DNA of 64,000 bases from an uncultured Desulfosoma sp. (GTDB lineage Bacteria; Desulfobacterota; Syntrophobacteria; Syntrophobacterales; DSM-9756), in assembly GCA_937960435.1 (NCBI GenBank), contig CALGPN010000010.1, positions 1-64,000 of the forward strand. Reading direction: 5' to 3'. Position 1 is the stretch's first letter, and each line of letters begins with the position of its first letter. Below the pieces are notes generated by a model. The model worked only from the letters and a program-made list of their open reading frames with translations, was not told the origin of the DNA and did not search any database. Below are positions 1 to 64,000 of this stretch, in pieces. The translations under genes were made by a program, and so were the position numbers.

Positions 1-190
1 CCACCCCCGCCACCATATCCCAAGATCCAAGATGCCCCGCGATTCCCGGCGCGTTCTTGTCAGCAGGCGGTATTTATGGAACAATGCGCCACCGACGGGA
101 AGTGGTCGACACGCCCGTTTTCTTCTTAAGGCGCATGGCAGAATATGCCGGATTCGGTTTTCCCTTGGCTCAGACGAAAGGAGGACTCCC

Positions 191-733
191 ATGGCCGAAT
201 TGATGGACGTGATCCAATCGCGACGCAGCATCCGCAATTTTGAAGACAAGGACGTCCCCGATGCCCTGCTCCAGAAGGTTTTGGAGGCCGTCAAGTGGTC
301 GCAGTCCTGGGCCAACACCCAATGCTGGGAAGCCATCGTCGTGCGCAACCCGGAAACTAAGGCTAAGCTCCAAGAGACCTTGGCCAAAGGGAACCCCGCG
401 ACCAAATCCATGACGCAAGCGCCGGTTGTCGTGGCTTTGTGTGGAAAATTGCAAAGCGCGGGATACTACAAGGGGGAAAAGACCACCAAGTTCGGCGATT
501 GGTTCATGTTCGACCTGGGCATCGCTACCCAGAACTTCTGCCTCGCCGCCACTGACGTTGGATTGGGAACCGTGGTCGTGGGCCTTTTCGACCACGACAA
601 GGCCAAGGAAATCCTCGGTGTTCCCGAAGGCTACGAACTCGTGGTGCTGCTGCCCCTCGGATACCCTTCCAAAGTGCCGACGGCCCCCAAGCGCCGTGAA
701 ATCGAAGAATTTACCCATTACGAAAAATTCTGA
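191..733 (+). CDS. nitroreductase family protein
   Basis: FMN-dependent nitroreductase-like oxidoreductase of 180 residues, close to the usual 170-200. The N-terminus MDVIQSRRSIRNFEDKDVP is the characteristic start of the family (an RRSIR motif that contacts FMN phosphate), and the C-terminal stretch LVVLLPLGYPSKVPTAPKR is the family's conserved end. The start is the ATG at 191, preceded by AAAGGAGG with good spacing; an upstream in-frame ATG would add about 50 residues without family character. It probably reduces quinones, nitro compounds or flavins with NAD(P)H in the cytoplasm; the substrate cannot be read from sequence. It stands alone, with a GC-rich hairpin downstream. Confidence 0.9.
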   Translation: MAELMDVIQSRRSIRNFEDKDVPDALLQKVLEAVKWSQSWANTQCWEAIVVRNPETKAKLQETLAKGNPATKSMTQAPVVVALCGKLQSAGYYKGEKTTKFGDWFMFDLGIATQNFCLAATDVGLGTVVVGLFDHDKAKEILGVPEGYELVVLLPLGYPSKVPTAPKRREIEEFTHYEKF

Positions 734-791
734 TCCCGGACTCCCCGCCGTCTTCGAGCCGCGGGGAAAAAGGAACGTCACATGGGCATGG

Positions 792-818
792 GGAACGCGG
801 GTCTTGCCCCCGCGTTCC
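792..818 (+). terminator. GC-rich hairpin after nitroreductase, possible terminator
   Basis: A perfect 10-bp inverted repeat (GGAACGCGGG / CCCGCGTTCC) with a 7-nt loop lies 60 nt after the nitroreductase stop. It has no T tract, so it may be a weak or factor-assisted terminator. The rest of the 734-1041 gap shows nothing else recognisable apart from the ribosome binding site of the next gene. Confidence 0.35.
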
Positions 819-1041
819 TAACCCCCCTCGGCCCCGCCCTTTCCTCCCAGAGCCGCTGCGTGCTCCGACGTTGGTCATCGTGCGGCGCTTGTGCGGGCCC
901 TGCCGGGAGGCACCCGCGAAGGAGACGTTTCCCGAGCTTCGGTACCCTCATTTCAACCGACACAGGGATTTCCAAAGCACGGCTAAGACGCCCCGGCCTT
1001 TCGGTTTTCGTGAACCCGCCTTAAAAGAAGGACGTTTTCCC

Positions 1042-3729
1042 ATGCATGAAAAGCGCTTTCGTTACCATCGAGAAGATTTCCTGCCCTTTCCTGTCACCAT
1101 GGAACACATGGACATCGAGATCCGCTTTTTTGAAGACCACGTGGAAACCACCAACACGATCGCCCTCAGGGCTTTGGAACCTCTGTCCCGGATCGCTCTG
1201 GATGCCAGAGATCTGGAAGTGCGTTCCGTGCGCTTTCGGCCTCACAGCTCCTCACCCCAAGACGCCTTGGATGTCCCTTACCGGCTGGACCCGGACCTGC
1301 ACAAACTCGTCATCACCCCTCCCCGGCCGATCCCGGCCGGGGAAAGGTTTTTCGTCGAGGCGCAAAGCCTTTGCCGGCCCTCCGACCACATCCTGGAAGG
1401 CATCTACAAGGACGTCACGCCGCCCGGGGCGCCCCAACAATACATGTCCCAGTGCCAGCAATGGGGGTTCCAGCGCATCATGCCCGTCATCGACGACTGT
1501 CGAGCCAAATGCACCATGACCACCACATTGGAAGGCGACGCCCGATACACGCATCTCATCAGCAACGGCAACATCAGCCGTCGCCATAACCCCGTCGGCC
1601 TTCCGGTGCCGGTGCCCGGCCGCCCCGACCGAAAGCGCATCACCTACCATAACCCCGTGCCCATGGCGCCTTATCTGTTTATCGCCTGTGCCGGCACTTG
1701 GGACGAACTGGTGGATTTCGTCACCTACCCGTCAGGGCGCACCGTCCGTCTGGAATACCTGGTTCCGCCGGGTCGACGGCAGGACGCCCGCGTGCCCATG
1801 GACATCCTCAAGGATGCCGTGCTGTGGATCTTCCATCACCAAGGTTACGAATACCCCGGCGAAACCTATCGCACCATCTGCATGACCAAGTCCAACTACG
1901 GAGGCATGGAAAATGTGGGCAACACCACCATCGTCACCGACGCGGCCTCGGTCAACGAACACAGCCTGGACAGCCATCTGCTTTACACCTACGCGGTGAT
2001 CGTCCACGAGTTCGAACACAATCAGTGCGGCAGCGAAACCACCATGGAAACGCCTTTCGACATGTGGCTGAACGAAGCCTATACCGTGGATGTGGAACAT
2101 CGTTACATGGCCGACCGATTCGACCCCGCCTTCGTACGCCTCCAGCAGGTGGACGCCATTCGAAACCCTCTCCTGGGCCCCTTGGCCATCGAAGACGGCG
2201 GCTATGCCCGGCCCATCGTGCGCACGGGCTTCAACGACCCCGATGAGCTGGTGGATTCGGTCACCTATGTCAAAGGGGCGGAAGTCATTCGGATGCTGCG
2301 GCTCATTTTGGGCCCGCATGCCTTCGATGCCGGAATTCGGCTGTATTTTAGGCGCTACAAGAATGGCAACGCCAACACGGACCAATTTTTTCGATGCTTC
2401 GAAGAAGCATCAGGGATGTCCCTTGCCGCGTTCAAGAGAAAATGGCTGGAACAGCCGGGATACCCTAAAGTGACGGCCCGCACTCACTACGACACCTTGT
2501 CGCGAACCCTGAGCGTCACCTTGCGTCAAGAGACGGCGGAAGGCGAGGAACCTTTCCCCGTCCCCATAGAGGCCGCCCTGGTGGACGGGCATGGGCGCGA
2601 CATGGAAGGGACGGCTGGAACGCTCGTTTTGACTCATCGCGAACAAACCTTTCGGTTTTCCAACCTGCCCTCGCCCCCCGCCTTCGCGTCTTTGAACCGC
2701 AACGCTTCTTTTTACGGGACCTTCACGGAAGAAAACGCCGACGAAGAGACCCTTGCTTTTCAGGCTCTCAAGGATTCCAATACTTACAACCGCGTCGAAG
2801 CGTTTCGGAAACTCACCGACCGGCAGCGGGTCCTTCAGATCACGGCTCCGGGTTGTGCGGTTTCCGAAGCTTGGCTCGCACTCTACGGGAAACTCCTAAA
2901 TGACCCCACGCTCGCGCCGGCCTGCACAGCCTCCATGCTCCGCATCGACGAACAGCCCTTGGATCGCCGTTACGCCGCCTGGTTTCCCGAACTCGTCCGC
3001 GCTCGAGACGCCCTCATGGCGGCCGTCAACACCCGATACGCCGACCAACTGGCGGCCCGTTTTCAGGACCTGCAAAAGTCCATGAATTCCACGGCGTCGC
3101 TTGAGGATGGGATTCAAAAGCGGCTGCTTTCGACCGTCCTCATCGATCTTATGGCCGTCGCCGACACGCCGGAAGTCCATGGGATGCTTCTGAATTTTTT
3201 CGGACGCGCCGCCACGGCGACGGAACGATGTGCGGCTCTCACGGCCTTGCACCGCAGTTCCTGGCCGGGACGCCTCAGCCTTTTGGAAGAAACCTACGCC
3301 CTGTGGCACCGGGATATCACCGGATACGCGAACTACCTCAAAGTGATCGCCTCCGGGACCCACCCCGACGTCTGGTCCCTGGTGGAACGGGAAAAGGAAC
3401 GGCCCGGCTTCGACCTCACCCATCCCACGCTGAGCCGCGCATTGCTTGTCACCATGGCCCAAAACACGCGACGGGTGTGGACCGAGGAAGGGATCGACTG
3501 GGTTCGTCGTCAGGTCATTGAACTCGCTTTGATCAATGCCGGAATCGCTCGGCGGCTTCTCAACACCTTCCAACACGTGCCGCGTCTTAAACCCGAATGG
3601 CGTCGCCGCGTGTGCCGCGCTTTGGAAAATATCGTGGAGAGCGTTCCTGAAAAGGAAAGCCCGAGCATTTTCGGGCAAGCCGCGGCCTATCTCGAGGCGT
3701 GCCGGCGCCTTTCGGGGTCCGGATCATGA
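1042..3729 (+). CDS. pepN: M1 family aminopeptidase (PepN-type)
   Basis: Zinc aminopeptidase of 895 residues that releases N-terminal amino acids from peptides in the cytoplasm. The substrate-recognition motif GMEN is at residues 288-291. The zinc site is H322-E323-x-x-H326 followed 18 residues later by E345, exactly the HExxH-x18-E pattern of family M1. The length and the long helical C-terminal region match the bacterial PepN subgroup rather than shorter M1 enzymes. The start is the ATG at 1042 after AAAAGAAGGA; an upstream in-frame extension has no family similarity. It is transcribed alone, with 69 bp to the PerR-like gene. Confidence 0.92.
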   Translation: MHEKRFRYHREDFLPFPVTMEHMDIEIRFFEDHVETTNTIALRALEPLSRIALDARDLEVRSVRFRPHSSSPQDALDVPYRLDPDLHKLVITPPRPIPAGERFFVEAQSLCRPSDHILEGIYKDVTPPGAPQQYMSQCQQWGFQRIMPVIDDCRAKCTMTTTLEGDARYTHLISNGNISRRHNPVGLPVPVPGRPDRKRITYHNPVPMAPYLFIACAGTWDELVDFVTYPSGRTVRLEYLVPPGRRQDARVPMDILKDAVLWIFHHQGYEYPGETYRTICMTKSNYGGMENVGNTTIVTDAASVNEHSLDSHLLYTYAVIVHEFEHNQCGSETTMETPFDMWLNEAYTVDVEHRYMADRFDPAFVRLQQVDAIRNPLLGPLAIEDGGYARPIVRTGFNDPDELVDSVTYVKGAEVIRMLRLILGPHAFDAGIRLYFRRYKNGNANTDQFFRCFEEASGMSLAAFKRKWLEQPGYPKVTARTHYDTLSRTLSVTLRQETAEGEEPFPVPIEAALVDGHGRDMEGTAGTLVLTHREQTFRFSNLPSPPAFASLNRNASFYGTFTEENADEETLAFQALKDSNTYNRVEAFRKLTDRQRVLQITAPGCAVSEAWLALYGKLLNDPTLAPACTASMLRIDEQPLDRRYAAWFPELVRARDALMAAVNTRYADQLAARFQDLQKSMNSTASLEDGIQKRLLSTVLIDLMAVADTPEVHGMLLNFFGRAATATERCAALTALHRSSWPGRLSLLEETYALWHRDITGYANYLKVIASGTHPDVWSLVEREKERPGFDLTHPTLSRALLVTMAQNTRRVWTEEGIDWVRRQVIELALINAGIARRLLNTFQHVPRLKPEWRRRVCRALENIVESVPEKESPSIFGQAAAYLEACRRLSGSGS

Positions 3730-3762
3730 CCCCCCTTGACTTCACGGGGAGTCGTTCTTTTA

Positions 3763-3782
3763 TTGATAATGGTTCTTAATCA
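3763..3782 (+). promoter_or_regulatory. Fur/PerR-like operator upstream of perR-like gene
   Basis: An AT-rich imperfect inverted repeat, TGATAAT-N5-TTAATCA, sits 17 bp before the regulator start in otherwise GC-rich DNA. Five of seven positions are symmetrical and the left arm equals a classic Fur-box half. A TTGACT hexamer at 3736-3741 could be the -35 box of the same promoter. This suggests autoregulation; it is inferred from sequence only. Confidence 0.45.
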
Positions 3783-3798
3783 GATCGAAAGGAGCCTC

Positions 3799-4188
3799 GT
3801 GAACCGTATCACCCCCCAAAGAAAAGCCATCCTCAAGGTGCTGCGCAGTGCCTGCGCCCATCTCACGGCGGATGAAATCTACGACGCCGTACGCCTCGAG
3901 GTGCCTCGGATCAGTCTGGGCACGGTTTATCGGAACCTAGAGATCCTCGCCAAGCAGGGCATGATCCAAAAGATCGCGACGGGATCAGGGCCCATGCGGT
4001 TCGACGGCAACCCTCATCGGCATGTTCACCTGCGGTGCGAGCGGTGCGGCAAACTGGAAGATGTGCTCATGAAAAAACCTTTCGATCCTGAAGAATATGT
4101 GGACCGAAGCCTCGGCTATGTGGTTCGGGGCGTGGTCATGGAATTTCACGGCCTGTGTCGGCAATGCGCCGAGGAACCCGTAGCGTGA
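3799..4188 (+). CDS. Fur family transcriptional regulator, PerR-like
   Basis: Metal-dependent repressor of 129 residues. An N-terminal winged helix starts TPQRKAILKVL and contains the recognition helix region ISLGTVYRNLEIL. The metal-binding dimerisation half follows, with the HRHVHLRCERCGK block and a second CxxC near the C-terminus (CRQC), which together form the structural zinc site. The GTG at 3799 is chosen because AAAGGAG precedes it; an ATG further upstream (MVLNQIERSL) is possible. The assignment to PerR rather than Fur or Zur rests on the neighbours: rubrerythrin, FprA and cytochrome bd follow on the same strand. A Fur-type box overlaps its own promoter region. Confidence 0.85.
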   Translation: MNRITPQRKAILKVLRSACAHLTADEIYDAVRLEVPRISLGTVYRNLEILAKQGMIQKIATGSGPMRFDGNPHRHVHLRCERCGKLEDVLMKKPFDPEEYVDRSLGYVVRGVVMEFHGLCRQCAEEPVA

Positions 4189-4304
4189 GGGCTCGTGTTC
4201 GCGGGGTTGTCACGGGCCGTCAAAGCCCGTCGGGAGCTCGCTGACGGGGTTGGATTCGTAGAGGACGCATTGATCTCGAGAAACATTCAACATGGAGGAA
4301 CACG

Positions 4305-4880
4305 ATGGGTCGTTTGAAAGGCACTCGGACGGAAAAGAATCTTTTGACGGCGTTCGCTGGGGAATCCCAAGCCAGAAACCGCTACACGTACTTCGCCTCA
4401 CAAGCCCGTAAGGAAGGTTACATCCAGATGGCGCTCATTTTTGAAGAAACCGCCAATCAGGAAAAAGAACACGCCAAGCGCTTTTTCAGCTTCTTGCAGG
4501 GCGGAGACGTGGAAATTCAGGCGGCCTTTCCCGCAGGGGTCGTTGGATCCACTCTGGAAAACCTCAAAGCCGCTGCGGCGGGCGAACACTATGAACACAC
4601 CGAGATGTACCCGGGCTTTGCGGCCGTTGCCAAAGAAGAGGGTTTCCCGGAAATTGCGACTCTTTTCATGAATGTTTCTGTGGCCGAAAAACAGCATGAA
4701 AAACGCTATCGGGACTTGGCCGAAAACATCGAAAAAGGCCGGGTGTTCAAAAGGGAAGCCCCGGTGAAGTGGCGTTGCATCAATTGCGGCTTTATTTACG
4801 AGGGCACCGAGGCTCCTAAGCAGTGCGCTGCTTGTGCCCATCCCCAAGGCTACTTTGAGCTCTTGGGAGAAAACTGGTAA
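4305..4880 (+). CDS. rbr: rubrerythrin
   Basis: Non-haem diiron peroxidase of 191 residues that reduces H2O2 in the cytoplasm of anaerobes. The four-helix ferritin-like domain carries the expected ligand segments ([18 protein letters not shown] near residue 10, [14 protein letters not shown] near 48, and [15 protein letters not shown] near 127). The C-terminal rubredoxin-like domain has two CxxC pairs: [12 protein letters not shown] and [15 protein letters not shown]. The start ATG at 4305 follows ATGGAGGAA. It lies between a PerR-like regulator and FprA, consistent with a peroxide-responsive set. Confidence 0.96.
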
Positions 4881-4951
4881 CGAACCGTCGAGGCGCGTCG
4901 GCGCTTGTGGCCTGCGCGCCTTTTTTGTCCGGAAAAGGAGGTGAGCGCGCT

Positions 4952-6148
4952 ATGGCGCCCGTGGCCATCAAAGAAAAGATCTTCAATGTGGGCGTTGTGG
5001 ATTGGGACATCCGAGACTTTCACGGCTATTCCACCTATAAGGGCACAACCTACAACGCCTACCTCGTCGTGGACGACAAAATCACGTTGTTCGATACGGT
5101 CAAAAAACCCTTCAAAGACGATTTGCTTCACAATATCCATAAAATCACGGACCCTCGCAACATTGACTACCTCGTGGTCAACCACGTGGAAATGGACCAT
5201 TCGGGTTCGGTTCCCGAAATCATCGAAGCGATCAAGCCGGAAAAGGTTTTCTGCTCCGCCATGGCCAAAAAGGCCTTGGAAGCCCATTACGGCTCCCACC
5301 CATGGCCTTTGGAAGTGGTCCAAAACGGGCAGGAAATCTCCTTGGGGCAACGCACGGTGCGCTTTTTGGAAACCCGGATGCTCCATTGGCCGGACAGCAT
5401 GTTCAGCTACATTCCTCAGGACAAGCTCCTTATTTCCAGTGATGCTTTCGGCCAGCACTGGGCCACGAGTGAAACCTTCGACGACGAGGTGGCTTTGACG
5501 GAACTGCTCCGTCACGCCGCCAAGTATTACGCCAACATTCTTATGCCCTACTCGGCCCTGGTTCAGAAACTTTTGGCCGCTGTGCGCGAGATGAATTTGG
5601 CCGTCGAGATGATCGCTCCCGACCATGGGCTCATCTGGCGCAGTCGCCCCGATGCCATCCTAGAGGCTTACGATGTGTGGAGCCAGCAAAAAGCCCAGCG
5701 CAAGGCTTTGATTATTTACGACACCATGTGGCACTCCACCGAAAAGATGGCCCACGCCGTCGCTTCGGGCCTGGCCGAGGAAGGCGTTTCCTATAAGCTC
5801 ATGAACCTCAAGCGCAACCACCGCAGCGACATCGTCACCGAAGTTTTGGACACCAAGGCCCTCATTTTCGGATCTCCCACGCTGAACAACGGCATGCTGC
5901 CCACCATGGCGGATATCCTGTGCTATCTGAAGGGCCTGAAGCCCACCGGGAAAATCGGTTCCGCCTTCGGCTCCTACGGCTGGAGCGGGGAAGCGGTCAA
6001 GGACATCGTGCGGTGGATGGAGGAGATGAAGATCGAGATCGTCGAGCCGCCCATACGCGTCCAATATGTTCCGAACCATGATGTGCTGGCGCAGTGCGTG
6101 GAACTGGGGCGCCGAATAGGCCGGGCCGTCAAGGAACGCACGGCCTGA
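4952..6148 (+). CDS. fprA: flavodiiron protein (FprA / A-type flavoprotein, O2 or NO reductase)
   Basis: Soluble 398-residue flavodiiron protein that reduces O2 to water or NO to N2O with electrons from rubredoxin or a similar donor. The N-terminal metallo-beta-lactamase-like domain has the diiron motif H78-x-E80-x-D82-H83, with later ligands in DAFGQHW and PDHGLIWR. The C-terminal flavodoxin domain starts at ALIIYDTMWHSTEKMA and binds FMN. There is no fused rubredoxin. The start is the ATG at 4952 after AAAGGAGG; the in-frame ATG 45 bp upstream lacks a good site. It sits 71 bp after rubrerythrin and 53 bp before cydA. Confidence 0.94.
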   Translation: MAPVAIKEKIFNVGVVDWDIRDFHGYSTYKGTTYNAYLVVDDKITLFDTVKKPFKDDLLHNIHKITDPRNIDYLVVNHVEMDHSGSVPEIIEAIKPEKVFCSAMAKKALEAHYGSHPWPLEVVQNGQEISLGQRTVRFLETRMLHWPDSMFSYIPQDKLLISSDAFGQHWATSETFDDEVALTELLRHAAKYYANILMPYSALVQKLLAAVREMNLAVEMIAPDHGLIWRSRPDAILEAYDVWSQQKAQRKALIIYDTMWHSTEKMAHAVASGLAEEGVSYKLMNLKRNHRSDIVTEVLDTKALIFGSPTLNNGMLPTMADILCYLKGLKPTGKIGSAFGSYGWSGEAVKDIVRWMEEMKIEIVEPPIRVQYVPNHDVLAQCVELGRRIGRAVKERTA

Positions 6149-6201
6149 GGGTTTGGTCCCGGTCGGCATGCGGACCCGACCGGGAGGAACAGGAGGATAC
6201 G

Positions 6202-7512
6202 ATGGATGCTTTGCTTTTGTCCCGTCTGCAATTTGCCGCCGCCACGTATTTTCACTTCTTGTTCGTTCCCCTCACCTTAGGGCTATCCATCCTGATCGCC
6301 GTCATGGAAACGCGGTACGTGCGATCGGGCGATGAAGAGTACCGGAACATGGCCAAGTTTTGGGGGAAAATTTTCCTCATCAACTTCGCCGTCGGGGTGG
6401 TGACGGGGATCACCCTGGAGTTCCAGTTCGGCACCAACTGGTCGCGCTACTCCCGATATGTGGGAGACATTTTCGGATCGCTTCTCGCCATTGAAGCGAC
6501 GGCGGCCTTCTTCTTGGAATCCACCTTTATCGCCGTGTGGGCGCTCACCTGGAACCGCCTTTCCGCCAAAGCGCATGCCGTCACCATCTGGCTCGTGGCC
6601 TTCGCCTCCAACCTCTCCGCCGTGTGGATCCTCACCGCCAACGCCTGGATGCAGCACCCCGTGGGATACACCATTCGCGGAGGTCGTGCGGAACTCACGG
6701 ATTTCTTCGCCGTCGTCACTCAGCCCTTCGCGTGGCACACCATTGTGCACACCCTGAGCGGCGCCTACATCCTGTCCGGGATGTTCGTCATGGGGGTGAG
6801 CGCTTATCATTTGCTGCGGCGGCAGCATGTGAGCTTTTTCAGCCGGTCGTTTCGTATGGGGACCGTCATGGCCCTGATCTTTTCCATCGTCGCCGTCGTC
6901 CACGGGCACGTGCAGGGCTCTGAAGTGGCCAAGGCCCAGCCGACCAAGCTCGCGGCCATGGAATCCCTGTGGGAAACGAAACAGAGGGCTCCGCAGCATC
7001 TTTTGGTGATCCCTGATGAAAAGGGCGAACGAAACCGATTGGAACTTGGAGCCATGCCCGGTGTGCTGAGTCTTCTTGCGTATCACGACGTGAACGCCAC
7101 GGTCAAAGGCCTCAAAGACTTTCCCAAGGAAGACCGCCCGCCGGTGACGATTACTTTTCTCGCCTTTCGCATCATGATCGGCCTCGGGTTTCTTTTTCCT
7201 CTCCTCGCGCTCTGGGCCTTTTGGAAACGTAACCGCCTCCTGGAAAGCCCCCGCCTGCTCAAGGTCATGCTCTATGCCATTCCGCTCCCGTACATTGCTT
7301 CTCAAGCCGGGTGGACCGTGACCGAAGTGGGACGGCAGCCGTGGGTGGTCTATGGGGTGATGCGGACAACCGACGCCGTGGCCCCCATCGCCCCATCCCA
7401 GGTGGCGGTGTCGCTGACGGCCTTCGTGGTGGTCTATTCCCTGCTCGGGCTCGCCGCTTTTTATCTCATGGCGCGTTACGCCAAACAGGGCCCGGCCGTC
7501 GCCGCATCCTAG
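6202..7512 (+). CDS. cydA: cytochrome bd quinol oxidase subunit I
   Basis: Membrane subunit of 436 residues carrying haems b558, b595 and d, which oxidises quinol and reduces O2 to water. The N-terminus FAAATYFHFLFVPLTLG carries the conserved haem-ligand histidine. The quinol-binding loop segment GSEVAKAQPTKLAAMES and the conserved GRQPW block (about residue 375) are intact. The Q loop is short, without the insertion seen in the Escherichia coli enzyme. The start ATG at 6202 follows AGGAGGAT. cydB follows after 27 bp. In this anaerobe the oxidase probably serves O2 removal rather than growth on oxygen. Confidence 0.95.
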   Translation: MDALLLSRLQFAAATYFHFLFVPLTLGLSILIAVMETRYVRSGDEEYRNMAKFWGKIFLINFAVGVVTGITLEFQFGTNWSRYSRYVGDIFGSLLAIEATAAFFLESTFIAVWALTWNRLSAKAHAVTIWLVAFASNLSAVWILTANAWMQHPVGYTIRGGRAELTDFFAVVTQPFAWHTIVHTLSGAYILSGMFVMGVSAYHLLRRQHVSFFSRSFRMGTVMALIFSIVAVVHGHVQGSEVAKAQPTKLAAMESLWETKQRAPQHLLVIPDEKGERNRLELGAMPGVLSLLAYHDVNATVKGLKDFPKEDRPPVTITFLAFRIMIGLGFLFPLLALWAFWKRNRLLESPRLLKVMLYAIPLPYIASQAGWTVTEVGRQPWVVYGVMRTTDAVAPIAPSQVAVSLTAFVVVYSLLGLAAFYLMARYAKQGPAVAAS

Positions 7513-7539
7513 GTCGGACATAAGACAGGAGGTGGATCC

Positions 7540-8583
7540 ATGTTAGCGTCCGTATGGTTTCTGTTGTGGGGCCTGTTATGGGCCGTTTACTTCATGCTGG
7601 GCGGCTTTGACCTGGGACTTGGCATCATGCAGCCGTTCGTCGCCCGTTCGGAAGACGACCGCCGCATGGTGGGCCAGGCCATGGGACCGTACTGGAACGG
7701 CAACGAGGTGTGGCTGATCGCTGCGGGGGGTGTGACCTTCGCCGCCTTTCCCACCACCTACGCGGTCATGTTCAGCGGGCTTTACAGTGCGTTGATGCTC
7801 ATCCTTTTCGGGCTCATTCTTCGAGGCATCGCGTTGGAATTTCGAAACCAGAGCCGAAGCGGGGCATGGAGATCCCTGTGGGACGCCTGCCTGTGGGTGG
7901 GAAGTTTTCTTCCGGCGTTTCTTTTGGGTGTCGCTTTCGCCAACATCTTTCAAGGCCTTCCCATCGACCAAGACGGGGTCTTTCGAGGAAACCTGGCGAG
8001 TCTTTTGAACCCGTACGGCCTCTTGGGCGGGCTCTTTTTCCTGCTGCTTTTCATGGAACACGGGACCCTGTGGTTGGCGGTAAAAACCACGGGGGCGCTG
8101 CATGAGAGAGCGGGCCGGTGGGCCAAGGGCCTCTGGTGGGCTTTGGCCGCCACGGCCGTGGGGTTTTTGATCGCCACGTGGTACGCGACGCGCCTCTACG
8201 CCAACTACATTCAAAACCCCATGCTCTTTTCCGTGCCCATTGTGCTGATCCCGGCCGTGACCGTGGCGGCGCTTTTCGGGATTCTGTTCTTCGCCGTCAA
8301 GGACCGCTGGGGTCGGGCCTGGATCGCCTCAGCCGTCACCATCGTGGGGGCGACCTTTTTCGGCGTCATCGGCTTGTATCCCAACATGTTGCCCTCGAGC
8401 CTCAACCCCACCTACAGCCTCACCGTCCATAACGCGGCCTCCAGTCCCCTAACTCTCAAGATTATGTTGGTGGTCGCCGTCATCTTTGTGCCCATTGTCA
8501 TTGCTTATCAGAGCTGGGCGTATAAGCTGTTCCACCACAAGGTGAGTGAGGAGGATTCGGCCTACGAGGAGGCTTACGGATAG
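7540..8583 (+). CDS. cydB: cytochrome bd quinol oxidase subunit II
   Basis: Haem-free membrane partner of CydA, 347 residues, with about eight to nine hydrophobic segments. The start MLASVWFLLWGLLWAVYFMLGGFDLGLG contains the CydB hallmark GFDLG, followed by GPYWNGNEVWLIAAGG, also diagnostic. AGGAGGTGG precedes the ATG. It ends 48 bp before a strong terminator, so cydAB is probably the end of the oxygen-defence run. No cydX-type small subunit was recognised downstream. Confidence 0.95.
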   Translation: MLASVWFLLWGLLWAVYFMLGGFDLGLGIMQPFVARSEDDRRMVGQAMGPYWNGNEVWLIAAGGVTFAAFPTTYAVMFSGLYSALMLILFGLILRGIALEFRNQSRSGAWRSLWDACLWVGSFLPAFLLGVAFANIFQGLPIDQDGVFRGNLASLLNPYGLLGGLFFLLLFMEHGTLWLAVKTTGALHERAGRWAKGLWWALAATAVGFLIATWYATRLYANYIQNPMLFSVPIVLIPAVTVAALFGILFFAVKDRWGRAWIASAVTIVGATFFGVIGLYPNMLPSSLNPTYSLTVHNAASSPLTLKIMLVVAVIFVPIVIAYQSWAYKLFHHKVSEEDSAYEEAYG

Positions 8584-8631
8584 GATTCCAGTCGCTTTGG
8601 ACACGGGGAGCGGCATTCCTCGAGGTATTTG

Positions 8632-8676
8632 GGGGCGGACGCGGGGTGAACCCATCGGGTCCGCCCCGACTTTTTT
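8632..8676 (+). terminator. rho-independent terminator after cydB
   Basis: A 9-bp perfect stem (GGGGCGGAC at 8632-8640 with GTCCGCCCC at 8659-8667) and an 18-nt loop are followed by GAC and six T. The arms share the GGGCGGAC core with a palindrome 170 bp downstream, so the terminator may derive from the same repeat family. Confidence 0.7.
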
Positions 8677-8735
8677 CGGGAAACGGACCCCGGCTGACCT
8701 TCCACCGGAACCGGGGCCGTAAATTGGGGCAATCT

Positions 8736-8767
8736 GTAGGTTGGGGTGAGCGCAGCGAACCCCAACA
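8736..8767 (+). repeat. 32-bp dispersed palindrome (module A, copy 1)
   Basis: The sequence begins GTAGGTTGGGGTGAGCGC and ends AGCGAACCCCAACA; the TTGGGGT and ACCCCAA arms pair around a GAGCGCAGCG centre. An identical 32-base copy lies at 50549-50580, and a partial copy (about 22 bases) lies at 8990-9012. REP-like repeats of this general type occur in many proteobacterial genomes. Confidence 0.85.
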
Positions 8768-8805
8768 CAAACACCCAGCCCGCCAACCGACCGGCGAGGG
8801 GCCAC

Positions 8806-8826
8806 GGGCGGACACAAGGTCCGCCC
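8806..8826 (+). repeat. 8-bp stem palindrome with ACAAG loop (module B, copy 1)
   Basis: GGGCGGAC and GTCCGCCC pair perfectly around a five-base ACAAG loop. It lies 38 bp after module A. A close copy with the same loop is at 50639-50659, again downstream of module A. Confidence 0.75.
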
Positions 8827-8847
8827 CTACGCGTGAATGGGTTCACC
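8821..8847 (+). repeat. 27-bp direct repeat, copy 1
   Basis: This 27-base unit (CCGCCCCTACGCGTGAATGG, then GTTCACC) recurs with one mismatch at 8943-8969. The GTGAATGGGTTCAC core is itself nearly palindromic. Confidence 0.75.
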
Positions 8848-8942
8848 CTTGGCACGAAGTGAGTCTTCGTCTTCTCCTGCCCAAGCACCGCCGGCGTCAC
8901 CGTTCACCCCTCGCACTAAGGGAGTCTTAATCCTGCCACGCT

Positions 8943-8969
8943 CCGCCCCTAAGCGTGAATGGGTTCACC
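8943..8969 (+). repeat. 27-bp direct repeat, copy 2
   Basis: Same as the unit at 8821-8847 apart from one base (TAAGCG instead of TACGCG). The copies are 122 bp apart. Confidence 0.75.
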
Positions 8970-9226
8970 GCCCGGCTTTAGGGGGCGGCACGAGCGCAGC
9001 GAACCCCAACAATCCATGGGGTGCGGATGAACCCCGCGAACCCCAACAACATCTATCCCCGCCCCGGTGATTTCCATGGGAGGCAGGCGTTCTGCTTTCT
9101 TTGCACGAAGGACATGGAGCCGCGGCCTCCCTGTGGCGCTTTGGGTGCCAAGAGGGAGCGCCGCATCGGTGTTCTTGTGGGGTGGAGGGCTGCGTTTTTT
9201 TCTTTTCTCAAGCTGTGCTCCCGTTC

Positions 9227-9256
9227 TTGACAAGTCCGCAAAAGTGTAGGTAAAAG
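9227..9256 (+). promoter_or_regulatory. putative sigma-70 promoter of the qrc operon
   Basis: A perfect -35 box TTGACA (9227-9232), an 18-bp spacer and TAAAAG as -10 (four of six consensus bases) lie about 120 bp before qrcA. No other plausible promoter was seen between cydB and qrcA. Confidence 0.5.
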
Positions 9257-9377
9257 AACTAGGTTTGTGAAAAAATGCTTTTAATTCCGGGCAAAGGCAT
9301 CCCGGGGAGCATAGTTTTCTTGCTGAGAATGCTTGTTTTTTCTTTTCGTTAACCCTTGGAAGGCACGGGGCGGACTC

Positions 9378-9935
9378 ATGGGCGAAGTGAAAAAGAGCGC
9401 GTCACAAAAGGGCGCCGGCATCGTGTTTTTCCTTGCCGGATTCATCGGAGCGCTTCTGGTCGGGTGGGTCGTTTTCCCCAACGTCCTCTATTCCACCAAA
9501 ACCCAGCCGATCACTTTCCTCCACTCTTCCCATCAGGACAGCAACTGCGAAGACTGCCATTATTTCCGCGACGACGGCTCCTATAACGGCCTTCCCAAAG
9601 TGGCAAAGTGCGCCGAATGCCATGCCGAACCCATGGGCGACAGCCCTGAAGAAAAGAAGCTTGTGGAAGAATACATCCAGCAGGAACGGGAAATCCCCTG
9701 GCTGGTTTACGCGTGGCAGCCGGACAACGTCTATTTTTCTCACGCGGCCCACACCCAGCAACAGGGCATTGAATGCGTGCGTTGTCATCGGGACGTGACC
9801 AAAGAGACCAAGAATCCTCCTTTCAAGGAAAACCGCCTGACGGGTTACAGCGACAAGACCATGAAGATGGTCGAGTGTGAAAAATGCCATGCGGAGCACG
9901 GGGCCAGCAACGCCTGTCACCTGTGCCACAAGTAG
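9378..9935 (+). CDS. qrcA: menaquinone reductase, multihaem cytochrome c subunit QrcA
   Basis: Membrane-anchored periplasmic multihaem cytochrome c of 185 residues that accepts electrons from type I cytochrome c3 and passes them into the Qrc complex. An uncleaved anchor (GIVFFLAGFIGALLVGWVVF, about residues 13-32) is followed by five CxxCH haem motifs (CEDCH, CAECH, CVRCH, CEKCH, CHLCH). The published QrcA is described as hexahaem; only five standard motifs are visible here. The ATG at 9378 is chosen over a TTG 45 bp upstream, although its ribosome binding site is weak. It is the first gene of qrcABCD; the next begins 77 bp later. Confidence 0.9.
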   Translation: MGEVKKSASQKGAGIVFFLAGFIGALLVGWVVFPNVLYSTKTQPITFLHSSHQDSNCEDCHYFRDDGSYNGLPKVAKCAECHAEPMGDSPEEKKLVEEYIQQEREIPWLVYAWQPDNVYFSHAAHTQQQGIECVRCHRDVTKETKNPPFKENRLTGYSDKTMKMVECEKCHAEHGASNACHLCHK

Positions 9936-10012
9936 CAAAGGCACCACCGCGGGCTGGTCGGTTCGACGGAGGCCCATGAGGTCCCTAACCGAATGAACGC
10001 GAGGGATTTGGA

Positions 10013-12421
10013 ATGAGTCTTGGGCGAAGAGCATTTCTACAGTTTGTGGGCGGAGCCATCGGCGGAACGTTGCTCACCCCGATCCCCTGGAAGCTGGCGG
10101 ACGATTCCGCCATCTGGACCCAAAACTGGTCGTGGAGGCCGTCGCCGGAGCGTGGGGAGATCACGCGGGTGCGCAGTGTCTGTCAGCTGTGCCCGGGCGG
10201 ATGCGGGATCACGGCGCGGTTGGTGAACGGCCGCCGGGCTGTAGCCGTTACGGGCAATGAGGCCCACGCCCTGAGCGGCGGCGGTGTGTGCCCCATGGGG
10301 GCGTCCAGCTTGCAGTATTTGTATGCTCCGTACCGCATCCAGCAGCCTTTGAAACAAATGGGGTCGCGGGGCGACTCCAAGGGCTTCAAGCCCGTCTCCT
10401 GGGCCGAGGCGCTCAAGGAGGTGACGGCCAAGCTGACCAAGCTGCGTTCGGAGGGCAAATCCCACACCGTGGCATGCCTTACGGGTCAGAAACGCTCCAC
10501 CATGGCTCGGCTGTGGAAACGTTTCCTCACGGCCTACGGATCGCCCAATTTCTACACCATGCCCGATGCCGCCGACAGCATGCGCCTGGCCGTCGCCCTC
10601 ACCACGGGAAGGGATGCCGAAGTGGGGTTTCTCTGGGACAAGGCCACCTATGTGCTGAACTTCGGGGCCCCCCTTCTGGAAGGCTGGGGCAGCCCGGTTT
10701 ATCTCCAGAAGGTTTTCGGTCGGTGGCAAACGGAAAAGCCGGGAGTTCCCCGCACTGTTTTGGTTCATGTGGAATCTCGGGCCTCCTTGACCGCCTCCAA
10801 AGCACATCGCTGGATCGCGTGTAACCCGGGGACGGAAGCCGCTCTGGCTTTGGGCATTGCCCATGTGCTGGTGCGCGACAAGCTGTACGATGCCGCCTTC
10901 GTGGCGGAAAAGGTCTTCGGATTCGAGGACTGGACCGACGCCACGGGGGCGCAACGCAAGGGTTTCAGAAACGTCGTGCTCGCCAAATACGGCGTGGAGG
11001 AAACAGCCAAGATCACGGGCGTCGCCCCGCAGACCATTCAAGATCTCGCCCGAGAACTGGCCAAACAAAAGCACGCGCTCGTGGTCTGGGGTCAGGACAA
11101 AGGGGACAAACCCAACAGTCTCTACCACGACTTGGCTTTTCTGGCCCTGAACGCCCTTTTGGGCACCCTTACCCCGTCGGGGACCGTGGTTCTTGTCCCT
11201 CCGGATCCGTGGGGTGATTTGCCGGAGCCGGTCCTGGATACGGAAGCGTATCGGGGCGCGGGACAAACGGCCCTTGGCCGCCCATCGACAGTGCCTCGGA
11301 CCAAGGCCCCCGTGAATACCGTTTTGCCCTTTTTGGAAGCGCTCGCATCGGGATCCGAATATCCGGTGGAACTGCTCTTCATCCATGAAGCGAATCCCGC
11401 CTACAGCCTTCCCGAAACGGCTTTGGTGACACAGGCTCTGCAAAAAGCCGCAATGGTGGTCTCTTTTTCTTCCTTCATGGACGAGACCACCCAATGGGCG
11501 GACATCATCTTGCCGAACCATACGGCTTTGGAACGGCTGGACGATGTGATCGGCCTTCCCGGAGCCCCCTATGTCTATTACGCGCTGGCCTCACCCATCG
11601 TGAAGCCCCTTTACGACACCAAAGGAACCGGCGACGTCTTGCTCAACCTGGCCGCGGCCGTCGGGGGCGGGGTGGCCGAAAGTCATCCCTGGAAAACCTA
11701 CGAAGAGGTCCTCAAGGCCACGGTGGCTTCCATCGCCAAAGCAGGCACCGGACTCGTCGCGACGGCCGGTTCCTTTGATCCGGCATCGGTCCTGCCCGGC
11801 CGTCCTTTGCAACCCAACTTTAAGGACGCGGCCGATCTTTGGAACAAGCTGAAAGCCGGCGCGTGCTGGGTGGACGCTCCGGCGGCGGTGGAATCCTTTG
11901 CCACGCCGTCCGAACGCTATGAGCTGGCTTGCCAAGGCCTTATGGTGAGCATTTCGCCTACGGCCGCCGACGACTTGTTTATGCCGCGTTTCCATCCGCT
12001 AAAGCCTTCGGGAGAAGAATCCGAATTCCCGCTCCTGCTTGTCGCCTACGCCTCTCTGATGCTTTCGGAAGGCTACGTCCCCAACACGCCTTTTATGAAC
12101 AAGCTCCTTCCCGATGATGTGCTTCGCAAGCAGGACGTTTTTGTGGAAATCCATCCGGAAACAGCCCGCACGTTGGGACTCGCCGACAAGGCCGCCGCGG
12201 TGCTCAAGACCCCTCGAGGTGAAACACCAGTGCGCGTGCGGCTCACGACCGCCGTCAAGCCCGGCGTGGTGGCGGCACCTCAGGGCTTCGGCCACACGGC
12301 CTACGATGAATACGTGCAGCAGAAAGGTTTCAACGCCAACAGCCTGGTTGAGGTGCAGTTGGACCCCATTACGGGGTTGGGGACGCTCTGGGCCACTCGG
12401 GCCCAGCTTCGACGGGCTTAA
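10013..12421 (+). CDS. qrcB: menaquinone reductase, molybdopterin-oxidoreductase-like subunit QrcB
   Basis: Large periplasmic subunit of Qrc, 802 residues, from the molybdopterin oxidoreductase superfamily. A twin-arginine signal (GRRAFLQFVGGAIGGTLL) starts at about residue 4, so it should be exported folded. The N-terminal cysteine cluster VCQLCPGGCGI plus GGGVCPMG could bind one [4Fe-4S] centre. The C-terminal molydopterin-dinucleotide-binding-like domain is present (HPETARTLGLADKAAAVLKT). In the characterised complex this family member is thought to have no molybdenum and no catalytic role of its own. It is followed by qrcC after 73 bp. Confidence 0.9.
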   Translation: MSLGRRAFLQFVGGAIGGTLLTPIPWKLADDSAIWTQNWSWRPSPERGEITRVRSVCQLCPGGCGITARLVNGRRAVAVTGNEAHALSGGGVCPMGASSLQYLYAPYRIQQPLKQMGSRGDSKGFKPVSWAEALKEVTAKLTKLRSEGKSHTVACLTGQKRSTMARLWKRFLTAYGSPNFYTMPDAADSMRLAVALTTGRDAEVGFLWDKATYVLNFGAPLLEGWGSPVYLQKVFGRWQTEKPGVPRTVLVHVESRASLTASKAHRWIACNPGTEAALALGIAHVLVRDKLYDAAFVAEKVFGFEDWTDATGAQRKGFRNVVLAKYGVEETAKITGVAPQTIQDLARELAKQKHALVVWGQDKGDKPNSLYHDLAFLALNALLGTLTPSGTVVLVPPDPWGDLPEPVLDTEAYRGAGQTALGRPSTVPRTKAPVNTVLPFLEALASGSEYPVELLFIHEANPAYSLPETALVTQALQKAAMVVSFSSFMDETTQWADIILPNHTALERLDDVIGLPGAPYVYYALASPIVKPLYDTKGTGDVLLNLAAAVGGGVAESHPWKTYEEVLKATVASIAKAGTGLVATAGSFDPASVLPGRPLQPNFKDAADLWNKLKAGACWVDAPAAVESFATPSERYELACQGLMVSISPTAADDLFMPRFHPLKPSGEESEFPLLLVAYASLMLSEGYVPNTPFMNKLLPDDVLRKQDVFVEIHPETARTLGLADKAAAVLKTPRGETPVRVRLTTAVKPGVVAAPQGFGHTAYDEYVQQKGFNANSLVEVQLDPITGLGTLWATRAQLRRA

Positions 12422-12494
12422 AGCCAGCCCACGCATCGGCCGCGGCGGAGCACGCGGCGGCTCGAGGTTGTCAGCCTAACAAAGGATGTCACCC

Positions 12495-13256
12495 ATGAGT
12501 GGAAGCGCACATTCGGAGCATGCGGAAAGCAAGGTCCGTTACGGCATGGTCATCGACCTGGACAAGTGCACGGGCTGCGGAGCCTGTTCGGTTGCCTGCC
12601 AGCAGGAAAACAACGTTTCCTTCCGGCCCGATGAAAGCGACAAGCTGCGCACCCTGTCCTGGATGACTCTGTATCGGTTGGAAAACGGTGCGGGTTACCC
12701 CGATTACCGGGCGGCCATGTTGCCGCGACCGTGCATGCACTGCGACTCCCCCCACCATTCCCCGTGCACCTTCGTGTGCCCCGTCAACGCCACCATCCGG
12801 GACGAACACACGGGGATCGTGGACCATGTGGCCGTGCGCTGCATCGGTTGCCGTTACTGCATGGTGGCCTGCCCGTACCACGCACGGTCTTTCAACTGGT
12901 GGGATCCCAAGTGGCCCAAATCCATGGAAGCCATGCTGACCCCGGAGGTCAGCCCGCGCATGCGCGGTGTGGTGGAAAAGTGCACCTTCTGCCACCACCG
13001 GCTCAATCTGGCTCGAGACCGGGCTCGGCTCAACGGCGAAGACCCGGACAGCGTCGTCTACACCCCGGCCTGTGCCGAGGTGTGCCCGACCGGGGCCATC
13101 ACTTTCGGAAACCTGAAGGATCCCAACAGCGACGTGGCCAAGCTGGCCAAGGACCCCAGGGCTTTTCGTCTTCTGGAAAAACTCCACACGGAACCCAAGG
13201 TCTACTATCTGAGTTCCGCCCAGTGGATACGGCGTCAATCGGACAACGGTCTGTGA
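12495..13256 (+). CDS. qrcC: menaquinone reductase, iron-sulfur subunit QrcC
   Basis: Periplasm-facing ferredoxin-like subunit of 253 residues, homologous to DmsB/PsrB/HybA-type proteins. Four cysteine clusters are visible in order: CTGCGACSVACQ (about residue 25), CMHCDSPHHSPCTFVCP (about 80), CIGCRYCMVACPY (about 116) and CTFCHHRLN with CAEVCPTGA (about 160-200). Together they supply ligands for four Fe-S clusters that link QrcA to the membrane subunit. There is no own signal peptide, so it is probably co-exported with QrcB. The start at 12495 follows AAAGGA with proper spacing; an ATG nine bases upstream is possible. Confidence 0.93.
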   Translation: MSGSAHSEHAESKVRYGMVIDLDKCTGCGACSVACQQENNVSFRPDESDKLRTLSWMTLYRLENGAGYPDYRAAMLPRPCMHCDSPHHSPCTFVCPVNATIRDEHTGIVDHVAVRCIGCRYCMVACPYHARSFNWWDPKWPKSMEAMLTPEVSPRMRGVVEKCTFCHHRLNLARDRARLNGEDPDSVVYTPACAEVCPTGAITFGNLKDPNSDVAKLAKDPRAFRLLEKLHTEPKVYYLSSAQWIRRQSDNGL

Positions 13257-13293
13257 TCGCAGAGGCACCTTTAGAATCTTTTAGGAGTCAGTC

Positions 13294-14535
13294 ATGGATA
13301 AGGCATTGATCCCGGAAGGTGTGAAACGTTGCCCGCTGCCGGTCTTCGGCCTTTGGTTGCTCTTTTTGCTCGCCGTCATCGCCTGGGGGATTTACGCCGG
13401 ATTGACGGTGCTCATTAAGGGCTTGAACGTCACCGGTTTGAACAATTACTTCGGGTTCGGCCTCTACATCACGGTGGACCTGGGAATCATCGCCTTGGGC
13501 GCCGGGGCGTTCTTTTCCGGTTTCATGTATTACGGGCTTTCCCGGTTCTTTCCCAAGCTCAAAGAGCTGCACAAGATCATCAACCTGGCGGTCATTGTGG
13601 GGTTTTGCTGTTACACGGGGGCGCTCCTTGTGCTTCTTTTGGAAATCGGGCAACCCTTGCGCGGTTGGTTCGGGTATTGGCATGCCAACGTCCATTCCAT
13701 GCTCACCGAAGTCATCTTCTGCATTTCCTGCTACGCCATCGTGTTGGTGATTGAGTTTGTGCCCATCATTTTGGAAAACCGTAAACTGGACGCCGTGAAA
13801 CCTCTGCATGTCTTCGGGCACAACCTCCATGAAATCATGGCCATTTTCGCCATGACCGGCACATTTCTGAGCTTCTTCCATCAAGGTTCTCTGGGTGGCG
13901 TCCCCGGGGTCATGTTCGGCCGACCGTTCGCCTACCGCACGGGGTTTTTTATCTGGCCGTGGACGTTTTTCCTCTTTACCCTTTCGGCCATGGCCTGCGG
14001 GCCCGCCTTTACAGCGCTCATCTGCCGCATCATCGAAAAGGTCAGCAACAAAAAGCTGGTGGACCGCAGCGTCTATGAACTCATCGCCAAGATCACCGGA
14101 AGTTTGCTCCTGATTTATCTCATCTTGAAAACCATGGATACGCTTTACTGGGCTTTGGACACAGCCCCCGGCTTCGGACTCAAACTCAGCGACTTTTATC
14201 GTGAGCCCTACGGCATGTGGCTGCTCTTTGCCGAACTCGGCCTGTGCGGCGTCCTCCCGGTCATCTTGCTTCTGACTCCGCAGACCCGCAATTCCAACGG
14301 GCTTCTCTTTCTTGGCTTTTTTCTCAACTGTGCCGGTATCGTCATCAACCGTTTCGCCATGACCGTGGAAGCCTTGGCCATTCCCGTCATGCCCTTCGAT
14401 CAGTGGGCGGTTTACATCCCCACGTGGGCCGAATGGGCGCCGTGCATCGCCATGCTGGCCTACGGCGCGCTGATCGTGTCTCTGTCGTATCGGTATCTGC
14501 CCATTTTCCCAAGAGAAAAGGAACTAAACCCGTAA
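13294..14535 (+). CDS. qrcD: menaquinone reductase, NrfD/PsrC-like integral membrane subunit QrcD
   Basis: Integral membrane protein of 413 residues with about ten hydrophobic segments, of the NrfD/PsrC family, which binds menaquinone. The order qrcA-B-C-D identifies the complex and separates it from Psr, Nrf and ACIII clusters. The start ATG at 13294 follows TTAGGAGT. It ends about 100 bp before a GC-rich hairpin, although two further membrane-protein genes follow on the same strand. Confidence 0.93.
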   Translation: MDKALIPEGVKRCPLPVFGLWLLFLLAVIAWGIYAGLTVLIKGLNVTGLNNYFGFGLYITVDLGIIALGAGAFFSGFMYYGLSRFFPKLKELHKIINLAVIVGFCCYTGALLVLLLEIGQPLRGWFGYWHANVHSMLTEVIFCISCYAIVLVIEFVPIILENRKLDAVKPLHVFGHNLHEIMAIFAMTGTFLSFFHQGSLGGVPGVMFGRPFAYRTGFFIWPWTFFLFTLSAMACGPAFTALICRIIEKVSNKKLVDRSVYELIAKITGSLLLIYLILKTMDTLYWALDTAPGFGLKLSDFYREPYGMWLLFAELGLCGVLPVILLLTPQTRNSNGLLFLGFFLNCAGIVINRFAMTVEALAIPVMPFDQWAVYIPTWAEWAPCIAMLAYGALIVSLSYRYLPIFPREKELNP

Positions 14536-14637
14536 GCCGGCCCAAGGCGCCCCAGGAGGGGAGGATCGAAGGCAGGCGCCGGACCATGGTGCCAAACCCT
14601 CCTCAAGGCCTTATCGCGCGGCATCCTGTCATCGAGG

Positions 14638-14666
14638 GAGCGGTCGCCCGCTTCGCGGGCCCGCTC
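14638..14666 (+). terminator. GC-rich hairpin after qrcD, possible partial terminator
   Basis: An outer stem GAGCGG / CCGCTC and an inner stem GCCCGC-TTC-GCGGGC form a compact hairpin about 100 bp after qrcD. It is followed by CTCTTCGGTTT rather than a clean T run. A TTGACA hexamer follows at 14696, so the next genes may have their own promoter, though no good -10 box is seen. Confidence 0.4.
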
Positions 14667-14744
14667 CTCTTCGGTTTCGGCGCCTACCTTTGGGTTTGAC
14701 AGGCCTTGTCGCCGATGTTACCCTTCGACGGTTCGGGAGCACCC

Positions 14745-15557
14745 ATGACGGCTGAGGCGACGGTTTCCATGCGTACCGAAAAACCCCGGTTATTGGATTT
14801 TTTTGAAAGCAACCACCATCTCAAGTTGGTTCTTTCCTTGACGGTGATTTTTCTGCTGATCCTCGAGACGTTAATTTACCTCACCGCGGCCAGCCAGGCG
14901 GGCCAGCGCACCCGGTTGATCATCACCAACACGGAAGGACAGAAGATTTACGAGACCACAGGGAGCACCCTGTCGAGCTATGAAAAGATGGTCTTCGAGA
15001 GCACCTTCGGCCCCCTGGATCGCTACCGGATGCATCTGCAAAGCGAAGAACGTCCTTTCCCGTTCCGAGCGTGGCTTTCCGCGGCCGTCGGCGTGCCTGT
15101 GGGGCTCATTCTCATCATCGCGTTTGCCATCAAGGCCTTTTTGAACCTGCTTTACGGGGACCCGGATCATCCTCCCGAACGGACGTCGCAGGCCATGCCC
15201 CACGAAGGGCGGTTTGCCTCCGCGTTTGAAATTTTCAAAGGGATCTCCGTCTTCCACGTGGGCGTTCTCGTCGTTCTCAGTGTCGTCCTTTTCTGGATGG
15301 TGCCCAATTTGTTGGGCGACTTCGGCCGCGTGGCATGGGCGTTCCTCAGGGAATACAAGATCCTCGTCTTTGGAGGCGCGCTCTTCCTGGCCGGTCTTTT
15401 GATCTGGATCATTTATCTGCGCTATCGACTGTCCAAGCAGGTGCTGCAAAACCAAGTGGAGATTGAAAAGCTGCGACTCGAATACCACCGCACGTCCGAA
15501 GACAGGCCGCTGGAGCTCCTGGCGGCGACACAAACCGAGCCCCGCTCCGACGCGTAA
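14745..15557 (+). CDS. membrane protein of unknown function, qrc-associated
   Basis: I do not recognise this protein of 270 residues. It has four hydrophobic segments: about 27-47 (LKLVLSLTVIFLLILETLIYL), 106-133, 165-186 and 200-222. Between the first two lies a polar segment of roughly 60 residues that begins TRLIITNTEGQKIYETTG and is probably outside the membrane. A charged C-terminal tail (KQVLQNQVEIEKLRLEYHR) may form a short coiled coil. The start at 14745 follows GGGAG; in-frame codons upstream are possible. It lies 209 bp after qrcD and 23 bp before another small membrane protein, so the two are probably co-transcribed and may assist or regulate the Qrc complex. Confidence 0.8.
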   Translation: MTAEATVSMRTEKPRLLDFFESNHHLKLVLSLTVIFLLILETLIYLTAASQAGQRTRLIITNTEGQKIYETTGSTLSSYEKMVFESTFGPLDRYRMHLQSEERPFPFRAWLSAAVGVPVGLILIIAFAIKAFLNLLYGDPDHPPERTSQAMPHEGRFASAFEIFKGISVFHVGVLVVLSVVLFWMVPNLLGDFGRVAWAFLREYKILVFGGALFLAGLLIWIIYLRYRLSKQVLQNQVEIEKLRLEYHRTSEDRPLELLAATQTEPRSDA

Positions 15558-15580
15558 GCTTCACGGGAAAGGATCAGCCC

Positions 15581-16027
15581 ATGCTCTTCAGCCGCTTTTT
15601 CAAGAGAAAAAAAGAAGAACCCCAGGAGAAAAAGCCCGACATTAACCAGGGCATTTTCTACCTTTATCTCATCATCGGGCTTCAGGTGCTTTTCGTCTTC
15701 GGTTTGATGGCCGTCATCATCACCTTGGGAAAAGTGTTGGCCACCCCGTTGTGGGTTTTTCTTTTCAGCCTGGCCGTCGGCGTGACGGCCTGCTACTACA
15801 TCTACAAAAAGGCGCAGAAGCAGTTCCGAAAGCTTCGAGAAGCGCTCAAGCATGTGGATCTTTCGGATCGCAACTACGAGATCAGCTTCATGGGCGGTGT
15901 GCTCACCATGAAGGTGGAGCACAATCCCCGAAAGCTCCTCGAAGATCATTCCAGTGCCGTGGTGGACGCCGAAACATTGGAGACGACTGCGGCCATCCCA
16001 CCCAAGATCGCCGGCCTTTCCCGGTAA
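15581..16027 (+). CDS. small membrane protein of unknown function, qrc-associated
   Basis: A protein of 148 residues that I cannot assign. A lysine-rich cytoplasmic start (FFKRKKEEPQEKK) is followed by two hydrophobic helices (about residues 25-48 and 52-72) and a soluble tail of about 70 residues with KAQKQFRKLREALKHVDLSD. GGGAAAGGA precedes the ATG. It sits 23 bp after the four-helix membrane protein and ends before a terminator facing nadB. The gene pair looks like an extension of the qrc operon. Confidence 0.78.
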   Translation: MLFSRFFKRKKEEPQEKKPDINQGIFYLYLIIGLQVLFVFGLMAVIITLGKVLATPLWVFLFSLAVGVTACYYIYKKAQKQFRKLREALKHVDLSDRNYEISFMGGVLTMKVEHNPRKLLEDHSSAVVDAETLETTAAIPPKIAGLSR

Positions 16028-16051
16028 CTCAAAAATTTTGCCTTGATTTTA

Positions 16052-16072
16052 GGGGGGCGACATGTGCCCCCC
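16052..16072. terminator. hairpin between convergent genes
   Basis: A 7-bp stem (GGGGGGC / GCCCCCC) with a 7-nt loop lies between the end of the plus-strand membrane gene and the end of nadB on the minus strand. In the minus direction the stem is followed by TAAAATC, in the plus direction by TAGAGG, so it may stop both transcripts imperfectly. Confidence 0.5.
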
Positions 16073-16127
16073 TAGAGGGTCAACCTACACGCTCGCGTTG
16101 AGCGGGTGGGCCCGCAGGTCCGCCTCT

Positions 16128-17807
16128 CTATTCGTCCTCGATGGGGGTGCGGCTGAGGCCCATGGCGGGCAGGGGTGGCTCCTTCCATTTGGTGAGGACC
16201 GTGTCTTTCTTCCAATGAATATCGTCCTTTTGCGGGTGGTCCACGTTGTAGTGCAGCCCTCGGCTCTCTTTCCTCACCATGGCGCACCGCACGATGAGTT
16301 CCGCCACGAGGGCCAGGTTCTGCAATTCCACCAGGTCGGGATGCAAAGGGATGTTCGGCAGATGCTCTTTGATTTCCATGCGCACCTGAGCGATGTGAAG
16401 GCTCGCCAGGTGGAGCCGCTTGTCGGTGCGGACGATGCCCACGTAGTTCCACATGAGCCGCCGGATCACGTCCCAGTTATGGGAAATGAGGATCATCTCG
16501 CTCTGGGCGCCGTTGCCCGTCCTCGTCTCGATGTTCACCTGCGGCACCTGGGGATAACTTCTTTTCTGCCACCGAGGCAGGTTTTCGTTACAGTGGACGG
16601 CGGCGCGGTGGGAAAAGACCGCCGCTTCCAAAAGCGAATTGCTGGCCAAACGGTTGGCGCCGTGCAAGCCCGTGCAGGCGCATTCGCCGATGGCGTAGAG
16701 GTTCTCGATGGACGTCTGGCCCCACAGGTCCGTGACGATCCCGCCGCACATGTAATGCGCCGCCGGCACCACCGGGATGGGATCCTTGGTGATGTCGATC
16801 CCCAAGCTCAGACACTTCTTATAGATATTGGGGAAACGCTCTTTCAGGAAGTCCGCGTCCCGATGGGTGATGTCCAAATAGACGCAATCGTCTCCGGTCC
16901 TTTTCATTTCCGTGTCGATGGCGCGGGCCACCACGTCACGGAAGGCCAAGTCTTTCAAAGGATGGTATTTCTCCATGAACGCGCGGCCGCGTTTGTCGAT
17001 GAGGCGCCCTCCTTCGCCGCGAACGGCCTCGGAGATGAGAAAGTTTTTGGCGTGGGGATGATAGAGGCACGTGGGGTGGAACTGGACGAATTCCAGGTTG
17101 GCCAGGGCGGCACCCGCTCGGTAGGCCATGGCCAGGCCGTCTCCTGTGGCCACATCGGGATTGCTCGTGTAGAGATAGACCTTGCCGGCCCCGCCCGTGC
17201 ACAACAGTGTGGCGTGTGCGGTAAAGACATGGACTTCGCCGCTCCTTTCGTCCAGCACGAAGGCGCCCCAGCAGCACTGGCGCTGGTGCACGGCCACCGA
17301 TCCCACACGGATCGCCCGGTGATCGATGATGAGGTCCAAGGCCAGGTGGTTTTCGAAAATGGCCACGTTGGGATGGGATTCAACAACGTTCACGAGCACC
17401 CGTTCGATGGCCTGCCCGGTCATGTCCTCGGCATGGACGATGCGGTTTCGGCTGTGCCCCCCTTCTCGTCCCAAGTCGAACAGGCAGTTGGAAGAGCGCC
17501 CTTTGGAAAAGGGCACGCCGATGGAGGCCAGTTCTTGAATGCGCTCCGGCGCCGACCGCACGACCAGTTCCACCACCTCGGGTTTGCTCAAGCCGTCCCC
17601 GGATTTCAGCGTGTCCTCGATGTGCAACTGAAAAGAATCGTCCGGCCCGAGGGCGGAAGCGATCCCTCCCTGGGCGTAGTTGGTGTTCGTCTCCAGTTTG
17701 TCCTTTTTGGTGACAATGGCGACCGTGGCGTTTTGGGCCACCTTCAAGGCAAACGTGAGCCCCGCAATGCCGCTTCCGATGACAAGAAAATCAAAGCGAT
17801 GCTCCAT
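16128..17807 (-). CDS. nadB: L-aspartate oxidase
   Basis: FAD enzyme of 559 residues that oxidises L-aspartate to iminoaspartate, the first step of de novo NAD synthesis. The N-terminal dinucleotide-binding motif VIGSGIAGLTFAL is at about residues 9-21, followed by NTNYAQGGIASALG, typical of NadB. The block HPTCLYHP and the HGANRLASNSLLEA segment are also diagnostic of the fumarate reductase / NadB family. The length fits. The ATG at 17807 follows AAAGGA on the minus strand. No nadA or nadC is nearby. In anaerobes fumarate, not O2, is the likely electron acceptor. Confidence 0.95.
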   Translation of the reverse strand: MEHRFDFLVIGSGIAGLTFALKVAQNATVAIVTKKDKLETNTNYAQGGIASALGPDDSFQLHIEDTLKSGDGLSKPEVVELVVRSAPERIQELASIGVPFSKGRSSNCLFDLGREGGHSRNRIVHAEDMTGQAIERVLVNVVESHPNVAIFENHLALDLIIDHRAIRVGSVAVHQRQCCWGAFVLDERSGEVHVFTAHATLLCTGGAGKVYLYTSNPDVATGDGLAMAYRAGAALANLEFVQFHPTCLYHPHAKNFLISEAVRGEGGRLIDKRGRAFMEKYHPLKDLAFRDVVARAIDTEMKRTGDDCVYLDITHRDADFLKERFPNIYKKCLSLGIDITKDPIPVVPAAHYMCGGIVTDLWGQTSIENLYAIGECACTGLHGANRLASNSLLEAAVFSHRAAVHCNENLPRWQKRSYPQVPQVNIETRTGNGAQSEMILISHNWDVIRRLMWNYVGIVRTDKRLHLASLHIAQVRMEIKEHLPNIPLHPDLVELQNLALVAELIVRCAMVRKESRGLHYNVDHPQKDDIHWKKDTVLTKWKEPPLPAMGLSRTPIEDE

Positions 17808-17952
17808 GAAACATCCTTTCCTGTAAGGGCTTTTGCGCCCGATGTGCCGTCGCCCCCTCGCCCGTTCTTGACAGATGCGACTCTAGTGCATTACAGGATC
17901 GGTGTAAAGTATTGGAAGATCAAAACCTTTTTGACAAACGGTCGACTCGCCC

Positions 17953-18669
17953 ATGAATCACGCCCCGCCGGATCCTTCTCACCGAAGCGCCGCCTCATCG
18001 CCTCTTTTCGCTCCGGGACTTCCCGAAGTCGTCGTTTTTGACTGCGACGGCGTCCTTTTCGATTCGCGGGAAGCGAACATCCGATTCTACAACCATGTGA
18101 TGGAACGGTTCGGACGCCCGCCCCTTCGGGCGGATCAAGTGGACTATATCCACATGCATTCGGCCAGGGAATCTTTGGAATATCTCTTGGGCCCAGGCCG
18201 GGACCTGGAAGCGGCGTGGGTGTATTGTCAGAGTTTGGATTTCCGCATCTTCAACCGCTATATGCGCAAAGAGCCGGGTTTGGACGATCTTTTGCGCTAC
18301 CTCAAACCCCGCTGTCGGGTGGCCCTCGCCACCAATCGAACGGTTTCCACTCGGGATCTTCTCGCCTCCTTTGAGCTTGACGGCGCGTTCGATCTCATCG
18401 TGACCGCAGCCGATGTGGCCCGTCCCAAGCCCCATCCGGAGAGCATGGAAAGGATTCTCAAGGCTTTCCGAACCTTACCGCACCACGTTCTTTTCGTCGG
18501 GGACTCCCCAGTGGATGCCCACCTGGCGCAGGACACCGGAGTGGTCTTCGCGGCCTACAAAAATCCGTCTTTGGTCGCGCACCTCCACGTGTCCTCCTTC
18601 GGAGACCTCCAGGCCGTTTTGGCGCTGTCTCTGGACGACCCAGCGTCGGCGGCGCGCTCTGTGTCATGA
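17953..18669 (+). CDS. HAD family hydrolase (phosphoglycolate phosphatase-like)
   Basis: Haloacid-dehalogenase-like phosphatase of 238 residues. All four HAD motifs are seen: DCDGVLFDS with the nucleophile aspartate, ATNRT for motif II, RPKPHP for the motif III lysine, and VGDSPVDAHLA for motif IV. A helical cap lies between motifs I and II. The substrate is not evident; phosphoglycolate or a pyrophosphate are possible for this subgroup. It overlaps the next gene by four bases (ATGA), implying translational coupling. No clear ribosome binding site precedes the ATG. Confidence 0.88.
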   Translation: MNHAPPDPSHRSAASSPLFAPGLPEVVVFDCDGVLFDSREANIRFYNHVMERFGRPPLRADQVDYIHMHSARESLEYLLGPGRDLEAAWVYCQSLDFRIFNRYMRKEPGLDDLLRYLKPRCRVALATNRTVSTRDLLASFELDGAFDLIVTAADVARPKPHPESMERILKAFRTLPHHVLFVGDSPVDAHLAQDTGVVFAAYKNPSLVAHLHVSSFGDLQAVLALSLDDPASAARSVS

Positions 18670-19451
18670 CCTCTGCTGAAGCCGCCTGCGGGCGCCTTTT
18701 TCTTGTCGGCACGTGTCATCGCGATCCTCAAGGTCTGCGTCGATGCCGGATCCTTTTGGAGGCTTTGGACCCGTCTGTGGTTCTCGTGGAAGTGAGCCCT
18801 TTTGCGGTGCGAATGCGACGAGATCATCGCCGGTTTTTCCTGCGCTTTTTCCGAAAGAATCTCGCGACGGCCGCCAAGGCGCACGGCATAAGCTTTACGG
18901 CCGCGTTGCGCTCGGCTCCCGCCCAGTGGGTCTTGATGCAGTGCGCCTTTCCCTTCGAACTGCGCGCCGCCCGGCATCGGCACGCCCTTTACGGAACGCC
19001 CTATTTTTGCGTGGATCTCAGTGAGGCCAGTCGTCTTTTCCTGTCGGACTGGCCAAATCTGCTCTCATCGGAAAACCTCAGGGGGCTTCTCGGAGGAAAC
19101 AACCCGGCGCCTGGAACGGTGACCGAAGAGTATCGCCGTGCCCGGGCCGCCCTCGGCGGCCTCAGACCCGCGGGCCATGCTTTTTTTCGAGCCGGAGATT
19201 CCGTGTGGGCATCAAGAGAGCGCTGGCTGGAAAAGACGCTGCGCGCCACACTCTGCGCACTCAAGCCCCCACGCCTCGTCTATCTCGGCGGGTGGAGCCA
19301 TGTCGTGCCAAACGACGGCCTGAGTCTCTTCGACCGGGTTCGGGATTTGGCGCCTGTCAGCCTCCTGCTGGACGAAGCGGACCGTTTCGAAAAGCCCTCA
19401 CGGTCTCTTGGAAAACCGGGAAACCATTGCGGACAACCGTCGCGACTTTAG
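18666..19451 (+). CDS. TraB/PrgY-like domain protein
   Basis: A 261-residue protein with weak but recognisable resemblance to the TraB / PrgY (GumN-like) fold. The N-terminal LFLVGTCHRDPQGLRRC and VVLVEVSPFAV match the GTxH and VxVE blocks, and a late LVYLGGWSHVV corresponds to the conserved glycine-histidine block. There is no signal peptide or transmembrane helix. The biochemical role of bacterial TraB-like proteins is uncertain; some act on signalling peptides and some resemble erythromycin-esterase-like metal enzymes. Its start codon overlaps the stop of the HAD gene, so the two form a coupled pair. Confidence 0.7.
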   Translation: MTSAEAACGRLFLVGTCHRDPQGLRRCRILLEALDPSVVLVEVSPFAVRMRRDHRRFFLRFFRKNLATAAKAHGISFTAALRSAPAQWVLMQCAFPFELRAARHRHALYGTPYFCVDLSEASRLFLSDWPNLLSSENLRGLLGGNNPAPGTVTEEYRRARAALGGLRPAGHAFFRAGDSVWASRERWLEKTLRATLCALKPPRLVYLGGWSHVVPNDGLSLFDRVRDLAPVSLLLDEADRFEKPSRSLGKPGNHCGQPSRL

Positions 19452-19467
19452 GACGCGCGCTTGCGCA

Positions 19468-19496
19468 TTGCCATGGGATATTCTTTTTGCTATGAA
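19468..19496 (+). promoter_or_regulatory. putative sigma-70 promoter of the SRP RNA gene
   Basis: TTGCCA (five of six -35 bases) and TATGAA (four of six -10 bases) are separated by 17 bp. It would start transcription near 19503, ahead of the recognisable SRP RNA. Confidence 0.5.
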
Positions 19497-19550
19497 GAAA
19501 AAGTCGGTGCCATGTGGCCGACACCCTGGGCATCGCCGTTCTTTTCCCGA

Positions 19551-19800
19551 ATCGGTGGCCCTTGGTCGTGCTAGGCGGGGAGCTAGCGGTTCCCTGTACC
19601 CGAAATCCGCTCAGCGGGGCTGAATTCCCTTTCGAGGGATCGGTTGGTGCGTCCCGAACGGCACTGCACCGTCGGTCGGACACCTCGCAACAGACGGATG
19701 TGAACCCCGTCAGGTCCGGAAGGAAGCAGCGGTAAGCATTGCGGTCTGTGTCGAGGTCTATTCTGACTGGATGCTGCAGGAAAGTCGGGCCGGCCGTGAT
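19551..19800 (+). ncRNA. ffs: signal recognition particle RNA, long form
   Basis: The Ffh-binding helix 8 is unmistakable at about 19705-19735: CGTCAGGTCCGGAAGGAAGC, then AGCGGTAAG. Upstream, from about 19565, the GTGCTAGGCGGGGAGCTAGC block and the following CCCTGTACCCGAAATCC resemble the extra 5' domain of long bacterial SRP RNAs rather than the 114-nt Escherichia coli form. The ends are estimated: TGGCCC at 19556-19561 can pair with GGGCCG at 19787-19792. It functions in co-translational membrane targeting together with Ffh and FtsY. Confidence 0.88.
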
Positions 19801-19867
19801 CGACTCGACAAAGGGTGCACGACCAAGGGTCTTTTCGTCCCGTCTGCCCGTTTGCGATCTTCCCCCC

Positions 19868-20320
19868 TCAGTCGTCCAAAGTGTGGCTCACGATGTTGTA
19901 ATGTTCGGCAAAGACGGGCCCTCGCCCCTTGAACATGCTCACGTGGGTGAGCACCCACTCGGCCACTTCCAGGCGCTTGGATTCCGAAAGGGCGTTAAAG
20001 CAGGCGAACATGGCTTCTTCCGTGGGAGCCTGTTCCATCTGCCGCCATATATCTGAAGGGCTCATACTTTTCTCCTTGTCCTGCTCCGCTCTAGCTCGCC
20101 ATTTTTCCAGGGCTTCCTTGGCCTGCGTCAGAACATCGTCTAGATCCTTTTTGAGACATTGGACGATTCGCTCCAATTCTTCCATGGACCCGCAGCGCAG
20201 AAGCATGTCCCCGGAAAGCGGCGGCCCACCCCACACAAGTGAGTACGTCAAAGACGAGGCATCGCCGTTTTTCGTTGCCTCACTGATTTGGACAGTGAGG
20301 TAAGAAGAGGATTGCTTCAT
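19868..20320 (-). CDS. hypothetical protein
   Basis: A soluble protein of 150 residues that I do not recognise. The N-terminal half is beta-rich (SSSYLTVQISEATKNGDASSLTYSLVWGG). A central helical, charged region (ELERIVQCLKKDLDDVLTQA and EALEKWRARAEQDKEK) could be a coiled coil, and the C-terminal third (IWRQMEQAPTEEAMFACFNAL) is also helical. The start at 20320 is preferred because GAGGAG lies 10 bp upstream; an ATG two codons earlier is only four bases from that site. It is isolated between SRP RNA and the amidotransferase-like gene. The 316 bp from 20321 to 20636 upstream of it contain no other recognised feature. Confidence 0.7.
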   Translation of the reverse strand: MKQSSSYLTVQISEATKNGDASSLTYSLVWGGPPLSGDMLLRCGSMEELERIVQCLKKDLDDVLTQAKEALEKWRARAEQDKEKSMSPSDIWRQMEQAPTEEAMFACFNALSESKRLEVAEWVLTHVSMFKGRGPVFAEHYNIVSHTLDD

Positions 20321-20636
20321 GGTCATTTTTCTCCTCTCGATGAAGCGATTTTTTCATGGCATAGTGTCAAGCTAACGCCTCCCGGGATTCCTGACAAGCG
20401 CTGGGCGGAGAGATTGTCTCTCGGGGGGCCGAAACACCTTAAAAAACACTTGATCCCGGCCCCGACTTTCCCCAAGCTCCCACATGCAGGTCGGGTCCCG
20501 AGCTTGAAGAGACCTTTTTCGCCATCGGGCTTCGGCGGGCCCTAGGAACGGTACAGCCATGGGCCTTTTCGCCCATGGCGGCTCGTGGCGCGATGCGCCC
20601 ACAGGGCAAAACCCAGAACAAGCAGCCGGATTTTCC

Positions 20637-21980
20637 ATGACTCAGGCGACATGTGCCAAAGACGTTGCGAATCCACCCGAAAGTTGGACGGGACCTCCCG
20701 TGGCCGTCCTTTGGGACCAGTCCTTGGTCTGGGGCCTTTTGGTGATCGATGCCCTGGAAGGGCTCCGCGTCCCCTACCGCCCCCTGCGCGCCGCACAAAT
20801 TCTTACGGAGGCTTTGGCGGCGCATCAGCTCCTTATTGTTCCCGGAGGCTGGGCCACGCACAAAGCTCGCGCGGTAGGCGCGGAGGGTTTGGAGCGGATC
20901 CGCCGTTTCGTTCAGCGCGGTGGGGCTTACCTGGGGTTTTGCGGCGGGGCGGGTCTGGCCCTGGCCGGCCCTGCGTCCCTCAACCTCATGGCCATCCACC
21001 GCAAGACCTTGGAAAACCGACTTCCCAACGCCAGTGGCGAAGTCTGGATTGAAGGAAATCCCCAACACCCCTTCTGGAAAGGCCTTCCCGTAAGGATTCC
21101 GGTATCTATCTGGTGGCCTTCTCAGTTTGCCTCAGACGACGCCCCGGGGGTGGAATGCGTCGCGCGGTACGCCGGTCCCGGCGAAGATTTTTGGGTGGCG
21201 GATCTGTGCGCCGCCGATGTGGCGTCATCGGGCGGCTCCTGGAAAGAGTGGGAAAAGAGTTACGGGATCAATTTGGATCCTGCGATGCTCCACGGCCAAC
21301 CAGCGATCCTCGATGGCCGGGTGGGCGACGGTCGAGCCGTATTGTCCTATCCCCACCTGGAAACGCCCGACGGCTGGGGACGACGGCTCTTGAACAACAT
21401 CCTCCGATGTCTCCAGGGAAAATCCTTTGGCGCGGACCCCCGAGATCCGATCCCGGAGCCTCCGAGCATCGAGGCTCATCGGGCTCTGGAGGAAGCCTTC
21501 GAGGACGTGCAATCCCTCATCGCTTTCGGGGAAAGGCACCTTCTGTGGCGATGGCGCCGCCCGTGGGTGCTTCAATGGCAACGAGGCGTTCGCGGGCTGG
21601 AGTACGGCACTTTATATGTCACCCTGCGCTTCGCGCTGGCCCATTGCTCCCGAGAAAATCTCTCGTCTCAGCCCACGCACCCGTGGGGTGAACTCGCCGA
21701 GGCATTGCGCCACGCCGTTCGTCGCTTTTGCCGAGACGCCCGAAGGCTTCTCCTGGAGGAAAAGGCGGCGAGCCACAACGGGCCCGTAGGAAAACTCCAG
21801 CCCGTGAACCCCACAGTGGACGCACTCCGCCAAGCCCTTTTCGGTGGCGGGATGAGCCATGCCGGTCTGTCCCAAGAGCTTTTCGACATCCTGGATGCGT
21901 TGCTCTATCTTGTCGTCGAACGCCGACGGCACAATCGTTCATCGAACCGTTCTTTCTGGAGCGCGGAGCGCACGGTCTGA
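20637..21980 (+). CDS. BPL_N-like glutamine-amidotransferase-fold protein
   Basis: A protein of 447 residues whose first 250 residues resemble the biotin-protein-ligase N-terminal domain (BPL_N), a class I glutamine-amidotransferase-like fold. The segments LLIVPGGWATHKAR, IRRFVQRGGAYLGFCGGAGLAL and GRAVLSYPHLETPD are typical; the C in GFCGG occupies the nucleophile elbow. The C-terminal 190 residues are helical and unassigned. The start is uncertain: the ATG at 20637 is favoured, one at 20559 is possible, and neither has a strong ribosome binding site. It ends 23 bp before glnE, so the two are probably co-transcribed. No function is established. Confidence 0.75.
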   Translation: MTQATCAKDVANPPESWTGPPVAVLWDQSLVWGLLVIDALEGLRVPYRPLRAAQILTEALAAHQLLIVPGGWATHKARAVGAEGLERIRRFVQRGGAYLGFCGGAGLALAGPASLNLMAIHRKTLENRLPNASGEVWIEGNPQHPFWKGLPVRIPVSIWWPSQFASDDAPGVECVARYAGPGEDFWVADLCAADVASSGGSWKEWEKSYGINLDPAMLHGQPAILDGRVGDGRAVLSYPHLETPDGWGRRLLNNILRCLQGKSFGADPRDPIPEPPSIEAHRALEEAFEDVQSLIAFGERHLLWRWRRPWVLQWQRGVRGLEYGTLYVTLRFALAHCSRENLSSQPTHPWGELAEALRHAVRRFCRDARRLLLEEKAASHNGPVGKLQPVNPTVDALRQALFGGGMSHAGLSQELFDILDALLYLVVERRRHNRSSNRSFWSAERTV

Positions 21981-22003
21981 CACGAATCCGCCCGGGGGCC
22001 CCC

Positions 22004-24760
22004 ATGTCCGAAGAAATGGAAACGATTCGCCGCGCCTCTTCCTATCTGGGCACCCTCTTGCGCCGTTACCCGGAAGACGCGGACTGGCTGTGGAACCAAA
22101 AAAACCTCCTTCGACGCTATGCCGTCACAGACCTTTATAACGACCTCACCCGCACCGTCCAAAGGGCCGCATCCTGGAAGGAGGTGCAGATCGCTTTTCG
22201 TCGGTTCAAGCAAAGACACTTTTTGCGCATCGGCGCCCGGGACCTCCTGGGTCGGGCCGATCTTGTGGAGACGACGGCTCAGTTGAGCGACCTGGCTCAG
22301 GTGACCTTGGAAGCCGGCTTGCAATGGCTTAAGGAGCACCCGCATCTGTGGGCCCCCCGTGCGCTCATCGGCTTGGTTCCGGAGATTTTCCATCGCGTCT
22401 CCCTGACGGTGCTCGGTTTGGGAAAGCTGGGAGGCCGTGAGCTCAACTACGTCTCCGACGTGGATCTCTTGTTTCTTCGCGAAGACAGGCAAGGGAGCCC
22501 TTCGGAGGCGGATTTTCCAAAGTTCTATGAAACCTTGTGCCTTCTGTGCCAGAAATTGGTCAATCTTCTGGCCGATTCCGTGGAAGGGGACCGGGTCTTT
22601 CATGTGGACCTCCGCCTGCGCCCTCAGGGAAAAGACGGGGAACTGGTGCCTCGGCTGGCGGCGGCCACGTCGCACTATCTGCTGCACGGCCGGGCTTGGG
22701 AACGCCAGATGCTGCTCAAGGCCCGGCCTGTGGCCGGAGACCGGGCTTTGGGCACGGCTTTTCTCCAGGAGGTCCGACCGTTTGTCTTCCGGCGGTTTCT
22801 CGACTTTCAGGCTTTGGACGAACTGAAAGCCATGCGCGACCGCATCCTCCAGGAGCTTCGTTGCCAGCGTCGCGGCGAACCCTACGACGTCAAGTTGGGG
22901 ATCGGGGGCATCCGGGAAGTGGAATTTCTCGTGCAGTCGTTTCAATTGATCTACGGCGGCCGCATCCCGGAGCTGGACGAACCGAACACGCTGTCCGCCT
23001 TGGAAAAATTGAAAAGCCTCAATCTTCTTCCCGCCGAAGCGGCCGATGAGCTGCGATCGGCCTACATCTTCCTTCGTCGCGTGGAACATTGGATCCAGCT
23101 GGATCAGAACCGGCAGACGCAAAAGATCCCCGTCTCTTCGGAAGTCCGCCGGAGGCTGGCGGAAGCTCTCGGCTTCGACGGCGAATGGGATCGATTCCGA
23201 AGCTCCCTAGAGGCGCATTGTCAGACGGTTCACAAACACTTTACGGCGCTCTTCGAATCGGACCTTACGGCCCGATCCCGGGATGGGGGCGCCTTTGAAG
23301 AGGAGAGGTCCCGGGAGAGCGCCGGAGGCGAAGGCGTCCCATTATGGGAGCAGAAGATTCCCTCTCTGGCCGGTCTTCCCAAACCCCTCGCTGCAGGCAT
23401 TCTCCAGGCCGTCAAGCCCTTTCTCGCCGACGGAGAGAACCCATGGACCGCACCCATGGCGGCCCGGGTCGAACGTTACCTGGCCCAGGTTCGCCGGCGT
23501 CCGGGACTCCTTCATTTTCTGGCTTCCCACAAAGCGTCCATCCGGGACGTCTTTCCAGCGTTGCTCCGCTGCGAACTCGTGGCGGACCTTTTGGGCCGCC
23601 AGCCCAGCCTGGTCGAAGCTCTGAGCTCCTGGGATCGACTGGATGTGCCGCACGAACATTGGGAAGCCTCGGCGCAGGCCATCCTGGCCAAAGCCTCTTC
23701 GTACGAAGAGCGGCTGGAATGGCTCCGAAGGCTCAAAAACGAAAGGTTCTTTCTTCTGTCTCTGGCGGATCTGGCGGGGCTCCTGGGCCATGAGGCCCTG
23801 GAGAGAGCCCTTTCCGATCTGGCGGACTTCGTGGTCCGAAGGACGCTGGACGCCGTGAGGGACGCCGTGGCCTTGGACCGCGACCTGCCCTTGGCCGTCA
23901 TCGCCTTGGGATCTCTTGGAAGCCGGGAACTCGATTATCTTTCCGATCTGGACCTCATGTTCGTCTACGAACCTCGGGACGGGGAAAAAGCCGACCAAAT
24001 CCCGGTGCCGGTGATCCGCATGCTGCAGAGATTCATGCGCATGCTGAGCACTCCCCTGCAGGAAGGGCCGGGCTACAACGTGGATGCGCGCCTCCGCCCC
24101 ACGGGTTCCTACGGCCCTCTGGTGGTCACCCGAACCACTTGGGAAGATTACTACGCGAGCAAAGCGGACATTTGGGAAATCCAGGCGCTGTTGCGTTTCA
24201 GGCCCGTCGCCGGGGACCCGCGCCTCGGATCGGAACTACAGCTCGTCCAGCGCCGTCTGTGCTTTCAGAAACGAGACCCGGAAGCGGTTTGGCCCCGGCT
24301 GTGCTCTCTGAGAAAGCGCATGGAAGAGGAACGCACGGCCGAAAGAGATGACGCCGTGGACATCAAACTGGGGCCGGGGGGACTCACGGACCTGGAGTTT
24401 CTCACCCAGGGCGTGCAGCTTATCCACGGCCATGAACATCCCGCGCTGCAGCAAGGATCCACGAAGGCACTCCTCGTGGAGGCGCTCCCCTTTGTCCCGG
24501 GCGGGAACAAGGTCGCGGCGGAAATGCTCGAGGCGTTCACCGCCTATCGAAACCTGGAACACCGGATGCACCTCATGACCCATCGATCGGGATCGCTCGT
24601 CAGCAGGAACCAATTTCACGAGCTGGAGAGTCTCTCCCTGTGGCCGCCCGCAGCCGAAAGCCGTCGAATTCAGACCTGGGAAGATCTTCTGGCTGCGCGG
24701 CGGCGTGTCCGCCGTCTGTTTCAGGGCCTAGGCGGTCGGCAGGCCGGGGAGTTCAACTGA
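22004..24760 (+). CDS. glnE: bifunctional glutamine synthetase adenylyltransferase / adenylyl-removing enzyme
   Basis: Regulator of glutamine synthetase, 918 residues (Escherichia coli GlnE has 946). Two nucleotidyltransferase domains are visible. The N-terminal, deadenylylating one has LGKLGGRELNYVSDVDLLFL near residue 140, and the C-terminal, adenylylating one has LGSLGSRELDYLSDLDLMFV near residue 635; each keeps the SDxD metal ligands. GIRE and GLTDLEFL blocks typical of GlnE follow each domain. The ATG at 22004 is chosen for length and for the MSEEMETIRR start; a longer frame upstream lies inside the preceding gene. It fits the nitrogen-assimilation theme of the nearby glutamate synthase. 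Confidence 0.92.
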   Translation: MSEEMETIRRASSYLGTLLRRYPEDADWLWNQKNLLRRYAVTDLYNDLTRTVQRAASWKEVQIAFRRFKQRHFLRIGARDLLGRADLVETTAQLSDLAQVTLEAGLQWLKEHPHLWAPRALIGLVPEIFHRVSLTVLGLGKLGGRELNYVSDVDLLFLREDRQGSPSEADFPKFYETLCLLCQKLVNLLADSVEGDRVFHVDLRLRPQGKDGELVPRLAAATSHYLLHGRAWERQMLLKARPVAGDRALGTAFLQEVRPFVFRRFLDFQALDELKAMRDRILQELRCQRRGEPYDVKLGIGGIREVEFLVQSFQLIYGGRIPELDEPNTLSALEKLKSLNLLPAEAADELRSAYIFLRRVEHWIQLDQNRQTQKIPVSSEVRRRLAEALGFDGEWDRFRSSLEAHCQTVHKHFTALFESDLTARSRDGGAFEEERSRESAGGEGVPLWEQKIPSLAGLPKPLAAGILQAVKPFLADGENPWTAPMAARVERYLAQVRRRPGLLHFLASHKASIRDVFPALLRCELVADLLGRQPSLVEALSSWDRLDVPHEHWEASAQAILAKASSYEERLEWLRRLKNERFFLLSLADLAGLLGHEALERALSDLADFVVRRTLDAVRDAVALDRDLPLAVIALGSLGSRELDYLSDLDLMFVYEPRDGEKADQIPVPVIRMLQRFMRMLSTPLQEGPGYNVDARLRPTGSYGPLVVTRTTWEDYYASKADIWEIQALLRFRPVAGDPRLGSELQLVQRRLCFQKRDPEAVWPRLCSLRKRMEEERTAERDDAVDIKLGPGGLTDLEFLTQGVQLIHGHEHPALQQGSTKALLVEALPFVPGGNKVAAEMLEAFTAYRNLEHRMHLMTHRSGSLVSRNQFHELESLSLWPPAAESRRIQTWEDLLAARRRVRRLFQGLGGRQAGEFN

Positions 24761-24922
24761 AACGACCACCCAAGAAAACTCCGAATATGCCTTGATGACC
24801 GGTTACACTCATGAAGATTCTCGCGACTTTGAAAGGCTTCTCCAAAAGGTTAAGGTTCGAATCAGCCGAATTTTCATCGAGGGGCGGCATGGGCAGGGAA
24901 AAGTCCTGGAGAGGTCCAAGGG

Positions 24923-25366
24923 ATGGTTCGCGGGGATGCTCTGAAGAAAAGACTGGAGCGGATCGCAGCGGATTTCCGGCTCAAGGATATTTATGTTTTC
25001 GGCAGTCGAGCCGAAGAAATCGCCCGGCGTCTTGCAGCCGACAGCGCCCCGGTGTCGACGCCTTTGTTCGGCTCCGATGTGGATATGGCCGTGCGGCCCT
25101 CGTTCGGTCTCGATTTGAGCCCCAGGGAACGGGTGGATCTGACGGCCGTCTTGGAAGATCTCTTGGAGGCTCCCCGCGTGGACCTTGTCGTGTTGCCCGA
25201 GGCGGACCCTTTCTTGGCTCTGGAGGTCATTCGTGGTGAGCTGCTTTACACGGCGGACGCCGATGATCAGGCATGGTACGAACTTTTCGTGTTGCGCCGT
25301 GCTGGGGATCTCATGGCCTGGAAAAAGGAGCGCATTCGAATGATTTTCAAGGAGGGCGCCCGATGA
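24923..25366 (+). CDS. mntA: MNT-type nucleotidyltransferase, antitoxin of HEPN/MNT pair
   Basis: Minimal nucleotidyltransferase of 147 residues, expected to neutralise its HEPN partner by adenylylating it. The active site has G27-S28 and D52-V53-D54. The distance between GS and DxD is 23 residues, whereas the family usually has about ten, so a segment of about 13 residues (roughly 32-48, IARRLAADSAPVSTPLF) appears inserted. A third acidic residue is supplied by VDLVVLPEA. The stop overlaps the start of the HEPN gene (ATGA). AGAGGTCCAAGGG precedes the start. Confidence 0.87.
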   Translation: MVRGDALKKRLERIAADFRLKDIYVFGSRAEEIARRLAADSAPVSTPLFGSDVDMAVRPSFGLDLSPRERVDLTAVLEDLLEAPRVDLVVLPEADPFLALEVIRGELLYTADADDQAWYELFVLRRAGDLMAWKKERIRMIFKEGAR

Positions 25367-25821
25367 CTCCTTCGTCCGTCCGTTTGGTCGTCGTCGCGGA
25401 AAGAACCGCGTGGATCCGGCGCATGGTGGAGGGCATCCGGCGCCTTCCCTTGGAAAGTTTGGAGACCTTCCTTGGGGATCCTCGCAATGCGGCGGCGGCC
25501 GAGTCCTATTTACGGCGCGCGTTGGAGGGCCTTTTGGATCTGGGCCGGCACATCCTGGCCAAAGGATTCGGGACGGCAGCCGCAGAATATAAGGACGTGG
25601 GGTCAAAACTGACCGAGCACGGCCTGCTGTCGCCGGAAGAGGGGCGTATCCTTCGCCGCCTCGCCGGTTATCGGAATCGGCTGGTGCATTTTTATCATGA
25701 GGTCGGTGATGCGGAACTTTATCGGATCTGCACCGAACACCTCGAGGATGTCACTTTTATTTTGGACCGGCTCCTTGCGTGGATTGAGGCCCACCCGGAA
25801 AAAGTGGATCGATCGATCTAG
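25363..25821 (+). CDS. hepT: HEPN domain RNase toxin (HepT-like, DUF86)
   Basis: HEPN-domain protein of 152 residues, all helical. The catalytic RX4HXY motif is intact as R104-N-R-L-V-H109-F-Y111; the tyrosine is the residue adenylylated by the MNT partner in characterised systems. The family typically cleaves RNA when free. The start overlaps the mntA stop, with AAGGAGGG just upstream, so the pair is translationally coupled. It is presumably an addiction or defence module; no other defence gene is adjacent. Confidence 0.87.
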   Translation: MTPSSVRLVVVAERTAWIRRMVEGIRRLPLESLETFLGDPRNAAAAESYLRRALEGLLDLGRHILAKGFGTAAAEYKDVGSKLTEHGLLSPEEGRILRRLAGYRNRLVHFYHEVGDAELYRICTEHLEDVTFILDRLLAWIEAHPEKVDRSI

Positions 25822-25929
25822 CGGCCTCCGCCCGAGATTTTTCATTTGACACCCAGCTTCGCTCTCGGCATAGTTGAAATCCCGCCAAACAAGGACGTTT
25901 GGTTCCCGCCATCGAACATCGCCGTTCGA

Positions 25930-25959
25930 AAAGGCCCTCCACATCGATGGAGGGCCTTT
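25930..25959 (+). promoter_or_regulatory. 12-bp stem-loop in the glutamate synthase leader
   Basis: AAAGGCCCTCCA and TGGAGGGCCTTT pair perfectly around a 6-nt loop (CATCGA). It lies 66 bp before the first glutamate synthase gene. No T run follows beyond TTTC, so it may be the end of the hepT transcript or an attenuator-like element. Confidence 0.5.
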
Positions 25960-26024
25960 CATGTCTTGGGTTCCCGGACAACGTCGTCCCTAAGAATATT
26001 GACGAGGAAGGAGTGTCATCCGCC

Positions 26025-27155
26025 ATGTGTCGGCTCTGTGCCTTGACGAGCTCGGAACCATTGTCTCCCATGAAAGCCATCGAAGCTTTGGACGTCATGC
26101 GTGAAGGCCACGACGGCTCAGGGGTGGGGCTTTTCTTAAGCGACCTTGGAGGCCCCTGGGAAGAGTTGGAAGGAGCGCCCATTCTCTCCGGGATCTTCAC
26201 CAACGACGGCCTGAAACGGCTGGATCGGTTCATGATGGAAATCGGTTTCATGACCAAATACAAGCTCTCCATCAAGACGCCGAAGAGAACCCCGCCCGGC
26301 GTCCCGAAGCGGGATGTGTACCTGATCCGCGCCTACGAACTGCCGGAGGAATGGGATCAGCTGCCGCCCCAGGAAATCCGGAACCGTCTTCTGGGGGTGC
26401 GGCTTCAGCTGCGCGAGATGGGCCAGGAAAAGCAAGACATGATCGTGTTCAGCTTCTGGCCCGACTGCATCATGATTAAAGAAATCGGCGACCCCATGAC
26501 CGTGGCCGAATACCTAGGCTTGGACCGCAAGGAACTCCGCGCCAGGATCATCTTGGCCCAGGGACGCCAGAACACCAACTACGCCATCAATCTCTACGCC
26601 TGCCACCCCTTTTTCATCCAGGGGATGGCCACCATGACCAACGGCGAGAACACCGCTTTTGTCCCCATCCGCGAGTTCCTCTCTTCCCGCGGTTTTCCGG
26701 GCTACGTGGGCTACCAGTCGGATTCGGAGGTCTTTACGCATATCCTGCACTACACGCAGCATTTTCTAGGACTCGGTCTGGAACACTACAAACATGTCAT
26801 CACGCCGCTTCAGGACGAGGTGCTGGAGACTCATCCGAACGGGCCCTTTTTGAAGCACATCAAGCGAAGCTGCCGGCGGCTCATCATCGATGGCCCGAAC
26901 TGCGTCATCGGCTGCCTTCCGGACAAGCGGCTTTTTATGGTTCAAGACCGCAAGAAACTGCGCCCGGGCGTCGTGGGCGGAAGACCCGGCCTATATGCCT
27001 TTTCGTCGGAAATGTGCGGTCTGGACGCCATGATTCCCGACCGGGACAAATCAAAAGACATCCAACCGATGCATCTCGACACCGTGATCGTCGGAGCGAA
27101 TCGCCAGGAGGTTCGTCTATGCTCTCAGATGGACACATTGCCCCCAGTTCTTTGA
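26025..27155 (+). CDS. glutamate synthase, glutaminase (class II amidotransferase) domain protein
   Basis: Separate amidotransferase subunit of an archaeal-type glutamate synthase, 376 residues, that hydrolyses glutamine to supply ammonia. It begins MCRLCAL: after removal of Met the cysteine becomes the N-terminal nucleophile. DGSGVGLF and the NYAINLYACHPFF to NGENTAF region are typical of class II glutaminases. The start at 26025 is fixed by the need for Cys2 and by AAGGAG upstream. It overlaps the next gene by 37 bp, so translation is probably coupled. In most bacteria this domain is fused into a single large GltB. Confidence 0.88.
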   Translation: MCRLCALTSSEPLSPMKAIEALDVMREGHDGSGVGLFLSDLGGPWEELEGAPILSGIFTNDGLKRLDRFMMEIGFMTKYKLSIKTPKRTPPGVPKRDVYLIRAYELPEEWDQLPPQEIRNRLLGVRLQLREMGQEKQDMIVFSFWPDCIMIKEIGDPMTVAEYLGLDRKELRARIILAQGRQNTNYAINLYACHPFFIQGMATMTNGENTAFVPIREFLSSRGFPGYVGYQSDSEVFTHILHYTQHFLGLGLEHYKHVITPLQDEVLETHPNGPFLKHIKRSCRRLIIDGPNCVIGCLPDKRLFMVQDRKKLRPGVVGGRPGLYAFSSEMCGLDAMIPDRDKSKDIQPMHLDTVIVGANRQEVRLCSQMDTLPPVL

Positions 27156-28753
27156 GTCTCCGAGACCTGCCGTGGCAGGTTCACTGGAGCTTGGAAAAAT
27201 GCACGCTGTGCGGCCGCTGCACGACCGTGTGCCCTGTGCATGCCATCGAGCTCGGCGTGTTCCGGAAGCGCATCCTGGAGACGGCCTTGGGCATCACACA
27301 GGCTCCGTCCAACGTTTTTAAAGTTTTTTACGGCATCCGGCAGAAAACGGATCCCGCCTACGCCTGCATCGGCTGCGGCATGTGCTCTCTGGTGTGCCCC
27401 AACGACGCCATTATGCCGTACCGTTCCGAGGAAGCGGACAAGCTGCGGTTCCACATCAACCGGGGCGGGCAGCCGCGGCGCCGCGGCGGCCGGCGCAATG
27501 TGCCGGGGGGGATCCTGGACCGCATCAAGTTCATCCGCATTTCCATGCTGACCGACCCAGCCTTGGATGCCGGCCGGCATGAATTCGAACTGCGCAGCCT
27601 CCTGGGGCGTGTCCTGCCTCCCGAGGAAAACCTCAGACGGCTCAAAGAAGACGGCTGGATTCCCCCTGTTCGGGAAATCTATCCGCTCATTATCGGCGGC
27701 ATGTCTTTCGGGGCTCTTTCCCCCACCATGTGGGAAGGACTCCAGATGGGCGTGGCGTACCTCAACGAGGAACTGGGAATTCCGGTGCGCATGTGCACCG
27801 GGGAAGGCGGTTGCCCTCCGCGCCTTTTGCGCTCTCGATTCCTCAAATACGTCATTTTGCAGATCGCCAGCGGCTATTTCGGCTGGGATGAAATCATCCA
27901 CGCCATTCCGGAGATGAAGGAGGACCCCTGCGCCATTGAAATCAAGTACGGGCAAGGCGCCAAACCCGGGGACGGCGGCCTGCTCATGTGGTACAAGGTC
28001 AACAAGCTCATCGCCGCCATTCGGGGCGTCCCGCCCGGGGTCAGCCTGCCCAGCCCGCCGACCCATCAGACCAAATATTCCATTGAAGAAGCCGTGGCCA
28101 AGATGATTCAGTCCATGTCCATGGCGTGGGGCTTTCGCGTGCCCGTTTACCCCAAGATTTCCGGTACATCGACGGCCTTGGCGGTCCTGAACAATCTCAC
28201 GCGAAACCCCTACGCTGCAGGATTAGCCATCGACGGCGAAGACGGGGGCACCGGCGCCGCGTACAATGTCTCCATGGACCACATGGGCCATCCCATCGCC
28301 TCCAACATCCGGGACAGCTATCTCACCCTGGTGAGGCTTGGAAAGCAGAACGAGATCCCGCTGTTTGCCGGAGGCGGCATCGGGAAAAACGCCAATTTGG
28401 CCGCCAACGCCGCCGCGCTCATCATGCTGGGAGCGAGCGCCGTGCAATGCGGCAAGTACATCATGCAGGCCACGGCCGGCTGCCTGGGGTCCGAATCGGA
28501 TCGGTGCAACGTCTGTAACATCGGCGTGTGTCCCAAGGGGATCACCTCCCAGGACCCCCGACTGTACCGGCGGCTCGATCCCGAAAAGGTCGCCGAAAGA
28601 CTTGTGGACGTCTTTCTCGCCTTCGATACGGAACTGAAAAAAATCGTCGCTCCCCTCGGACGCTCCACGTCCTTGCCCATCGGAATGTCGGACGCCTTGG
28701 GGATTGATGACCCAGCGGCGGCTCAACGGCTGCAGATCGCTTATGTGGTCTAA
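27119..28753 (+). CDS. gltB: glutamate synthase, FMN-binding synthase domain with ferredoxin-like N-terminus
   Basis: Central synthase subunit of 544 residues that forms glutamate from 2-oxoglutarate and ammonia. Two N-terminal 4Fe-4S motifs, CTLCGRCTTVCP (about residue 28) and CIGCGMCSLVCP (about 83), suggest electron entry from ferredoxin or the downstream subunit. The FMN barrel has YPLIIGGMSFGALS and AIDGEDGGTGAA, and the 3Fe-4S segment is CLGSESDRCNVCNIGVC. AGGAGG precedes the ATG at 27119. It has the architecture of the archaeal / Desulfovibrio-type enzyme. The GXGXG domain is missing here and is in the next gene. Confidence 0.9.
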   Translation: MLSDGHIAPSSLSLRDLPWQVHWSLEKCTLCGRCTTVCPVHAIELGVFRKRILETALGITQAPSNVFKVFYGIRQKTDPAYACIGCGMCSLVCPNDAIMPYRSEEADKLRFHINRGGQPRRRGGRRNVPGGILDRIKFIRISMLTDPALDAGRHEFELRSLLGRVLPPEENLRRLKEDGWIPPVREIYPLIIGGMSFGALSPTMWEGLQMGVAYLNEELGIPVRMCTGEGGCPPRLLRSRFLKYVILQIASGYFGWDEIIHAIPEMKEDPCAIEIKYGQGAKPGDGGLLMWYKVNKLIAAIRGVPPGVSLPSPPTHQTKYSIEEAVAKMIQSMSMAWGFRVPVYPKISGTSTALAVLNNLTRNPYAAGLAIDGEDGGTGAAYNVSMDHMGHPIASNIRDSYLTLVRLGKQNEIPLFAGGGIGKNANLAANAAALIMLGASAVQCGKYIMQATAGCLGSESDRCNVCNIGVCPKGITSQDPRLYRRLDPEKVAERLVDVFLAFDTELKKIVAPLGRSTSLPIGMSDALGIDDPAAAQRLQIAYVV

Positions 28754-28781
28754 AGAAGACCGACCATGAGGTGAACAAACG

Positions 28782-31121
28782 ATGCAACACAGTTTTCTGC
28801 AAGACGCTTATTGGATTTCCGGGCGGGAACAAGGTCGACGTCTGGAATCGCGAATTTTGGAAGAACGCCTTCAACAGGCTTTGGCCCAAGGCCATCGCCG
28901 ATTGGAAGTGGAAGCCTTCGGGCAGCACGGCATCGGCGGCCGCCTGTGGCGCTCCAACGGCGAACCCGTCCATGTCACGGTGCACGGCACGGCGGGGCAG
29001 CGATTGGGCTCCATGGGCTTTCCCAACACGGTCATCGAAGTCTTGGGGCCCGCATCGGACGACGTGGGCTGGTTGAATGCCGGCGCGGAAATCATCGTGC
29101 ACGGCCATGCCGCCAACGGTGTGGCCAACGCCATGGCTCAAGGCAAGATCTTCATCGCCGGAAGCATCGGCGCCCGCGGCATGACCATGACGAAACACAA
29201 CCCGCGGTTCGCCCCCCCGGAACTGTGGGTGTTGGGATCCGTCGGCGATTATTTCGCGGAATTCATGGCCGGGGGAATCGCCGTGGTGTGCGGCCACGAA
29301 CCCGCCAACCCCGACAACGTGCTCGGCTATCGGCCCTGTGTCGGCATGGTGGGCGGAAAAATCTTTTTTCGAGGTCCCCACGGGGGATACAGCCAAGCCG
29401 ACGCCAAGCTTGTGCCCCTGAACGACGACGACTGGCATTGGCTGGTCAAGAATCTGCAAAACTTCCTGGAAAAAATCCGCAAAACGGAACTCTTCCCGCT
29501 CTTTGCCCAACGCAGTCAATGGCAGCTTTTGGCGGCGCGGAGCCCCCACGAAAAAGCGGCCGCGCCGAGAAAACCTATGAGCGTTTTTCATCGGGACGTG
29601 TGGGAACGGGAATTGGGGCCCGGAGGCCTCATCGGCGACCTCTCCGATTTGGACCGAAGCCCCATCCCGGTCATCGTCACCGGAAATCTTCGCCGTTATG
29701 TGCCCATTTGGGAAAACAAGAAATTCGCCGCGCCGTGCGAGGCCTCATGCCCGACGGGAATCCCGGTTCACGAACGTTGGCGCCTCATTCGGGAAGGACG
29801 TGTGGATGAAGCCGTGGACATGGCCTTGGCCTACACGCCTTTTCCCGCCACGGTCTGCGGCTACCTGTGCCCCAATTTGTGCATGCAGTCGTGCACACGG
29901 CAGGGATTGCGCATGGCACCCGTGGATGTGACGCAGCTGGGCAAGGCGAGCCTCAAAGCTCAGCTTCCGGAACTCCCTCCGCTCAGCGGCAAAAAATTGG
30001 CCGTCATCGGCGCCGGACCTGCAGGGCTTTCGGTCGCTTGGCAACTGCGCCGCAAAGGGCACGAAGCGGTCCTCTACGATCGCAGCCGGGAATTGGGTGG
30101 GAAGATCACGGCGGCGGTCCCCAAGAGTCGGATTCCCGACGAAGTGGTCCAAACGGAACTGGAACGCATTCGCTCAGCGCTGCCCCATGTTTTTTTGCAA
30201 CAGGAATTGACCAAGCAGGACATGGAACAGCTCAAGGCGGATTTCGACATCATCGTCATCGCCGTCGGCGCGCAAAAACCGCGTCTGCTGCCCGTGCCCG
30301 GAAAAGAACGGCTCATCCCCGCCTTGGATTTTCTCCAAAAATCACGGCGGGATCAAATCCAGGTAGGCCGCCGTGTGGTGGTCATCGGCGCCGGCAACGT
30401 GGGCTGCGATGCCGCCACGGAAGCTTATCGGCTCGGAGCCGAAAAGGTGACACTCATCGACATTCAGGAACCCGCTTCTTTCGGCAAGGAACGGCAGGCG
30501 GCACAAGCGGCCGGAGCCGAATTTCGGTGGCCGTGTTTCACCAAGGCGGTGACGGAACAAGGCGTGGAGCTCACCACGGGGGAACTGCTTCCGGCCGATA
30601 CGGTGATCGTCGCCATCGGGGACCACCCGGACCTGGAATTCCTGCCGGAGACCGTGGAGACGGAACGCGGCTTTATCAAGGTGGACAACCATTACCAGAC
30701 CAGTGATCCCCAAATCTTTGCCATCGGCGACGCCGTCCGTCTGGGCCTTTTGACCGACGCCATCGGCGCGGGAAGAAAGGCGGCTCAGGTCATCGACGAT
30801 ATCTTGAACGGACGTCGGCCGAAGCGGTCCATGCGTCCCACGATCGATCCTCGGCGGGTTAAGCTGGAATATTTTGATCCGCGTCGGCTGGGCTTCGACG
30901 GGGTGGACCAATGCGCCGGGGAATGTGCTTCTTGCGGTTCTTGCCGAGACTGCGGCATCTGCGTCTCCATGTGCCCTCAGGCGGCCATCCGCCGCGTGGG
31001 CGGCGCCAACGGCGACTTCGAGATGGTGGTGGATGCCGAGCGGTGCATCGGCTGCGGCTTTTGCGCCGGGGCATGCCCCTGCGGCATCTGGAACCTGGTG
31101 GAAAACGATCCCATGGAATAA
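28782..31121 (+). CDS. GXGXG domain fused to GltD-like FAD/NAD(P) oxidoreductase with C-terminal ferredoxin motifs
   Basis: A 779-residue fusion. Residues 1 to about 250 are the glutamate synthase GXGXG beta-helix domain (GHAANGVANAMAQGKIFIAGS, GARGMTMTKHNPRF). Residues about 310-690 resemble GltD: a cysteine-rich N-terminal section (CEASCPTGIPVHE, CGYLCPNLCMQSCTR), a FAD fold at VIGAGPAGLSVAW, an NAD(P) fold at VVIGAGNVGCDAA and the ATG-like FAIGDAV. Two further 4Fe-4S motifs end the protein (CGSCRDCGICVSMCP, CIGCGFCAGACPCG). It should deliver electrons to the synthase subunit. It is the last gene of the operon, ahead of a strong terminator. Confidence 0.9.
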   Translation: MQHSFLQDAYWISGREQGRRLESRILEERLQQALAQGHRRLEVEAFGQHGIGGRLWRSNGEPVHVTVHGTAGQRLGSMGFPNTVIEVLGPASDDVGWLNAGAEIIVHGHAANGVANAMAQGKIFIAGSIGARGMTMTKHNPRFAPPELWVLGSVGDYFAEFMAGGIAVVCGHEPANPDNVLGYRPCVGMVGGKIFFRGPHGGYSQADAKLVPLNDDDWHWLVKNLQNFLEKIRKTELFPLFAQRSQWQLLAARSPHEKAAAPRKPMSVFHRDVWERELGPGGLIGDLSDLDRSPIPVIVTGNLRRYVPIWENKKFAAPCEASCPTGIPVHERWRLIREGRVDEAVDMALAYTPFPATVCGYLCPNLCMQSCTRQGLRMAPVDVTQLGKASLKAQLPELPPLSGKKLAVIGAGPAGLSVAWQLRRKGHEAVLYDRSRELGGKITAAVPKSRIPDEVVQTELERIRSALPHVFLQQELTKQDMEQLKADFDIIVIAVGAQKPRLLPVPGKERLIPALDFLQKSRRDQIQVGRRVVVIGAGNVGCDAATEAYRLGAEKVTLIDIQEPASFGKERQAAQAAGAEFRWPCFTKAVTEQGVELTTGELLPADTVIVAIGDHPDLEFLPETVETERGFIKVDNHYQTSDPQIFAIGDAVRLGLLTDAIGAGRKAAQVIDDILNGRRPKRSMRPTIDPRRVKLEYFDPRRLGFDGVDQCAGECASCGSCRDCGICVSMCPQAAIRRVGGANGDFEMVVDAERCIGCGFCAGACPCGIWNLVENDPME

Positions 31122-31127
31122 AGCCTG

Positions 31128-31150
31128 CGGGGGGCCAACGCCCCCCGTTT
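31128..31150 (+). terminator. rho-independent terminator of the glutamate synthase operon
   Basis: An 8-bp stem (CGGGGGGC / GCCCCCCG) with a 4-nt CAAC loop is followed by TTTCTC, seven bases after the stop codon. Confidence 0.7.
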
Positions 31151-31218
31151 CTCACGGGCACATTGTCGCTAGGTCTGAGGCCGCCTTTTCAAGGCTACGG
31201 CTTTTCCCGGAAATTCGC

Positions 31219-32031
31219 TCACCCTTTCACGACGCGCACATCGGCCAAAGTGCGCCCCAGGAAACGTTCCCCGATGGTTTGAAACCGAAGCGGCACATCG
31301 GTCACGTAGTAGACGTATTGCGGCGACCCGCCTTCCATCGCCGCCAGGCCAGAAGCATGGAGCACGTCGGCGGTCTGCTCCGCCATGGCTTCGGCCGAAT
31401 CCACCAACTGCACGCCGGGGCCGGCCACCTCCTGCAAGAGGGGTTTCAAAAGGGGGTAATGGGTGCACCCCAGCACAAGGGTGTCGATGGGGTGGCAGAG
31501 CACGGGCTTGAAGTATTCCTGGGCGGTGAGGCGCGTCACGGGGTGGTCCAGCCAGCCTTCCTCCACAAGAGGGACGAACAAAGGGCACGCCTGGGAAAAG
31601 ATGCGCACGGACGGGTCATAGCGGTGAATGGCCCGGGCATAGGCGTTGCTATTGATGGTGGCCGGCGTGCCGATGACGGCCACATACCGAGCCCGCGTGA
31701 CACTCACGGCGCTTCGGGCTCCCGCGTCGATGACGTCCAAAACGGGCACGGGGGACACGTCCTCCACCACGTGTCGGGCCACGGCCGCCATGGTGTTGCA
31801 GGCAATGATGAGGAGCTTGACGCCTTTTTGCAGCAAAAACTCGGTGATTTCCCGGGCGAACCCGCAAATGGTTTCCACGGATTTCACCCCGTAGGGCACT
31901 CGAGCCGTATCCCCGAAATAGAGAATGCTTTCAAAAGGCAGCCGCTCCATAAGGGCCCGAACCACGGTGAGCCCCCCTACCCCAGAGTCGAAAACGCCGA
32001 TGGGCAGCTGCCGCGTCGTTTCTGATTCCAC
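31219..32031 (-). CDS. murI: glutamate racemase
   Basis: Cofactor-independent racemase of 270 residues that supplies D-glutamate for peptidoglycan. IGVFDSGVGGLTVVRAL is at residues 11-27, YFGDTARVPYG at 38-48, and the first catalytic cysteine C78 is in IIACNT. The second cysteine is in LVLGCTHYPLL. The GTG at 32031 gives the family's usual length and has AGAGGAT upstream; a longer frame back to 32286 has no family similarity. It is followed downstream by the convergent glutamate synthase operon and its terminator. Confidence 0.93.
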   Translation of the reverse strand: MESETTRQLPIGVFDSGVGGLTVVRALMERLPFESILYFGDTARVPYGVKSVETICGFAREITEFLLQKGVKLLIIACNTMAAVARHVVEDVSPVPVLDVIDAGARSAVSVTRARYVAVIGTPATINSNAYARAIHRYDPSVRIFSQACPLFVPLVEEGWLDHPVTRLTAQEYFKPVLCHPIDTLVLGCTHYPLLKPLLQEVAGPGVQLVDSAEAMAEQTADVLHASGLAAMEGGSPQYVYYVTDVPLRFQTIGERFLGRTLADVRVVKG

Positions 32032-32143
32032 GCGTGTTTTATCCTCTCTTGGTCTCGAGCGCTTCCCCGCGCCCGGTTCGCTGCGGCCAATTGCCGATCC
32101 GATGCCGCGGGAGCAAAAGATCTCGGCTTTCGGGCTTCGACGG

Positions 32144-32987
32144 TCACCGCCGACGGGAGCCCCCCAAAATGGTGCCGAGAACGTTTCGAATGATGGCCCG
32201 ACCGATCTGGCTCCCCACGGTTCGTGCGGCCTGCTTGACCATGGCTTCCACCAAGCCCTGGCGCCGACGGGTCCCAAACAAAACATCCCCGAATGACCCG
32301 CGATCCTCGGCCCCTCGGCCCGCCTTCGACCGCTCTGCCTCGGGCTTGCCCATGTCCCTTCGGAGCGCCCTTTCCTTCAGGATTTCATAAGCCGATTCCC
32401 GATTCACCGGCGTGTCGTATCGGCTCCCCACGGGACTGCGATCCATTACGGCAGCCCGCTCCTCCGGTGTGATCGCCCCGATGCGGCAGCGTGGCGGGCA
32501 GATGAGGGTCCGTTCCACAGGCAGGGGAATCCCCTTTTCCTGGAGCGTGGACACCAACGCTTCGCCCACACCCAATTGCAGCAGGGTCTTGGCCACATCG
32601 AGCCGTGGGTTGGGAACGAACGTTTCCGCGGCGGTTTTCACCGCTTTTTGATCCCGAGGCGTGTAGGCCCGAAGCGCATGCTGGATGCGGTTGCCCAGTT
32701 GGCCCAGGATGTCGTTGGGCACATCGTCGGGAAACTGGGAACAGAAATACACTCCGACACCCTTGAATTTTTTCGTCAATCGTTCCAGGGAAGGCCAGCC
32801 CCGCCACATCGCCTTTCACATCGGCCATAAGGACGGGCACGCCAAGTCGCGAAAACCCTTCGGCCAGAACCAACAGGGAAACGGTCTTGCCCGTGCCGGT
32901 CGCCCCGGCGACAAGGCCGTGTCGATTGCCGTAGCGGGAAAGGAGGTATACGGGTTTTTCCCCCTTTCCGATGAGAATGCGGTCCAT
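32144..32987 (-). pseudogene. decayed HerA/DUF853-type ATPase (internal deletion and frameshift)
   Basis: The N-terminal part, from the ATG at 32987, encodes [20 protein letters not shown], then [20 protein letters not shown] (Walker A) and ADVKGDVAG, the normal start of the DUF853 / YjgR-like HerA family. After about 60 residues it runs out of family similarity. The family C-terminal part ([53 protein letters not shown]) continues in a different frame to 32144. The family middle, including Walker B, is missing. The junction is near 32790-32815. The remnant spans 844 bases, about 280 codons, against roughly 480-520 for the family. Confidence 0.85.
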
Positions 32988-33047
32988 TTCTTTCTTCCCC
33001 CTGTGCCGAAAGGTCACCCCGCGTCAACAAGATCTCTCACGGCCCAT

Positions 33048-33794
33048 TCAGAGCCCCTGGTTCACTTCCCACATGACCCGCCAGACCTTTTCCACCGCTG
33101 GCGCCAGATGCCACTCTTCAGGCCGGGTGACGAAATCTTCCGCCCCTCGGGCGAATCGGTAAAAGTGCACGGTGCAGCCCCGGTACTCTTGGTCGTCCCC
33201 GTTCCAGCGCACAAAGTTTCCTGGGAAGATCCCGGCGACTTTCCAGCCGCCCTTCAGGCACCACTGCTGGGTGATATCATGCCAGGTTTCGCAAAAAGTG
33301 GTGAAATATTCCGCTCCGGTTCCGGCCGCAACCTTTCTCACGAACGCGCGGAGTTGGGCGGTCAGGTTTTTCCGGCGAAAACCCGGCAGGGTGGTGACGA
33401 GCGAAAACTCCACCTGGAGGTTTTTTTCGTACTTGGTGAGCACCGACCCGCTGACAACCTCGCCCGTCGTGACATCCTCCAGGACCGCCATGCAGTACAC
33501 TTTGTCATGGGCATCGCTTTCCCATCGATCCCAGAGCGCCACCCAACGGGAATACTCCCCAGGGTCCAGAAGGAATTCGTGGGGTGAGCCGTAGAGTTCG
33601 GGGTATCCCAAGCGCCACAGCCGTGCGGCCGATTCCACGAGATCGGTCCGCAAAAGGGTCACCCGATACTTTCCCGGCTCCACCTCCACAGGGTCCAACT
33701 TGGGCCATATGATCCGTTTCGTGGACACAGGCCGGGTGCGGCACGTGGTCGCCATCTTCCGATAGGGTGCGACGCCTTCCAAGGAAATCGCCAT
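33048..33794 (-). CDS. GNAT-like acetyltransferase
   Basis: A 248-residue protein with a GNAT fold. A beta strand EVVSGSVLTKYEKNLQVEFSL leads to TLPGFRRKNLTAQLRAFV, which corresponds to the acetyl-CoA-binding motif A. The following EYFTTFCETWHDITQQWCLKGGWKVAG resembles motif B. The substrate is unknown. AAAGGAGG precedes the ATG on the minus strand. It lies between the decayed ATPase and an iron alcohol dehydrogenase, probably as an independent gene. Confidence 0.8.
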   Translation of the reverse strand: MAISLEGVAPYRKMATTCRTRPVSTKRIIWPKLDPVEVEPGKYRVTLLRTDLVESAARLWRLGYPELYGSPHEFLLDPGEYSRWVALWDRWESDAHDKVYCMAVLEDVTTGEVVSGSVLTKYEKNLQVEFSLVTTLPGFRRKNLTAQLRAFVRKVAAGTGAEYFTTFCETWHDITQQWCLKGGWKVAGIFPGNFVRWNGDDQEYRGCTVHFYRFARGAEDFVTRPEEWHLAPAVEKVWRVMWEVNQGL

Positions 33795-33957
33795 AATGCT
33801 CCCTCCTTTCCATCCCGCCTTTGTCTCTTTACGCGGAAGGTGCGGCGGGGACGCTCACGCTCCTCATTGGTCCCTTTATGGCAAAACTTTTTGACCAAAG
33901 GCCCATTGCCTTTTCCCCTTCACGAAATCGCCGGATGCGATTTCCCGTGGTCTTAGG

Positions 33958-35124
33958 TCACAGGGCTTTTCTCAGGACGGCCATGATTTCCGATTCCGTC
34001 GCCCGCCTGGGGTTGGTGAAGATGGCCGGATCCTCCAGAGCTTGTCGCGCGATGGTGGGACAATCCTCTTCCTTCACGCCGATGGCGCCGAGCCGCTGCG
34101 GCATCCCCACGTCCCGTCCCAGGGCCCTTATGGCTTCCACGGCCTTTTCGGCACGGAGTCGCGTCGATTTCCCGGCGGCGTCTTCCCCCATGATCGTGGC
34201 GATTTCGGCAAGGCGCTCCATACATCCCAACAGATTGTACTCCAACACCCACGGGAGCAACACGGCGTTACATAGCCCGTGCGGCAGGTTGTAGAGGCCC
34301 CCGAGCTGATGGGCCACGGCGTGGACCGCTCCGACCCCCGCGCTGTTGCACGCAAGCCCGCCGAGATATTGCGCGTAGGCCATGGCCGCCCGCGCTTCCA
34401 TATCGGCGCCGTGGGCGACGGCCCTGGGAAGATACTCGGCGATGAGTCGGATCGCCTCTAAGGCGCAGGCATCCGAAAGCGGGGTGGCGCTTCGGGAAAG
34501 GTAGGCTTCCACAGCGTGGGTGAAGGCGTCCATGCCGGTTTGGGCGGTGAGTTCTGGCGGCAGGGTCACCATGAGGCTTGGGTCGTTCACGGCGATGCGC
34601 GGCGTCAGCCGCCAGTCCACGAGGGTCAGCTTCGTCCTTTTCGCCACATGGGTGATCACGGCAAACCGGGTGAGCTCGCTGCCCGTCCCTGCCGTGGTGT
34701 TGATAGCGATGAGAGGCGGCAGGGATCGCTTCAGTTTGTTGACGCCGACAAAATCCCAGAGCGCCCCGTCGTGGGCGGCCATGACGCCGATGGCTTTTGC
34801 CGCATCGTGGGCGCTTCCACCCCCTAGGGAAATGAGCAAGGCCCCTGGAGTCGCTTTGTAGAGCTCGTAGCCCCGCGCTGCACACTCTTCCGTGGGGTTG
34901 GCGACCACCTCGTCAAAGACCGTCACGTCCAGTTTCGATGCCTCGTTCAAGACCTTGAGAACCTCTCCGGCGATCCCCGCCGCCACGACGCCCGTGTCGG
35001 TGCACAGCACGGCCCGGTTCGCGGAAAAGGCCCGGAGATATCCCGGGAGCTTCCGAAGAGCCCCGACCCCGAAGAGGCTTACCGGTTGACCGAAAAAGTC
35101 CGCATATCGCGTCATGTCGCCCAT
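33958..35124 (-). CDS. iron-containing alcohol dehydrogenase
   Basis: Group III NAD(P)-dependent alcohol dehydrogenase of 388 residues. The nucleotide-binding motif GGGSAHDAAKAIG is at about residue 98, and AINTTAGTGSELTRFAVIT matches the family block. Metal ligands fall in the segments MDAFTHAVEAYL and VAHQLGGLYNLPHGLCNAVLLP, which keep the expected Asp/His residues. GGAGG precedes the ATG. The physiological alcohol cannot be told. It is divergent from the acyl-CoA synthetase gene. Confidence 0.93.
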   Translation of the reverse strand: MGDMTRYADFFGQPVSLFGVGALRKLPGYLRAFSANRAVLCTDTGVVAAGIAGEVLKVLNEASKLDVTVFDEVVANPTEECAARGYELYKATPGALLISLGGGSAHDAAKAIGVMAAHDGALWDFVGVNKLKRSLPPLIAINTTAGTGSELTRFAVITHVAKRTKLTLVDWRLTPRIAVNDPSLMVTLPPELTAQTGMDAFTHAVEAYLSRSATPLSDACALEAIRLIAEYLPRAVAHGADMEARAAMAYAQYLGGLACNSAGVGAVHAVAHQLGGLYNLPHGLCNAVLLPWVLEYNLLGCMERLAEIATIMGEDAAGKSTRLRAEKAVEAIRALGRDVGMPQRLGAIGVKEEDCPTIARQALEDPAIFTNPRRATESEIMAVLRKAL

Positions 35125-35440
35125 GTGGTTCCTCCGCGCCCGTGTGCCGACCCGGCGGGCTCCGCGTCACCCGTGCCCTGAGCCCCAAAGCCCGCCAGGC
35201 TCATCCGGCGAATGCCGGCTTGGATTTTCCTCTTTCGGTGGAACGGCCGAGTTTTCATCTTGCCGGAAAAACTTCCGGTTCACACGTACCGCCGGCTTGT
35301 CCTCGTGTCAATTGCCGCCCATAATCATGAAGCTTTCGACCTTCAGCGCGTGGGTCACATTTTTTCGGTGATCCTCCCCCAAGACGCGCTATATTGGCGA
35401 GGTTCATCAAAAACTCCAGCACACACGAGGTGTCGGCCCT
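35125..35440. other. divergent intergenic region between the alcohol dehydrogenase and acyl-CoA synthetase genes
   Basis: This 316-bp gap must carry two divergent promoters. A TATATT hexamer at 35390-35395 (five of six -10 bases) is a fair -10 box for the plus-strand gene, but no matching -35 box was found at 16-18 bp. A GAGGTG ribosome binding site precedes the plus-strand start. Nothing else was recognised. Confidence 0.4.
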
Positions 35441-37312
35441 ATGAAGACGTATGCGCATCTCTTCCTGCAGCGAGCGGAACACGGCGGTGACTCAAAGGCC
35501 CTCCTCTACCGACGCGACGGGGGGTGGCACGAGATGACGTGGCGCGACTTTTCCCGCCAGGTTCGCCGGGCGGCTCAATCCTTGCTCACCTTCGGGGTGG
35601 AAGCTCAAGACCGCGTGGCCGTCTGGAGCCACAACCAGCCTCGGTGGACCGTGGTGGACGTGGCCTGTCAATACGTTCGGGCCGTTTCGGTTCCCGTTTA
35701 TCCGACCGTCACGGCCCGCCAAGCTGCTTATATTCTCAAAGATTGCGAAGCCAAGGTGATTTTCGTCGGCTCTGAAGATCAACTGTCCCGAGCCCTCACC
35801 GTGATGAACGAGCTGCCGCACGTGAAGGCCGTGGTGCGCCTGGACGACGCGCACGGAGAGGCGTCCTCGGAAAACGTCCTGGGGTTCGAGACCTTTCTGG
35901 CTCTGGGGGATGCGGCTTCATGGGCCGATGGGGTTTCGGCACGTCTGGCCGAAGCCTGCCCCGAGGATCTTCTGACGCTCATCTACACCTCCGGCACCAC
36001 CGGAGAACCCAAAGGGGTGATGCTCACCCAGTCCAACGTGCTCTACCAGATGACGTCGCACGAGGAGCGCATCCCGCCGTGCGGCACCTCGGACGTCTCC
36101 CTGTGTTTTCTTCCCCTGTCCCACGTGTTTGAAAGGACGTGGACCTATTATGTTTTCCACAAAGGGATGACCAACGCCTATCTCGATGATCCCAAGCTGG
36201 TGATGGAAGCCTTGGCGCACGTGCAGCCGACCATCATGTGCACGGTGCCGCGCCTCCTGGAAAAGGTCTACGGCGCCGTCCAGGAAAAGGTGCACTCGGC
36301 CCCGTCGTTTCGACAAAGCCTTTTTCGCTGGGCCGTCTCTGTAGGAGACGAAGTTTTCCGCCGTCACAAGGACGGCGTGGCCGTCCCCGCGGGGCTCCGT
36401 CTGCAGCACCGGTTGGCTTCCGCACTGGTCCTCAAGAAACTCCAAGGGCTCTTCGGCGGCCGCATTCGATTCATGCCGTGTGCGGGAGCGCCGCTGTCCG
36501 CCGAAATCGAACGCTTTTTCTGCGCCGTCGGGATTCCCATCGTGTGCGGCTACGGCTTGACCGAAACCACGGCCACGGTCACTTGCCACGAACCCAAAGG
36601 GTTTTCGTTCGGCACCGTCGGACGCCCTCTTCCCGGTCAGGACGTGCGGCTGGATCGCGTCAGCCGGGAAATTTTGGTCCGCGGCCCCAACGTCATGAAA
36701 GGTTATTACAACAAGCCGGAAGCCACCGCCGCCGTCTTCACGGAAGACGGCTACTTTCGCACGGGGGATGCCGGCACCTTCGACCCCTACGGGGAACTCG
36801 TCATCACGGACCGCATCAAGGATCTTTTCAAAACCTCGGGCGGCAAATACATCGCCCCGCAGATGATCGAAACCCTCATCGGGGCCGATCCCGCCGTGGA
36901 ACAAATCGCCGTGGTGGGGGAAGGTCGAAAGTGCGTGACGGCCCTCATCGTGCCGTCTTTTGAAAACCTCCAGGGTCTTCTGGCCGAAAAGGGGCTGGCG
37001 GGACTGCCCAGGGAAGAACTGGTGCGACACCCGGTCGTGATGGAATTTTTCGGGCGCAAGATCGACGAACTCACCCGAGACCTGGCCCCGCACGAAAAGA
37101 TTGTGCGCTTCGCCCTCCTGCCCAAGGAATTTTCCCTGGAGGACGGGGAGATGACCCCCACGTTGAAGCTCAAACGCAGAGTTATCCTGGAACGTTACGC
37201 CGCCGTCATCGAAGCGATGTACCGGGAAATCGACCGCGCCACAGCCCACGGCACGCCCGACAAGGCCAGCTCTGCCGGGGGTTCAACCGGCGGCGTCGCC
37301 CGCGGCGTCTGA
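35441..37312 (+). CDS. long-chain acyl-CoA synthetase (AMP-forming)
   Basis: ATP-dependent acyl-CoA ligase of 623 residues. The P-loop LIYTSGTTGEPKGVMLT is at about residue 178, the adenylate-forming motif YGLTETTATVTCHEP at about 371, and the hinge region TGDAGTFDPYGELVITDRIKD precedes LFKTSGGKYIAPQMIE. The length and SHVFERTWTYYVF region fit the FadD15-like long-chain subgroup. It probably activates fatty acids for beta-oxidation or lipid synthesis. Its 3' end overlaps the end of the ybaK-like gene on the other strand by 30 bp. Confidence 0.92.
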   Translation: MKTYAHLFLQRAEHGGDSKALLYRRDGGWHEMTWRDFSRQVRRAAQSLLTFGVEAQDRVAVWSHNQPRWTVVDVACQYVRAVSVPVYPTVTARQAAYILKDCEAKVIFVGSEDQLSRALTVMNELPHVKAVVRLDDAHGEASSENVLGFETFLALGDAASWADGVSARLAEACPEDLLTLIYTSGTTGEPKGVMLTQSNVLYQMTSHEERIPPCGTSDVSLCFLPLSHVFERTWTYYVFHKGMTNAYLDDPKLVMEALAHVQPTIMCTVPRLLEKVYGAVQEKVHSAPSFRQSLFRWAVSVGDEVFRRHKDGVAVPAGLRLQHRLASALVLKKLQGLFGGRIRFMPCAGAPLSAEIERFFCAVGIPIVCGYGLTETTATVTCHEPKGFSFGTVGRPLPGQDVRLDRVSREILVRGPNVMKGYYNKPEATAAVFTEDGYFRTGDAGTFDPYGELVITDRIKDLFKTSGGKYIAPQMIETLIGADPAVEQIAVVGEGRKCVTALIVPSFENLQGLLAEKGLAGLPREELVRHPVVMEFFGRKIDELTRDLAPHEKIVRFALLPKEFSLEDGEMTPTLKLKRRVILERYAAVIEAMYREIDRATAHGTPDKASSAGGSTGGVARGV

Positions 37313-37765
37313 AACGGCGGCTTCGGTCCCGCCCGTCAGGCGCAAAAGCTGTTCCACGGTGATGGGAACGGCCGAACGGTCGTTGCCGGCGGCGGCGTAG
37401 ACGCGCGGGAATCGGCGCATGGCGGTGTCGATGATGACCCTCACCGAAGGCGGCAACAAGAAAGGGCAGACCCCTCCGGGGGCATAGCCGGTGTAGCGCC
37501 GCACTTCGTCCTCACCCGGAAGGCGCACCTTGCCTTTGAGGCCGGCCGCTTGTTTCAGTCGGGAGCCTTTGATCCGACGGTCGCCGCACGTGACCGCCAC
37601 CACGGGCTGATCGCCCACCACAAACAGGATGCTCTTGGCGATTTCCGCCACACTGCACCCCACGGCCTTGGCGGCCGTCTCCGCCGTGGGGGTCAGCTCC
37701 TCGAACTCCCAGACTTCAATGCCGTGCTCTTTGAGACAGGCTTTCACGTCGGCGATATCGGGCAT
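37283..37765 (-). CDS. YbaK/ProX-type aminoacyl-tRNA deacylase
   Basis: A 160-residue protein of the YbaK / EbsC family, which hydrolyses mischarged aminoacyl-tRNAs. The segments ETAAKAVGCSVAEIAKSILFV, VVAVTCGDRRI and GYAPGGVCPF are characteristic, including the conserved lysine in AKSI and the GG in the loop. The ATG at 37765 follows GGAGAAG. The C-terminus is alanine-rich and overlaps the converging acyl-CoA synthetase gene by 30 bp. It lies 82 bp downstream of pyrF on the same strand. Confidence 0.9.
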   Translation of the reverse strand: MPDIADVKACLKEHGIEVWEFEELTPTAETAAKAVGCSVAEIAKSILFVVGDQPVVAVTCGDRRIKGSRLKQAAGLKGKVRLPGEDEVRRYTGYAPGGVCPFLLPPSVRVIIDTAMRRFPRVYAAAGNDRSAVPITVEQLLRLTGGTEAAVSDAAGDAAG

Positions 37766-37847
37766 GATCTTCTCCATCCCCGTAGGACCCCCGGACACTG
37801 TGGTCGTCTGGGCGCGCGCCTCTTCGGCCCATCGTCTCTGCTGTACT

Positions 37848-38582
37848 TCACGCGCCCGAGGCTTCTGGAGACCGGGAGGCCCAACGGTCCTGGAGCCCCT
37901 TTTCAATCTGGGCCTGGATGTCCGACGCAAGACGCTGCGGATCAGAAGCGTCCCGAATGGGGCGGCCTACAACGATGTAATCCGCTCCCGACGCAAAGGC
38001 CCGACGTGCGTCCACGGTTCTTTTCTGATCGTCCACATTGGCCACGGGCCGGATGCCGGGAGCCACTACAAGAAAACCGGCGCCCAGCTCACGGCGCAGC
38101 CTCGGAATCTCCAACCCCGAAGAAATGAGCCCGTCACAGCCCAGGGCCAAAGCCCGTTTGGCCCGAGACAAAACCAGCTCTTCCACGGAACACTGAAAGC
38201 CTAAATCGTGCAAGTCCCCTTGGTCCAGGCTCGTCAGCGCCGTGACGGCCAGAATCTTCACCGATCCCTTGGCGTCCACGGCGGCCTTGAGCATGGCGTC
38301 GTTGCCATGCACCGTGGTGAAAGCCACATTTCTTTGAGCGATCTGCACCATGGCCCGCCGAACCGTTTCCGGCACATCGAACAGCTTCAGGTCTAGAAAG
38401 ACCTTGGCGCCACGGTTCTGAATCCATTCCACCATGGGAAAACCGCCAGCAAGGAACAGCTCAAAACCGACCTTGAAAAACCCCACCAGGCCGTCAAGCC
38501 GCTCCACCCACGCCTTGGCGCTTTCCGGTGACGGCACATCCAAAGCAAAAATCAATCTCTCACGCAAGGGAACGGCGTCCAC
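37848..38582 (-). CDS. pyrF: orotidine 5'-phosphate decarboxylase
   Basis: Last enzyme of UMP synthesis, 244 residues, subfamily 1. The N-terminal RLIFALDVPS, the catalytic DLKLFDVPETV (the DxKxxD signature), VTALTSL, and the phosphate-binding APGIRP with ADYIVVGRPI are all present. It starts with GTG at 38582, directly after the TAG stop of the upstream glycosyltransferase, with GGAGG located inside that gene's last codons, so translation is probably coupled. Confidence 0.95.
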   Translation of the reverse strand: MDAVPLRERLIFALDVPSPESAKAWVERLDGLVGFFKVGFELFLAGGFPMVEWIQNRGAKVFLDLKLFDVPETVRRAMVQIAQRNVAFTTVHGNDAMLKAAVDAKGSVKILAVTALTSLDQGDLHDLGFQCSVEELVLSRAKRALALGCDGLISSGLEIPRLRRELGAGFLVVAPGIRPVANVDDQKRTVDARRAFASGADYIVVGRPIRDASDPQRLASDIQAQIEKGLQDRWASRSPEASGA

Positions 38583-39845
38583 CTAAACCTCCATGCCGAA
38601 AAAGTCCAAGAGCAGAAAATTCAATCGCCGTCGAAGCACCTCATAGGAAAAATGCCTTTGGGCCAAACGGTAGTTGTGCTCCACCATCTTTTGCTTCGCC
38701 TCGTCGGATCTCAAAACGTCGCGAATCTTGGAAATGAGCCGGCGGCTCACATAACCGTCCATAATCAAAAGATCAAACCCCAAGGGTTCGATGTCCCGAA
38801 CGAAGGTGGCGTAGCGGTTCACCACAAGGGGCTTGCGGAAGTAGATGGCTTCCAGGAAAGCGTTCCCAAACCCTTCGTAGAGGCTCGGGTATGTGATAAG
38901 GTCCGCATGGGGATAAATGTCCCACAGCGTGATGCGCTCCGAGGGCGATTCCCCCTCCACCCATGGGTCCACCACATGGGTGCCCATAAAATGCAGGGAC
39001 ACTCCATGTTCACGGGCCTGGCTCTGTAACCAAGACGCGTACTCCGGATCGCCCTCCGCCTCATGGTGGGTGATCAACAACCGGTAGCGCAGGTCTTTGA
39101 GAGCGGCGGCGATTTCGATGGCGTATTGGATGCCTTTTCGCCGAATGATGCGAGTGGGCTGAACGATGAGCTTGTCTTCAGGATCCAGCGCGATCATGCG
39201 CCGCAATCGGTCTCCCTTTTCCGGGTCGGCCTGCGGAGGGTGATCGAAATCCAAAACGTTGGGAATGACGAAGGAAGATACCCCTCTTCGATGGGCAAGA
39301 TCTTCATGGGCCGCGGAACTGATGACCACGTGCTGGATTGTGGGCAATACCGGGGGAAAAGCCATGAAGAGAAAATCCTGCACGCAGTTGACGGTGGAAC
39401 GGCTTTGTTCCCAGTAAAATTCATGGTGGTGCGCAATGGTGGGAATTTTCTTTTCCGCTATGAGCTCGGTCAGAGCCAGCCCCAACGGAATGTGCAAAGG
39501 GCTTGCCAACGCGTTTTCCACAACGAGCAGGTGAATGTCAAAGGTTTGAAGAAAATCGGCGAGTTTTTCCTTGAGCACGGCCCGGGAATCGTGAATCCTC
39601 TGGGTCAGCTCTTGGGAACGCATGACGCGGCCGAAGGCTTCCGATTGAATCCTCTGGTTTTCCGGATGAAGAAAGTGGGCTTCCGAAACCACCATGGCAT
39701 GCGAAGGATCCTTGTGCACTTCCCCTGCGCACCAAAAACATTTGTGACCGGATTCCTCAAAGATTTCAGCCCACTTGCCTGCTTCCATGGTGACGCCGTC
39801 GGCGCCCGTAAACCGAGTGGACACAAAACCGATATGAAGGGCCAT
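38583..39845 (-). CDS. GT4-like glycosyltransferase
   Basis: GT-B fold glycosyltransferase of 420 residues. The N-terminal FVSTRFTGADGVTMEAGKWAE is a nucleotide-sugar enzyme start. The middle LIVQPTRIIRRKGIQYAIEIA and the C-terminal ADLITYPSLYEGFGNAFLEAIYFRKPLVV carry the ExxxxxxxE-type motif of the GT4 family. The ATG at 39845 follows GAGGAG. It is divergent from a second glycosyltransferase 83 bp away and directly upstream of pyrF. It probably takes part in the same glycoside pathway as the plus-strand glycosyltransferase / phosphatase genes; the sugar is unknown. Confidence 0.85.
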   Translation of the reverse strand: MALHIGFVSTRFTGADGVTMEAGKWAEIFEESGHKCFWCAGEVHKDPSHAMVVSEAHFLHPENQRIQSEAFGRVMRSQELTQRIHDSRAVLKEKLADFLQTFDIHLLVVENALASPLHIPLGLALTELIAEKKIPTIAHHHEFYWEQSRSTVNCVQDFLFMAFPPVLPTIQHVVISSAAHEDLAHRRGVSSFVIPNVLDFDHPPQADPEKGDRLRRMIALDPEDKLIVQPTRIIRRKGIQYAIEIAAALKDLRYRLLITHHEAEGDPEYASWLQSQAREHGVSLHFMGTHVVDPWVEGESPSERITLWDIYPHADLITYPSLYEGFGNAFLEAIYFRKPLVVNRYATFVRDIEPLGFDLLIMDGYVSRRLISKIRDVLRSDEAKQKMVEHNYRLAQRHFSYEVLRRRLNFLLLDFFGMEV

Positions 39846-39928
39846 GATAGAGCTCCTCACGACATGAAAACGACACCTAGGCGGGAAATTGTGCACATCC
39901 GTGCTGAAAAAAGCAAGGACGGCTCATC

Positions 39929-41602
39929 ATGACGCCTCCTCAAAATCTGGTGCTCTTCCACTACCATCTGCTGCGCGGCGGGGTGCGAACGGCCCTGCTG
40001 CGAAGCCTGCAATGCCTGGCTCAGGAAGGCTGGTTCACCCAGCGCCAGCTCGTCCTTGCCGTGGGGCGTTTGGATGGAGCTCGAAGTTTTGCCCATTCGT
40101 TGAAAGCCCTGGTCCCTGACGTGGAAGTCATCGTGGACCCACGGCTGGACTATCGAGACACGCCGTGGCCCGATGAAAAATCTTTCCGAAAAGACGCGGA
40201 ACGGCTTCGAGACGCCTTCTTGGCCTGGGGGGGCGAATCCGCCGTCTTTTGGCTCCATAACCCCACCCTGGGGAAAAATCCGGCCGTCACCGCTGCATGG
40301 AAAGAAGCGGCCGAAAAGGCCTATGCGGACGGGCTCCCTCACCGTTTTCTTTACCACATCCACGACTTTCCCGAATGCGGGCGCGTGGAAAACATGATGC
40401 GACTTCATCGTTGCTGGGAACACGGCGGGCTTCATGACTTTTACCCCAAAGTTCCCAACACGGCCTATGCCGTGCTGAATTCCACAGACCGGGACCGGCT
40501 TCTCGCCTGCGGCGTCTCTCCCCTTCGCGTCTTCTGGCTTCCCAATGTTCTCCTCCCCCCCACCTTCCCCCGGCCCGAGTTGGGCCCGAGCCGAAGGCAG
40601 GCGGTAAGCTCCGCCCTGAGCCGCTATGCCATGGAAAACCACTATGTCTTTGACCCCCGTCGGCCTCAATGGCTTCTTCCCGTTCGGTTGATCCGCCGAA
40701 AAAACGTCCTGGAAGCTCTCTTCCTTGCCGCCGTGCAGCCCGAACCTCCCCAACTGCTCATCACCTTGGATGCTACCTCGGCTCAGGAAAAACCCTACGC
40801 GGAACAGGTCAAACGATTCGTCCGCGAAAATCGACTCCCCTGCCTGATCGGGTTCGGTGCGGAACTGGTGGGCACGGCCTTTTCCTTTGAAGAGCTGATG
40901 GGCTGGAGCGATGCCGTGATCACCACATCGCTGATGGAAGGCTTCGGCTTTGCCTTTCTGGAAGGCCCTCTTTTGGGACGGCCTCTTCTCGGGCGCAATC
41001 TTCCCGAAGTCACGGCCGATTTTGCCCAAGCCGGCTTTCCTACCCAACCGCTCTATGAACGGCTCCCCGTGAAGGTGCCGGCATCGGACCGGTCCCGCTT
41101 GCATATGAAAGGCCGCCGCTTCGCCGAATTCTATCAAGGCCTCGTTCCTGCGCTTTCCAAGGAAGATGTGGACCGGTTCCTTTCCCGCCTGGACACCGTG
41201 TACGGGGAAGCCGAGGTCGATTTCGGCATGCTGGATTTGTCTGCGCAAAAAGACCTGCTCAAAGCGGCCGTCCAGGGGGAGTTCAAGAGGGATCTTCAAA
41301 AGATTATGGCACCGGTTCAATTGAACGAAACGGTGCAGGAATCCTTTTTCGCGCAATTCGGTCCCACAGCCCATGCCCGGCGGCTCATGGCGGCGTTTGA
41401 GGGGCTCTGGAGAGAGCCGCATGGGATGAGCGCATCACAGCAAGATGGAGAGCCTTTGGAAACGAGTCCCGCTCATGCCACGATTTCCCAAAAACCTTCC
41501 CCGGAAGCCACCTTTTCACGACCACAGCAGGGGCTGGGACCATGCCTGACGGCGCTTTTTTTTGATCCCCTTTACCAAAGGCCGCTCTTTGGAGGCTGGT
41601 GA
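39929..41602 (+). CDS. GT4-like glycosyltransferase
   Basis: A 557-residue GT-B type glycosyltransferase, less conserved than its neighbour. QWLLPVRLIRRKNVLEALFLA and WSDAVITTSLMEGFGFAFLEGPLLGRPLL correspond to the nucleotide-sugar-binding half. A C-terminal extension of about 130 residues is unassigned. AAGGAC precedes the ATG. Its stop overlaps the start of the HAD phosphatase gene (TGATG), showing translational coupling and a shared pathway. Confidence 0.8.
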   Translation: MTPPQNLVLFHYHLLRGGVRTALLRSLQCLAQEGWFTQRQLVLAVGRLDGARSFAHSLKALVPDVEVIVDPRLDYRDTPWPDEKSFRKDAERLRDAFLAWGGESAVFWLHNPTLGKNPAVTAAWKEAAEKAYADGLPHRFLYHIHDFPECGRVENMMRLHRCWEHGGLHDFYPKVPNTAYAVLNSTDRDRLLACGVSPLRVFWLPNVLLPPTFPRPELGPSRRQAVSSALSRYAMENHYVFDPRRPQWLLPVRLIRRKNVLEALFLAAVQPEPPQLLITLDATSAQEKPYAEQVKRFVRENRLPCLIGFGAELVGTAFSFEELMGWSDAVITTSLMEGFGFAFLEGPLLGRPLLGRNLPEVTADFAQAGFPTQPLYERLPVKVPASDRSRLHMKGRRFAEFYQGLVPALSKEDVDRFLSRLDTVYGEAEVDFGMLDLSAQKDLLKAAVQGEFKRDLQKIMAPVQLNETVQESFFAQFGPTAHARRLMAAFEGLWREPHGMSASQQDGEPLETSPAHATISQKPSPEATFSRPQQGLGPCLTALFFDPLYQRPLFGGW

Positions 41603-42453
41603 TGGAACGATGGCAAGCGTGGATGTGTGCTCACGTATCTCGAACACCGAAACCTACGCCCATAGACTCTCCGCTGCCGCGTCTCAAGCCAAAACCTTGT
41701 GTCATTCTGTTCGACGTCTACGGCACCCTTTTGGCACCGCTTCACGGCGACCTGGAAGAGCCGCTGCGCCAGCGCCGGGCACAGGAAAGCTTTCTGAAAA
41801 CGGCCCTGAATTTCGGCTTTTCGGAAAACACCGGGCTCATCTGGGCGGACAATTTTTATCGAGCCGTCGCCGAAGAGCACGAACACGGCCGGGCTCTGGG
41901 CATTGCACACCCCGAAGTCTTGGTGGAGGACATCTGGAAGAAACTGCTCCTGGCCGCCCCCGACGCGCCCATATCCACGCCGAATCCCATGGATCTGGCC
42001 ATGTACCGGGAACTGGTCGCCAACCCCGTGTCCCCTTATGAGGGCGTAGCCGAAATGATCAGAGCCTTGCACCGTCAAGGCTACGTGCTGGGACTGGCAT
42101 CCAACGCGCAGTTTTACACCCGGCCCATTTTGGAATACATTCTGGAAATCTCACTGCACGCCGTCTTTGACGCGCGGTGGACCTTTTTTTCGTATGAACT
42201 GGGTTTCGCCAAACCGGACCCTCACTTTTTCCGTTTGATCGCCACTCGCGCTCGCTGCCTCGGCCTCGACCCCAAGGCCGTGCTCATGGTGGGCAATGAT
42301 CCCGTCAACGACATGGAAGCCGCTCACCTTCACGGCCTGCAAACGCTTTTGTTCCTGCCCGGGTCTCCCGCTTCGCCGCGGGAACTCCCTTGGGCAGGGC
42401 CGTCCATCCACCGGTTTGATGCCTTGGTGCGAGCCCTCCTAAAGAACGCATAA
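41602..42453 (+). CDS. HAD family phosphatase in glycosyltransferase cluster
   Basis: A 283-residue HAD hydrolase. The motifs are ILFDVYGTLL (nucleophile Asp), LASNAQ (motif II), GFAKPDPHFF (motif III Lys) and LMVGNDPVNDMEAA (motif IV). The helical cap is large. The start is the ATG at 41602, preceded by GGAGG; a GTG three bases earlier is possible. Its position between a glycosyltransferase and a GpgS-like synthase suggests that it removes the phosphate from a phosphorylated glycoside, as GpgP or MpgP do, although it belongs to a different HAD subgroup from classic MpgP. Confidence 0.83.
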   Translation: MERWQAWMCAHVSRTPKPTPIDSPLPRLKPKPCVILFDVYGTLLAPLHGDLEEPLRQRRAQESFLKTALNFGFSENTGLIWADNFYRAVAEEHEHGRALGIAHPEVLVEDIWKKLLLAAPDAPISTPNPMDLAMYRELVANPVSPYEGVAEMIRALHRQGYVLGLASNAQFYTRPILEYILEISLHAVFDARWTFFSYELGFAKPDPHFFRLIATRARCLGLDPKAVLMVGNDPVNDMEAAHLHGLQTLLFLPGSPASPRELPWAGPSIHRFDALVRALLKNA

Positions 42454-42474
42454 CATTCGGCAAAGGAGCCCGAA

Positions 42475-43842
42475 ATGTCCAACTTTGCCCAAAAGCACAC
42501 GAAAATCGCGACCTTTTATCTCCTTACGCCCAGCAATCCCCAGATGAAAGAGGAACTCATTCACCATTCGCGATGGAAGAAAACGGTTCTGGTCATCCCT
42601 TTACTGGCAACGGAATTTACCGACCCGGAAAACAGGCCGGTTTTTGAAAACATCTTGGATGAGCTACAAAGAGCGCCCTACATTTCCAGAATTCTTTTCG
42701 GTTTGGACGCCGCTACGGAAGAAGAGGCCCGCGAGCTCTGGAGCATGGTTCGGCGCCGCAAGCTCCACAACAGCCTTATCGTGCACAACGATGGGCCGGG
42801 GTTTCGAAGCATTTATCATCAATTGTCCCAGGCCGGGTTTGCTTTGGATGTGCGAGGTAAAGGTCGCAACATGTTTTTGTCCTTCGGGATCGCCTTGGCT
42901 CTGGGCGCTCAAACCGTGGCCTTGCTGGATGCGGACATTCGCACCTTTACCTGTGAGCAGCTGGACCGGCTCATCTACCCCGTACAGGTCCTGAACTACC
43001 AGTTCTCCAAAGCGTTCTACGCCCGGCTTAAAAACGGCGAACTTTACGGCCGCGTGAAACGGCTCCTTCTGGATCCTTTGCTCATCGCTCTCAAACGGAA
43101 ATTCACCGAAAGCCAAGAAGAAAAGGTCCTGCGACTGGTGGACTTTCTGCTCACCTTCAATTACCAGCTTTCCGGCGAAGTGGTCTTCGACATGAGTCTT
43201 CTCAAGCGCATGCATTTCGCCATGAACTGGGGTGTGGAAATCTTCACGCTGATCGAAGTCTACCGCAAGGCCAATAACATTGCGCAGGTGGAAATTTCCT
43301 CCGAACCTTTCGACCATAAGCATCAGCCCGTCTCGCCCGATGATCGGGAGCGCGGGCTGCACAAGATGGCCATCGACATCGTGACTACCCTTTTCAGCGC
43401 TCTGGTCATTGAAGAAGGCCTGGAGATTTCGGATCATTTCATCCGGGATCTCACCTTGACCTACCTCAACGTGGCCGACAACCTGGTCAAGATGTATGCC
43501 GACAACGCCGCCTTTTGCGGTTTGGACTACGACCCGGACCGTGAAGAAGCCATGGTTCACGGCGTCTTCAAAAACGCCGTTCTGTACGCCGGAGATCTTT
43601 TGTTGGCGCCGTATCGGCTGGCAGACCGGTTCATTTCCTTTGTGGGAAGCCAGCCCGAATTTCAGCCTTTCGTGGCTTCGGGACTCATCCAAACCATCCA
43701 CCGATGCGCTCAGAACGCCCGCACGCAGCTCTTTGAAGTTCCGCAGACCATGTCCTGGGATCGCGTCCTTCGAAAGGTTCCCGGCATCATCTATGACATC
43801 ATCAACGTGGTCGAGGAGGAAAAGAAGAAGTATGCCGGCTGA
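42475..43842 (+). CDS. GpgS-like glycosyltransferase (family GT81, glucosyl-3-phosphoglycerate synthase type)
   Basis: A GT-A glycosyltransferase of 455 residues. The nucleotide-sugar site ALLDADIRTF carries the DxD motif. The order that follows (KAFYAR, GRVKRLLLDPLL, YQLSGE, WGVEIFTLIE, IAQVEI) matches the GpgS family, which transfers glucose to 3-phosphoglycerate. It is about 120 residues longer than mycobacterial GpgS. AAAGGAG precedes the ATG; it lies 21 bp after the HAD gene. A role in glucosylglycerate-type compatible solute synthesis is inferred; a role in a polysaccharide cannot be excluded. Confidence 0.75.
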   Translation: MSNFAQKHTKIATFYLLTPSNPQMKEELIHHSRWKKTVLVIPLLATEFTDPENRPVFENILDELQRAPYISRILFGLDAATEEEARELWSMVRRRKLHNSLIVHNDGPGFRSIYHQLSQAGFALDVRGKGRNMFLSFGIALALGAQTVALLDADIRTFTCEQLDRLIYPVQVLNYQFSKAFYARLKNGELYGRVKRLLLDPLLIALKRKFTESQEEKVLRLVDFLLTFNYQLSGEVVFDMSLLKRMHFAMNWGVEIFTLIEVYRKANNIAQVEISSEPFDHKHQPVSPDDRERGLHKMAIDIVTTLFSALVIEEGLEISDHFIRDLTLTYLNVADNLVKMYADNAAFCGLDYDPDREEAMVHGVFKNAVLYAGDLLLAPYRLADRFISFVGSQPEFQPFVASGLIQTIHRCAQNARTQLFEVPQTMSWDRVLRKVPGIIYDIINVVEEEKKKYAG

Positions 43843-44243
43843 TCGCGCTCCATTGCCCCTCCGCCTTCATGGGGATAACCCTCGTCAAACCTCACCGATC
43901 AGGCGCCATGCACCCCGGGCCGTCCGAGCCGGGTAGACCGGCCGATCGCCCCATTTCGGCAGCCGTCACGCCGGTCACCCCTCCCGTCGCGGCGGCCGCC
44001 TCAGTTTGGCCTTCGAGCGCTTCTCGGTCCAGCGCCGGCGCGCCGCCTGCGCGTCGTCTATCTGGCAACAAAGCCGGCACTCGGTAAGATCCCTCTCCTC
44101 CAGGTAAGCCCGCCGATCACGGTCGTTTGCCGAAGATGGGGATCCCGGCCTATCGGGGTTTCGGCGTAGCCGGGGCGCACGGAACCCCCGGCTCCCGCCC
44201 TCCACCCCCAACGGGCGGTGGAGGCGAACGATGCCGGTGGATG

Positions 44244-44283
44244 GACGGGCTGAGTTCCAGGTTTAGCCCGAACTCAGCCCGTC
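44244..44283 (+). repeat. perfect 13-bp inverted repeat
   Basis: GACGGGCTGAGTT and AACTCAGCCCGTC pair without mismatch around a 14-nt loop. It is not followed by a T run. It could be a factor-assisted terminator for the glycosyltransferase operon or a structural element of an unknown RNA. Confidence 0.7.
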
Positions 44284-44379
44284 GGCCCCGTGGCCTCCAT
44301 ACCTCTCGGAGACCATCGAAAAGTGTCGAAGAGCTGGCATAGGCTTGTTTTGACTTTGCTTAGTTTCCTTCAAAAAGAC

Positions 44380-44408
44380 TTGACCCTTCGTCGCCGATTC
44401 CGTACAAG
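44380..44408 (+). promoter_or_regulatory. putative sigma-70 promoter upstream of the Mg2+ ATPase gene
   Basis: TTGACC (five of six) and TACAAG (four of six) are separated by exactly 17 bp. It would give a leader of about 510 nt before the ATPase start codon. Confidence 0.5.
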
Positions 44409-44466
44409 GCGAAAGTTCATGGGTGCGCTCTGCGCGCTATGGATTAACCCGAATGGAGAATTCGTT

Positions 44467-44604
44467 ATGAGCGACCCGGATGGCGGTCACAGTTGCCCCA
44501 AAATGACCCACGAAATGAACCAGGAAGAATCTGAAGACCCTGGACCGCGACACCTGCGCCGCGCGACGGGTGACGTGAACGGTCGGCACCGCCTCCGGGC
44601 CTAG
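44467..44604 (+). CDS. possible short leader peptide gene
   Basis: An ATG-started open frame of 45 codons with GGAGA eight bases upstream lies just downstream of the promoter candidate. The product (MSDPDGGHSCPKMTHEMNQE start) resembles nothing known to me. It could be a regulatory leader peptide or chance. Confidence 0.25.
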   Translation: MSDPDGGHSCPKMTHEMNQEESEDPGPRHLRRATGDVNGRHRLRA

Positions 44605-44609
44605 CCCAC

Positions 44610-44665
44610 CGGTTCGCCTCCGGCCGCGTCCGCCTTCCCGTCGCGGCTGAAACGGAGGCGAACCG
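44610..44665 (+). repeat. 13-bp inverted repeat in the ATPase leader
   Basis: CGGTTCGCCTCCG (44610-44622) pairs with CGGAGGCGAACCG (44653-44665). The second arm contains a GGAGG ribosome binding site for the GTG at 44665, so folding would hide that site. Confidence 0.65.
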
Positions 44666-44924
44666 TGAAGAACAAGCACCCTCTTTTCATCCCCGATGTG
44701 CACCGGAGGCTCCTCGCCAGGAATCCCAAAGACCTTCAAAACTTCCCCAAAGCCCTACACCCTATCTTTTGTCGGCTTTGGTTACCCTCGCAAGCTGCCC
44801 ATGCGGTGTGTGCTCCTTTCCACAGTTCTTGTCCGCCCGGCCGGGTCGTTTTGAGATCGCCGGACCCCTTGGATGGTTCACGTCGAAACCATGGCGCCAA
44901 CTCCATGAAGAGGAGGATTGCGCC

Positions 44925-47576
44925 ATGAAAAGGATGCGGTTCGGGAGCGGCTCCGGCAGCAACGTCCTTGCTTCCCCTCAACAGGCGGCGAACAAACACG
45001 AGAGCCTTCTCGTGCAACTGTGCATCGCTCCCCTTGAGGAGGCGATCCAGGCTCTGAACACCTCTTCCCAGGGTCTGAGAAGGGAAGAAGCGGAGCGACG
45101 TCTCGACGAATTTGGCCCGAATGAACTCACGCATCTGAAACGCCTTGGATTCTGGGCGGATATGCTCCAACGATTCAGAAGCCCGTTGGTGATTCAGCTT
45201 CTCGTGATCGCTCTCGTCTCTGCAGTCATCGGCGAACTGAAATCCGCCGTCATCGTGAGTGCAATGATCCTGCTTAGCATCGGCTTGTCCTTTATCCTCG
45301 ACCGCCGATCCAGCCAAGCCGTGGACAACCTCGGCAAGCGCGTCCAATCCCGCACCCTTGTGCTAAGAGACGGGGTGGAATCCGAGGTGCGGATATCGGA
45401 AGTCGTTCCCGGGGATGTCGTGCTCCTGCAAGCCGGGTCCATAGTTCCGGCAGATCTCCGGTTGATCCACGCCAAGGATTTCTTTGTCAATGAGTCGGCC
45501 CTGACCGGCGAATCCATGCCCATCGAGAAAGCCGCAACGAACGGCGGCTCGCCCGCGGCCTCAGCCTTAGAGTTGCCCAACGCCTGTTTCTTCGGCACAT
45601 CCGTCACCAGCGGCACCGCTCGAGGCCTCGTCATCAACACGGGTGTTCGCACCTTGTTTGGAGCCATTTCGCAAAGGCTGGCCGAAAAGCGTGAAGAGAC
45701 CAATTTCGACCGGGGGGTGCGCTCCTTTACGTGGCTCATGATCCGGTTCATGGTGGTCATGGTGTGCGCAGTTTTCCTCATCGTGGGAATGACCAAGGGG
45801 AACTGGCTGGAGGCCCTTCTGTTCGGCCTCTCCATCTCGGTCGGTCTTACCCCTGAAATGCTGCCCATGATCGTCACCGTCAACTTGGCCAAAGGCGCTC
45901 TGACCATGGCCAAAAGAAAGGTCATCGTCAAACGCTTACCCGCCATCCAGAACTTCGGAGCTATCGACATTCTCTGCACGGACAAAACTGGAACCCTGAC
46001 CCAGGACAAGGTGGTTCTGGAACAACATGTCGACATTTTGGGGCACCCCAGCGAAGAGGTACTCCATTACGCCTATCTCAACAGCTATTTTCAGACCGGC
46101 CTGCGGAATCTCATCGACCGCGCGGTTCTGGAACACGCCGATCTGGACACCCGGCAATGCCGGCTGGTGGATGAACTCCCTTTCGATTTCCAGCGCCGGC
46201 GGATGTCTGTGGTCGTTGCCTATGAAGGGGACCATGTGCTCATTTGCAAGGGTGCGGTTGAGGAGATTTATTCGTGTTGCAACCGCTATCAGATCGATGA
46301 AGAGGTCTACCCTCTGGTCGACATTATCCGGGACGACCTTTTCGAAGAGGTGGAAAAACTCAACCGCGACGGTTTTCGGGTTCTCGGCATCGCCTACCGC
46401 GAGTTTCCAAGCGATAAAACCGTTTTTTCCGTTCAGGATGAATCCCAGTTGATTCTGCTGGGTTACATCGCGTTCTTCGATCCCCCCAAGACATCCGCCA
46501 AAGAAGCCTTGGAACTCCTTTCCCAAGCCGGCGTCAAGCTCAAGGTGCTTACCGGCGACAACGGGCTGGTCACGGAGAAGATCTGCCGGGACGTTGGGCT
46601 CAAAGTGAAGCGGATGGTTTCGGGCACTGAACTTTTCCGGCTCCCCCCGGTTCAGTTTTCACAAATGATCAGGGATGCCGACGTCTTCGTCAAACTCACC
46701 CCGGCGCAAAAAGAGGAAATTATCAGAGAATTGCGCCGCAACGGTCACGTGGTCGGGTTCATGGGCGACGGGATCAACGACGCCCCGGCGCTCAAAGCGG
46801 CCGATGTGGGCATCTCGGTGGACTCCGCCGTGGATGTGGCCAAGGAAGCCGCGGATATCGTCCTTTTGGAAAAAAGCCTCCTGGTTCTTGAGGAGGGCAT
46901 CATGGAGGGTCGGAAGGTCTTCGCGAACATCGTCAAGTACATCCGCATGGGGGCCAGTTCCAATTTCGGCAATATGTTCAGCGTGGTGGGGGCGAGCTAC
47001 CTACTGCCCTTTCTGCCTATGCAGCCGGTGCAGATTCTCACGAACAACCTGCTCTACGACTTCTCGCAAACCGGCATTCCCACGGACACCGTGGACGAGG
47101 AACTCATCGCCAAGCCCCTCAAGTGGAATATCGGCAACATCAGGCGGTTCATGGTCTTCATCGGGCCCATCAGCTCCGTCTTCGACTACGCCACCTTTGC
47201 CTTGATGTGGTTCTTCTTCCATTGCAGCGCTTTTCTCGACCCCTCGGTCGACGCCATCCAAAAGGACTCGTTGGCAAAGCTCTTTCAGACAGGATGGTTC
47301 GTGGAATCGTTGCTCACCCAAACCTTGATCGTCCACATCATTCGCACAAGACGCATCCCGTTCTTCGGCAGCCGCGCATCCCTTCATTTGACCCTGACGA
47401 CTCTGCTCATCATGGCCATTGGAGCGTGGTTGCCTTATTCGCCCTTTGCCGCCGACTTGGGGATGGTCCCTTTGCCGGCCGTCTACTGGGCATGGATCGC
47501 CGTGTTTCTGACCACATACGCCATCTTGACCCATTGGGTGAAGACGTGGTTCTTCCACCGCTATGGAGGTGACTGA
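44925..47576 (+). CDS. mgtA: P-type Mg2+ transport ATPase (MgtA/MgtB-like)
   Basis: P3B-type cation ATPase of 883 residues in the inner membrane, importing Mg2+. The N-terminal cation ATPase region has EEAERRLDEFGPNEL. The actuator motif LTGESMP is followed by the phosphorylation site D353-K-T-G-T and the hinge G614-D-G-I-N-D619. About ten membrane segments are predicted, ending with the C-terminal pair typical of MgtA (LTTLLIMAIGAWLPYSPFA). The ATG at 44925 follows GAGGAGG; upstream in-frame codons are poor. The downstream EIIA-like gene begins three bases after its stop. Confidence 0.92.
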   Translation: MKRMRFGSGSGSNVLASPQQAANKHESLLVQLCIAPLEEAIQALNTSSQGLRREEAERRLDEFGPNELTHLKRLGFWADMLQRFRSPLVIQLLVIALVSAVIGELKSAVIVSAMILLSIGLSFILDRRSSQAVDNLGKRVQSRTLVLRDGVESEVRISEVVPGDVVLLQAGSIVPADLRLIHAKDFFVNESALTGESMPIEKAATNGGSPAASALELPNACFFGTSVTSGTARGLVINTGVRTLFGAISQRLAEKREETNFDRGVRSFTWLMIRFMVVMVCAVFLIVGMTKGNWLEALLFGLSISVGLTPEMLPMIVTVNLAKGALTMAKRKVIVKRLPAIQNFGAIDILCTDKTGTLTQDKVVLEQHVDILGHPSEEVLHYAYLNSYFQTGLRNLIDRAVLEHADLDTRQCRLVDELPFDFQRRRMSVVVAYEGDHVLICKGAVEEIYSCCNRYQIDEEVYPLVDIIRDDLFEEVEKLNRDGFRVLGIAYREFPSDKTVFSVQDESQLILLGYIAFFDPPKTSAKEALELLSQAGVKLKVLTGDNGLVTEKICRDVGLKVKRMVSGTELFRLPPVQFSQMIRDADVFVKLTPAQKEEIIRELRRNGHVVGFMGDGINDAPALKAADVGISVDSAVDVAKEAADIVLLEKSLLVLEEGIMEGRKVFANIVKYIRMGASSNFGNMFSVVGASYLLPFLPMQPVQILTNNLLYDFSQTGIPTDTVDEELIAKPLKWNIGNIRRFMVFIGPISSVFDYATFALMWFFFHCSAFLDPSVDAIQKDSLAKLFQTGWFVESLLTQTLIVHIIRTRRIPFFGSRASLHLTLTTLLIMAIGAWLPYSPFAADLGMVPLPAVYWAWIAVFLTTYAILTHWVKTWFFHRYGGD

Positions 47577-47578
47577 TC

Positions 47579-48382
47579 ATGAACACCATTTTGGATGCCC
47601 TCCAAGAGGGAAGGCTTTTCGAATTGCCGGATAACGACAAGACAGACGCGCTGCAGTTTTTGGCGCACGTGATCGAAGCGTTCCCGGAAGTCCCGGCCGG
47701 AACGGATGTTTTCGGGTATGTGATGAAACGGGAAGGAGGGACTAACACCGCCCTGGGAAAAGGTTGGGCTTGCCCTCATGCGCGCGTGCCCTTCGATGGG
47801 GACCTCATGTGCGCCATCGGTTGGAGCCCTACGGGTATCGATTACGGCGCGTCGGACGGGGAACCGGTGGTGCTGGTGGTCATGCATCTGGTGCCGGACA
47901 ATCAGCGCAACCACTACCTGCGCGAGATCTCGTTGCTGGCCAAGGCCCTGGAAACCTACCCGAGGCTCGACAAGTTGCGCGATGTGAAGGACCTCAATGA
48001 TGTCCGCAACTATCTTCTTGACCTGATCGACGTCACCAAAGAGTCGGCCGGCCCGGACGTCAGAGCGAGGATGATCCGGCTTCAAGCCAAAACCGCGCCC
48101 GAACCTTTGGTCTTTGGCGATCTGTCCAACCTCATTGTCGAACCCGTAACGATCGTGGCCGGCCGGAACGTGAAACCCGTGGTTCTGACGCAAAACCCCG
48201 ACCTTTTGGAATGGCTCGGTTCCGTCGACGATTTCGTGGAGAAAATCGATGCCGAAAATGTTTATCAAAACGGCGGATGGCGCATCATGCGGCGAAGCTC
48301 CGTGACCTACCAAGGGGGATGGGTCACCTATGAGTGTATCGCCGTCAAATTGATCTCGAATCATGCAGCCCAGCGAAAATAG
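47579..48382 (+). CDS. PTS EIIA type-2 (PtsN-like) domain protein linked to mgtA
   Basis: A 267-residue protein with a PTS_EIIA_2 domain. The segment VFGYVMKREGGTNTALGKG followed by CPHARV carries the phosphorylatable histidine H67, as in nitrogen/fructose EIIA proteins. VVLVVMHLVPDNQRNHYLREISLLAKAL is the expected later block. The C-terminal 115 residues are unassigned and include strands around PLVFGDLSNLIVEPVTIVAG. The ribosome binding site GGAGG is inside the mgtA 3' end, so the two are co-translated. A regulatory role for the ATPase, responding to PTS phosphorylation state, is inferred. Confidence 0.82.
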   Translation: MNTILDALQEGRLFELPDNDKTDALQFLAHVIEAFPEVPAGTDVFGYVMKREGGTNTALGKGWACPHARVPFDGDLMCAIGWSPTGIDYGASDGEPVVLVVMHLVPDNQRNHYLREISLLAKALETYPRLDKLRDVKDLNDVRNYLLDLIDVTKESAGPDVRARMIRLQAKTAPEPLVFGDLSNLIVEPVTIVAGRNVKPVVLTQNPDLLEWLGSVDDFVEKIDAENVYQNGGWRIMRRSSVTYQGGWVTYECIAVKLISNHAAQRK

Positions 48383-48509
48383 ATCACTAACATCCAAAGA
48401 ATCCGTCGGCGTCTTCGTCAACTCCCAGCCAGCGCGCCCACCTGAGCGTGGCACTGGCACGGCCCATGGCTGGATTCTCCCTGCATAACGAGAACAAAAA
48501 CGTCGGCCT

Positions 48510-49247
48510 TCAAAGAATCCATTTGCGTTTGATGTTCCAAAGACTCACGGCGAACAAACCGACGCAGAACCCGCCGAGAAGCGCTGTGTCGAGAGGAAAA
48601 GGCATGCTTTGTCGGCCGTGCACGGCCCCGTGGAGCATGTCGGCGCCGTAGGTCAGGGGCAGGATATAGGAGAGGGGTTTCAAAAAAACCGGCAGCTTTT
48701 CGATGGGAAAGAAAAGCCCGCAGAGGAAGATCATGGGGAAGCGGAAAAAATTGGAAAAGGTCTGGGCCTCGAACACTTCACTGACCGCCACGGCGATGAA
48801 GAGGCCAAGAAAAGTCGATGCCACGGCGATCATGAAAACGGCGGGAACGAACACGATCCAGTTCACCTGAGACAGATCGGCCAGAAACAATGCCATCAAG
48901 ACAGGCACGAAGGCGTTGGCCACACCGAAGACAACGGCCCCGCCGGTCTTGGCCAGCATGAGGAGTTCCAATGGGATAGGAGCCAAAAGGAGTCGCTCGA
49001 AGGAGCGGTTCTTTTTCTCGAAGGTTACCGTCACCGCCAGCATGGACGTTGTGCCGAACAAAATGGAGAGGGCCACCACCCCCGGAAGGAGTGCGAGAAT
49101 GCTGTCCAGGCCTTTGCCGGATTTAATGAAAAACATCGCCGTCCATGCCACGGGGAAAAGTAACCCCCAACTGATATTCGGCGGCTTCAGGTAATAGGTC
49201 CGCATGTCCTTGAGCAGAATGTTCCAAAAGGCGATCCACAGTCTCAT
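48510..49247 (-). CDS. ABC-2 type transporter permease
   Basis: Membrane permease of 245 residues with about six hydrophobic segments, of the ABC-2 / NodJ type. The segment FRFPMIFLCGLFFPIEKLPVFLKPLSYILPLTYGADMLHG is the conserved C-terminal signature of the family. The start ATG overlaps the stop of the ATPase gene (TGATG), so the two are translationally coupled and form one exporter. The substrate is unknown. The 127 bp to the converging EIIA-like gene contain no clear terminator. Confidence 0.9.
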   Translation of the reverse strand: MRLWIAFWNILLKDMRTYYLKPPNISWGLLFPVAWTAMFFIKSGKGLDSILALLPGVVALSILFGTTSMLAVTVTFEKKNRSFERLLLAPIPLELLMLAKTGGAVVFGVANAFVPVLMALFLADLSQVNWIVFVPAVFMIAVASTFLGLFIAVAVSEVFEAQTFSNFFRFPMIFLCGLFFPIEKLPVFLKPLSYILPLTYGADMLHGAVHGRQSMPFPLDTALLGGFCVGLFAVSLWNIKRKWIL

Positions 49248-50224
49248 CACCCGGCTCCGGCTTTTTCTTTTTCTTGTTCTTGTCCCATGGCGTGGGCCTC
49301 GATGCCGGTAATCTGGACGAAAACGTCCTCCAAGGACGGCCGCATCCTTCGCGCCTCGGCGACCTCGGCCCCCTGATCTTCAAGGAAACGAACCAACGGA
49401 CCGACGCGAATCGGCTCGCCGGCCTCCACTCGAATCGATTCCCGTCCCTGGCTCGTCAATTCCAGTCCGGGAAAAAACTGCGACAGTCTGGTGCCCATGT
49501 CGTCAGGCATTTTTGAGCAAGTGATCTGCACCACATGCTTGTCGCGAACCGACTGGATCAGACGCTCCACCGTATCCGTCCGCACGATGCGACCGGACAC
49601 GATGAAAGCGATGCGGCCGCAGAGCCGCTCCGCCTCCTCGATGTAGTGGGTGGTCAAAAAGATGGTGGTACCGGCCTTATGGAGATCGGCGATGAGCTGA
49701 CGAATGTGTCGCGCACCGGCCACGTCGATGCCGGTGGTGGGTTCATCCAGGAAAAGGATTTCGGGTTGATGGATGATCCCGGCGGCAATGGTCAGCTTAC
49801 GTTTCATCCCCTTGGAATATCCCCCGAACTTGCGGTTCGCCGCTTGGGCGAGGCCGAATTGATCCAAAAGCCTCCTCGCCCGCTCTTGACGCTCGGCCTT
49901 TCCGAGGCCGTAAAGCGCTGCACAAAAGCAGAGGTTCTCGAAACCGGTCAGTTCCGGATAGAGGTTACTTTCGTCCGGAACCACACCGATGAGATGCTGC
50001 GCCGCCCTCGGCCTCTGCGTGCAGTCGATGCCGCCGATGCGAATAGTTCCCATGTCCGGGCGCGCCAGACCCGTGAGCATATTGATGGTGGTGGTTTTGC
50101 CGGCGCCGTTGGGGCCGAGAAAACCGAACAGTTCTCCCCGGTGCACGGTAAACGACAAGCCGGAGACGGCTTGAACTTGCCCGAAACGCTTGCTTAAGCC
50201 TTCAACGGCGATGACTTCGTTCAT
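49247..50224 (-). CDS. ABC transporter ATP-binding protein
   Basis: ATPase subunit of 325 residues. Walker A GPNGAGKTTTINM is at about residue 36, the signature is YSKGMKRKL (a degenerate LSGGQ, common in ABC-2 exporters), Walker B is ILFLDEPTTGID and the switch histidine is in LTTHYIEEAE. A C-terminal domain of about 90 residues follows. It works with the coupled permease, probably exporting a drug, lipid or glycan. Confidence 0.92.
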   Translation of the reverse strand: MNEVIAVEGLSKRFGQVQAVSGLSFTVHRGELFGFLGPNGAGKTTTINMLTGLARPDMGTIRIGGIDCTQRPRAAQHLIGVVPDESNLYPELTGFENLCFCAALYGLGKAERQERARRLLDQFGLAQAANRKFGGYSKGMKRKLTIAAGIIHQPEILFLDEPTTGIDVAGARHIRQLIADLHKAGTTIFLTTHYIEEAERLCGRIAFIVSGRIVRTDTVERLIQSVRDKHVVQITCSKMPDDMGTRLSQFFPGLELTSQGRESIRVEAGEPIRVGPLVRFLEDQGAEVAEARRMRPSLEDVFVQITGIEAHAMGQEQEKEKAGAG

Positions 50225-50498
50225 GGGGTCTTCTTTGACTTAGTTCAGCAAATTCGAAAGCCGTTGGGTTGTTGTCTTCCATTCCACCGAAGTTTTCTCA
50301 TTGACCAATCATGGATGAAATAGCCGCAAGGATCAAAGCGCGGTGATGCCTTGACTTTCCGGCCTGGATCGCCGGGGCCATGGCGTAAACGGACTTCGGC
50401 ACGGTTTCCGAGGAGATTCGCTTCGAGCTGCTTAGGCACCTCGATGATCGGCCCCTGGCCGAAATCTTTGCCTTCGCCGAACAATTCTCCCTCCGCCT

Positions 50499-50566
50499 TA
50501 GGTTGGCCCGAGCCGTAGGTTGGCGTGCAGCGTAGGTTGGGGTGCGCCGTAGGTTGGGGTGAGCGC
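50499..50566 (+). repeat. four-unit 17-bp tandem repeat
   Basis: TAGGTTGG starts at 50499, 50516, 50533 and 50550, an exact 17-bp period. The rest of the unit varies (GCCCGAGCCG, CGTGCAGCG, GGTGCGCCG-like tails). The last unit continues into the 32-bp palindrome. The same TAGGTTGG occurs once in copy 1 at 8737. Confidence 0.75.
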
Positions 50567-50580
50567 AGCGAACCCCAACA
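50549..50580 (+). repeat. 32-bp dispersed palindrome (module A, copy 2)
   Basis: Identical over all 32 bases to 8736-8767. Confidence 0.9.
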
Positions 50581-50638
50581 CAACCCCCCAACCTACCCGC
50601 GACACAACCCCCCGCCCACAACCACACACACAAATGTC

Positions 50639-50659
50639 GGGCGGGCACAAGGCCCGCCT
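50639..50659 (+). repeat. palindrome with ACAAG loop (module B, copy 2)
   Basis: GGGCGGGC and GCCCGCC pair around ACAAG, the same loop as at 8806-8826, about 60 bp after module A. The arms differ by compensating changes (GGAC to GGGC, GTCC to GCCC), as expected if the folded form matters. Confidence 0.7.
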
Positions 50660-50692
50660 CTGCGAAAGATGTGCGAGCACGCCAGCCCGCCC

Positions 50693-52192
50693 CTACAAAT
50701 GACGCGCGGGCACGCCAGTTCGCCCCACTTCCAAAATGACCTTCCTTCCCTCATAGAAGGAAAGGGCCATGGCTTCCACCACGACGTCCACTTCGTCCCG
50801 GTAAAACCTTTCGGCTTCCTCGGGGGGCACGCCCAATCTTTTTTGCATGGCGCGCACGGCGCCGTAGGTGCGCGCTCCGAGCCGTTCAAGCTTTTCCCGG
50901 CAAAATTCCAAAAAGGCCGCGGTGTAAAGGTAGTTGAGGCAGCCCTTGACGGCGTCCACTTCCCGGAAGGCCAACAGGCGGCCCAGGCTTTCGTACAGAA
51001 GGCGGATCCAAAAGTCCCGATCCACCCCCAAAAACCTCACAGGATCCCCATCCTGTGCGGAACCGCTCTGGAGGCTACGGACTCGATCCCGAATCTCGTG
51101 AAAAGTCTCCGGGTTCAGCGTCTCCTTCATGGCCTTTTCGAAGGATGCAAAACCAGAAAGCAGCGTTTCCCGCTTTCGGTCCACGTCGAAAACATTGGTA
51201 TAACCGGGATCCATGAAGGCAATGCCGGTCTTTTCCGGCCCCCAGGTAACGGGACGCTCCACGGGTTTCTCCGAACCCAAAAGGTTCGAGACCCTTTTGT
51301 CCCGATCCTCGTAGTAAAGCAGCCGGTTCAGAGCGGACCCGATGACTTCACCGGGCATCACGGACAGCTTCGCTTCGTCGGTGATGTCGTGAAGCTTGGC
51401 GCCGAGGTAAACTTCGTAGATCACCGTCTCGGGGTCGGCGATGTTTTCAAAGGTCGTGGCGATGTCCGTGCCGTAGCGGCAGCGGGCTTCATCCCACACG
51501 GCGTCCCGTTCGTGCTGCACGGCCCCGGCGGAAAGCACAATGTCCCCGGAAATGCCGCCGGGCACGTAACAGCCCATGAGCGTGGTCAGGGGGCCCACAA
51601 TGAAACGCGTCAACGACGCATCCACAAAATGGCGCGCGTAGCGGGCGGTGATAAAGAAGTCTCGGCTCGGCCGCACGGTCCGGTGCTCGGAGATGACGGC
51701 GGCAAAGGTCCGAAACCACGGGTGGAAATCGTTTCTCAGGTCGCCGTCCAGGAGAATCATCGTCTGCATGGTCGGGCAGTGGGCCGTTTCATCGAAAATC
51801 AGCTTCAAAGCGCTTCCTTTGCCGGGCGTGTGGTTCCCTTTATACCCGTCGTAGGGCGTGGCGACGACCATCAGACGATCGCGTGCAGAAGCTTCCAGGT
51901 TCTTCAAGAAATCGACGGCGGCCGAGAGGGCGGCATCCAGAGTGGAAGGTTCCGGATCCCGCAGAGTGCACGTGCCGTCGGAGACCACAAAGGCGACGCG
52001 TTCCGTGGGAAAGGCGACCAGAGCGGCCTCCATGCCGCGGTGGAGCTCCGGACCGATATTGTCTGCGTTGCGAAACGTCGGATGCCCTACCACAATCGTC
52101 GGGCCGAACCGGGCCAGAAGGGAACCCAGGGAGCCTTCCCGGACGGGAAAAGAGCCGCGAAAGACGTTGGGAAACAGTTCGTTCATGGGCAT
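50693..52192 (-). CDS. GT-A glycosyltransferase distantly related to GpgS
   Basis: A 499-residue protein. It has a nucleotide-sugar site MILLDGDLRNDF (DxD-like), ARYARHFVDASLTRFIVGPL, then a YGTDIATTFENIADP segment that follows the block order of the GT81/GpgS family, and an early VATPYDGYKGNHTPGKGSALK typical of these enzymes. The C-terminal 150 residues are helical and unassigned. The start at 52192 has AAGGA eight bases upstream; other ATGs lie close by. It follows recD2 by 35 bp on the same strand. It may take part in the same solute or glycan pathway as the cluster at 39.9-43.8 kb. Confidence 0.72.
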   Translation of the reverse strand: MPMNELFPNVFRGSFPVREGSLGSLLARFGPTIVVGHPTFRNADNIGPELHRGMEAALVAFPTERVAFVVSDGTCTLRDPEPSTLDAALSAAVDFLKNLEASARDRLMVVATPYDGYKGNHTPGKGSALKLIFDETAHCPTMQTMILLDGDLRNDFHPWFRTFAAVISEHRTVRPSRDFFITARYARHFVDASLTRFIVGPLTTLMGCYVPGGISGDIVLSAGAVQHERDAVWDEARCRYGTDIATTFENIADPETVIYEVYLGAKLHDITDEAKLSVMPGEVIGSALNRLLYYEDRDKRVSNLLGSEKPVERPVTWGPEKTGIAFMDPGYTNVFDVDRKRETLLSGFASFEKAMKETLNPETFHEIRDRVRSLQSGSAQDGDPVRFLGVDRDFWIRLLYESLGRLLAFREVDAVKGCLNYLYTAAFLEFCREKLERLGARTYGAVRAMQKRLGVPPEEAERFYRDEVDVVVEAMALSFYEGRKVILEVGRTGVPARHL

Positions 52193-52227
52193 GATTTTCA
52201 TCCTTAAAAAAGGAGTTCCGTGGTTCT

Positions 52228-54492
52228 TCATCGCCCGTTTTGTGGGCGTTTTCTCGGCGTCTCTGAGGCGAAGGCCCCATTGGAGGTCGCACCTTCAAGG
52301 CCGGGGGCGGCGAGGCTCCTTCTGAGACGGTGGGCCAGCAGGGTGTAACGTTTTTGGATGCGGTTGTTGCGGACGGCCATGGCCAGAGCCTTGCGGGACC
52401 CCACCAGCACCACGAGCTTTTTCCCTCGGGTGACGGCCGTATAGAGCAGATTGCGCTGCAGCATTATGTAATGCTGGGTGACCAAGGGAACCACCACCGC
52501 AGGGTATTCGCTTCCCTGAGATTTGTGAACGCTCACGGCATAAGCGTGGGTGATTTCGTCCAGTTCGGAAAAATCGTAGGTCACCGGGCGGTCGTCGATG
52601 CGCACGCGGATTTCCTGGTTTTCCTCATCCACCGCCTCAATCCGTCCGAGGTCGCCGTTGAAGACGTCTTTGTCGTAGTTGTTCCGAAGCTGCATGACCT
52701 TGTCGCCGACGCGGTACAATCGGCCGGCCCGTTCCACGGCCCGCCCGCGAGGGTTGAGCGCCTTTTGGAGGACCTCGTTCAAGTGCCGGGCCCCCACCAC
52801 CCCGCGATGCATGGGGCTCAGCACCTGGATCTCGTCCACGGGATCGAGACCGAACCGTTTGGGGATCCGCTTCGTGCACAGTTCCACCACCACCTCGAGC
52901 ACCTCTTCGGGGTCGTCCTTTTCGATGAAGTAAAAATCGGAGAGGCGCCCCTCTTGGGATTTTCCGTTCACGGGAAACATCCCTTCTCGGATGCGGTGGG
53001 CGTTGACGACGATGAGGCTCTTCTGGGCCTGCCGGAAAATTTCCGTGAGGCGCACCACGGGGAAGGCGCCCGAATCGATGATGTCCTGGAGGACGTTTCC
53101 CGCCCCCACCGATGGCAGTTGATCCACATCCCCGACGAAGATGACCGTGGTTTTGGGTTCCACGGCCTTCAGCAGGTGATGGGCAAGGAGCCCATCGAGC
53201 ATGGAGGCTTCGTCCACGATGAGGCAGTCGGTGTTGAGGGGTTTTTGTTCGTTTCGCTGGAAGCCTCCGACCGCTGGGCTGAACTCCAAAAGCCGATGGA
53301 TGGTGGCGGCGTCCCGACCGGTGGTTTCGGCGAGGCGCTTGGCCGCCCGCCCCGTCGGCGCTGCCAGAGCCACACGGGATCCCAGACGCGCGTAAGCGTC
53401 GCACACGGCTTTGACCAAGGTCGTCTTCCCGGTTCCGGGCCCGCCCGTAAGGACCAGGACTTTATCCGTGAGGGCATTTCGGAGGGCTTGTCGCTGAAGC
53501 GGCGCCAGAGGGAAAGGCAGCCGGGCCGTCACCGTGCCGATGACTTCGTCGATCTTGGCCTGAGGAAACCGCTTGGGAAAGGAGGCGATGTACGTCAAGC
53601 GTGCCGCCGTCTGAACCTCCGCCGTGTGGTAGCCTCGAAGGAACACGGCCTGGGTATCCCCCATGACGTGCGCCGCATCAGCGGGGACCGCTTCCACGAC
53701 GATGCGCCCGTCTGCGGCCAGCGCTTGCAGCCCCTTTTCCAAAACCTCCCGTGGGGATTCCAAAAGCTTTTGCGCTTCTTCCAGCAACCGGTTTCGCGGC
53801 AGACACACATGGCCCTCGTCGGCGGCTTGGAACAGGGCCCAATGAAGGCCCGCTTCGGCACGCCGCACCGAATCGCGAGCGAATCCGAGGCTCTGAGCGA
53901 TCTTGTCCGCGGTGACGAAACCGATGCCGGAAACATCCATGGCGAGCCGATAGGGGTTTTCTCGAAGGACGTTCAAGGATTCCCTGCCGTAATGCTTAAA
54001 GATGCGAGTGGCATGAGACGCGCTTACCCCATGGCCTTTGAGGAAGATCATGACCTCACGGATTTCTTTCTGATCGTCCCAAGCCTTGACGATCCCCTGA
54101 AGCCGTTTGGGCCCGATGCCGTCCACCTCAAGGAGCCGCTCGGGCTGAGCGTCGATCACATCCAGCGTGGATGTGCCGAAAGCCTTGACGATGCGTTTGG
54201 CCATTTCGGGCCCGATGCCCTTGATGAGGCCGGAGCCCAGGTATTTACGGATGCCTTCCACGGTGTCGGGGCTCAGGGTTTCGTATTGGTCGGCCCGGAA
54301 CTGCTCGCCGTACTTGGGATGCCGGTTCCATGCCCCGCGAACCCGCAGCACTTCGCCGGGCGTCACCGACACGAACGATCCCACGACGGTCACGAGATCG
54401 CGACGGCCGTGCACTTTCAGGCGCAGCACACTGTAGCCGTCTTCTTCACCGGCGTAGGTTATGCGTTCCACTTGACCTTCTAAAATTTCCAC
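52228..54492 (-). CDS. recD2: RecD2-type DNA helicase
   Basis: ATP-dependent 5'-3' DNA helicase of the RecD2/TraA subgroup, 754 residues, not part of RecBCD. The N-terminus has an OB-like region and tandem helix-hairpin-helix segments (GSGLIKGIGPEMAKRIV, VDGIGPKRLQGIV). Walker A is GGPGTGKTT (about residue 346), followed by LAAPTGRAAKRLAE and DEASMLD, and the C-terminal helicase motif VSVHKSQGSEYPAVV. It starts with GTG at 54492, with GAGG eight bases upstream. Confidence 0.93.
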   Translation of the reverse strand: MEILEGQVERITYAGEEDGYSVLRLKVHGRRDLVTVVGSFVSVTPGEVLRVRGAWNRHPKYGEQFRADQYETLSPDTVEGIRKYLGSGLIKGIGPEMAKRIVKAFGTSTLDVIDAQPERLLEVDGIGPKRLQGIVKAWDDQKEIREVMIFLKGHGVSASHATRIFKHYGRESLNVLRENPYRLAMDVSGIGFVTADKIAQSLGFARDSVRRAEAGLHWALFQAADEGHVCLPRNRLLEEAQKLLESPREVLEKGLQALAADGRIVVEAVPADAAHVMGDTQAVFLRGYHTAEVQTAARLTYIASFPKRFPQAKIDEVIGTVTARLPFPLAPLQRQALRNALTDKVLVLTGGPGTGKTTLVKAVCDAYARLGSRVALAAPTGRAAKRLAETTGRDAATIHRLLEFSPAVGGFQRNEQKPLNTDCLIVDEASMLDGLLAHHLLKAVEPKTTVIFVGDVDQLPSVGAGNVLQDIIDSGAFPVVRLTEIFRQAQKSLIVVNAHRIREGMFPVNGKSQEGRLSDFYFIEKDDPEEVLEVVVELCTKRIPKRFGLDPVDEIQVLSPMHRGVVGARHLNEVLQKALNPRGRAVERAGRLYRVGDKVMQLRNNYDKDVFNGDLGRIEAVDEENQEIRVRIDDRPVTYDFSELDEITHAYAVSVHKSQGSEYPAVVVPLVTQHYIMLQRNLLYTAVTRGKKLVVLVGSRKALAMAVRNNRIQKRYTLLAHRLRRSLAAPGLEGATSNGAFASETPRKRPQNGR

Positions 54493-54520
54493 TGTCTCGA
54501 CCTCATCGCCCCCAATGCTT

Positions 54521-54548
54521 TTGACAACGGCACGGTGATTGTTAGAAT
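54521..54548 (+). promoter_or_regulatory. sigma-70 promoter, near consensus
   Basis: A perfect TTGACA and TAGAAT (five of six) are separated by 16 bp, 40 bp upstream of a small gene. This is among the best promoter matches in the window. Confidence 0.65.
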
Positions 54549-54588
54549 ATCATCGAAATCCTCGGAATTCCACGCAAGGAGGGTGACC

Positions 54589-54825
54589 ATGGCTCTGTTC
54601 ATCAAAACCGATGACTATCGCAAATACGGCATCAGTAAGTATTCGACGCTGGAACAGGTGCGGGCCGTGGTCCAGAAGGAACTGAACATCCATCCGCTGT
54701 TCGTGCGGTTCGTGAACAAACACGAATTCATCCGCGTCGATTTCCTGAAGCCGCGGGCCCGTCGCAAAAGGAGCCAGGCGGGGGAGGGCCAGGACCAAGG
54801 CCGACGGCGCCGCCGCCCTCGCTGA
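54589..54825 (+). CDS. small basic protein of unknown function
   Basis: A 78-residue protein I do not recognise. The first 55 residues look like a small folded alpha/beta domain (ALFIKTDDYRKYGISKYSTL, VRAVVQKELNIHPLFVRFVN). The last 24 are strongly basic (RARRKRSQAGEGQDQGRRRR), which suggests nucleic acid binding. A near-consensus promoter and AAGGAGGG precede the ATG, so it is probably well expressed. A CGCCCTC / GAGGGCG hairpin (54814-54830) overlaps the stop. Confidence 0.75.
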   Translation: MALFIKTDDYRKYGISKYSTLEQVRAVVQKELNIHPLFVRFVNKHEFIRVDFLKPRARRKRSQAGEGQDQGRRRRRPR

Positions 54826-55061
54826 GGGCGGGGGCGCCTGGGCGTCGGTTCGAAGGGCTTCATTGGCCTGCGGCGTCCGAGCGGCGTCCCGCACCGGGCG
54901 CGCCTTTCGGCGGCCGCTCCGGCCGGTTTCCGGCCGCCACGGCAATCTCGAAGCCCATGACGGTATCGCTTCTCCCGGCGGCGCGTCTTTCCCGGGAATT
55001 TCCCATGGGAGACCCCCTCAAGGGAAACGAGCGGCCTTCCCAAGGAGGAGTAAAAATTTTC

Positions 55062-55088
55062 TTGACACAGCCCGTCTCGGGAAATTAT
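55062..55088 (+). promoter_or_regulatory. putative promoter of the tryptophan operon
   Basis: TTGACA (55062-55067) is followed by AATTAT (55083-55088, four of six) after 15 bp, a suboptimal spacing. It lies 50 bp ahead of the leader peptide. No Trp-repressor operator palindrome was identified. Confidence 0.5.
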
Positions 55089-55138
55089 GGAGGAGTCGTT
55101 CCGTTATGAGAAACTCTGGGAATTGAAAGGCGCAGACC

Positions 55139-55234
55139 GTGGGTTTCGATCGGCAGGCACGCAATGTTGGTTTCTGGTGGTGCTGGTGGTGGTGCGTGAT
55201 GCACGGGTGCGCCGACGGGAGTGTGTCGCATTAG
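55139..55234 (+). CDS. trpL: tryptophan operon leader peptide
   Basis: A 31-residue peptide starting with GTG at 55139, preceded by GAAAGG eight bases upstream. Its central segment is FWWCWWWC: five Trp codons among six consecutive W/C positions (55175-55192), followed by VMHGC and ending at TAG 55232-55234. It is followed by a rho-independent terminator and the aroF-trp genes, so it is an attenuation leader. When charged tRNA-Trp is scarce the ribosome stalls on the Trp codons and the terminator is prevented. The frame was identified by reading all three frames; it does not depend on similarity. Confidence 0.88.
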   Translation: MGFDRQARNVGFWWCWWWCVMHGCADGSVSH

Positions 55235-55260
55235 ACCACCGGCATAAACGATGCCATCAA

Positions 55261-55296
55261 GACCGTGGGCCACCCGGCCCACGGTCTTTTTGTTTT
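55261..55296 (+). terminator. trp attenuator terminator
   Basis: A perfect 11-bp stem (GACCGTGGGCC / GGCCCACGGTC) with a 4-nt loop is followed by TTTTTGTTTT. It lies 26 nt after the leader stop. The segment GACCACCGG just before it (from 55234) can pair either back with the Trp-codon run (GGTGGT) or forward with CCGTGG of the terminator stem, which gives the alternative structures expected of an attenuator. Confidence 0.9.
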
Positions 55297-55381
55297 GGGG
55301 ATAAGGCCGTGGGATTTTCTCCCGCGGCCTTTTTTCATTGAACGAACCGCCGCTTACCGAAAAGAGAGGAGGACAGCCGCC

Positions 55382-56434
55382 ATGCTCGTCGTCATGCGCA
55401 AAGGCGCCACACAGGATCAAATCGAGCATGTGGTGCGCGCCATCGAAGCCCGAGGCTACAGTGCCCGGCCCATTCCAGGCGGGGAACGCACGGCCATCGG
55501 CATCCTGCACAATCGTGGACCTGTAGATCCCAATTGGGTCCAAGGTCTTCCCGGGGTGAAGGAAGCCATTCCCGTGACTCGGCCGTATAAGCTGGTGAGC
55601 CGCGAATTTCACCCACGGGATACCGTCGTCGCCGTGGACGATGTGCGCATCGGCAACGGCTCGCTTGTCGTCATCGCCGGACCATGCGCTGTGGAAAGCG
55701 AGGAACAGGCCCTGACCATCGCCCGCCATGTGAAGCGCGCCGGAGCCCACCTGTTTCGAGGCGGCGCCTTCAAGCCCCGCACCTCCCCTTACGCCTTTCA
55801 AGGCCTTGGAGAAGAAGCGCTCAAGATTCTCGATCGAGTGCGCCGGGAAACGGGCCTTCCCATCGTGACGGAGGCTTTGGACCACACGGTCTACGACCTG
55901 GTGGAAGAAGTCGCGGACATCGTCCAGATCGGCGCCCGCAACATGCAAAATTTCAGCCTGCTGCGCCGAGCCGGCCATTCGTCGAAACCCGTACTCCTGA
56001 AGCGAGGCATGGCAGCCACTTTGGAAGAATGGCTCATGGCCGCCGAATACATCCTGGAAGGCGGCAACCCCAACGTGATCCTGTGCGAACGGGGCATCCG
56101 CACCTTTACGGACCACAGTCGAAACACATTGGACCTTTCCGCCGTGCCCGTGGTCCGAAAAGAGAGCCATCTGCCCATCATCGTGGACCCCAGCCACGCC
56201 TGCGGCCGCCGGGATCAGGTGATCCCCTTGAGTCGCGCCGCGGTGGCCGTCGGCGCCAACGGGATCATGGTCGAAGTGCATCATCGGCCGGAAGAAGCCC
56301 TGAGTGACGGCGCCCAGTCCCTCTACCCCGACCAGTTCCGGAGGCTGTGCGAGGAAATCGAACCGTTGGCGCAACTCTACGCCCGCGCACCCGAACCGGA
56401 ACACGGTCCCGCCGAGGCCCAGGCGGCAGGCTGA
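55382..56434 (+). CDS. aroF: 3-deoxy-7-phosphoheptulonate synthase (DAHP synthase, type I-beta)
   Basis: First enzyme of the shikimate pathway, 350 residues, condensing phosphoenolpyruvate and erythrose 4-phosphate. An N-terminal ferredoxin-like regulatory domain (MLVVMRKGATQDQIEHVVRA) is followed by the barrel: VVIAGPCAVESEEQ, FRGGAFKPRTSPYAFQGLG, DIVQIGARNMQNF, PVLLKRGMAAT and PIIVDPSHACGRRD. AGAGGAGG precedes the ATG. It is the first gene of the trp operon, so it should be controlled by tryptophan through the attenuator. Confidence 0.95.
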   Translation: MLVVMRKGATQDQIEHVVRAIEARGYSARPIPGGERTAIGILHNRGPVDPNWVQGLPGVKEAIPVTRPYKLVSREFHPRDTVVAVDDVRIGNGSLVVIAGPCAVESEEQALTIARHVKRAGAHLFRGGAFKPRTSPYAFQGLGEEALKILDRVRRETGLPIVTEALDHTVYDLVEEVADIVQIGARNMQNFSLLRRAGHSSKPVLLKRGMAATLEEWLMAAEYILEGGNPNVILCERGIRTFTDHSRNTLDLSAVPVVRKESHLPIIVDPSHACGRRDQVIPLSRAAVAVGANGIMVEVHHRPEEALSDGAQSLYPDQFRRLCEEIEPLAQLYARAPEPEHGPAEAQAAG

Positions 56435-56478
56435 GGGGACAGACAGGGGATAGAAAAAACATAGAGAGGGCCCTGACG

Positions 56479-57987
56479 ATGAGACTCCGGTTATTTCCTG
56501 CACGAGACACCTTCGCCGAGCTGCTGACCCGGGGGAACCTGGTTCCGGTGTGCTGTGACATTCTGGCCGACACGGAAACCCCTGTGTCGGCGCTGGCCAA
56601 GATTCGCCGTCCCGGCCGTCCCGTCTTTCTCTTGGAAAGCGTGGAAGGCGGTGAGCGCTGGGGCCGCTACAGCTTTCTCGGCGCCTCGGCATCCCGCCAC
56701 GTGCGCCTCTTTCGAGACCATGTGGAACTGGACGAAAACGGCTCTCGGCGCCGGGTGGAACACGGCGGCGATCCCCTCCACGTCCTTCGGGCGCTCATGG
56801 CCCCCTATCGGCCTGTGGCGGTCCCCGGTCTTCCCCGTTTCTGGGGCGGCCTTGTGGGGTGGTTCGCCTATGAGACGGTATCTTTCTTTGAAAGAATTCC
56901 CCATGCCTTGCCGCCCGAAGAGCCTTTGGCCCACTTCGTCGTAACGGACGAACTCCTCATCTTCGACAACGTGCGGCACACACTCACCTTGCTCGTCCCC
57001 GTGTTCCGGCCGGACGGCTCCCAGGAAGACCCGGGGCGGCTCTATGACGAGGCCGTCTCCCGGTTGAAAACCCTGGCCGATTCTCTGGCTCGGCCTCTTC
57101 CCGTGCCGGCCGTCCCTCTGGCCATGCCCGCCGCCCCCGAAACCCCCGCGTTCCGTTCGCGCGTGTCCCGAGACGATTTCTTCCGCATGGTCCGAACCAT
57201 CAAGGACCATATCACGGCGGGAGACATCATCCAGGCCGTCATTTCCCAGCCGTTTGAGCTCCGGCCGTCGCCCGACCCCTGGTTCCTCTACCGCGCCCAA
57301 CGTTACGTGAACCCTTCACCTTACATGTTCTTCATGGAACTGGACGACCGGGTCCTTGTGGGATCGTCCCCGGAAACCATGGTCCGGCTGGAAAACGGCG
57401 TGGCGAGCCTCCGGCCCATCGCCGGCACCCGCCCCCGGGGTGCCACGGAACAGGAAGATCGGCGCCTCGCCGACGAGCTCCTCAAAGACCCCAAGGAACG
57501 CGCCGAACACCTCATGCTCGTGGATCTCGGCCGAAACGATCTGGGCCGGGTCGCCGAGACGGGCACCGTCCAGGTCACCGACCTCATGGTCGTGGAACGC
57601 TATTCCCACGTCATGCATCTTGTCTCCAACATCACGTGCGATCTTCGCCGGGATGCCGACGCCTGGGATCTCCTGCGGGCGACCTTTCCGGCGGGAACGC
57701 TCACGGGAGCCCCCAAAATTCGGGCCATGGAAATCATCGCCGCTTTGGAACCCACGCCGCGGGGCCCGTACGGAGGCGCCGTGGGCTACATCGCTTTTAC
57801 GGGAAACATGGATCTTGCCATCACCATCCGCACGGCATGCCTGCACCGCGGCATCATGACCGTCCAGACCGGGGCGGGCATCGTGGCGGATTCCGTTCCC
57901 GAACGGGAATACGAGGAGACGGAAAACAAAGCGCGGGCCATGCTCAAGGCCGTGGCTGTGCTGCGCAACGCGGAGGTCCTGCCATGA
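56479..57987 (+). CDS. trpE: anthranilate synthase component I
   Basis: Chorismate-utilising subunit of 502 residues. The N-terminal regulatory region has FLLESVEGGERWGRYSFLG (the LLES feedback motif for tryptophan). The catalytic half has QAVISQPFEL, NPSPYMFFMEL, IAGTRPRGAT, ERAEHLMLVDLGRNDLGRV, and FPAGTLTGAPKIRAMEII. GAGAGGG precedes the ATG at 56479. It overlaps trpG by four bases. Confidence 0.96.
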   Translation: MRLRLFPARDTFAELLTRGNLVPVCCDILADTETPVSALAKIRRPGRPVFLLESVEGGERWGRYSFLGASASRHVRLFRDHVELDENGSRRRVEHGGDPLHVLRALMAPYRPVAVPGLPRFWGGLVGWFAYETVSFFERIPHALPPEEPLAHFVVTDELLIFDNVRHTLTLLVPVFRPDGSQEDPGRLYDEAVSRLKTLADSLARPLPVPAVPLAMPAAPETPAFRSRVSRDDFFRMVRTIKDHITAGDIIQAVISQPFELRPSPDPWFLYRAQRYVNPSPYMFFMELDDRVLVGSSPETMVRLENGVASLRPIAGTRPRGATEQEDRRLADELLKDPKERAEHLMLVDLGRNDLGRVAETGTVQVTDLMVVERYSHVMHLVSNITCDLRRDADAWDLLRATFPAGTLTGAPKIRAMEIIAALEPTPRGPYGGAVGYIAFTGNMDLAITIRTACLHRGIMTVQTGAGIVADSVPEREYEETENKARAMLKAVAVLRNAEVLP

Positions 57988-58574
57988 TCGTGATGATCGA
58001 CAATTACGACTCCTTTACCTACAACCTGGTCCAATACCTTCAGGTGCTCGGGGCCGACGTGCGGGTTGTCCGAAACGATGCGGCCTCGGTGGAGGACATC
58101 CTTTCCTGGAACCCCCGCGGGATCGTCATTTCCCCGGGGCCGGGAAAACCGGAAGACGCCGGTGTCTCCGTCCCGCTCATCCGCGCGGCTGCACCGTCCA
58201 TCCCCATCCTGGGCGTGTGCCTGGGCCATCAGGCTTTGGCCGTCGCCTTCGGCGGCCGCGTGGGACCCGCCCGCTCCCTCATGCACGGCAAAACTTCCAT
58301 GGTCCGGCCCGACGGCCGAGGGATTTACCGGGGCATTTCCGCCCCGTTTCAGGCCATGCGTTACCATTCTCTGGCCGTGTTCCGGGACGGTCTTCCTGAA
58401 TGCTTGGAAGTCACCGCGGAAGCCGACGACGGCGAAATCATGGGAATTCGCCACAAGACATATCCCTGCGAAGGCATCCAGTTTCATCCCGAATCCATCA
58501 TGACACCCGTGGGAAAACGCCTCCTGCGCAATTTCCTCAACGGGCACCACGGAGGAGACAGCCGTGTTTGTTGA
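57984..58574 (+). CDS. trpG: anthranilate synthase component II (glutamine amidotransferase)
   Basis: Class I glutamine amidotransferase of 196 residues. IDNYDSFTYNLVQYL is at the N-terminus, ISPGPGKPEDAG follows, the nucleophile cysteine is in GVCLGHQALA, and the catalytic His/Glu pair is in IQFHPESIMTPVG. It supplies ammonia to TrpE, and may also serve folate synthesis. It overlaps both trpE and trpD. Confidence 0.96.
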   Translation: MIVMIDNYDSFTYNLVQYLQVLGADVRVVRNDAASVEDILSWNPRGIVISPGPGKPEDAGVSVPLIRAAAPSIPILGVCLGHQALAVAFGGRVGPARSLMHGKTSMVRPDGRGIYRGISAPFQAMRYHSLAVFRDGLPECLEVTAEADDGEIMGIRHKTYPCEGIQFHPESIMTPVGKRLLRNFLNGHHGGDSRVC

Positions 58575-59586
58575 AAAGCTTCGCCGCATCACCCAAAGGA
58601 TAGATCTTTCGGAGGAAGAGATGAGCGCGGTCATGGACGCGCTTATGTCCGGGGAACTGACCGACGCGCAAATGGGGGCGCTCATGGCCGCCTTGGCCAC
58701 CAAAGGCGAGACCTTTGCCGAACTGGCCGGGGCCGCTCGCACCATGCGCCGAAAAGCCCATCGGCTGCACGTGACGGCTTCCACGGTGGTGGACACCTGC
58801 GGCACCGGGGGCGACGGCGCCCACACGTTTAACATTTCCACCACGGCGGCCTTTGTCGTCGCGGGTTGCGACGTGACGGTGGCCAAGCACGGCAATCGGT
58901 CCGTATCCAGCCGGTGTGGCAGCGCCGACGTTCTGGAGGCTTTAGGCGTGCGGCTGGATGTGGACCAGGAAGTTGTGGAAGAGGCCCTCGCCGAAATCGG
59001 CATCGGCTTTCTCTTTGCGCCCCTCTACCACGGCGCCATGCGTCACGCGGCCAAAGCCCGTCGAGAAGTGGGCATCCGCTCCCTTTTTAACATGCTTGGC
59101 CCGCTCACCAACCCCGCCGGGGCCAACTGCCAGGTGCTCGGCGTGTTTGCGCCGGAGCTGACAGAGATGTTCGCCAAGGCGCTGCAGCTTCTCGGCGCGC
59201 GCCGCGCCTTCGTCGTCCACGGCCACGACGGGCTGGACGAAATCACGGTGTGCGCCCCGACCCGCGTGACCGAACTCCACGATGGCCTCATCCGCACCTA
59301 CGACCTGGACCCGGAACGAATCCTGGGCCGAACGGCTCCGAGCGACGCGTTGCGCGGCGGATCGCCGGAAGACAACGCCAGGATCCTTCGTTCCATTTTG
59401 GAAGGCGCGCCGGGACCGTGCCGGGATGTGGTGGTCCTGAACGCCGCGGCGGCTCTCGTGGCTGCCGGATCGGCCGAAGACCTGCGGGAAGGGGTGAACC
59501 TCGCCGAAAAGAGTCTGGATTCGGGGGCCGCTCGATCCAAGCTGGACGCCTTGGTGCGCTTCACCCAAGAGCGTGCCCCGGTATGA
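58564..59586 (+). CDS. trpD: anthranilate phosphoribosyltransferase
   Basis: Enzyme of 340 residues that transfers phosphoribose to anthranilate. The PRPP site is VDTCGTGGDGAHTFNIST and the KHGNRSVSSRCGSADVLEALG motif follows. The GTG start at 58564 is preceded by GGAGGAG and overlaps the end of trpG by 11 bases. It is a separate protein, not fused to TrpG. Confidence 0.96.
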   Translation: MFVEKLRRITQRIDLSEEEMSAVMDALMSGELTDAQMGALMAALATKGETFAELAGAARTMRRKAHRLHVTASTVVDTCGTGGDGAHTFNISTTAAFVVAGCDVTVAKHGNRSVSSRCGSADVLEALGVRLDVDQEVVEEALAEIGIGFLFAPLYHGAMRHAAKARREVGIRSLFNMLGPLTNPAGANCQVLGVFAPELTEMFAKALQLLGARRAFVVHGHDGLDEITVCAPTRVTELHDGLIRTYDLDPERILGRTAPSDALRGGSPEDNARILRSILEGAPGPCRDVVVLNAAAALVAAGSAEDLREGVNLAEKSLDSGAARSKLDALVRFTQERAPV

Positions 59587-59614
59587 CGGGTGAAAAGAAA
59601 AGGAGTCGCCGCCC

Positions 59615-60514
59615 ATGACCGATTTTCTTACAAAGATCCTTGAGGCGAAACGCGCCGAGACGGCCGCTCGAGCGGCCCGACGGTCCCTTTCGGACGTGCG
59701 CCGGGAGGCCGAAGCCATGCCGCCCCCACGTTCTTTTGCCGATGCTCTGGTTTTTCGGCCGTCCCCGGCAGGATTTTCGGGAGCCCCACCCGGCTCATCG
59801 GCAAACGGGAACTCCCCGTTTCCCGGGAAAATCCCGGGCGGCGCGCCCGCATCCACCGGTCCACCGATACGCATCATTGCGGAAATCAAAAGGGCGTCCC
59901 CGTCCAAGGGGCCGCTACGGCCCGACCTGGACCCGGCGGATCTCGCTCGAGCCTACGTTCGGGGCGGCGCGGCGGCTCTTTCCGTTCTCACCGACGGCCC
60001 TTTTTTCGGCGGTTCCCTAGACGACCTCATCGCCGCCCGAAACGCCGTGCCCGTGCCGGTGCTCCGAAAAGACTTTCTCGTGAGCGATTACCAGATCTAC
60101 GAAGCGCGGGCCGCCGGAGCCGACGCCGTGCTCCTGATCGTCCGGGCCGTGTCCCCCGCCTTCCTCAGGGACGCTCTAACCCTGTGCGAGGCTCTGCGTC
60201 TCGCCGCTTTGGTGGAAGTCCACGACGAAGCGGAACTGGAAACCGCCCTGGACTGTGGCGCCCAAATCATGGGGGTGAACAACCGCAACCTCAAAACTTT
60301 TGAAACGTCCCTGGAGACATCTCTTCGGCTTCGATCGCTCATTCCCGAAGACCGTCTCATGGTTGCCGAAAGCGGCCTTCGGGACCGATCCGACATCCAA
60401 CGGCTCGTCTCCGTCGGGATTGGAAATTTCCTTATCGGGGAGTCCCTGGTGCGCGCCGACGATCCCGAAGCCGCCGTGCGGGCTCTGGTGGCGACGCCGA
60501 TACCCGAAGCCTGA
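59615..60514 (+). CDS. trpC: indole-3-glycerol phosphate synthase
   Basis: Barrel enzyme of 299 residues. The normal family features are present: [73 protein letters not shown] and [12 protein letters not shown]. Residues 48-84 are an extra segment rich in Pro, Gly and Ser, placed between the N-terminal helix region and the first barrel strand. The family is usually about 260-270 residues. The DNA of the insert has two adjacent hairpins, so it may come from an in-frame palindromic insertion. Confidence 0.95.
59756..59866 (+). repeat. in-frame palindromic insertion within trpC
   Basis: This 111-bp stretch encodes the extra 37 residues of TrpC. It contains AAACGGG-AACTC-CCCGTTT (59803-59821) directly followed by CCCGGG-AAAAT-CCCGGG (59822-59838). 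The reading frame is kept open. Confidence 0.55.
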
Positions 60515-60628
60515 CGGGAAAAAAGTGGGCGTCCCGGCTGCGTATTCTTCCGGCCGGGAACCCTCGGTCGTCGGGATGCCCCTTGGAGGAACGTTTTCAG
60601 CGATTCAGAAAATTCATAGAGGCACACC

Positions 60629-61278
60629 ATGGACATCAAAATCTGCGGGATCACCACTCCGGAAGACGCTCTGGCTGCGGCCGCTCTGGACATCCAGGCC
60701 GTGGGGCTCGTCTTCTACCCCAAGAGCCCGCGCTTTGTGGACGAGGCCGCGGCCCGACGCATCACGGCCGTGCTTCCCGTCGGGATCGCCGCCGTCGGAG
60801 TCTTCGTGAACGAACCCGTCGACGCCGTCCTCGCCACGGTTCGATCCGTGGGCCTTCATGCCGTGCAGCTCCACGGGACGGAATCGCCCGAGGACGTCTC
60901 ACGGCTCGTGGACGCGGGTCTTCGGGTCGTCAAAGCCCTTTTCGTCAATCGCCCGCCCGGCTTGGACACTTACAGGACTTACGCGCCGTCGGCCTTCCTT
61001 GTGGAATGCGCCGGGACCCAGCGTCCCGGGGGAAACGCCCTCGCCTGGAACTGGGCCCAAGTCCGCGGGGCAATCCCCGAAGTCCCCGTGATCCTGGCCG
61101 GGGGCCTCACACCGGAAAACGTCCGGGACGCCATCCTCGGTGCGAAACCTTCCGGGGTGGATGTGAGTTCCGGAGTGGAAAGCCGCCCGGGCCGAAAGGA
61201 CCCGAACAAAATGCACCGATTCGTTTTGGCCGTGCGCCGCATTGGGCCCCGGCCGCCACACGGAGGAGGAATTTTTGC

Positions 61279-61282
<4 letters not shown>
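60629..61282 (+). CDS. trpF: phosphoribosylanthranilate isomerase
   Basis: Barrel isomerase of 217 residues. [15 protein letters not shown] at the N-terminus supplies the catalytic cysteine (KICGIT), and [34 protein letters not shown] and [16 protein letters not shown] are diagnostic. It lies 114 bp after trpC with no terminator seen between. It overlaps trpB by four bases (ATGA). Confidence 0.96.
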
Positions 61283-62511
<1,229 letters not shown>

Positions 62512-62680
62512 GGGCGCCCCTGTACGTGGAGGCGCACAGCTTCTCGATTTGGTTCAGCCGCACCGTAATTGGGGTGGCCCTGGGTGCTTGGCGCGCACGC
62601 TCCAAAGGCTGTTCTTGTGGGGACGCACCCGTGTGTGCGCCCGTTAGGAGCCACATGGCAAACGTCTTGGAAAGGATCCC

Positions 62681-63484
62681 ATGATGACCCGACTGACACG
62701 ACTCTTTGCTGCTCTCAAAGAAAAACGCGAGGGCGCCCTCGTCGCTTTCGTCACGGCGGGCGACCCCGACCCCGAAACCTCCCTCGCCGTCCTCCGCGCC
62801 ATGATCGAGGCCGGTGTGGACATCATCGAACTGGGGGTTCCCTTTTCCGACCCCACGGCCGACGGCCCCGTGATCCAGCGCTCTTCGGCCCGGGCCCTGG
62901 CCCAGGGCATGACCTTGGAAAAAACTCTCGCCCTATGCCGATCCATCCGCCGGGAGAGCGACGTTCCCGTGGTCATCTTCAGCTACTATAACCCCATCCT
63001 GGCCATGGGCGGTCGGCGGTTCTACGAAGAAAGCGTCCGATCCGGGGCGGACGCCGTCCTCGTCGTGGACCTTCCGCCGGAGGAATCCCGGGAGCTCCTG
63101 GACCAATGGAGCGGCAACCGCCTGGACTTCATCCGACTCGTCGCCCCAACGACGCCCACGGAACGCATGGCGGCCATCGCCCGGGACGCCTCCGGCTTCC
63201 TCTATCTCGTTTCCATGACCGGGGTCACGGGAAGCGCCGGTCTGGACCTTGAAGAAGTTGCAGCCACGGCGGCGCGGCTCAAGCACGTGGCGGCCCTTCC
63301 TGTGTGCGTCGGGTTCGGCATTTCCCAACCCGAGCATGTCTCGGCTGTGTGCCGCACGGCGGACGGCGCCGTGGTAGGAAGCGCCTTCGAACGGCTCATC
63401 GAAGAGCATCTTACGGCGGGCGACCTTCCCGAACGTATCGCCCGCTACGCCAGCGCCCTCAAAGCCGCCACCCGGTTGCTCTGA
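62681..63484 (+). CDS. trpA: tryptophan synthase alpha chain
   Basis: Alpha subunit of 267 residues, releasing indole from indole-glycerol phosphate. LVAFVTAGDPDPETSLAVL is followed by IIELGVPFSDPTADGPVIQ with the catalytic glutamate and aspartate, then FSYYNPILAMG, VDLPPEES and MTGVTGS; VGFGIS is the phosphate site. Two adjacent ATGs (62681 and 62684) follow AAAGGATCCC. The 169 bp between trpB and trpA contain only a GC-rich segment with weak hairpins; the operon probably continues across it. Confidence 0.96.
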   Translation: MMTRLTRLFAALKEKREGALVAFVTAGDPDPETSLAVLRAMIEAGVDIIELGVPFSDPTADGPVIQRSSARALAQGMTLEKTLALCRSIRRESDVPVVIFSYYNPILAMGGRRFYEESVRSGADAVLVVDLPPEESRELLDQWSGNRLDFIRLVAPTTPTERMAAIARDASGFLYLVSMTGVTGSAGLDLEEVAATAARLKHVAALPVCVGFGISQPEHVSAVCRTADGAVVGSAFERLIEEHLTAGDLPERIARYASALKAATRLL

Positions 63485-63535
63485 TCCAACCCAACGCCGT
63501 GGTGCGAACGATGGAACGAAAGCCATGGCTTCGTC

Positions 63536-63563
63536 TTGATCCGTCGAGGGAATTTGGAATAAT
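63536..63563 (+). promoter_or_regulatory. putative promoter of the terminal coiled-coil gene
   Basis: TTGATC (four of six) and AATAAT (five of six) are separated by 16 bp, in an AT-rich patch unlike the surrounding sequence. It lies 109 bp before the start codon. Confidence 0.45.
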
Positions 63564-63672
63564 TTAAAGAAAAAAGACCCGCGAGAGGGAAAAAGAACGG
63601 GGAAAGGGGCGGCCGTCAGCGAGTGACCGTCGTCGTTTACGGCTTACACGTAAAGAACGGGAAAGGCACGCC

Positions 63673-64000
63673 ATGGACGTGAAAGAAGCCATCCGAGCGG
63701 CCATTCAAGAACTGATCATCCCGGAATTGGGCGCGATCAAAAGCGAGTTGGGGCAGCTTCGCGTTCGACAAGACGCCGTTGAAAAGCGTCTGGACGACGT
63801 CAACAGTAGGCTCGAGCAAATGAACGCCCACCTCATTGACCAGAGCCGACGCATCGACGCCGTCCGACAAGAACTTATCCAGCGGATTGATGAAACTAAC
63901 AAGCGGATCGATGAAACCAACAACCGCATTGATGCCGTTCGTCAGGAGCTTACCCAACGGATTGATGAAGCCATCAAGCGCATCGACGAAACCAACAACC
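63673..64000 (+). CDS. coiled-coil protein, truncated by window end
   Basis: The reading frame from ATG 63673 stays open to the last base, giving 109 residues so far. AAAGG precedes the ATG. After MDVKEAIRAAIQELIIPELG the sequence becomes a regular coiled coil with heptads such as QRIDETNK, RIDETNN, RIDAVRQ and RIDEAIK. The DNA shows matching 21-bp near-repeats. No signal peptide is seen. Short proteins of this type often occur as small soluble coiled-coil proteins of unknown role or as parts of nucleotidyltransferase- or nuclease-associated domains; the function cannot be told from the fragment. Confidence 0.8.
   Translation, partial: MDVKEAIRAAIQELIIPELGAIKSELGQLRVRQDAVEKRLDDVNSRLEQMNAHLIDQSRRIDAVRQELIQRIDETNKRIDETNNRIDAVRQELTQRIDEAIKRIDETNN

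Follow-up and report, generated by a model that had tools for sequence, protein, structure and literature searches.

A putative tryptophan attenuator with two linked terminators upstream of aroF and the trp operon in an uncultured Desulfosoma species

Introduction

What controls transcription of the aroF-trpEGDCFBA operon in an uncultured Desulfosoma sp., where a short ORF crowded with Trp codons and a terminator hairpin precede the first gene? The operon lies in the window analyzed here, a stretch of 64,000 nucleotides that is part of a contig (C10) of a 3.0-Mb genome; all of the window features described below are on the plus strand. Ribosome-mediated attenuation has long been known. In the E. 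coli trpL leader, Trp codons lie in a short ORF, an intrinsic terminator precedes the operon, and the position of the ribosome decides between antiterminator and terminator. In the literature that we searched, amino-acid attenuators came mainly from Proteobacteria and Actinobacteria with a few from Firmicutes, and a gammaproteobacterial origin has been suggested for them (PMC3766115).

A first-pass annotation of this DNA proposed Trp attenuation of aroF together with the whole trp operon, and the conserved Trp leader, terminator, antiterminator and promoter described below supported this proposal. Judged from the sequence and from modelling, the locus is almost certainly a ribosome-mediated attenuator that would sense charged tRNA-Trp and control aroF-trpEGDCFBA. 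The full explanation that we prefer, in which one stalled ribosome would open two terminators in relay, is quite probable.

Results and discussion

The leader ORF, its promoter and the operon

The leader peptide ORF runs from a GTG at position 55139 to a TAG ending at 55234 (stop codon, 55232-55234) and encodes the 31-codon peptide MGFDRQARNVGFWWCWWWCVMHGCADGSVSH, in which the FWWCWWWC core brings five Trp codons within six positions. An SD-like GAAAGG is present at 55125-55130, and AAAGG was also found 5' of GTG-GG in two congeners. The GTG start, the 31 codons, the five Trp codons in six positions and the 11-bp terminator with its T tract were all present as first annotated. The predicted promoter (55062-55091) consists of a TTGACA -35 box (55062-55067), which is located 77 bases 5' of the GTG, and a TTATGG/TATGGA -10-like element after a spacer of 17-18 bases; TTGACA or a near variant was found 86-122 nt 5' of the Trp cluster in most of the 26 readable relatives. 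Because this promoter lies upstream of the leader ORF, the leader is expected to be inside the transcript.

The SD sequence AGGAGG (55367-55372) precedes the first operon gene, aroF (55382-56434), which encodes a DAHP synthase (NCBIfam PRK08673 / TIGR01361). This gene is followed by trpE (56482-57987; NCBIfam trpE-type matches), trpG (57984-58574; TIGR00566), trpD (58564-59586; Pfam PF00591/PF02885), trpC (59615-60514; Pfam PF00218), trpF (60629-61282; Pfam PF00697), trpB (61288-62511; Pfam PF00291) and trpA (62681-63484; Pfam PF00290).

A Trp cluster was found at the same position 5' of the orthologous aroF in all 28 relatives with enough upstream DNA, a recurrence that is far beyond chance, and the leader ORF was kept in all readable aroF-linked relatives. 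The cluster reads FWWCWWWC in most of the family and FWFWW, WRWWW, WCWWW or WCWWC elsewhere, with a reduced WGW in one genome, and the N-terminal half of the peptide is unconserved across the aroF-linked relatives. The first-pass annotation had suggested a search for W-rich leaders 5' of aroF or trpE in relatives, which was positive at 28/28 aroF loci and in approximately 21 of 30 trpE genomes. It had also named two results that would speak against an attenuator, namely a lack of W-rich leaders in close relatives and a transcription start downstream of the leader; neither was found, as W-rich leaders occur in the relatives and the predicted promoter is located 5' of the leader.

The T1 terminator and a complementary strand inside the ORF

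The T1 terminator hairpin of 11 bp (55261-55286) is followed by the T tract TTTTT (55287-55291). Its 5' arm and loop form strand S4 (55262-55276), and its 3' arm forms strand S5 (55278-55288). The putative 5' strand of the antiterminator, S2 (55204-55218; GGGUGCGCCGACGGG), pairs with T1 and is located inside the ORF 3' of the Trp codons, at a distance of 14 nt from the start of the last one, as derived from energies and modelling. We found S2 to be complementary to the T1 5' arm and loop in 27/27 leaders, with S2:S4 duplex energies of -19 to -27 kcal/mol. The T1 arms are near-invariant and the loops variable, and S2 tracks the loops: AGGUGUG is matched with CACACCU in L017, GGAGUG with CACUCC in L008 and GGCGC with GCGCC in L025. 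Swapping the T1 loops between leaders with the arm held fixed weakened the S2:S4 duplex from -24.0 kcal/mol for own pairs to -21.8 for permuted pairs (sd 0.58; 0/10000). When S2 was compared with the T1 loops alone and the register was left unfixed, the swap test showed no excess (1277/5000), since stretches of GG can pair with a wide range of loops. Among paralogous and distant leaders, the S2:T1 energies were -23.6 for own and -19.1 for permuted pairs (sd 0.39; 0/5000), a separation of approximately 11 standard deviations, although such permutation figures overstate strength and independence because the leaders are related. The paralogous leaders have different sequences in S2 and in the T1 loop, and yet the two still match, as seen in the second family of the order (GGGCUCCCAC with GUGGGAGCCC) and before iorA (GGUGAAGCC with GGCUUCACC).

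In 27/27 leaders, S2 starts inside the ORF; counted from the first base of the last Trp codon, the median distance to this start is 16 nt, and in 25/27 leaders S2 does not extend beyond the stop codon. Given the ribosome footprint, the start of S2 roughly coincides with the leading edge of a ribosome stalled at the last Trp codon. Folding in the stalled and free states, a check that had been suggested at the outset, was carried out on modelled transcripts extending to the T1 loop: S2:S4 was predicted to be dominant in 27/27 leaders with a stalled ribosome, was absent by construction with the ribosome on the stop codon, and without translation the outcome differed among leaders. At equilibrium, the full transcript prefers T1 and T2, the second terminator described below; antitermination must therefore depend on kinetics, in line with the general view of attenuators. 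The locus has a short ORF with many codons for the end product 5' of a biosynthetic operon and an intrinsic terminator between this ORF and the first gene, and sequence and modelling predict an antiterminator that would exclude the terminator and become available upon a stall.

We also observed that the start region of the leader (55135-55143) reads GACCGTGGG, which is identical to the core of the T1 5' arm and would make the region over the GTG a further possible partner of the T1 3' arm. This CCGTGGG was kept in two congeners (L002 and L003), not in Desulfacinum.

A second terminator and a possible relay

The first-pass annotation did not include a second terminator hairpin with a T tract, T2 (55303-55331), which begins 16 bases 3' of T1 in the window and was present in 27/27 leaders. 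The 5' arm of T2, strand S6 (55303-55313), is complementary to the 3' arm of T1, and therefore opening T1 should also open T2. S5:S6 pairing was found in 96.9% of cells, compared with 34-58% for slid versions and 93.3% for the own arms of T2, and the energy of S5 was -17.4 kcal/mol with its own S6 and -7.0 kcal/mol with 146 unrelated terminator arms from the same loci. For the window RNA free of the stalled ribosome, the best fold was the antiterminator up to the T1 loop and T1 once S5 was complete; for the free RNA up to S6, the best fold was exactly the antiterminator together with S5:S6. After S6 has been made, the relay state is favoured at equilibrium in only 15/27 leaders.

From these parts, their conservation and their pairing statistics, we infer a response to Trp, an order of events and a relay step. 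When Trp is plentiful, the ribosome would reach the stop codon and cover S2, T1 would fold and transcription would end, and polymerases leaking past T1 would be caught by T2. When Trp is scarce, the ribosome would stall at the Trp codons and leave S2, which starts just beyond its leading edge, free to pair with the T1 5' arm and loop as the antiterminator. This antiterminator would in turn free S5, which could then pair with S6 and open T2. In an untranslated leader, a hairpin of the Trp codons and S3, P1, would compete with the antiterminator. The relay taken alone, in which one stall would open both terminators, has a somewhat better than even standing on the pairing statistics and folds.

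Weighing of the alternatives

The main doubt about the relay is that S6 resembles S4: if T2 began as a copy of T1, this alone would give the S4/S6 similarity, and part of the S5:S6 signal could stem from such an origin. Attenuation might then act through T1 alone; T2 would be a copy of T1 or would serve independently for back-up or insulation, and the S5:S6 pairing would be a by-product of shared arms. We consider this reading unlikely but the most serious alternative to weigh. T1 suffices in the leaders before iorA, and several TrpE-linked leaders outside the order have a single terminator, as this reading would expect. An always-active T2, however, would make antitermination at T1 futile. 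Furthermore, S6 still pairs with S5 where the T2 arms mismatch, S5:S6 being perfect over ten bases in 19/27 leaders and the T2 stem (S6:S7) in 12/27, and the compensatory changes within T2 preserve pairing with S5, in many cases by G-U. S6 also fits S5 better than S4 does in L112, L119, L123 and L150, and own S5:S6 pairs beat swapped ones.

The remaining alternatives concern the Trp-codon segment and the way in which it is read. With the alignment alone as input, RNAalifold paired the Trp-codon stretch GCUGGUGG (strand S1, 55180-55190) with CCAUCAGC just 3' of the stop codon (strand S3, 55235-55245; CCACCGGC in the window). This P1 pairing was found in 91.8% of cells, compared with 18-60% for slid versions; for L020 and L023, no P1 could be drawn. 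P1 is like the E. coli 1:2 hairpin, the terminator is like 3:4, and the window allows a 6-bp CCAC(C)GG:CCGUGG match, as a classical attenuator with S3 pairing to the T1 5' arm in a 2:3 antiterminator would predict. The S3 region, however, pairs with S4 at a mean of only -5.8 kcal/mol, in comparison with -24.0 kcal/mol for S2; S3 was rejected as the antiterminator strand on this energy, and the classical design has very little probability. In the E. coli four-segment scheme (1:2, 2:3, 3:4), the same strand pairs with the Trp codons and forms the antiterminator, and S2 is a different strand. Still less credible is an untranslated W-rich ORF beside a plain terminator, a protein-bound (TRAP-like) leader or a T-box, which general possibility alone favours and against which the Trp frame is kept while the surrounding sequence changes. 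The TRAP gene (mtrB; PF02081) was not found in the genome, with the Bacillus subtilis control genome positive, and TRAP control was dropped for this Desulfobacterota genome, which has no TRAP gene. A covariance-model search for T-boxes (RF00230) gave no match in the window or in 20 genomes of the phylum. The window had no match to Rfam Trp_leader (RF00513) even at E up to 10, and none of the Rfam families matched the leader; matches to ar14/ar35 were far below threshold and were set aside. The first-pass annotation had also raised cysteine supply, acting through the two UGC codons besides Trp, as an influence on stalling. Six genomes of the family share an identical WWCWWWC despite divergence in the N-terminal half of the peptide, as such sensing might require. 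Cys is, however, not conserved: the residue between the Trp codons is Cys in 13 of the 27 leaders and Arg (8), Phe (5) or Tyr (1) in the other 14, and a further genus of the family lacks the second Cys (L097, WCWWWS). Pairing with S3 involves the last two bases of the codon between the Trp codons, and in L026 and L030 these bases and their partners have changed in concert; a UGG at this position would break the P1 helix. Both the spread of residues and the pairing of the codon are as a pairing constraint predicts, not as cysteine sensing predicts, so co-control by cysteine finds no support and is highly improbable. Base pairing between the Trp-codon segment and the post-stop segment dictates which codon stands between the Trp codons.

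Comparison with known attenuators

The proposed Trp attenuator shares with E. coli trpL (RF00513) the short Trp-codon ORF, the terminator before the operon and the switch by ribosome position. In contrast to trpL, the antiterminator strand is located in the ORF and not after the stop codon, a second complementary terminator is present, aroF is the first gene and there is no Rfam match. The trp attenuators of Corynebacterium and Streptomyces, as far as the available part of the report describes them, likewise combine a Trp-codon leader peptide (double or triple UGG) and a GC-rich terminator with a conserved complementary triple, whose core is gGCC-rGCy-GGCC there and CCGUGGG here; a tandem terminator or relay is not described in that part (PMC1262725). 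The rimP leader of Gammaproteobacteria resembles the present leaders in its two tandem terminators, with a potential antiterminator for one of them, but gene and signal are different, and leader-peptide sensing and strand relay are not described in the portion of that source at hand (PMC2965389). The leader of Salmonella mgtCBR likewise has more than a single attenuation step together with short ORFs, but it carries two ORFs and tandem attenuators, whereas a single stall is proposed here to open two terminators (PMC3641672).

Our literature search, with subscription papers outside its scope, found no description of these leaders or of any terminator relay. Novelty as a trp attenuator in Deltaproteobacteria is not certain, and ribosome-mediated attenuation is a known principle; what appears to be new here is the architecture with a putative in-ORF antiterminator and a second linked terminator. 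If true, the relay would be an uncomplicated means of combining tightness with easy opening in a transcription switch: two terminators would multiply tightness when off, and one switch would open both.

Distribution across the order and phylum

A covariance model of the leader, R1, was built on the 27 leaders. R1 matched 39/39 genomes of the order, with weak or partial matches in G020 and G026, where a contig end truncates the locus, and 93/395 genomes sampled across the phylum at an E-value of 1e-6 or better. R1 contains T2 and its hits therefore favour tandem terminators, so trpE homologues were taken by protein from 30 genomes of other families as a model-independent check. Some of the trpE loci with a Trp-cluster ORF had no R1 match. 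Two terminators were found at 14 of these trpE loci and one at others. S5:S6 forms in 14/14 of the tandem loci, and own pairs beat permuted pairs (23/5000). The exact T1 hairpin sequence occurred at 24 places in named genomes, 22 of which belong to Desulfacinum, Syntrophobacteraceae or other deltaproteobacterial records; the two places outside the order (Streptomyces and a 'Clostridiaceae' MAG) were regarded as chance. This distribution places the organism in Desulfobacterota, within the Desulfacinum family but in a different genus.

By its sequence features, the attenuator design recurs across the phylum before trpE, trpD, trpB2, iorA, paaK, a transporter and DAHP synthases. This places a different architecture, missed by current RNA models, in many families of another phylum. 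It is about as likely as not that the relay attenuator is a distinct phylum-wide design of Desulfobacterota, in which two terminators in series would be opened by strand exchange and in which genes for making, salvaging and taking up aromatic amino acids would form a regulon governed by Trp, Tyr, Phe or mixed codons.

Related leaders and the aromatic regulon

The second DAHP synthase in the same genome has its own leader, MNSKGTVRRFYFYYGWYYGPEGVGRPPR, with Phe/Tyr/Trp codons (an R1 match). The trp attenuator would therefore gate one isoenzyme only. The first-pass claim that attenuation gates the shikimate pathway holds in that aroF is the first gene of the attenuated operon and falls short in that this second enzyme lies behind a separate leader; aroF appears to be gated by Trp and its sister isoenzyme by a mixed aromatic leader. 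The FYFYYGWYYG leader of the second gene (L085:296-455; C45:4295-4454) has the same T1/T2 design and was kept in five more genomes (L128-L132).

R1 also matched Tyr-rich leaders before the gene for an ABC transporter periplasmic binding protein, in this genome YSYYYGYGY (L086:275-383; C34:21474-21582). Here, genes like paaK (phenylacetate-CoA-ligase-like) and iorA are located approximately 5-6 kb downstream, an arrangement that may point to an operon salvaging a Tyr precursor, for example 4-hydroxyphenylacetate. An aromatic leader was looked for upstream of iorA (C28) and paaK (C6) in this genome, and none was found. The stem CCGTGGG...CCCACGG occurs at only four places in the genome, three of which are attenuators, compared with 25 for the reversed control pattern; the fourth (C18) has neither an aromatic leader nor a T tract and was rejected.

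In other genomes, R1 revealed related leaders before three further kinds of gene. Trp-rich leaders with T1 and without T2 precede iorA, the gene for the indolepyruvate ferredoxin oxidoreductase alpha subunit (L087, L090, L092, L093, L095, L102, L136 and L143), suggesting that the enzyme is used for Trp supply. Phe-rich leaders (e.g. FGFFHFSGFSFRGGFFF) with the T1 core CCATGGG and the T2 core CCGTGG precede phenylacetate-CoA ligase (L135, L137, L139 and L140), and Trp-rich leaders precede a TrpB-like (trpB2) gene (L088, L089, L091, L094, L114 and L116). In a further family of the phylum, a leader with LLFFWFYF stands before a DAHP synthase of the AroG type (L121). Such leaders suggest an aromatic specificity for transporters, arylacetate-CoA ligases and 2-oxoacid oxidoreductases, for which the protein sequence alone is insufficient.

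Elsewhere in the window, an SRP RNA of the bacterial large type (RF01854, 150 bits) is present at 19566-19822 in this desulfobacterotum. Additionally, an ORF at 63673-63999 that runs off the window end contains repeated RIDETNKRIDETNNRIDAVRQEL-like units and is probably a coiled coil.
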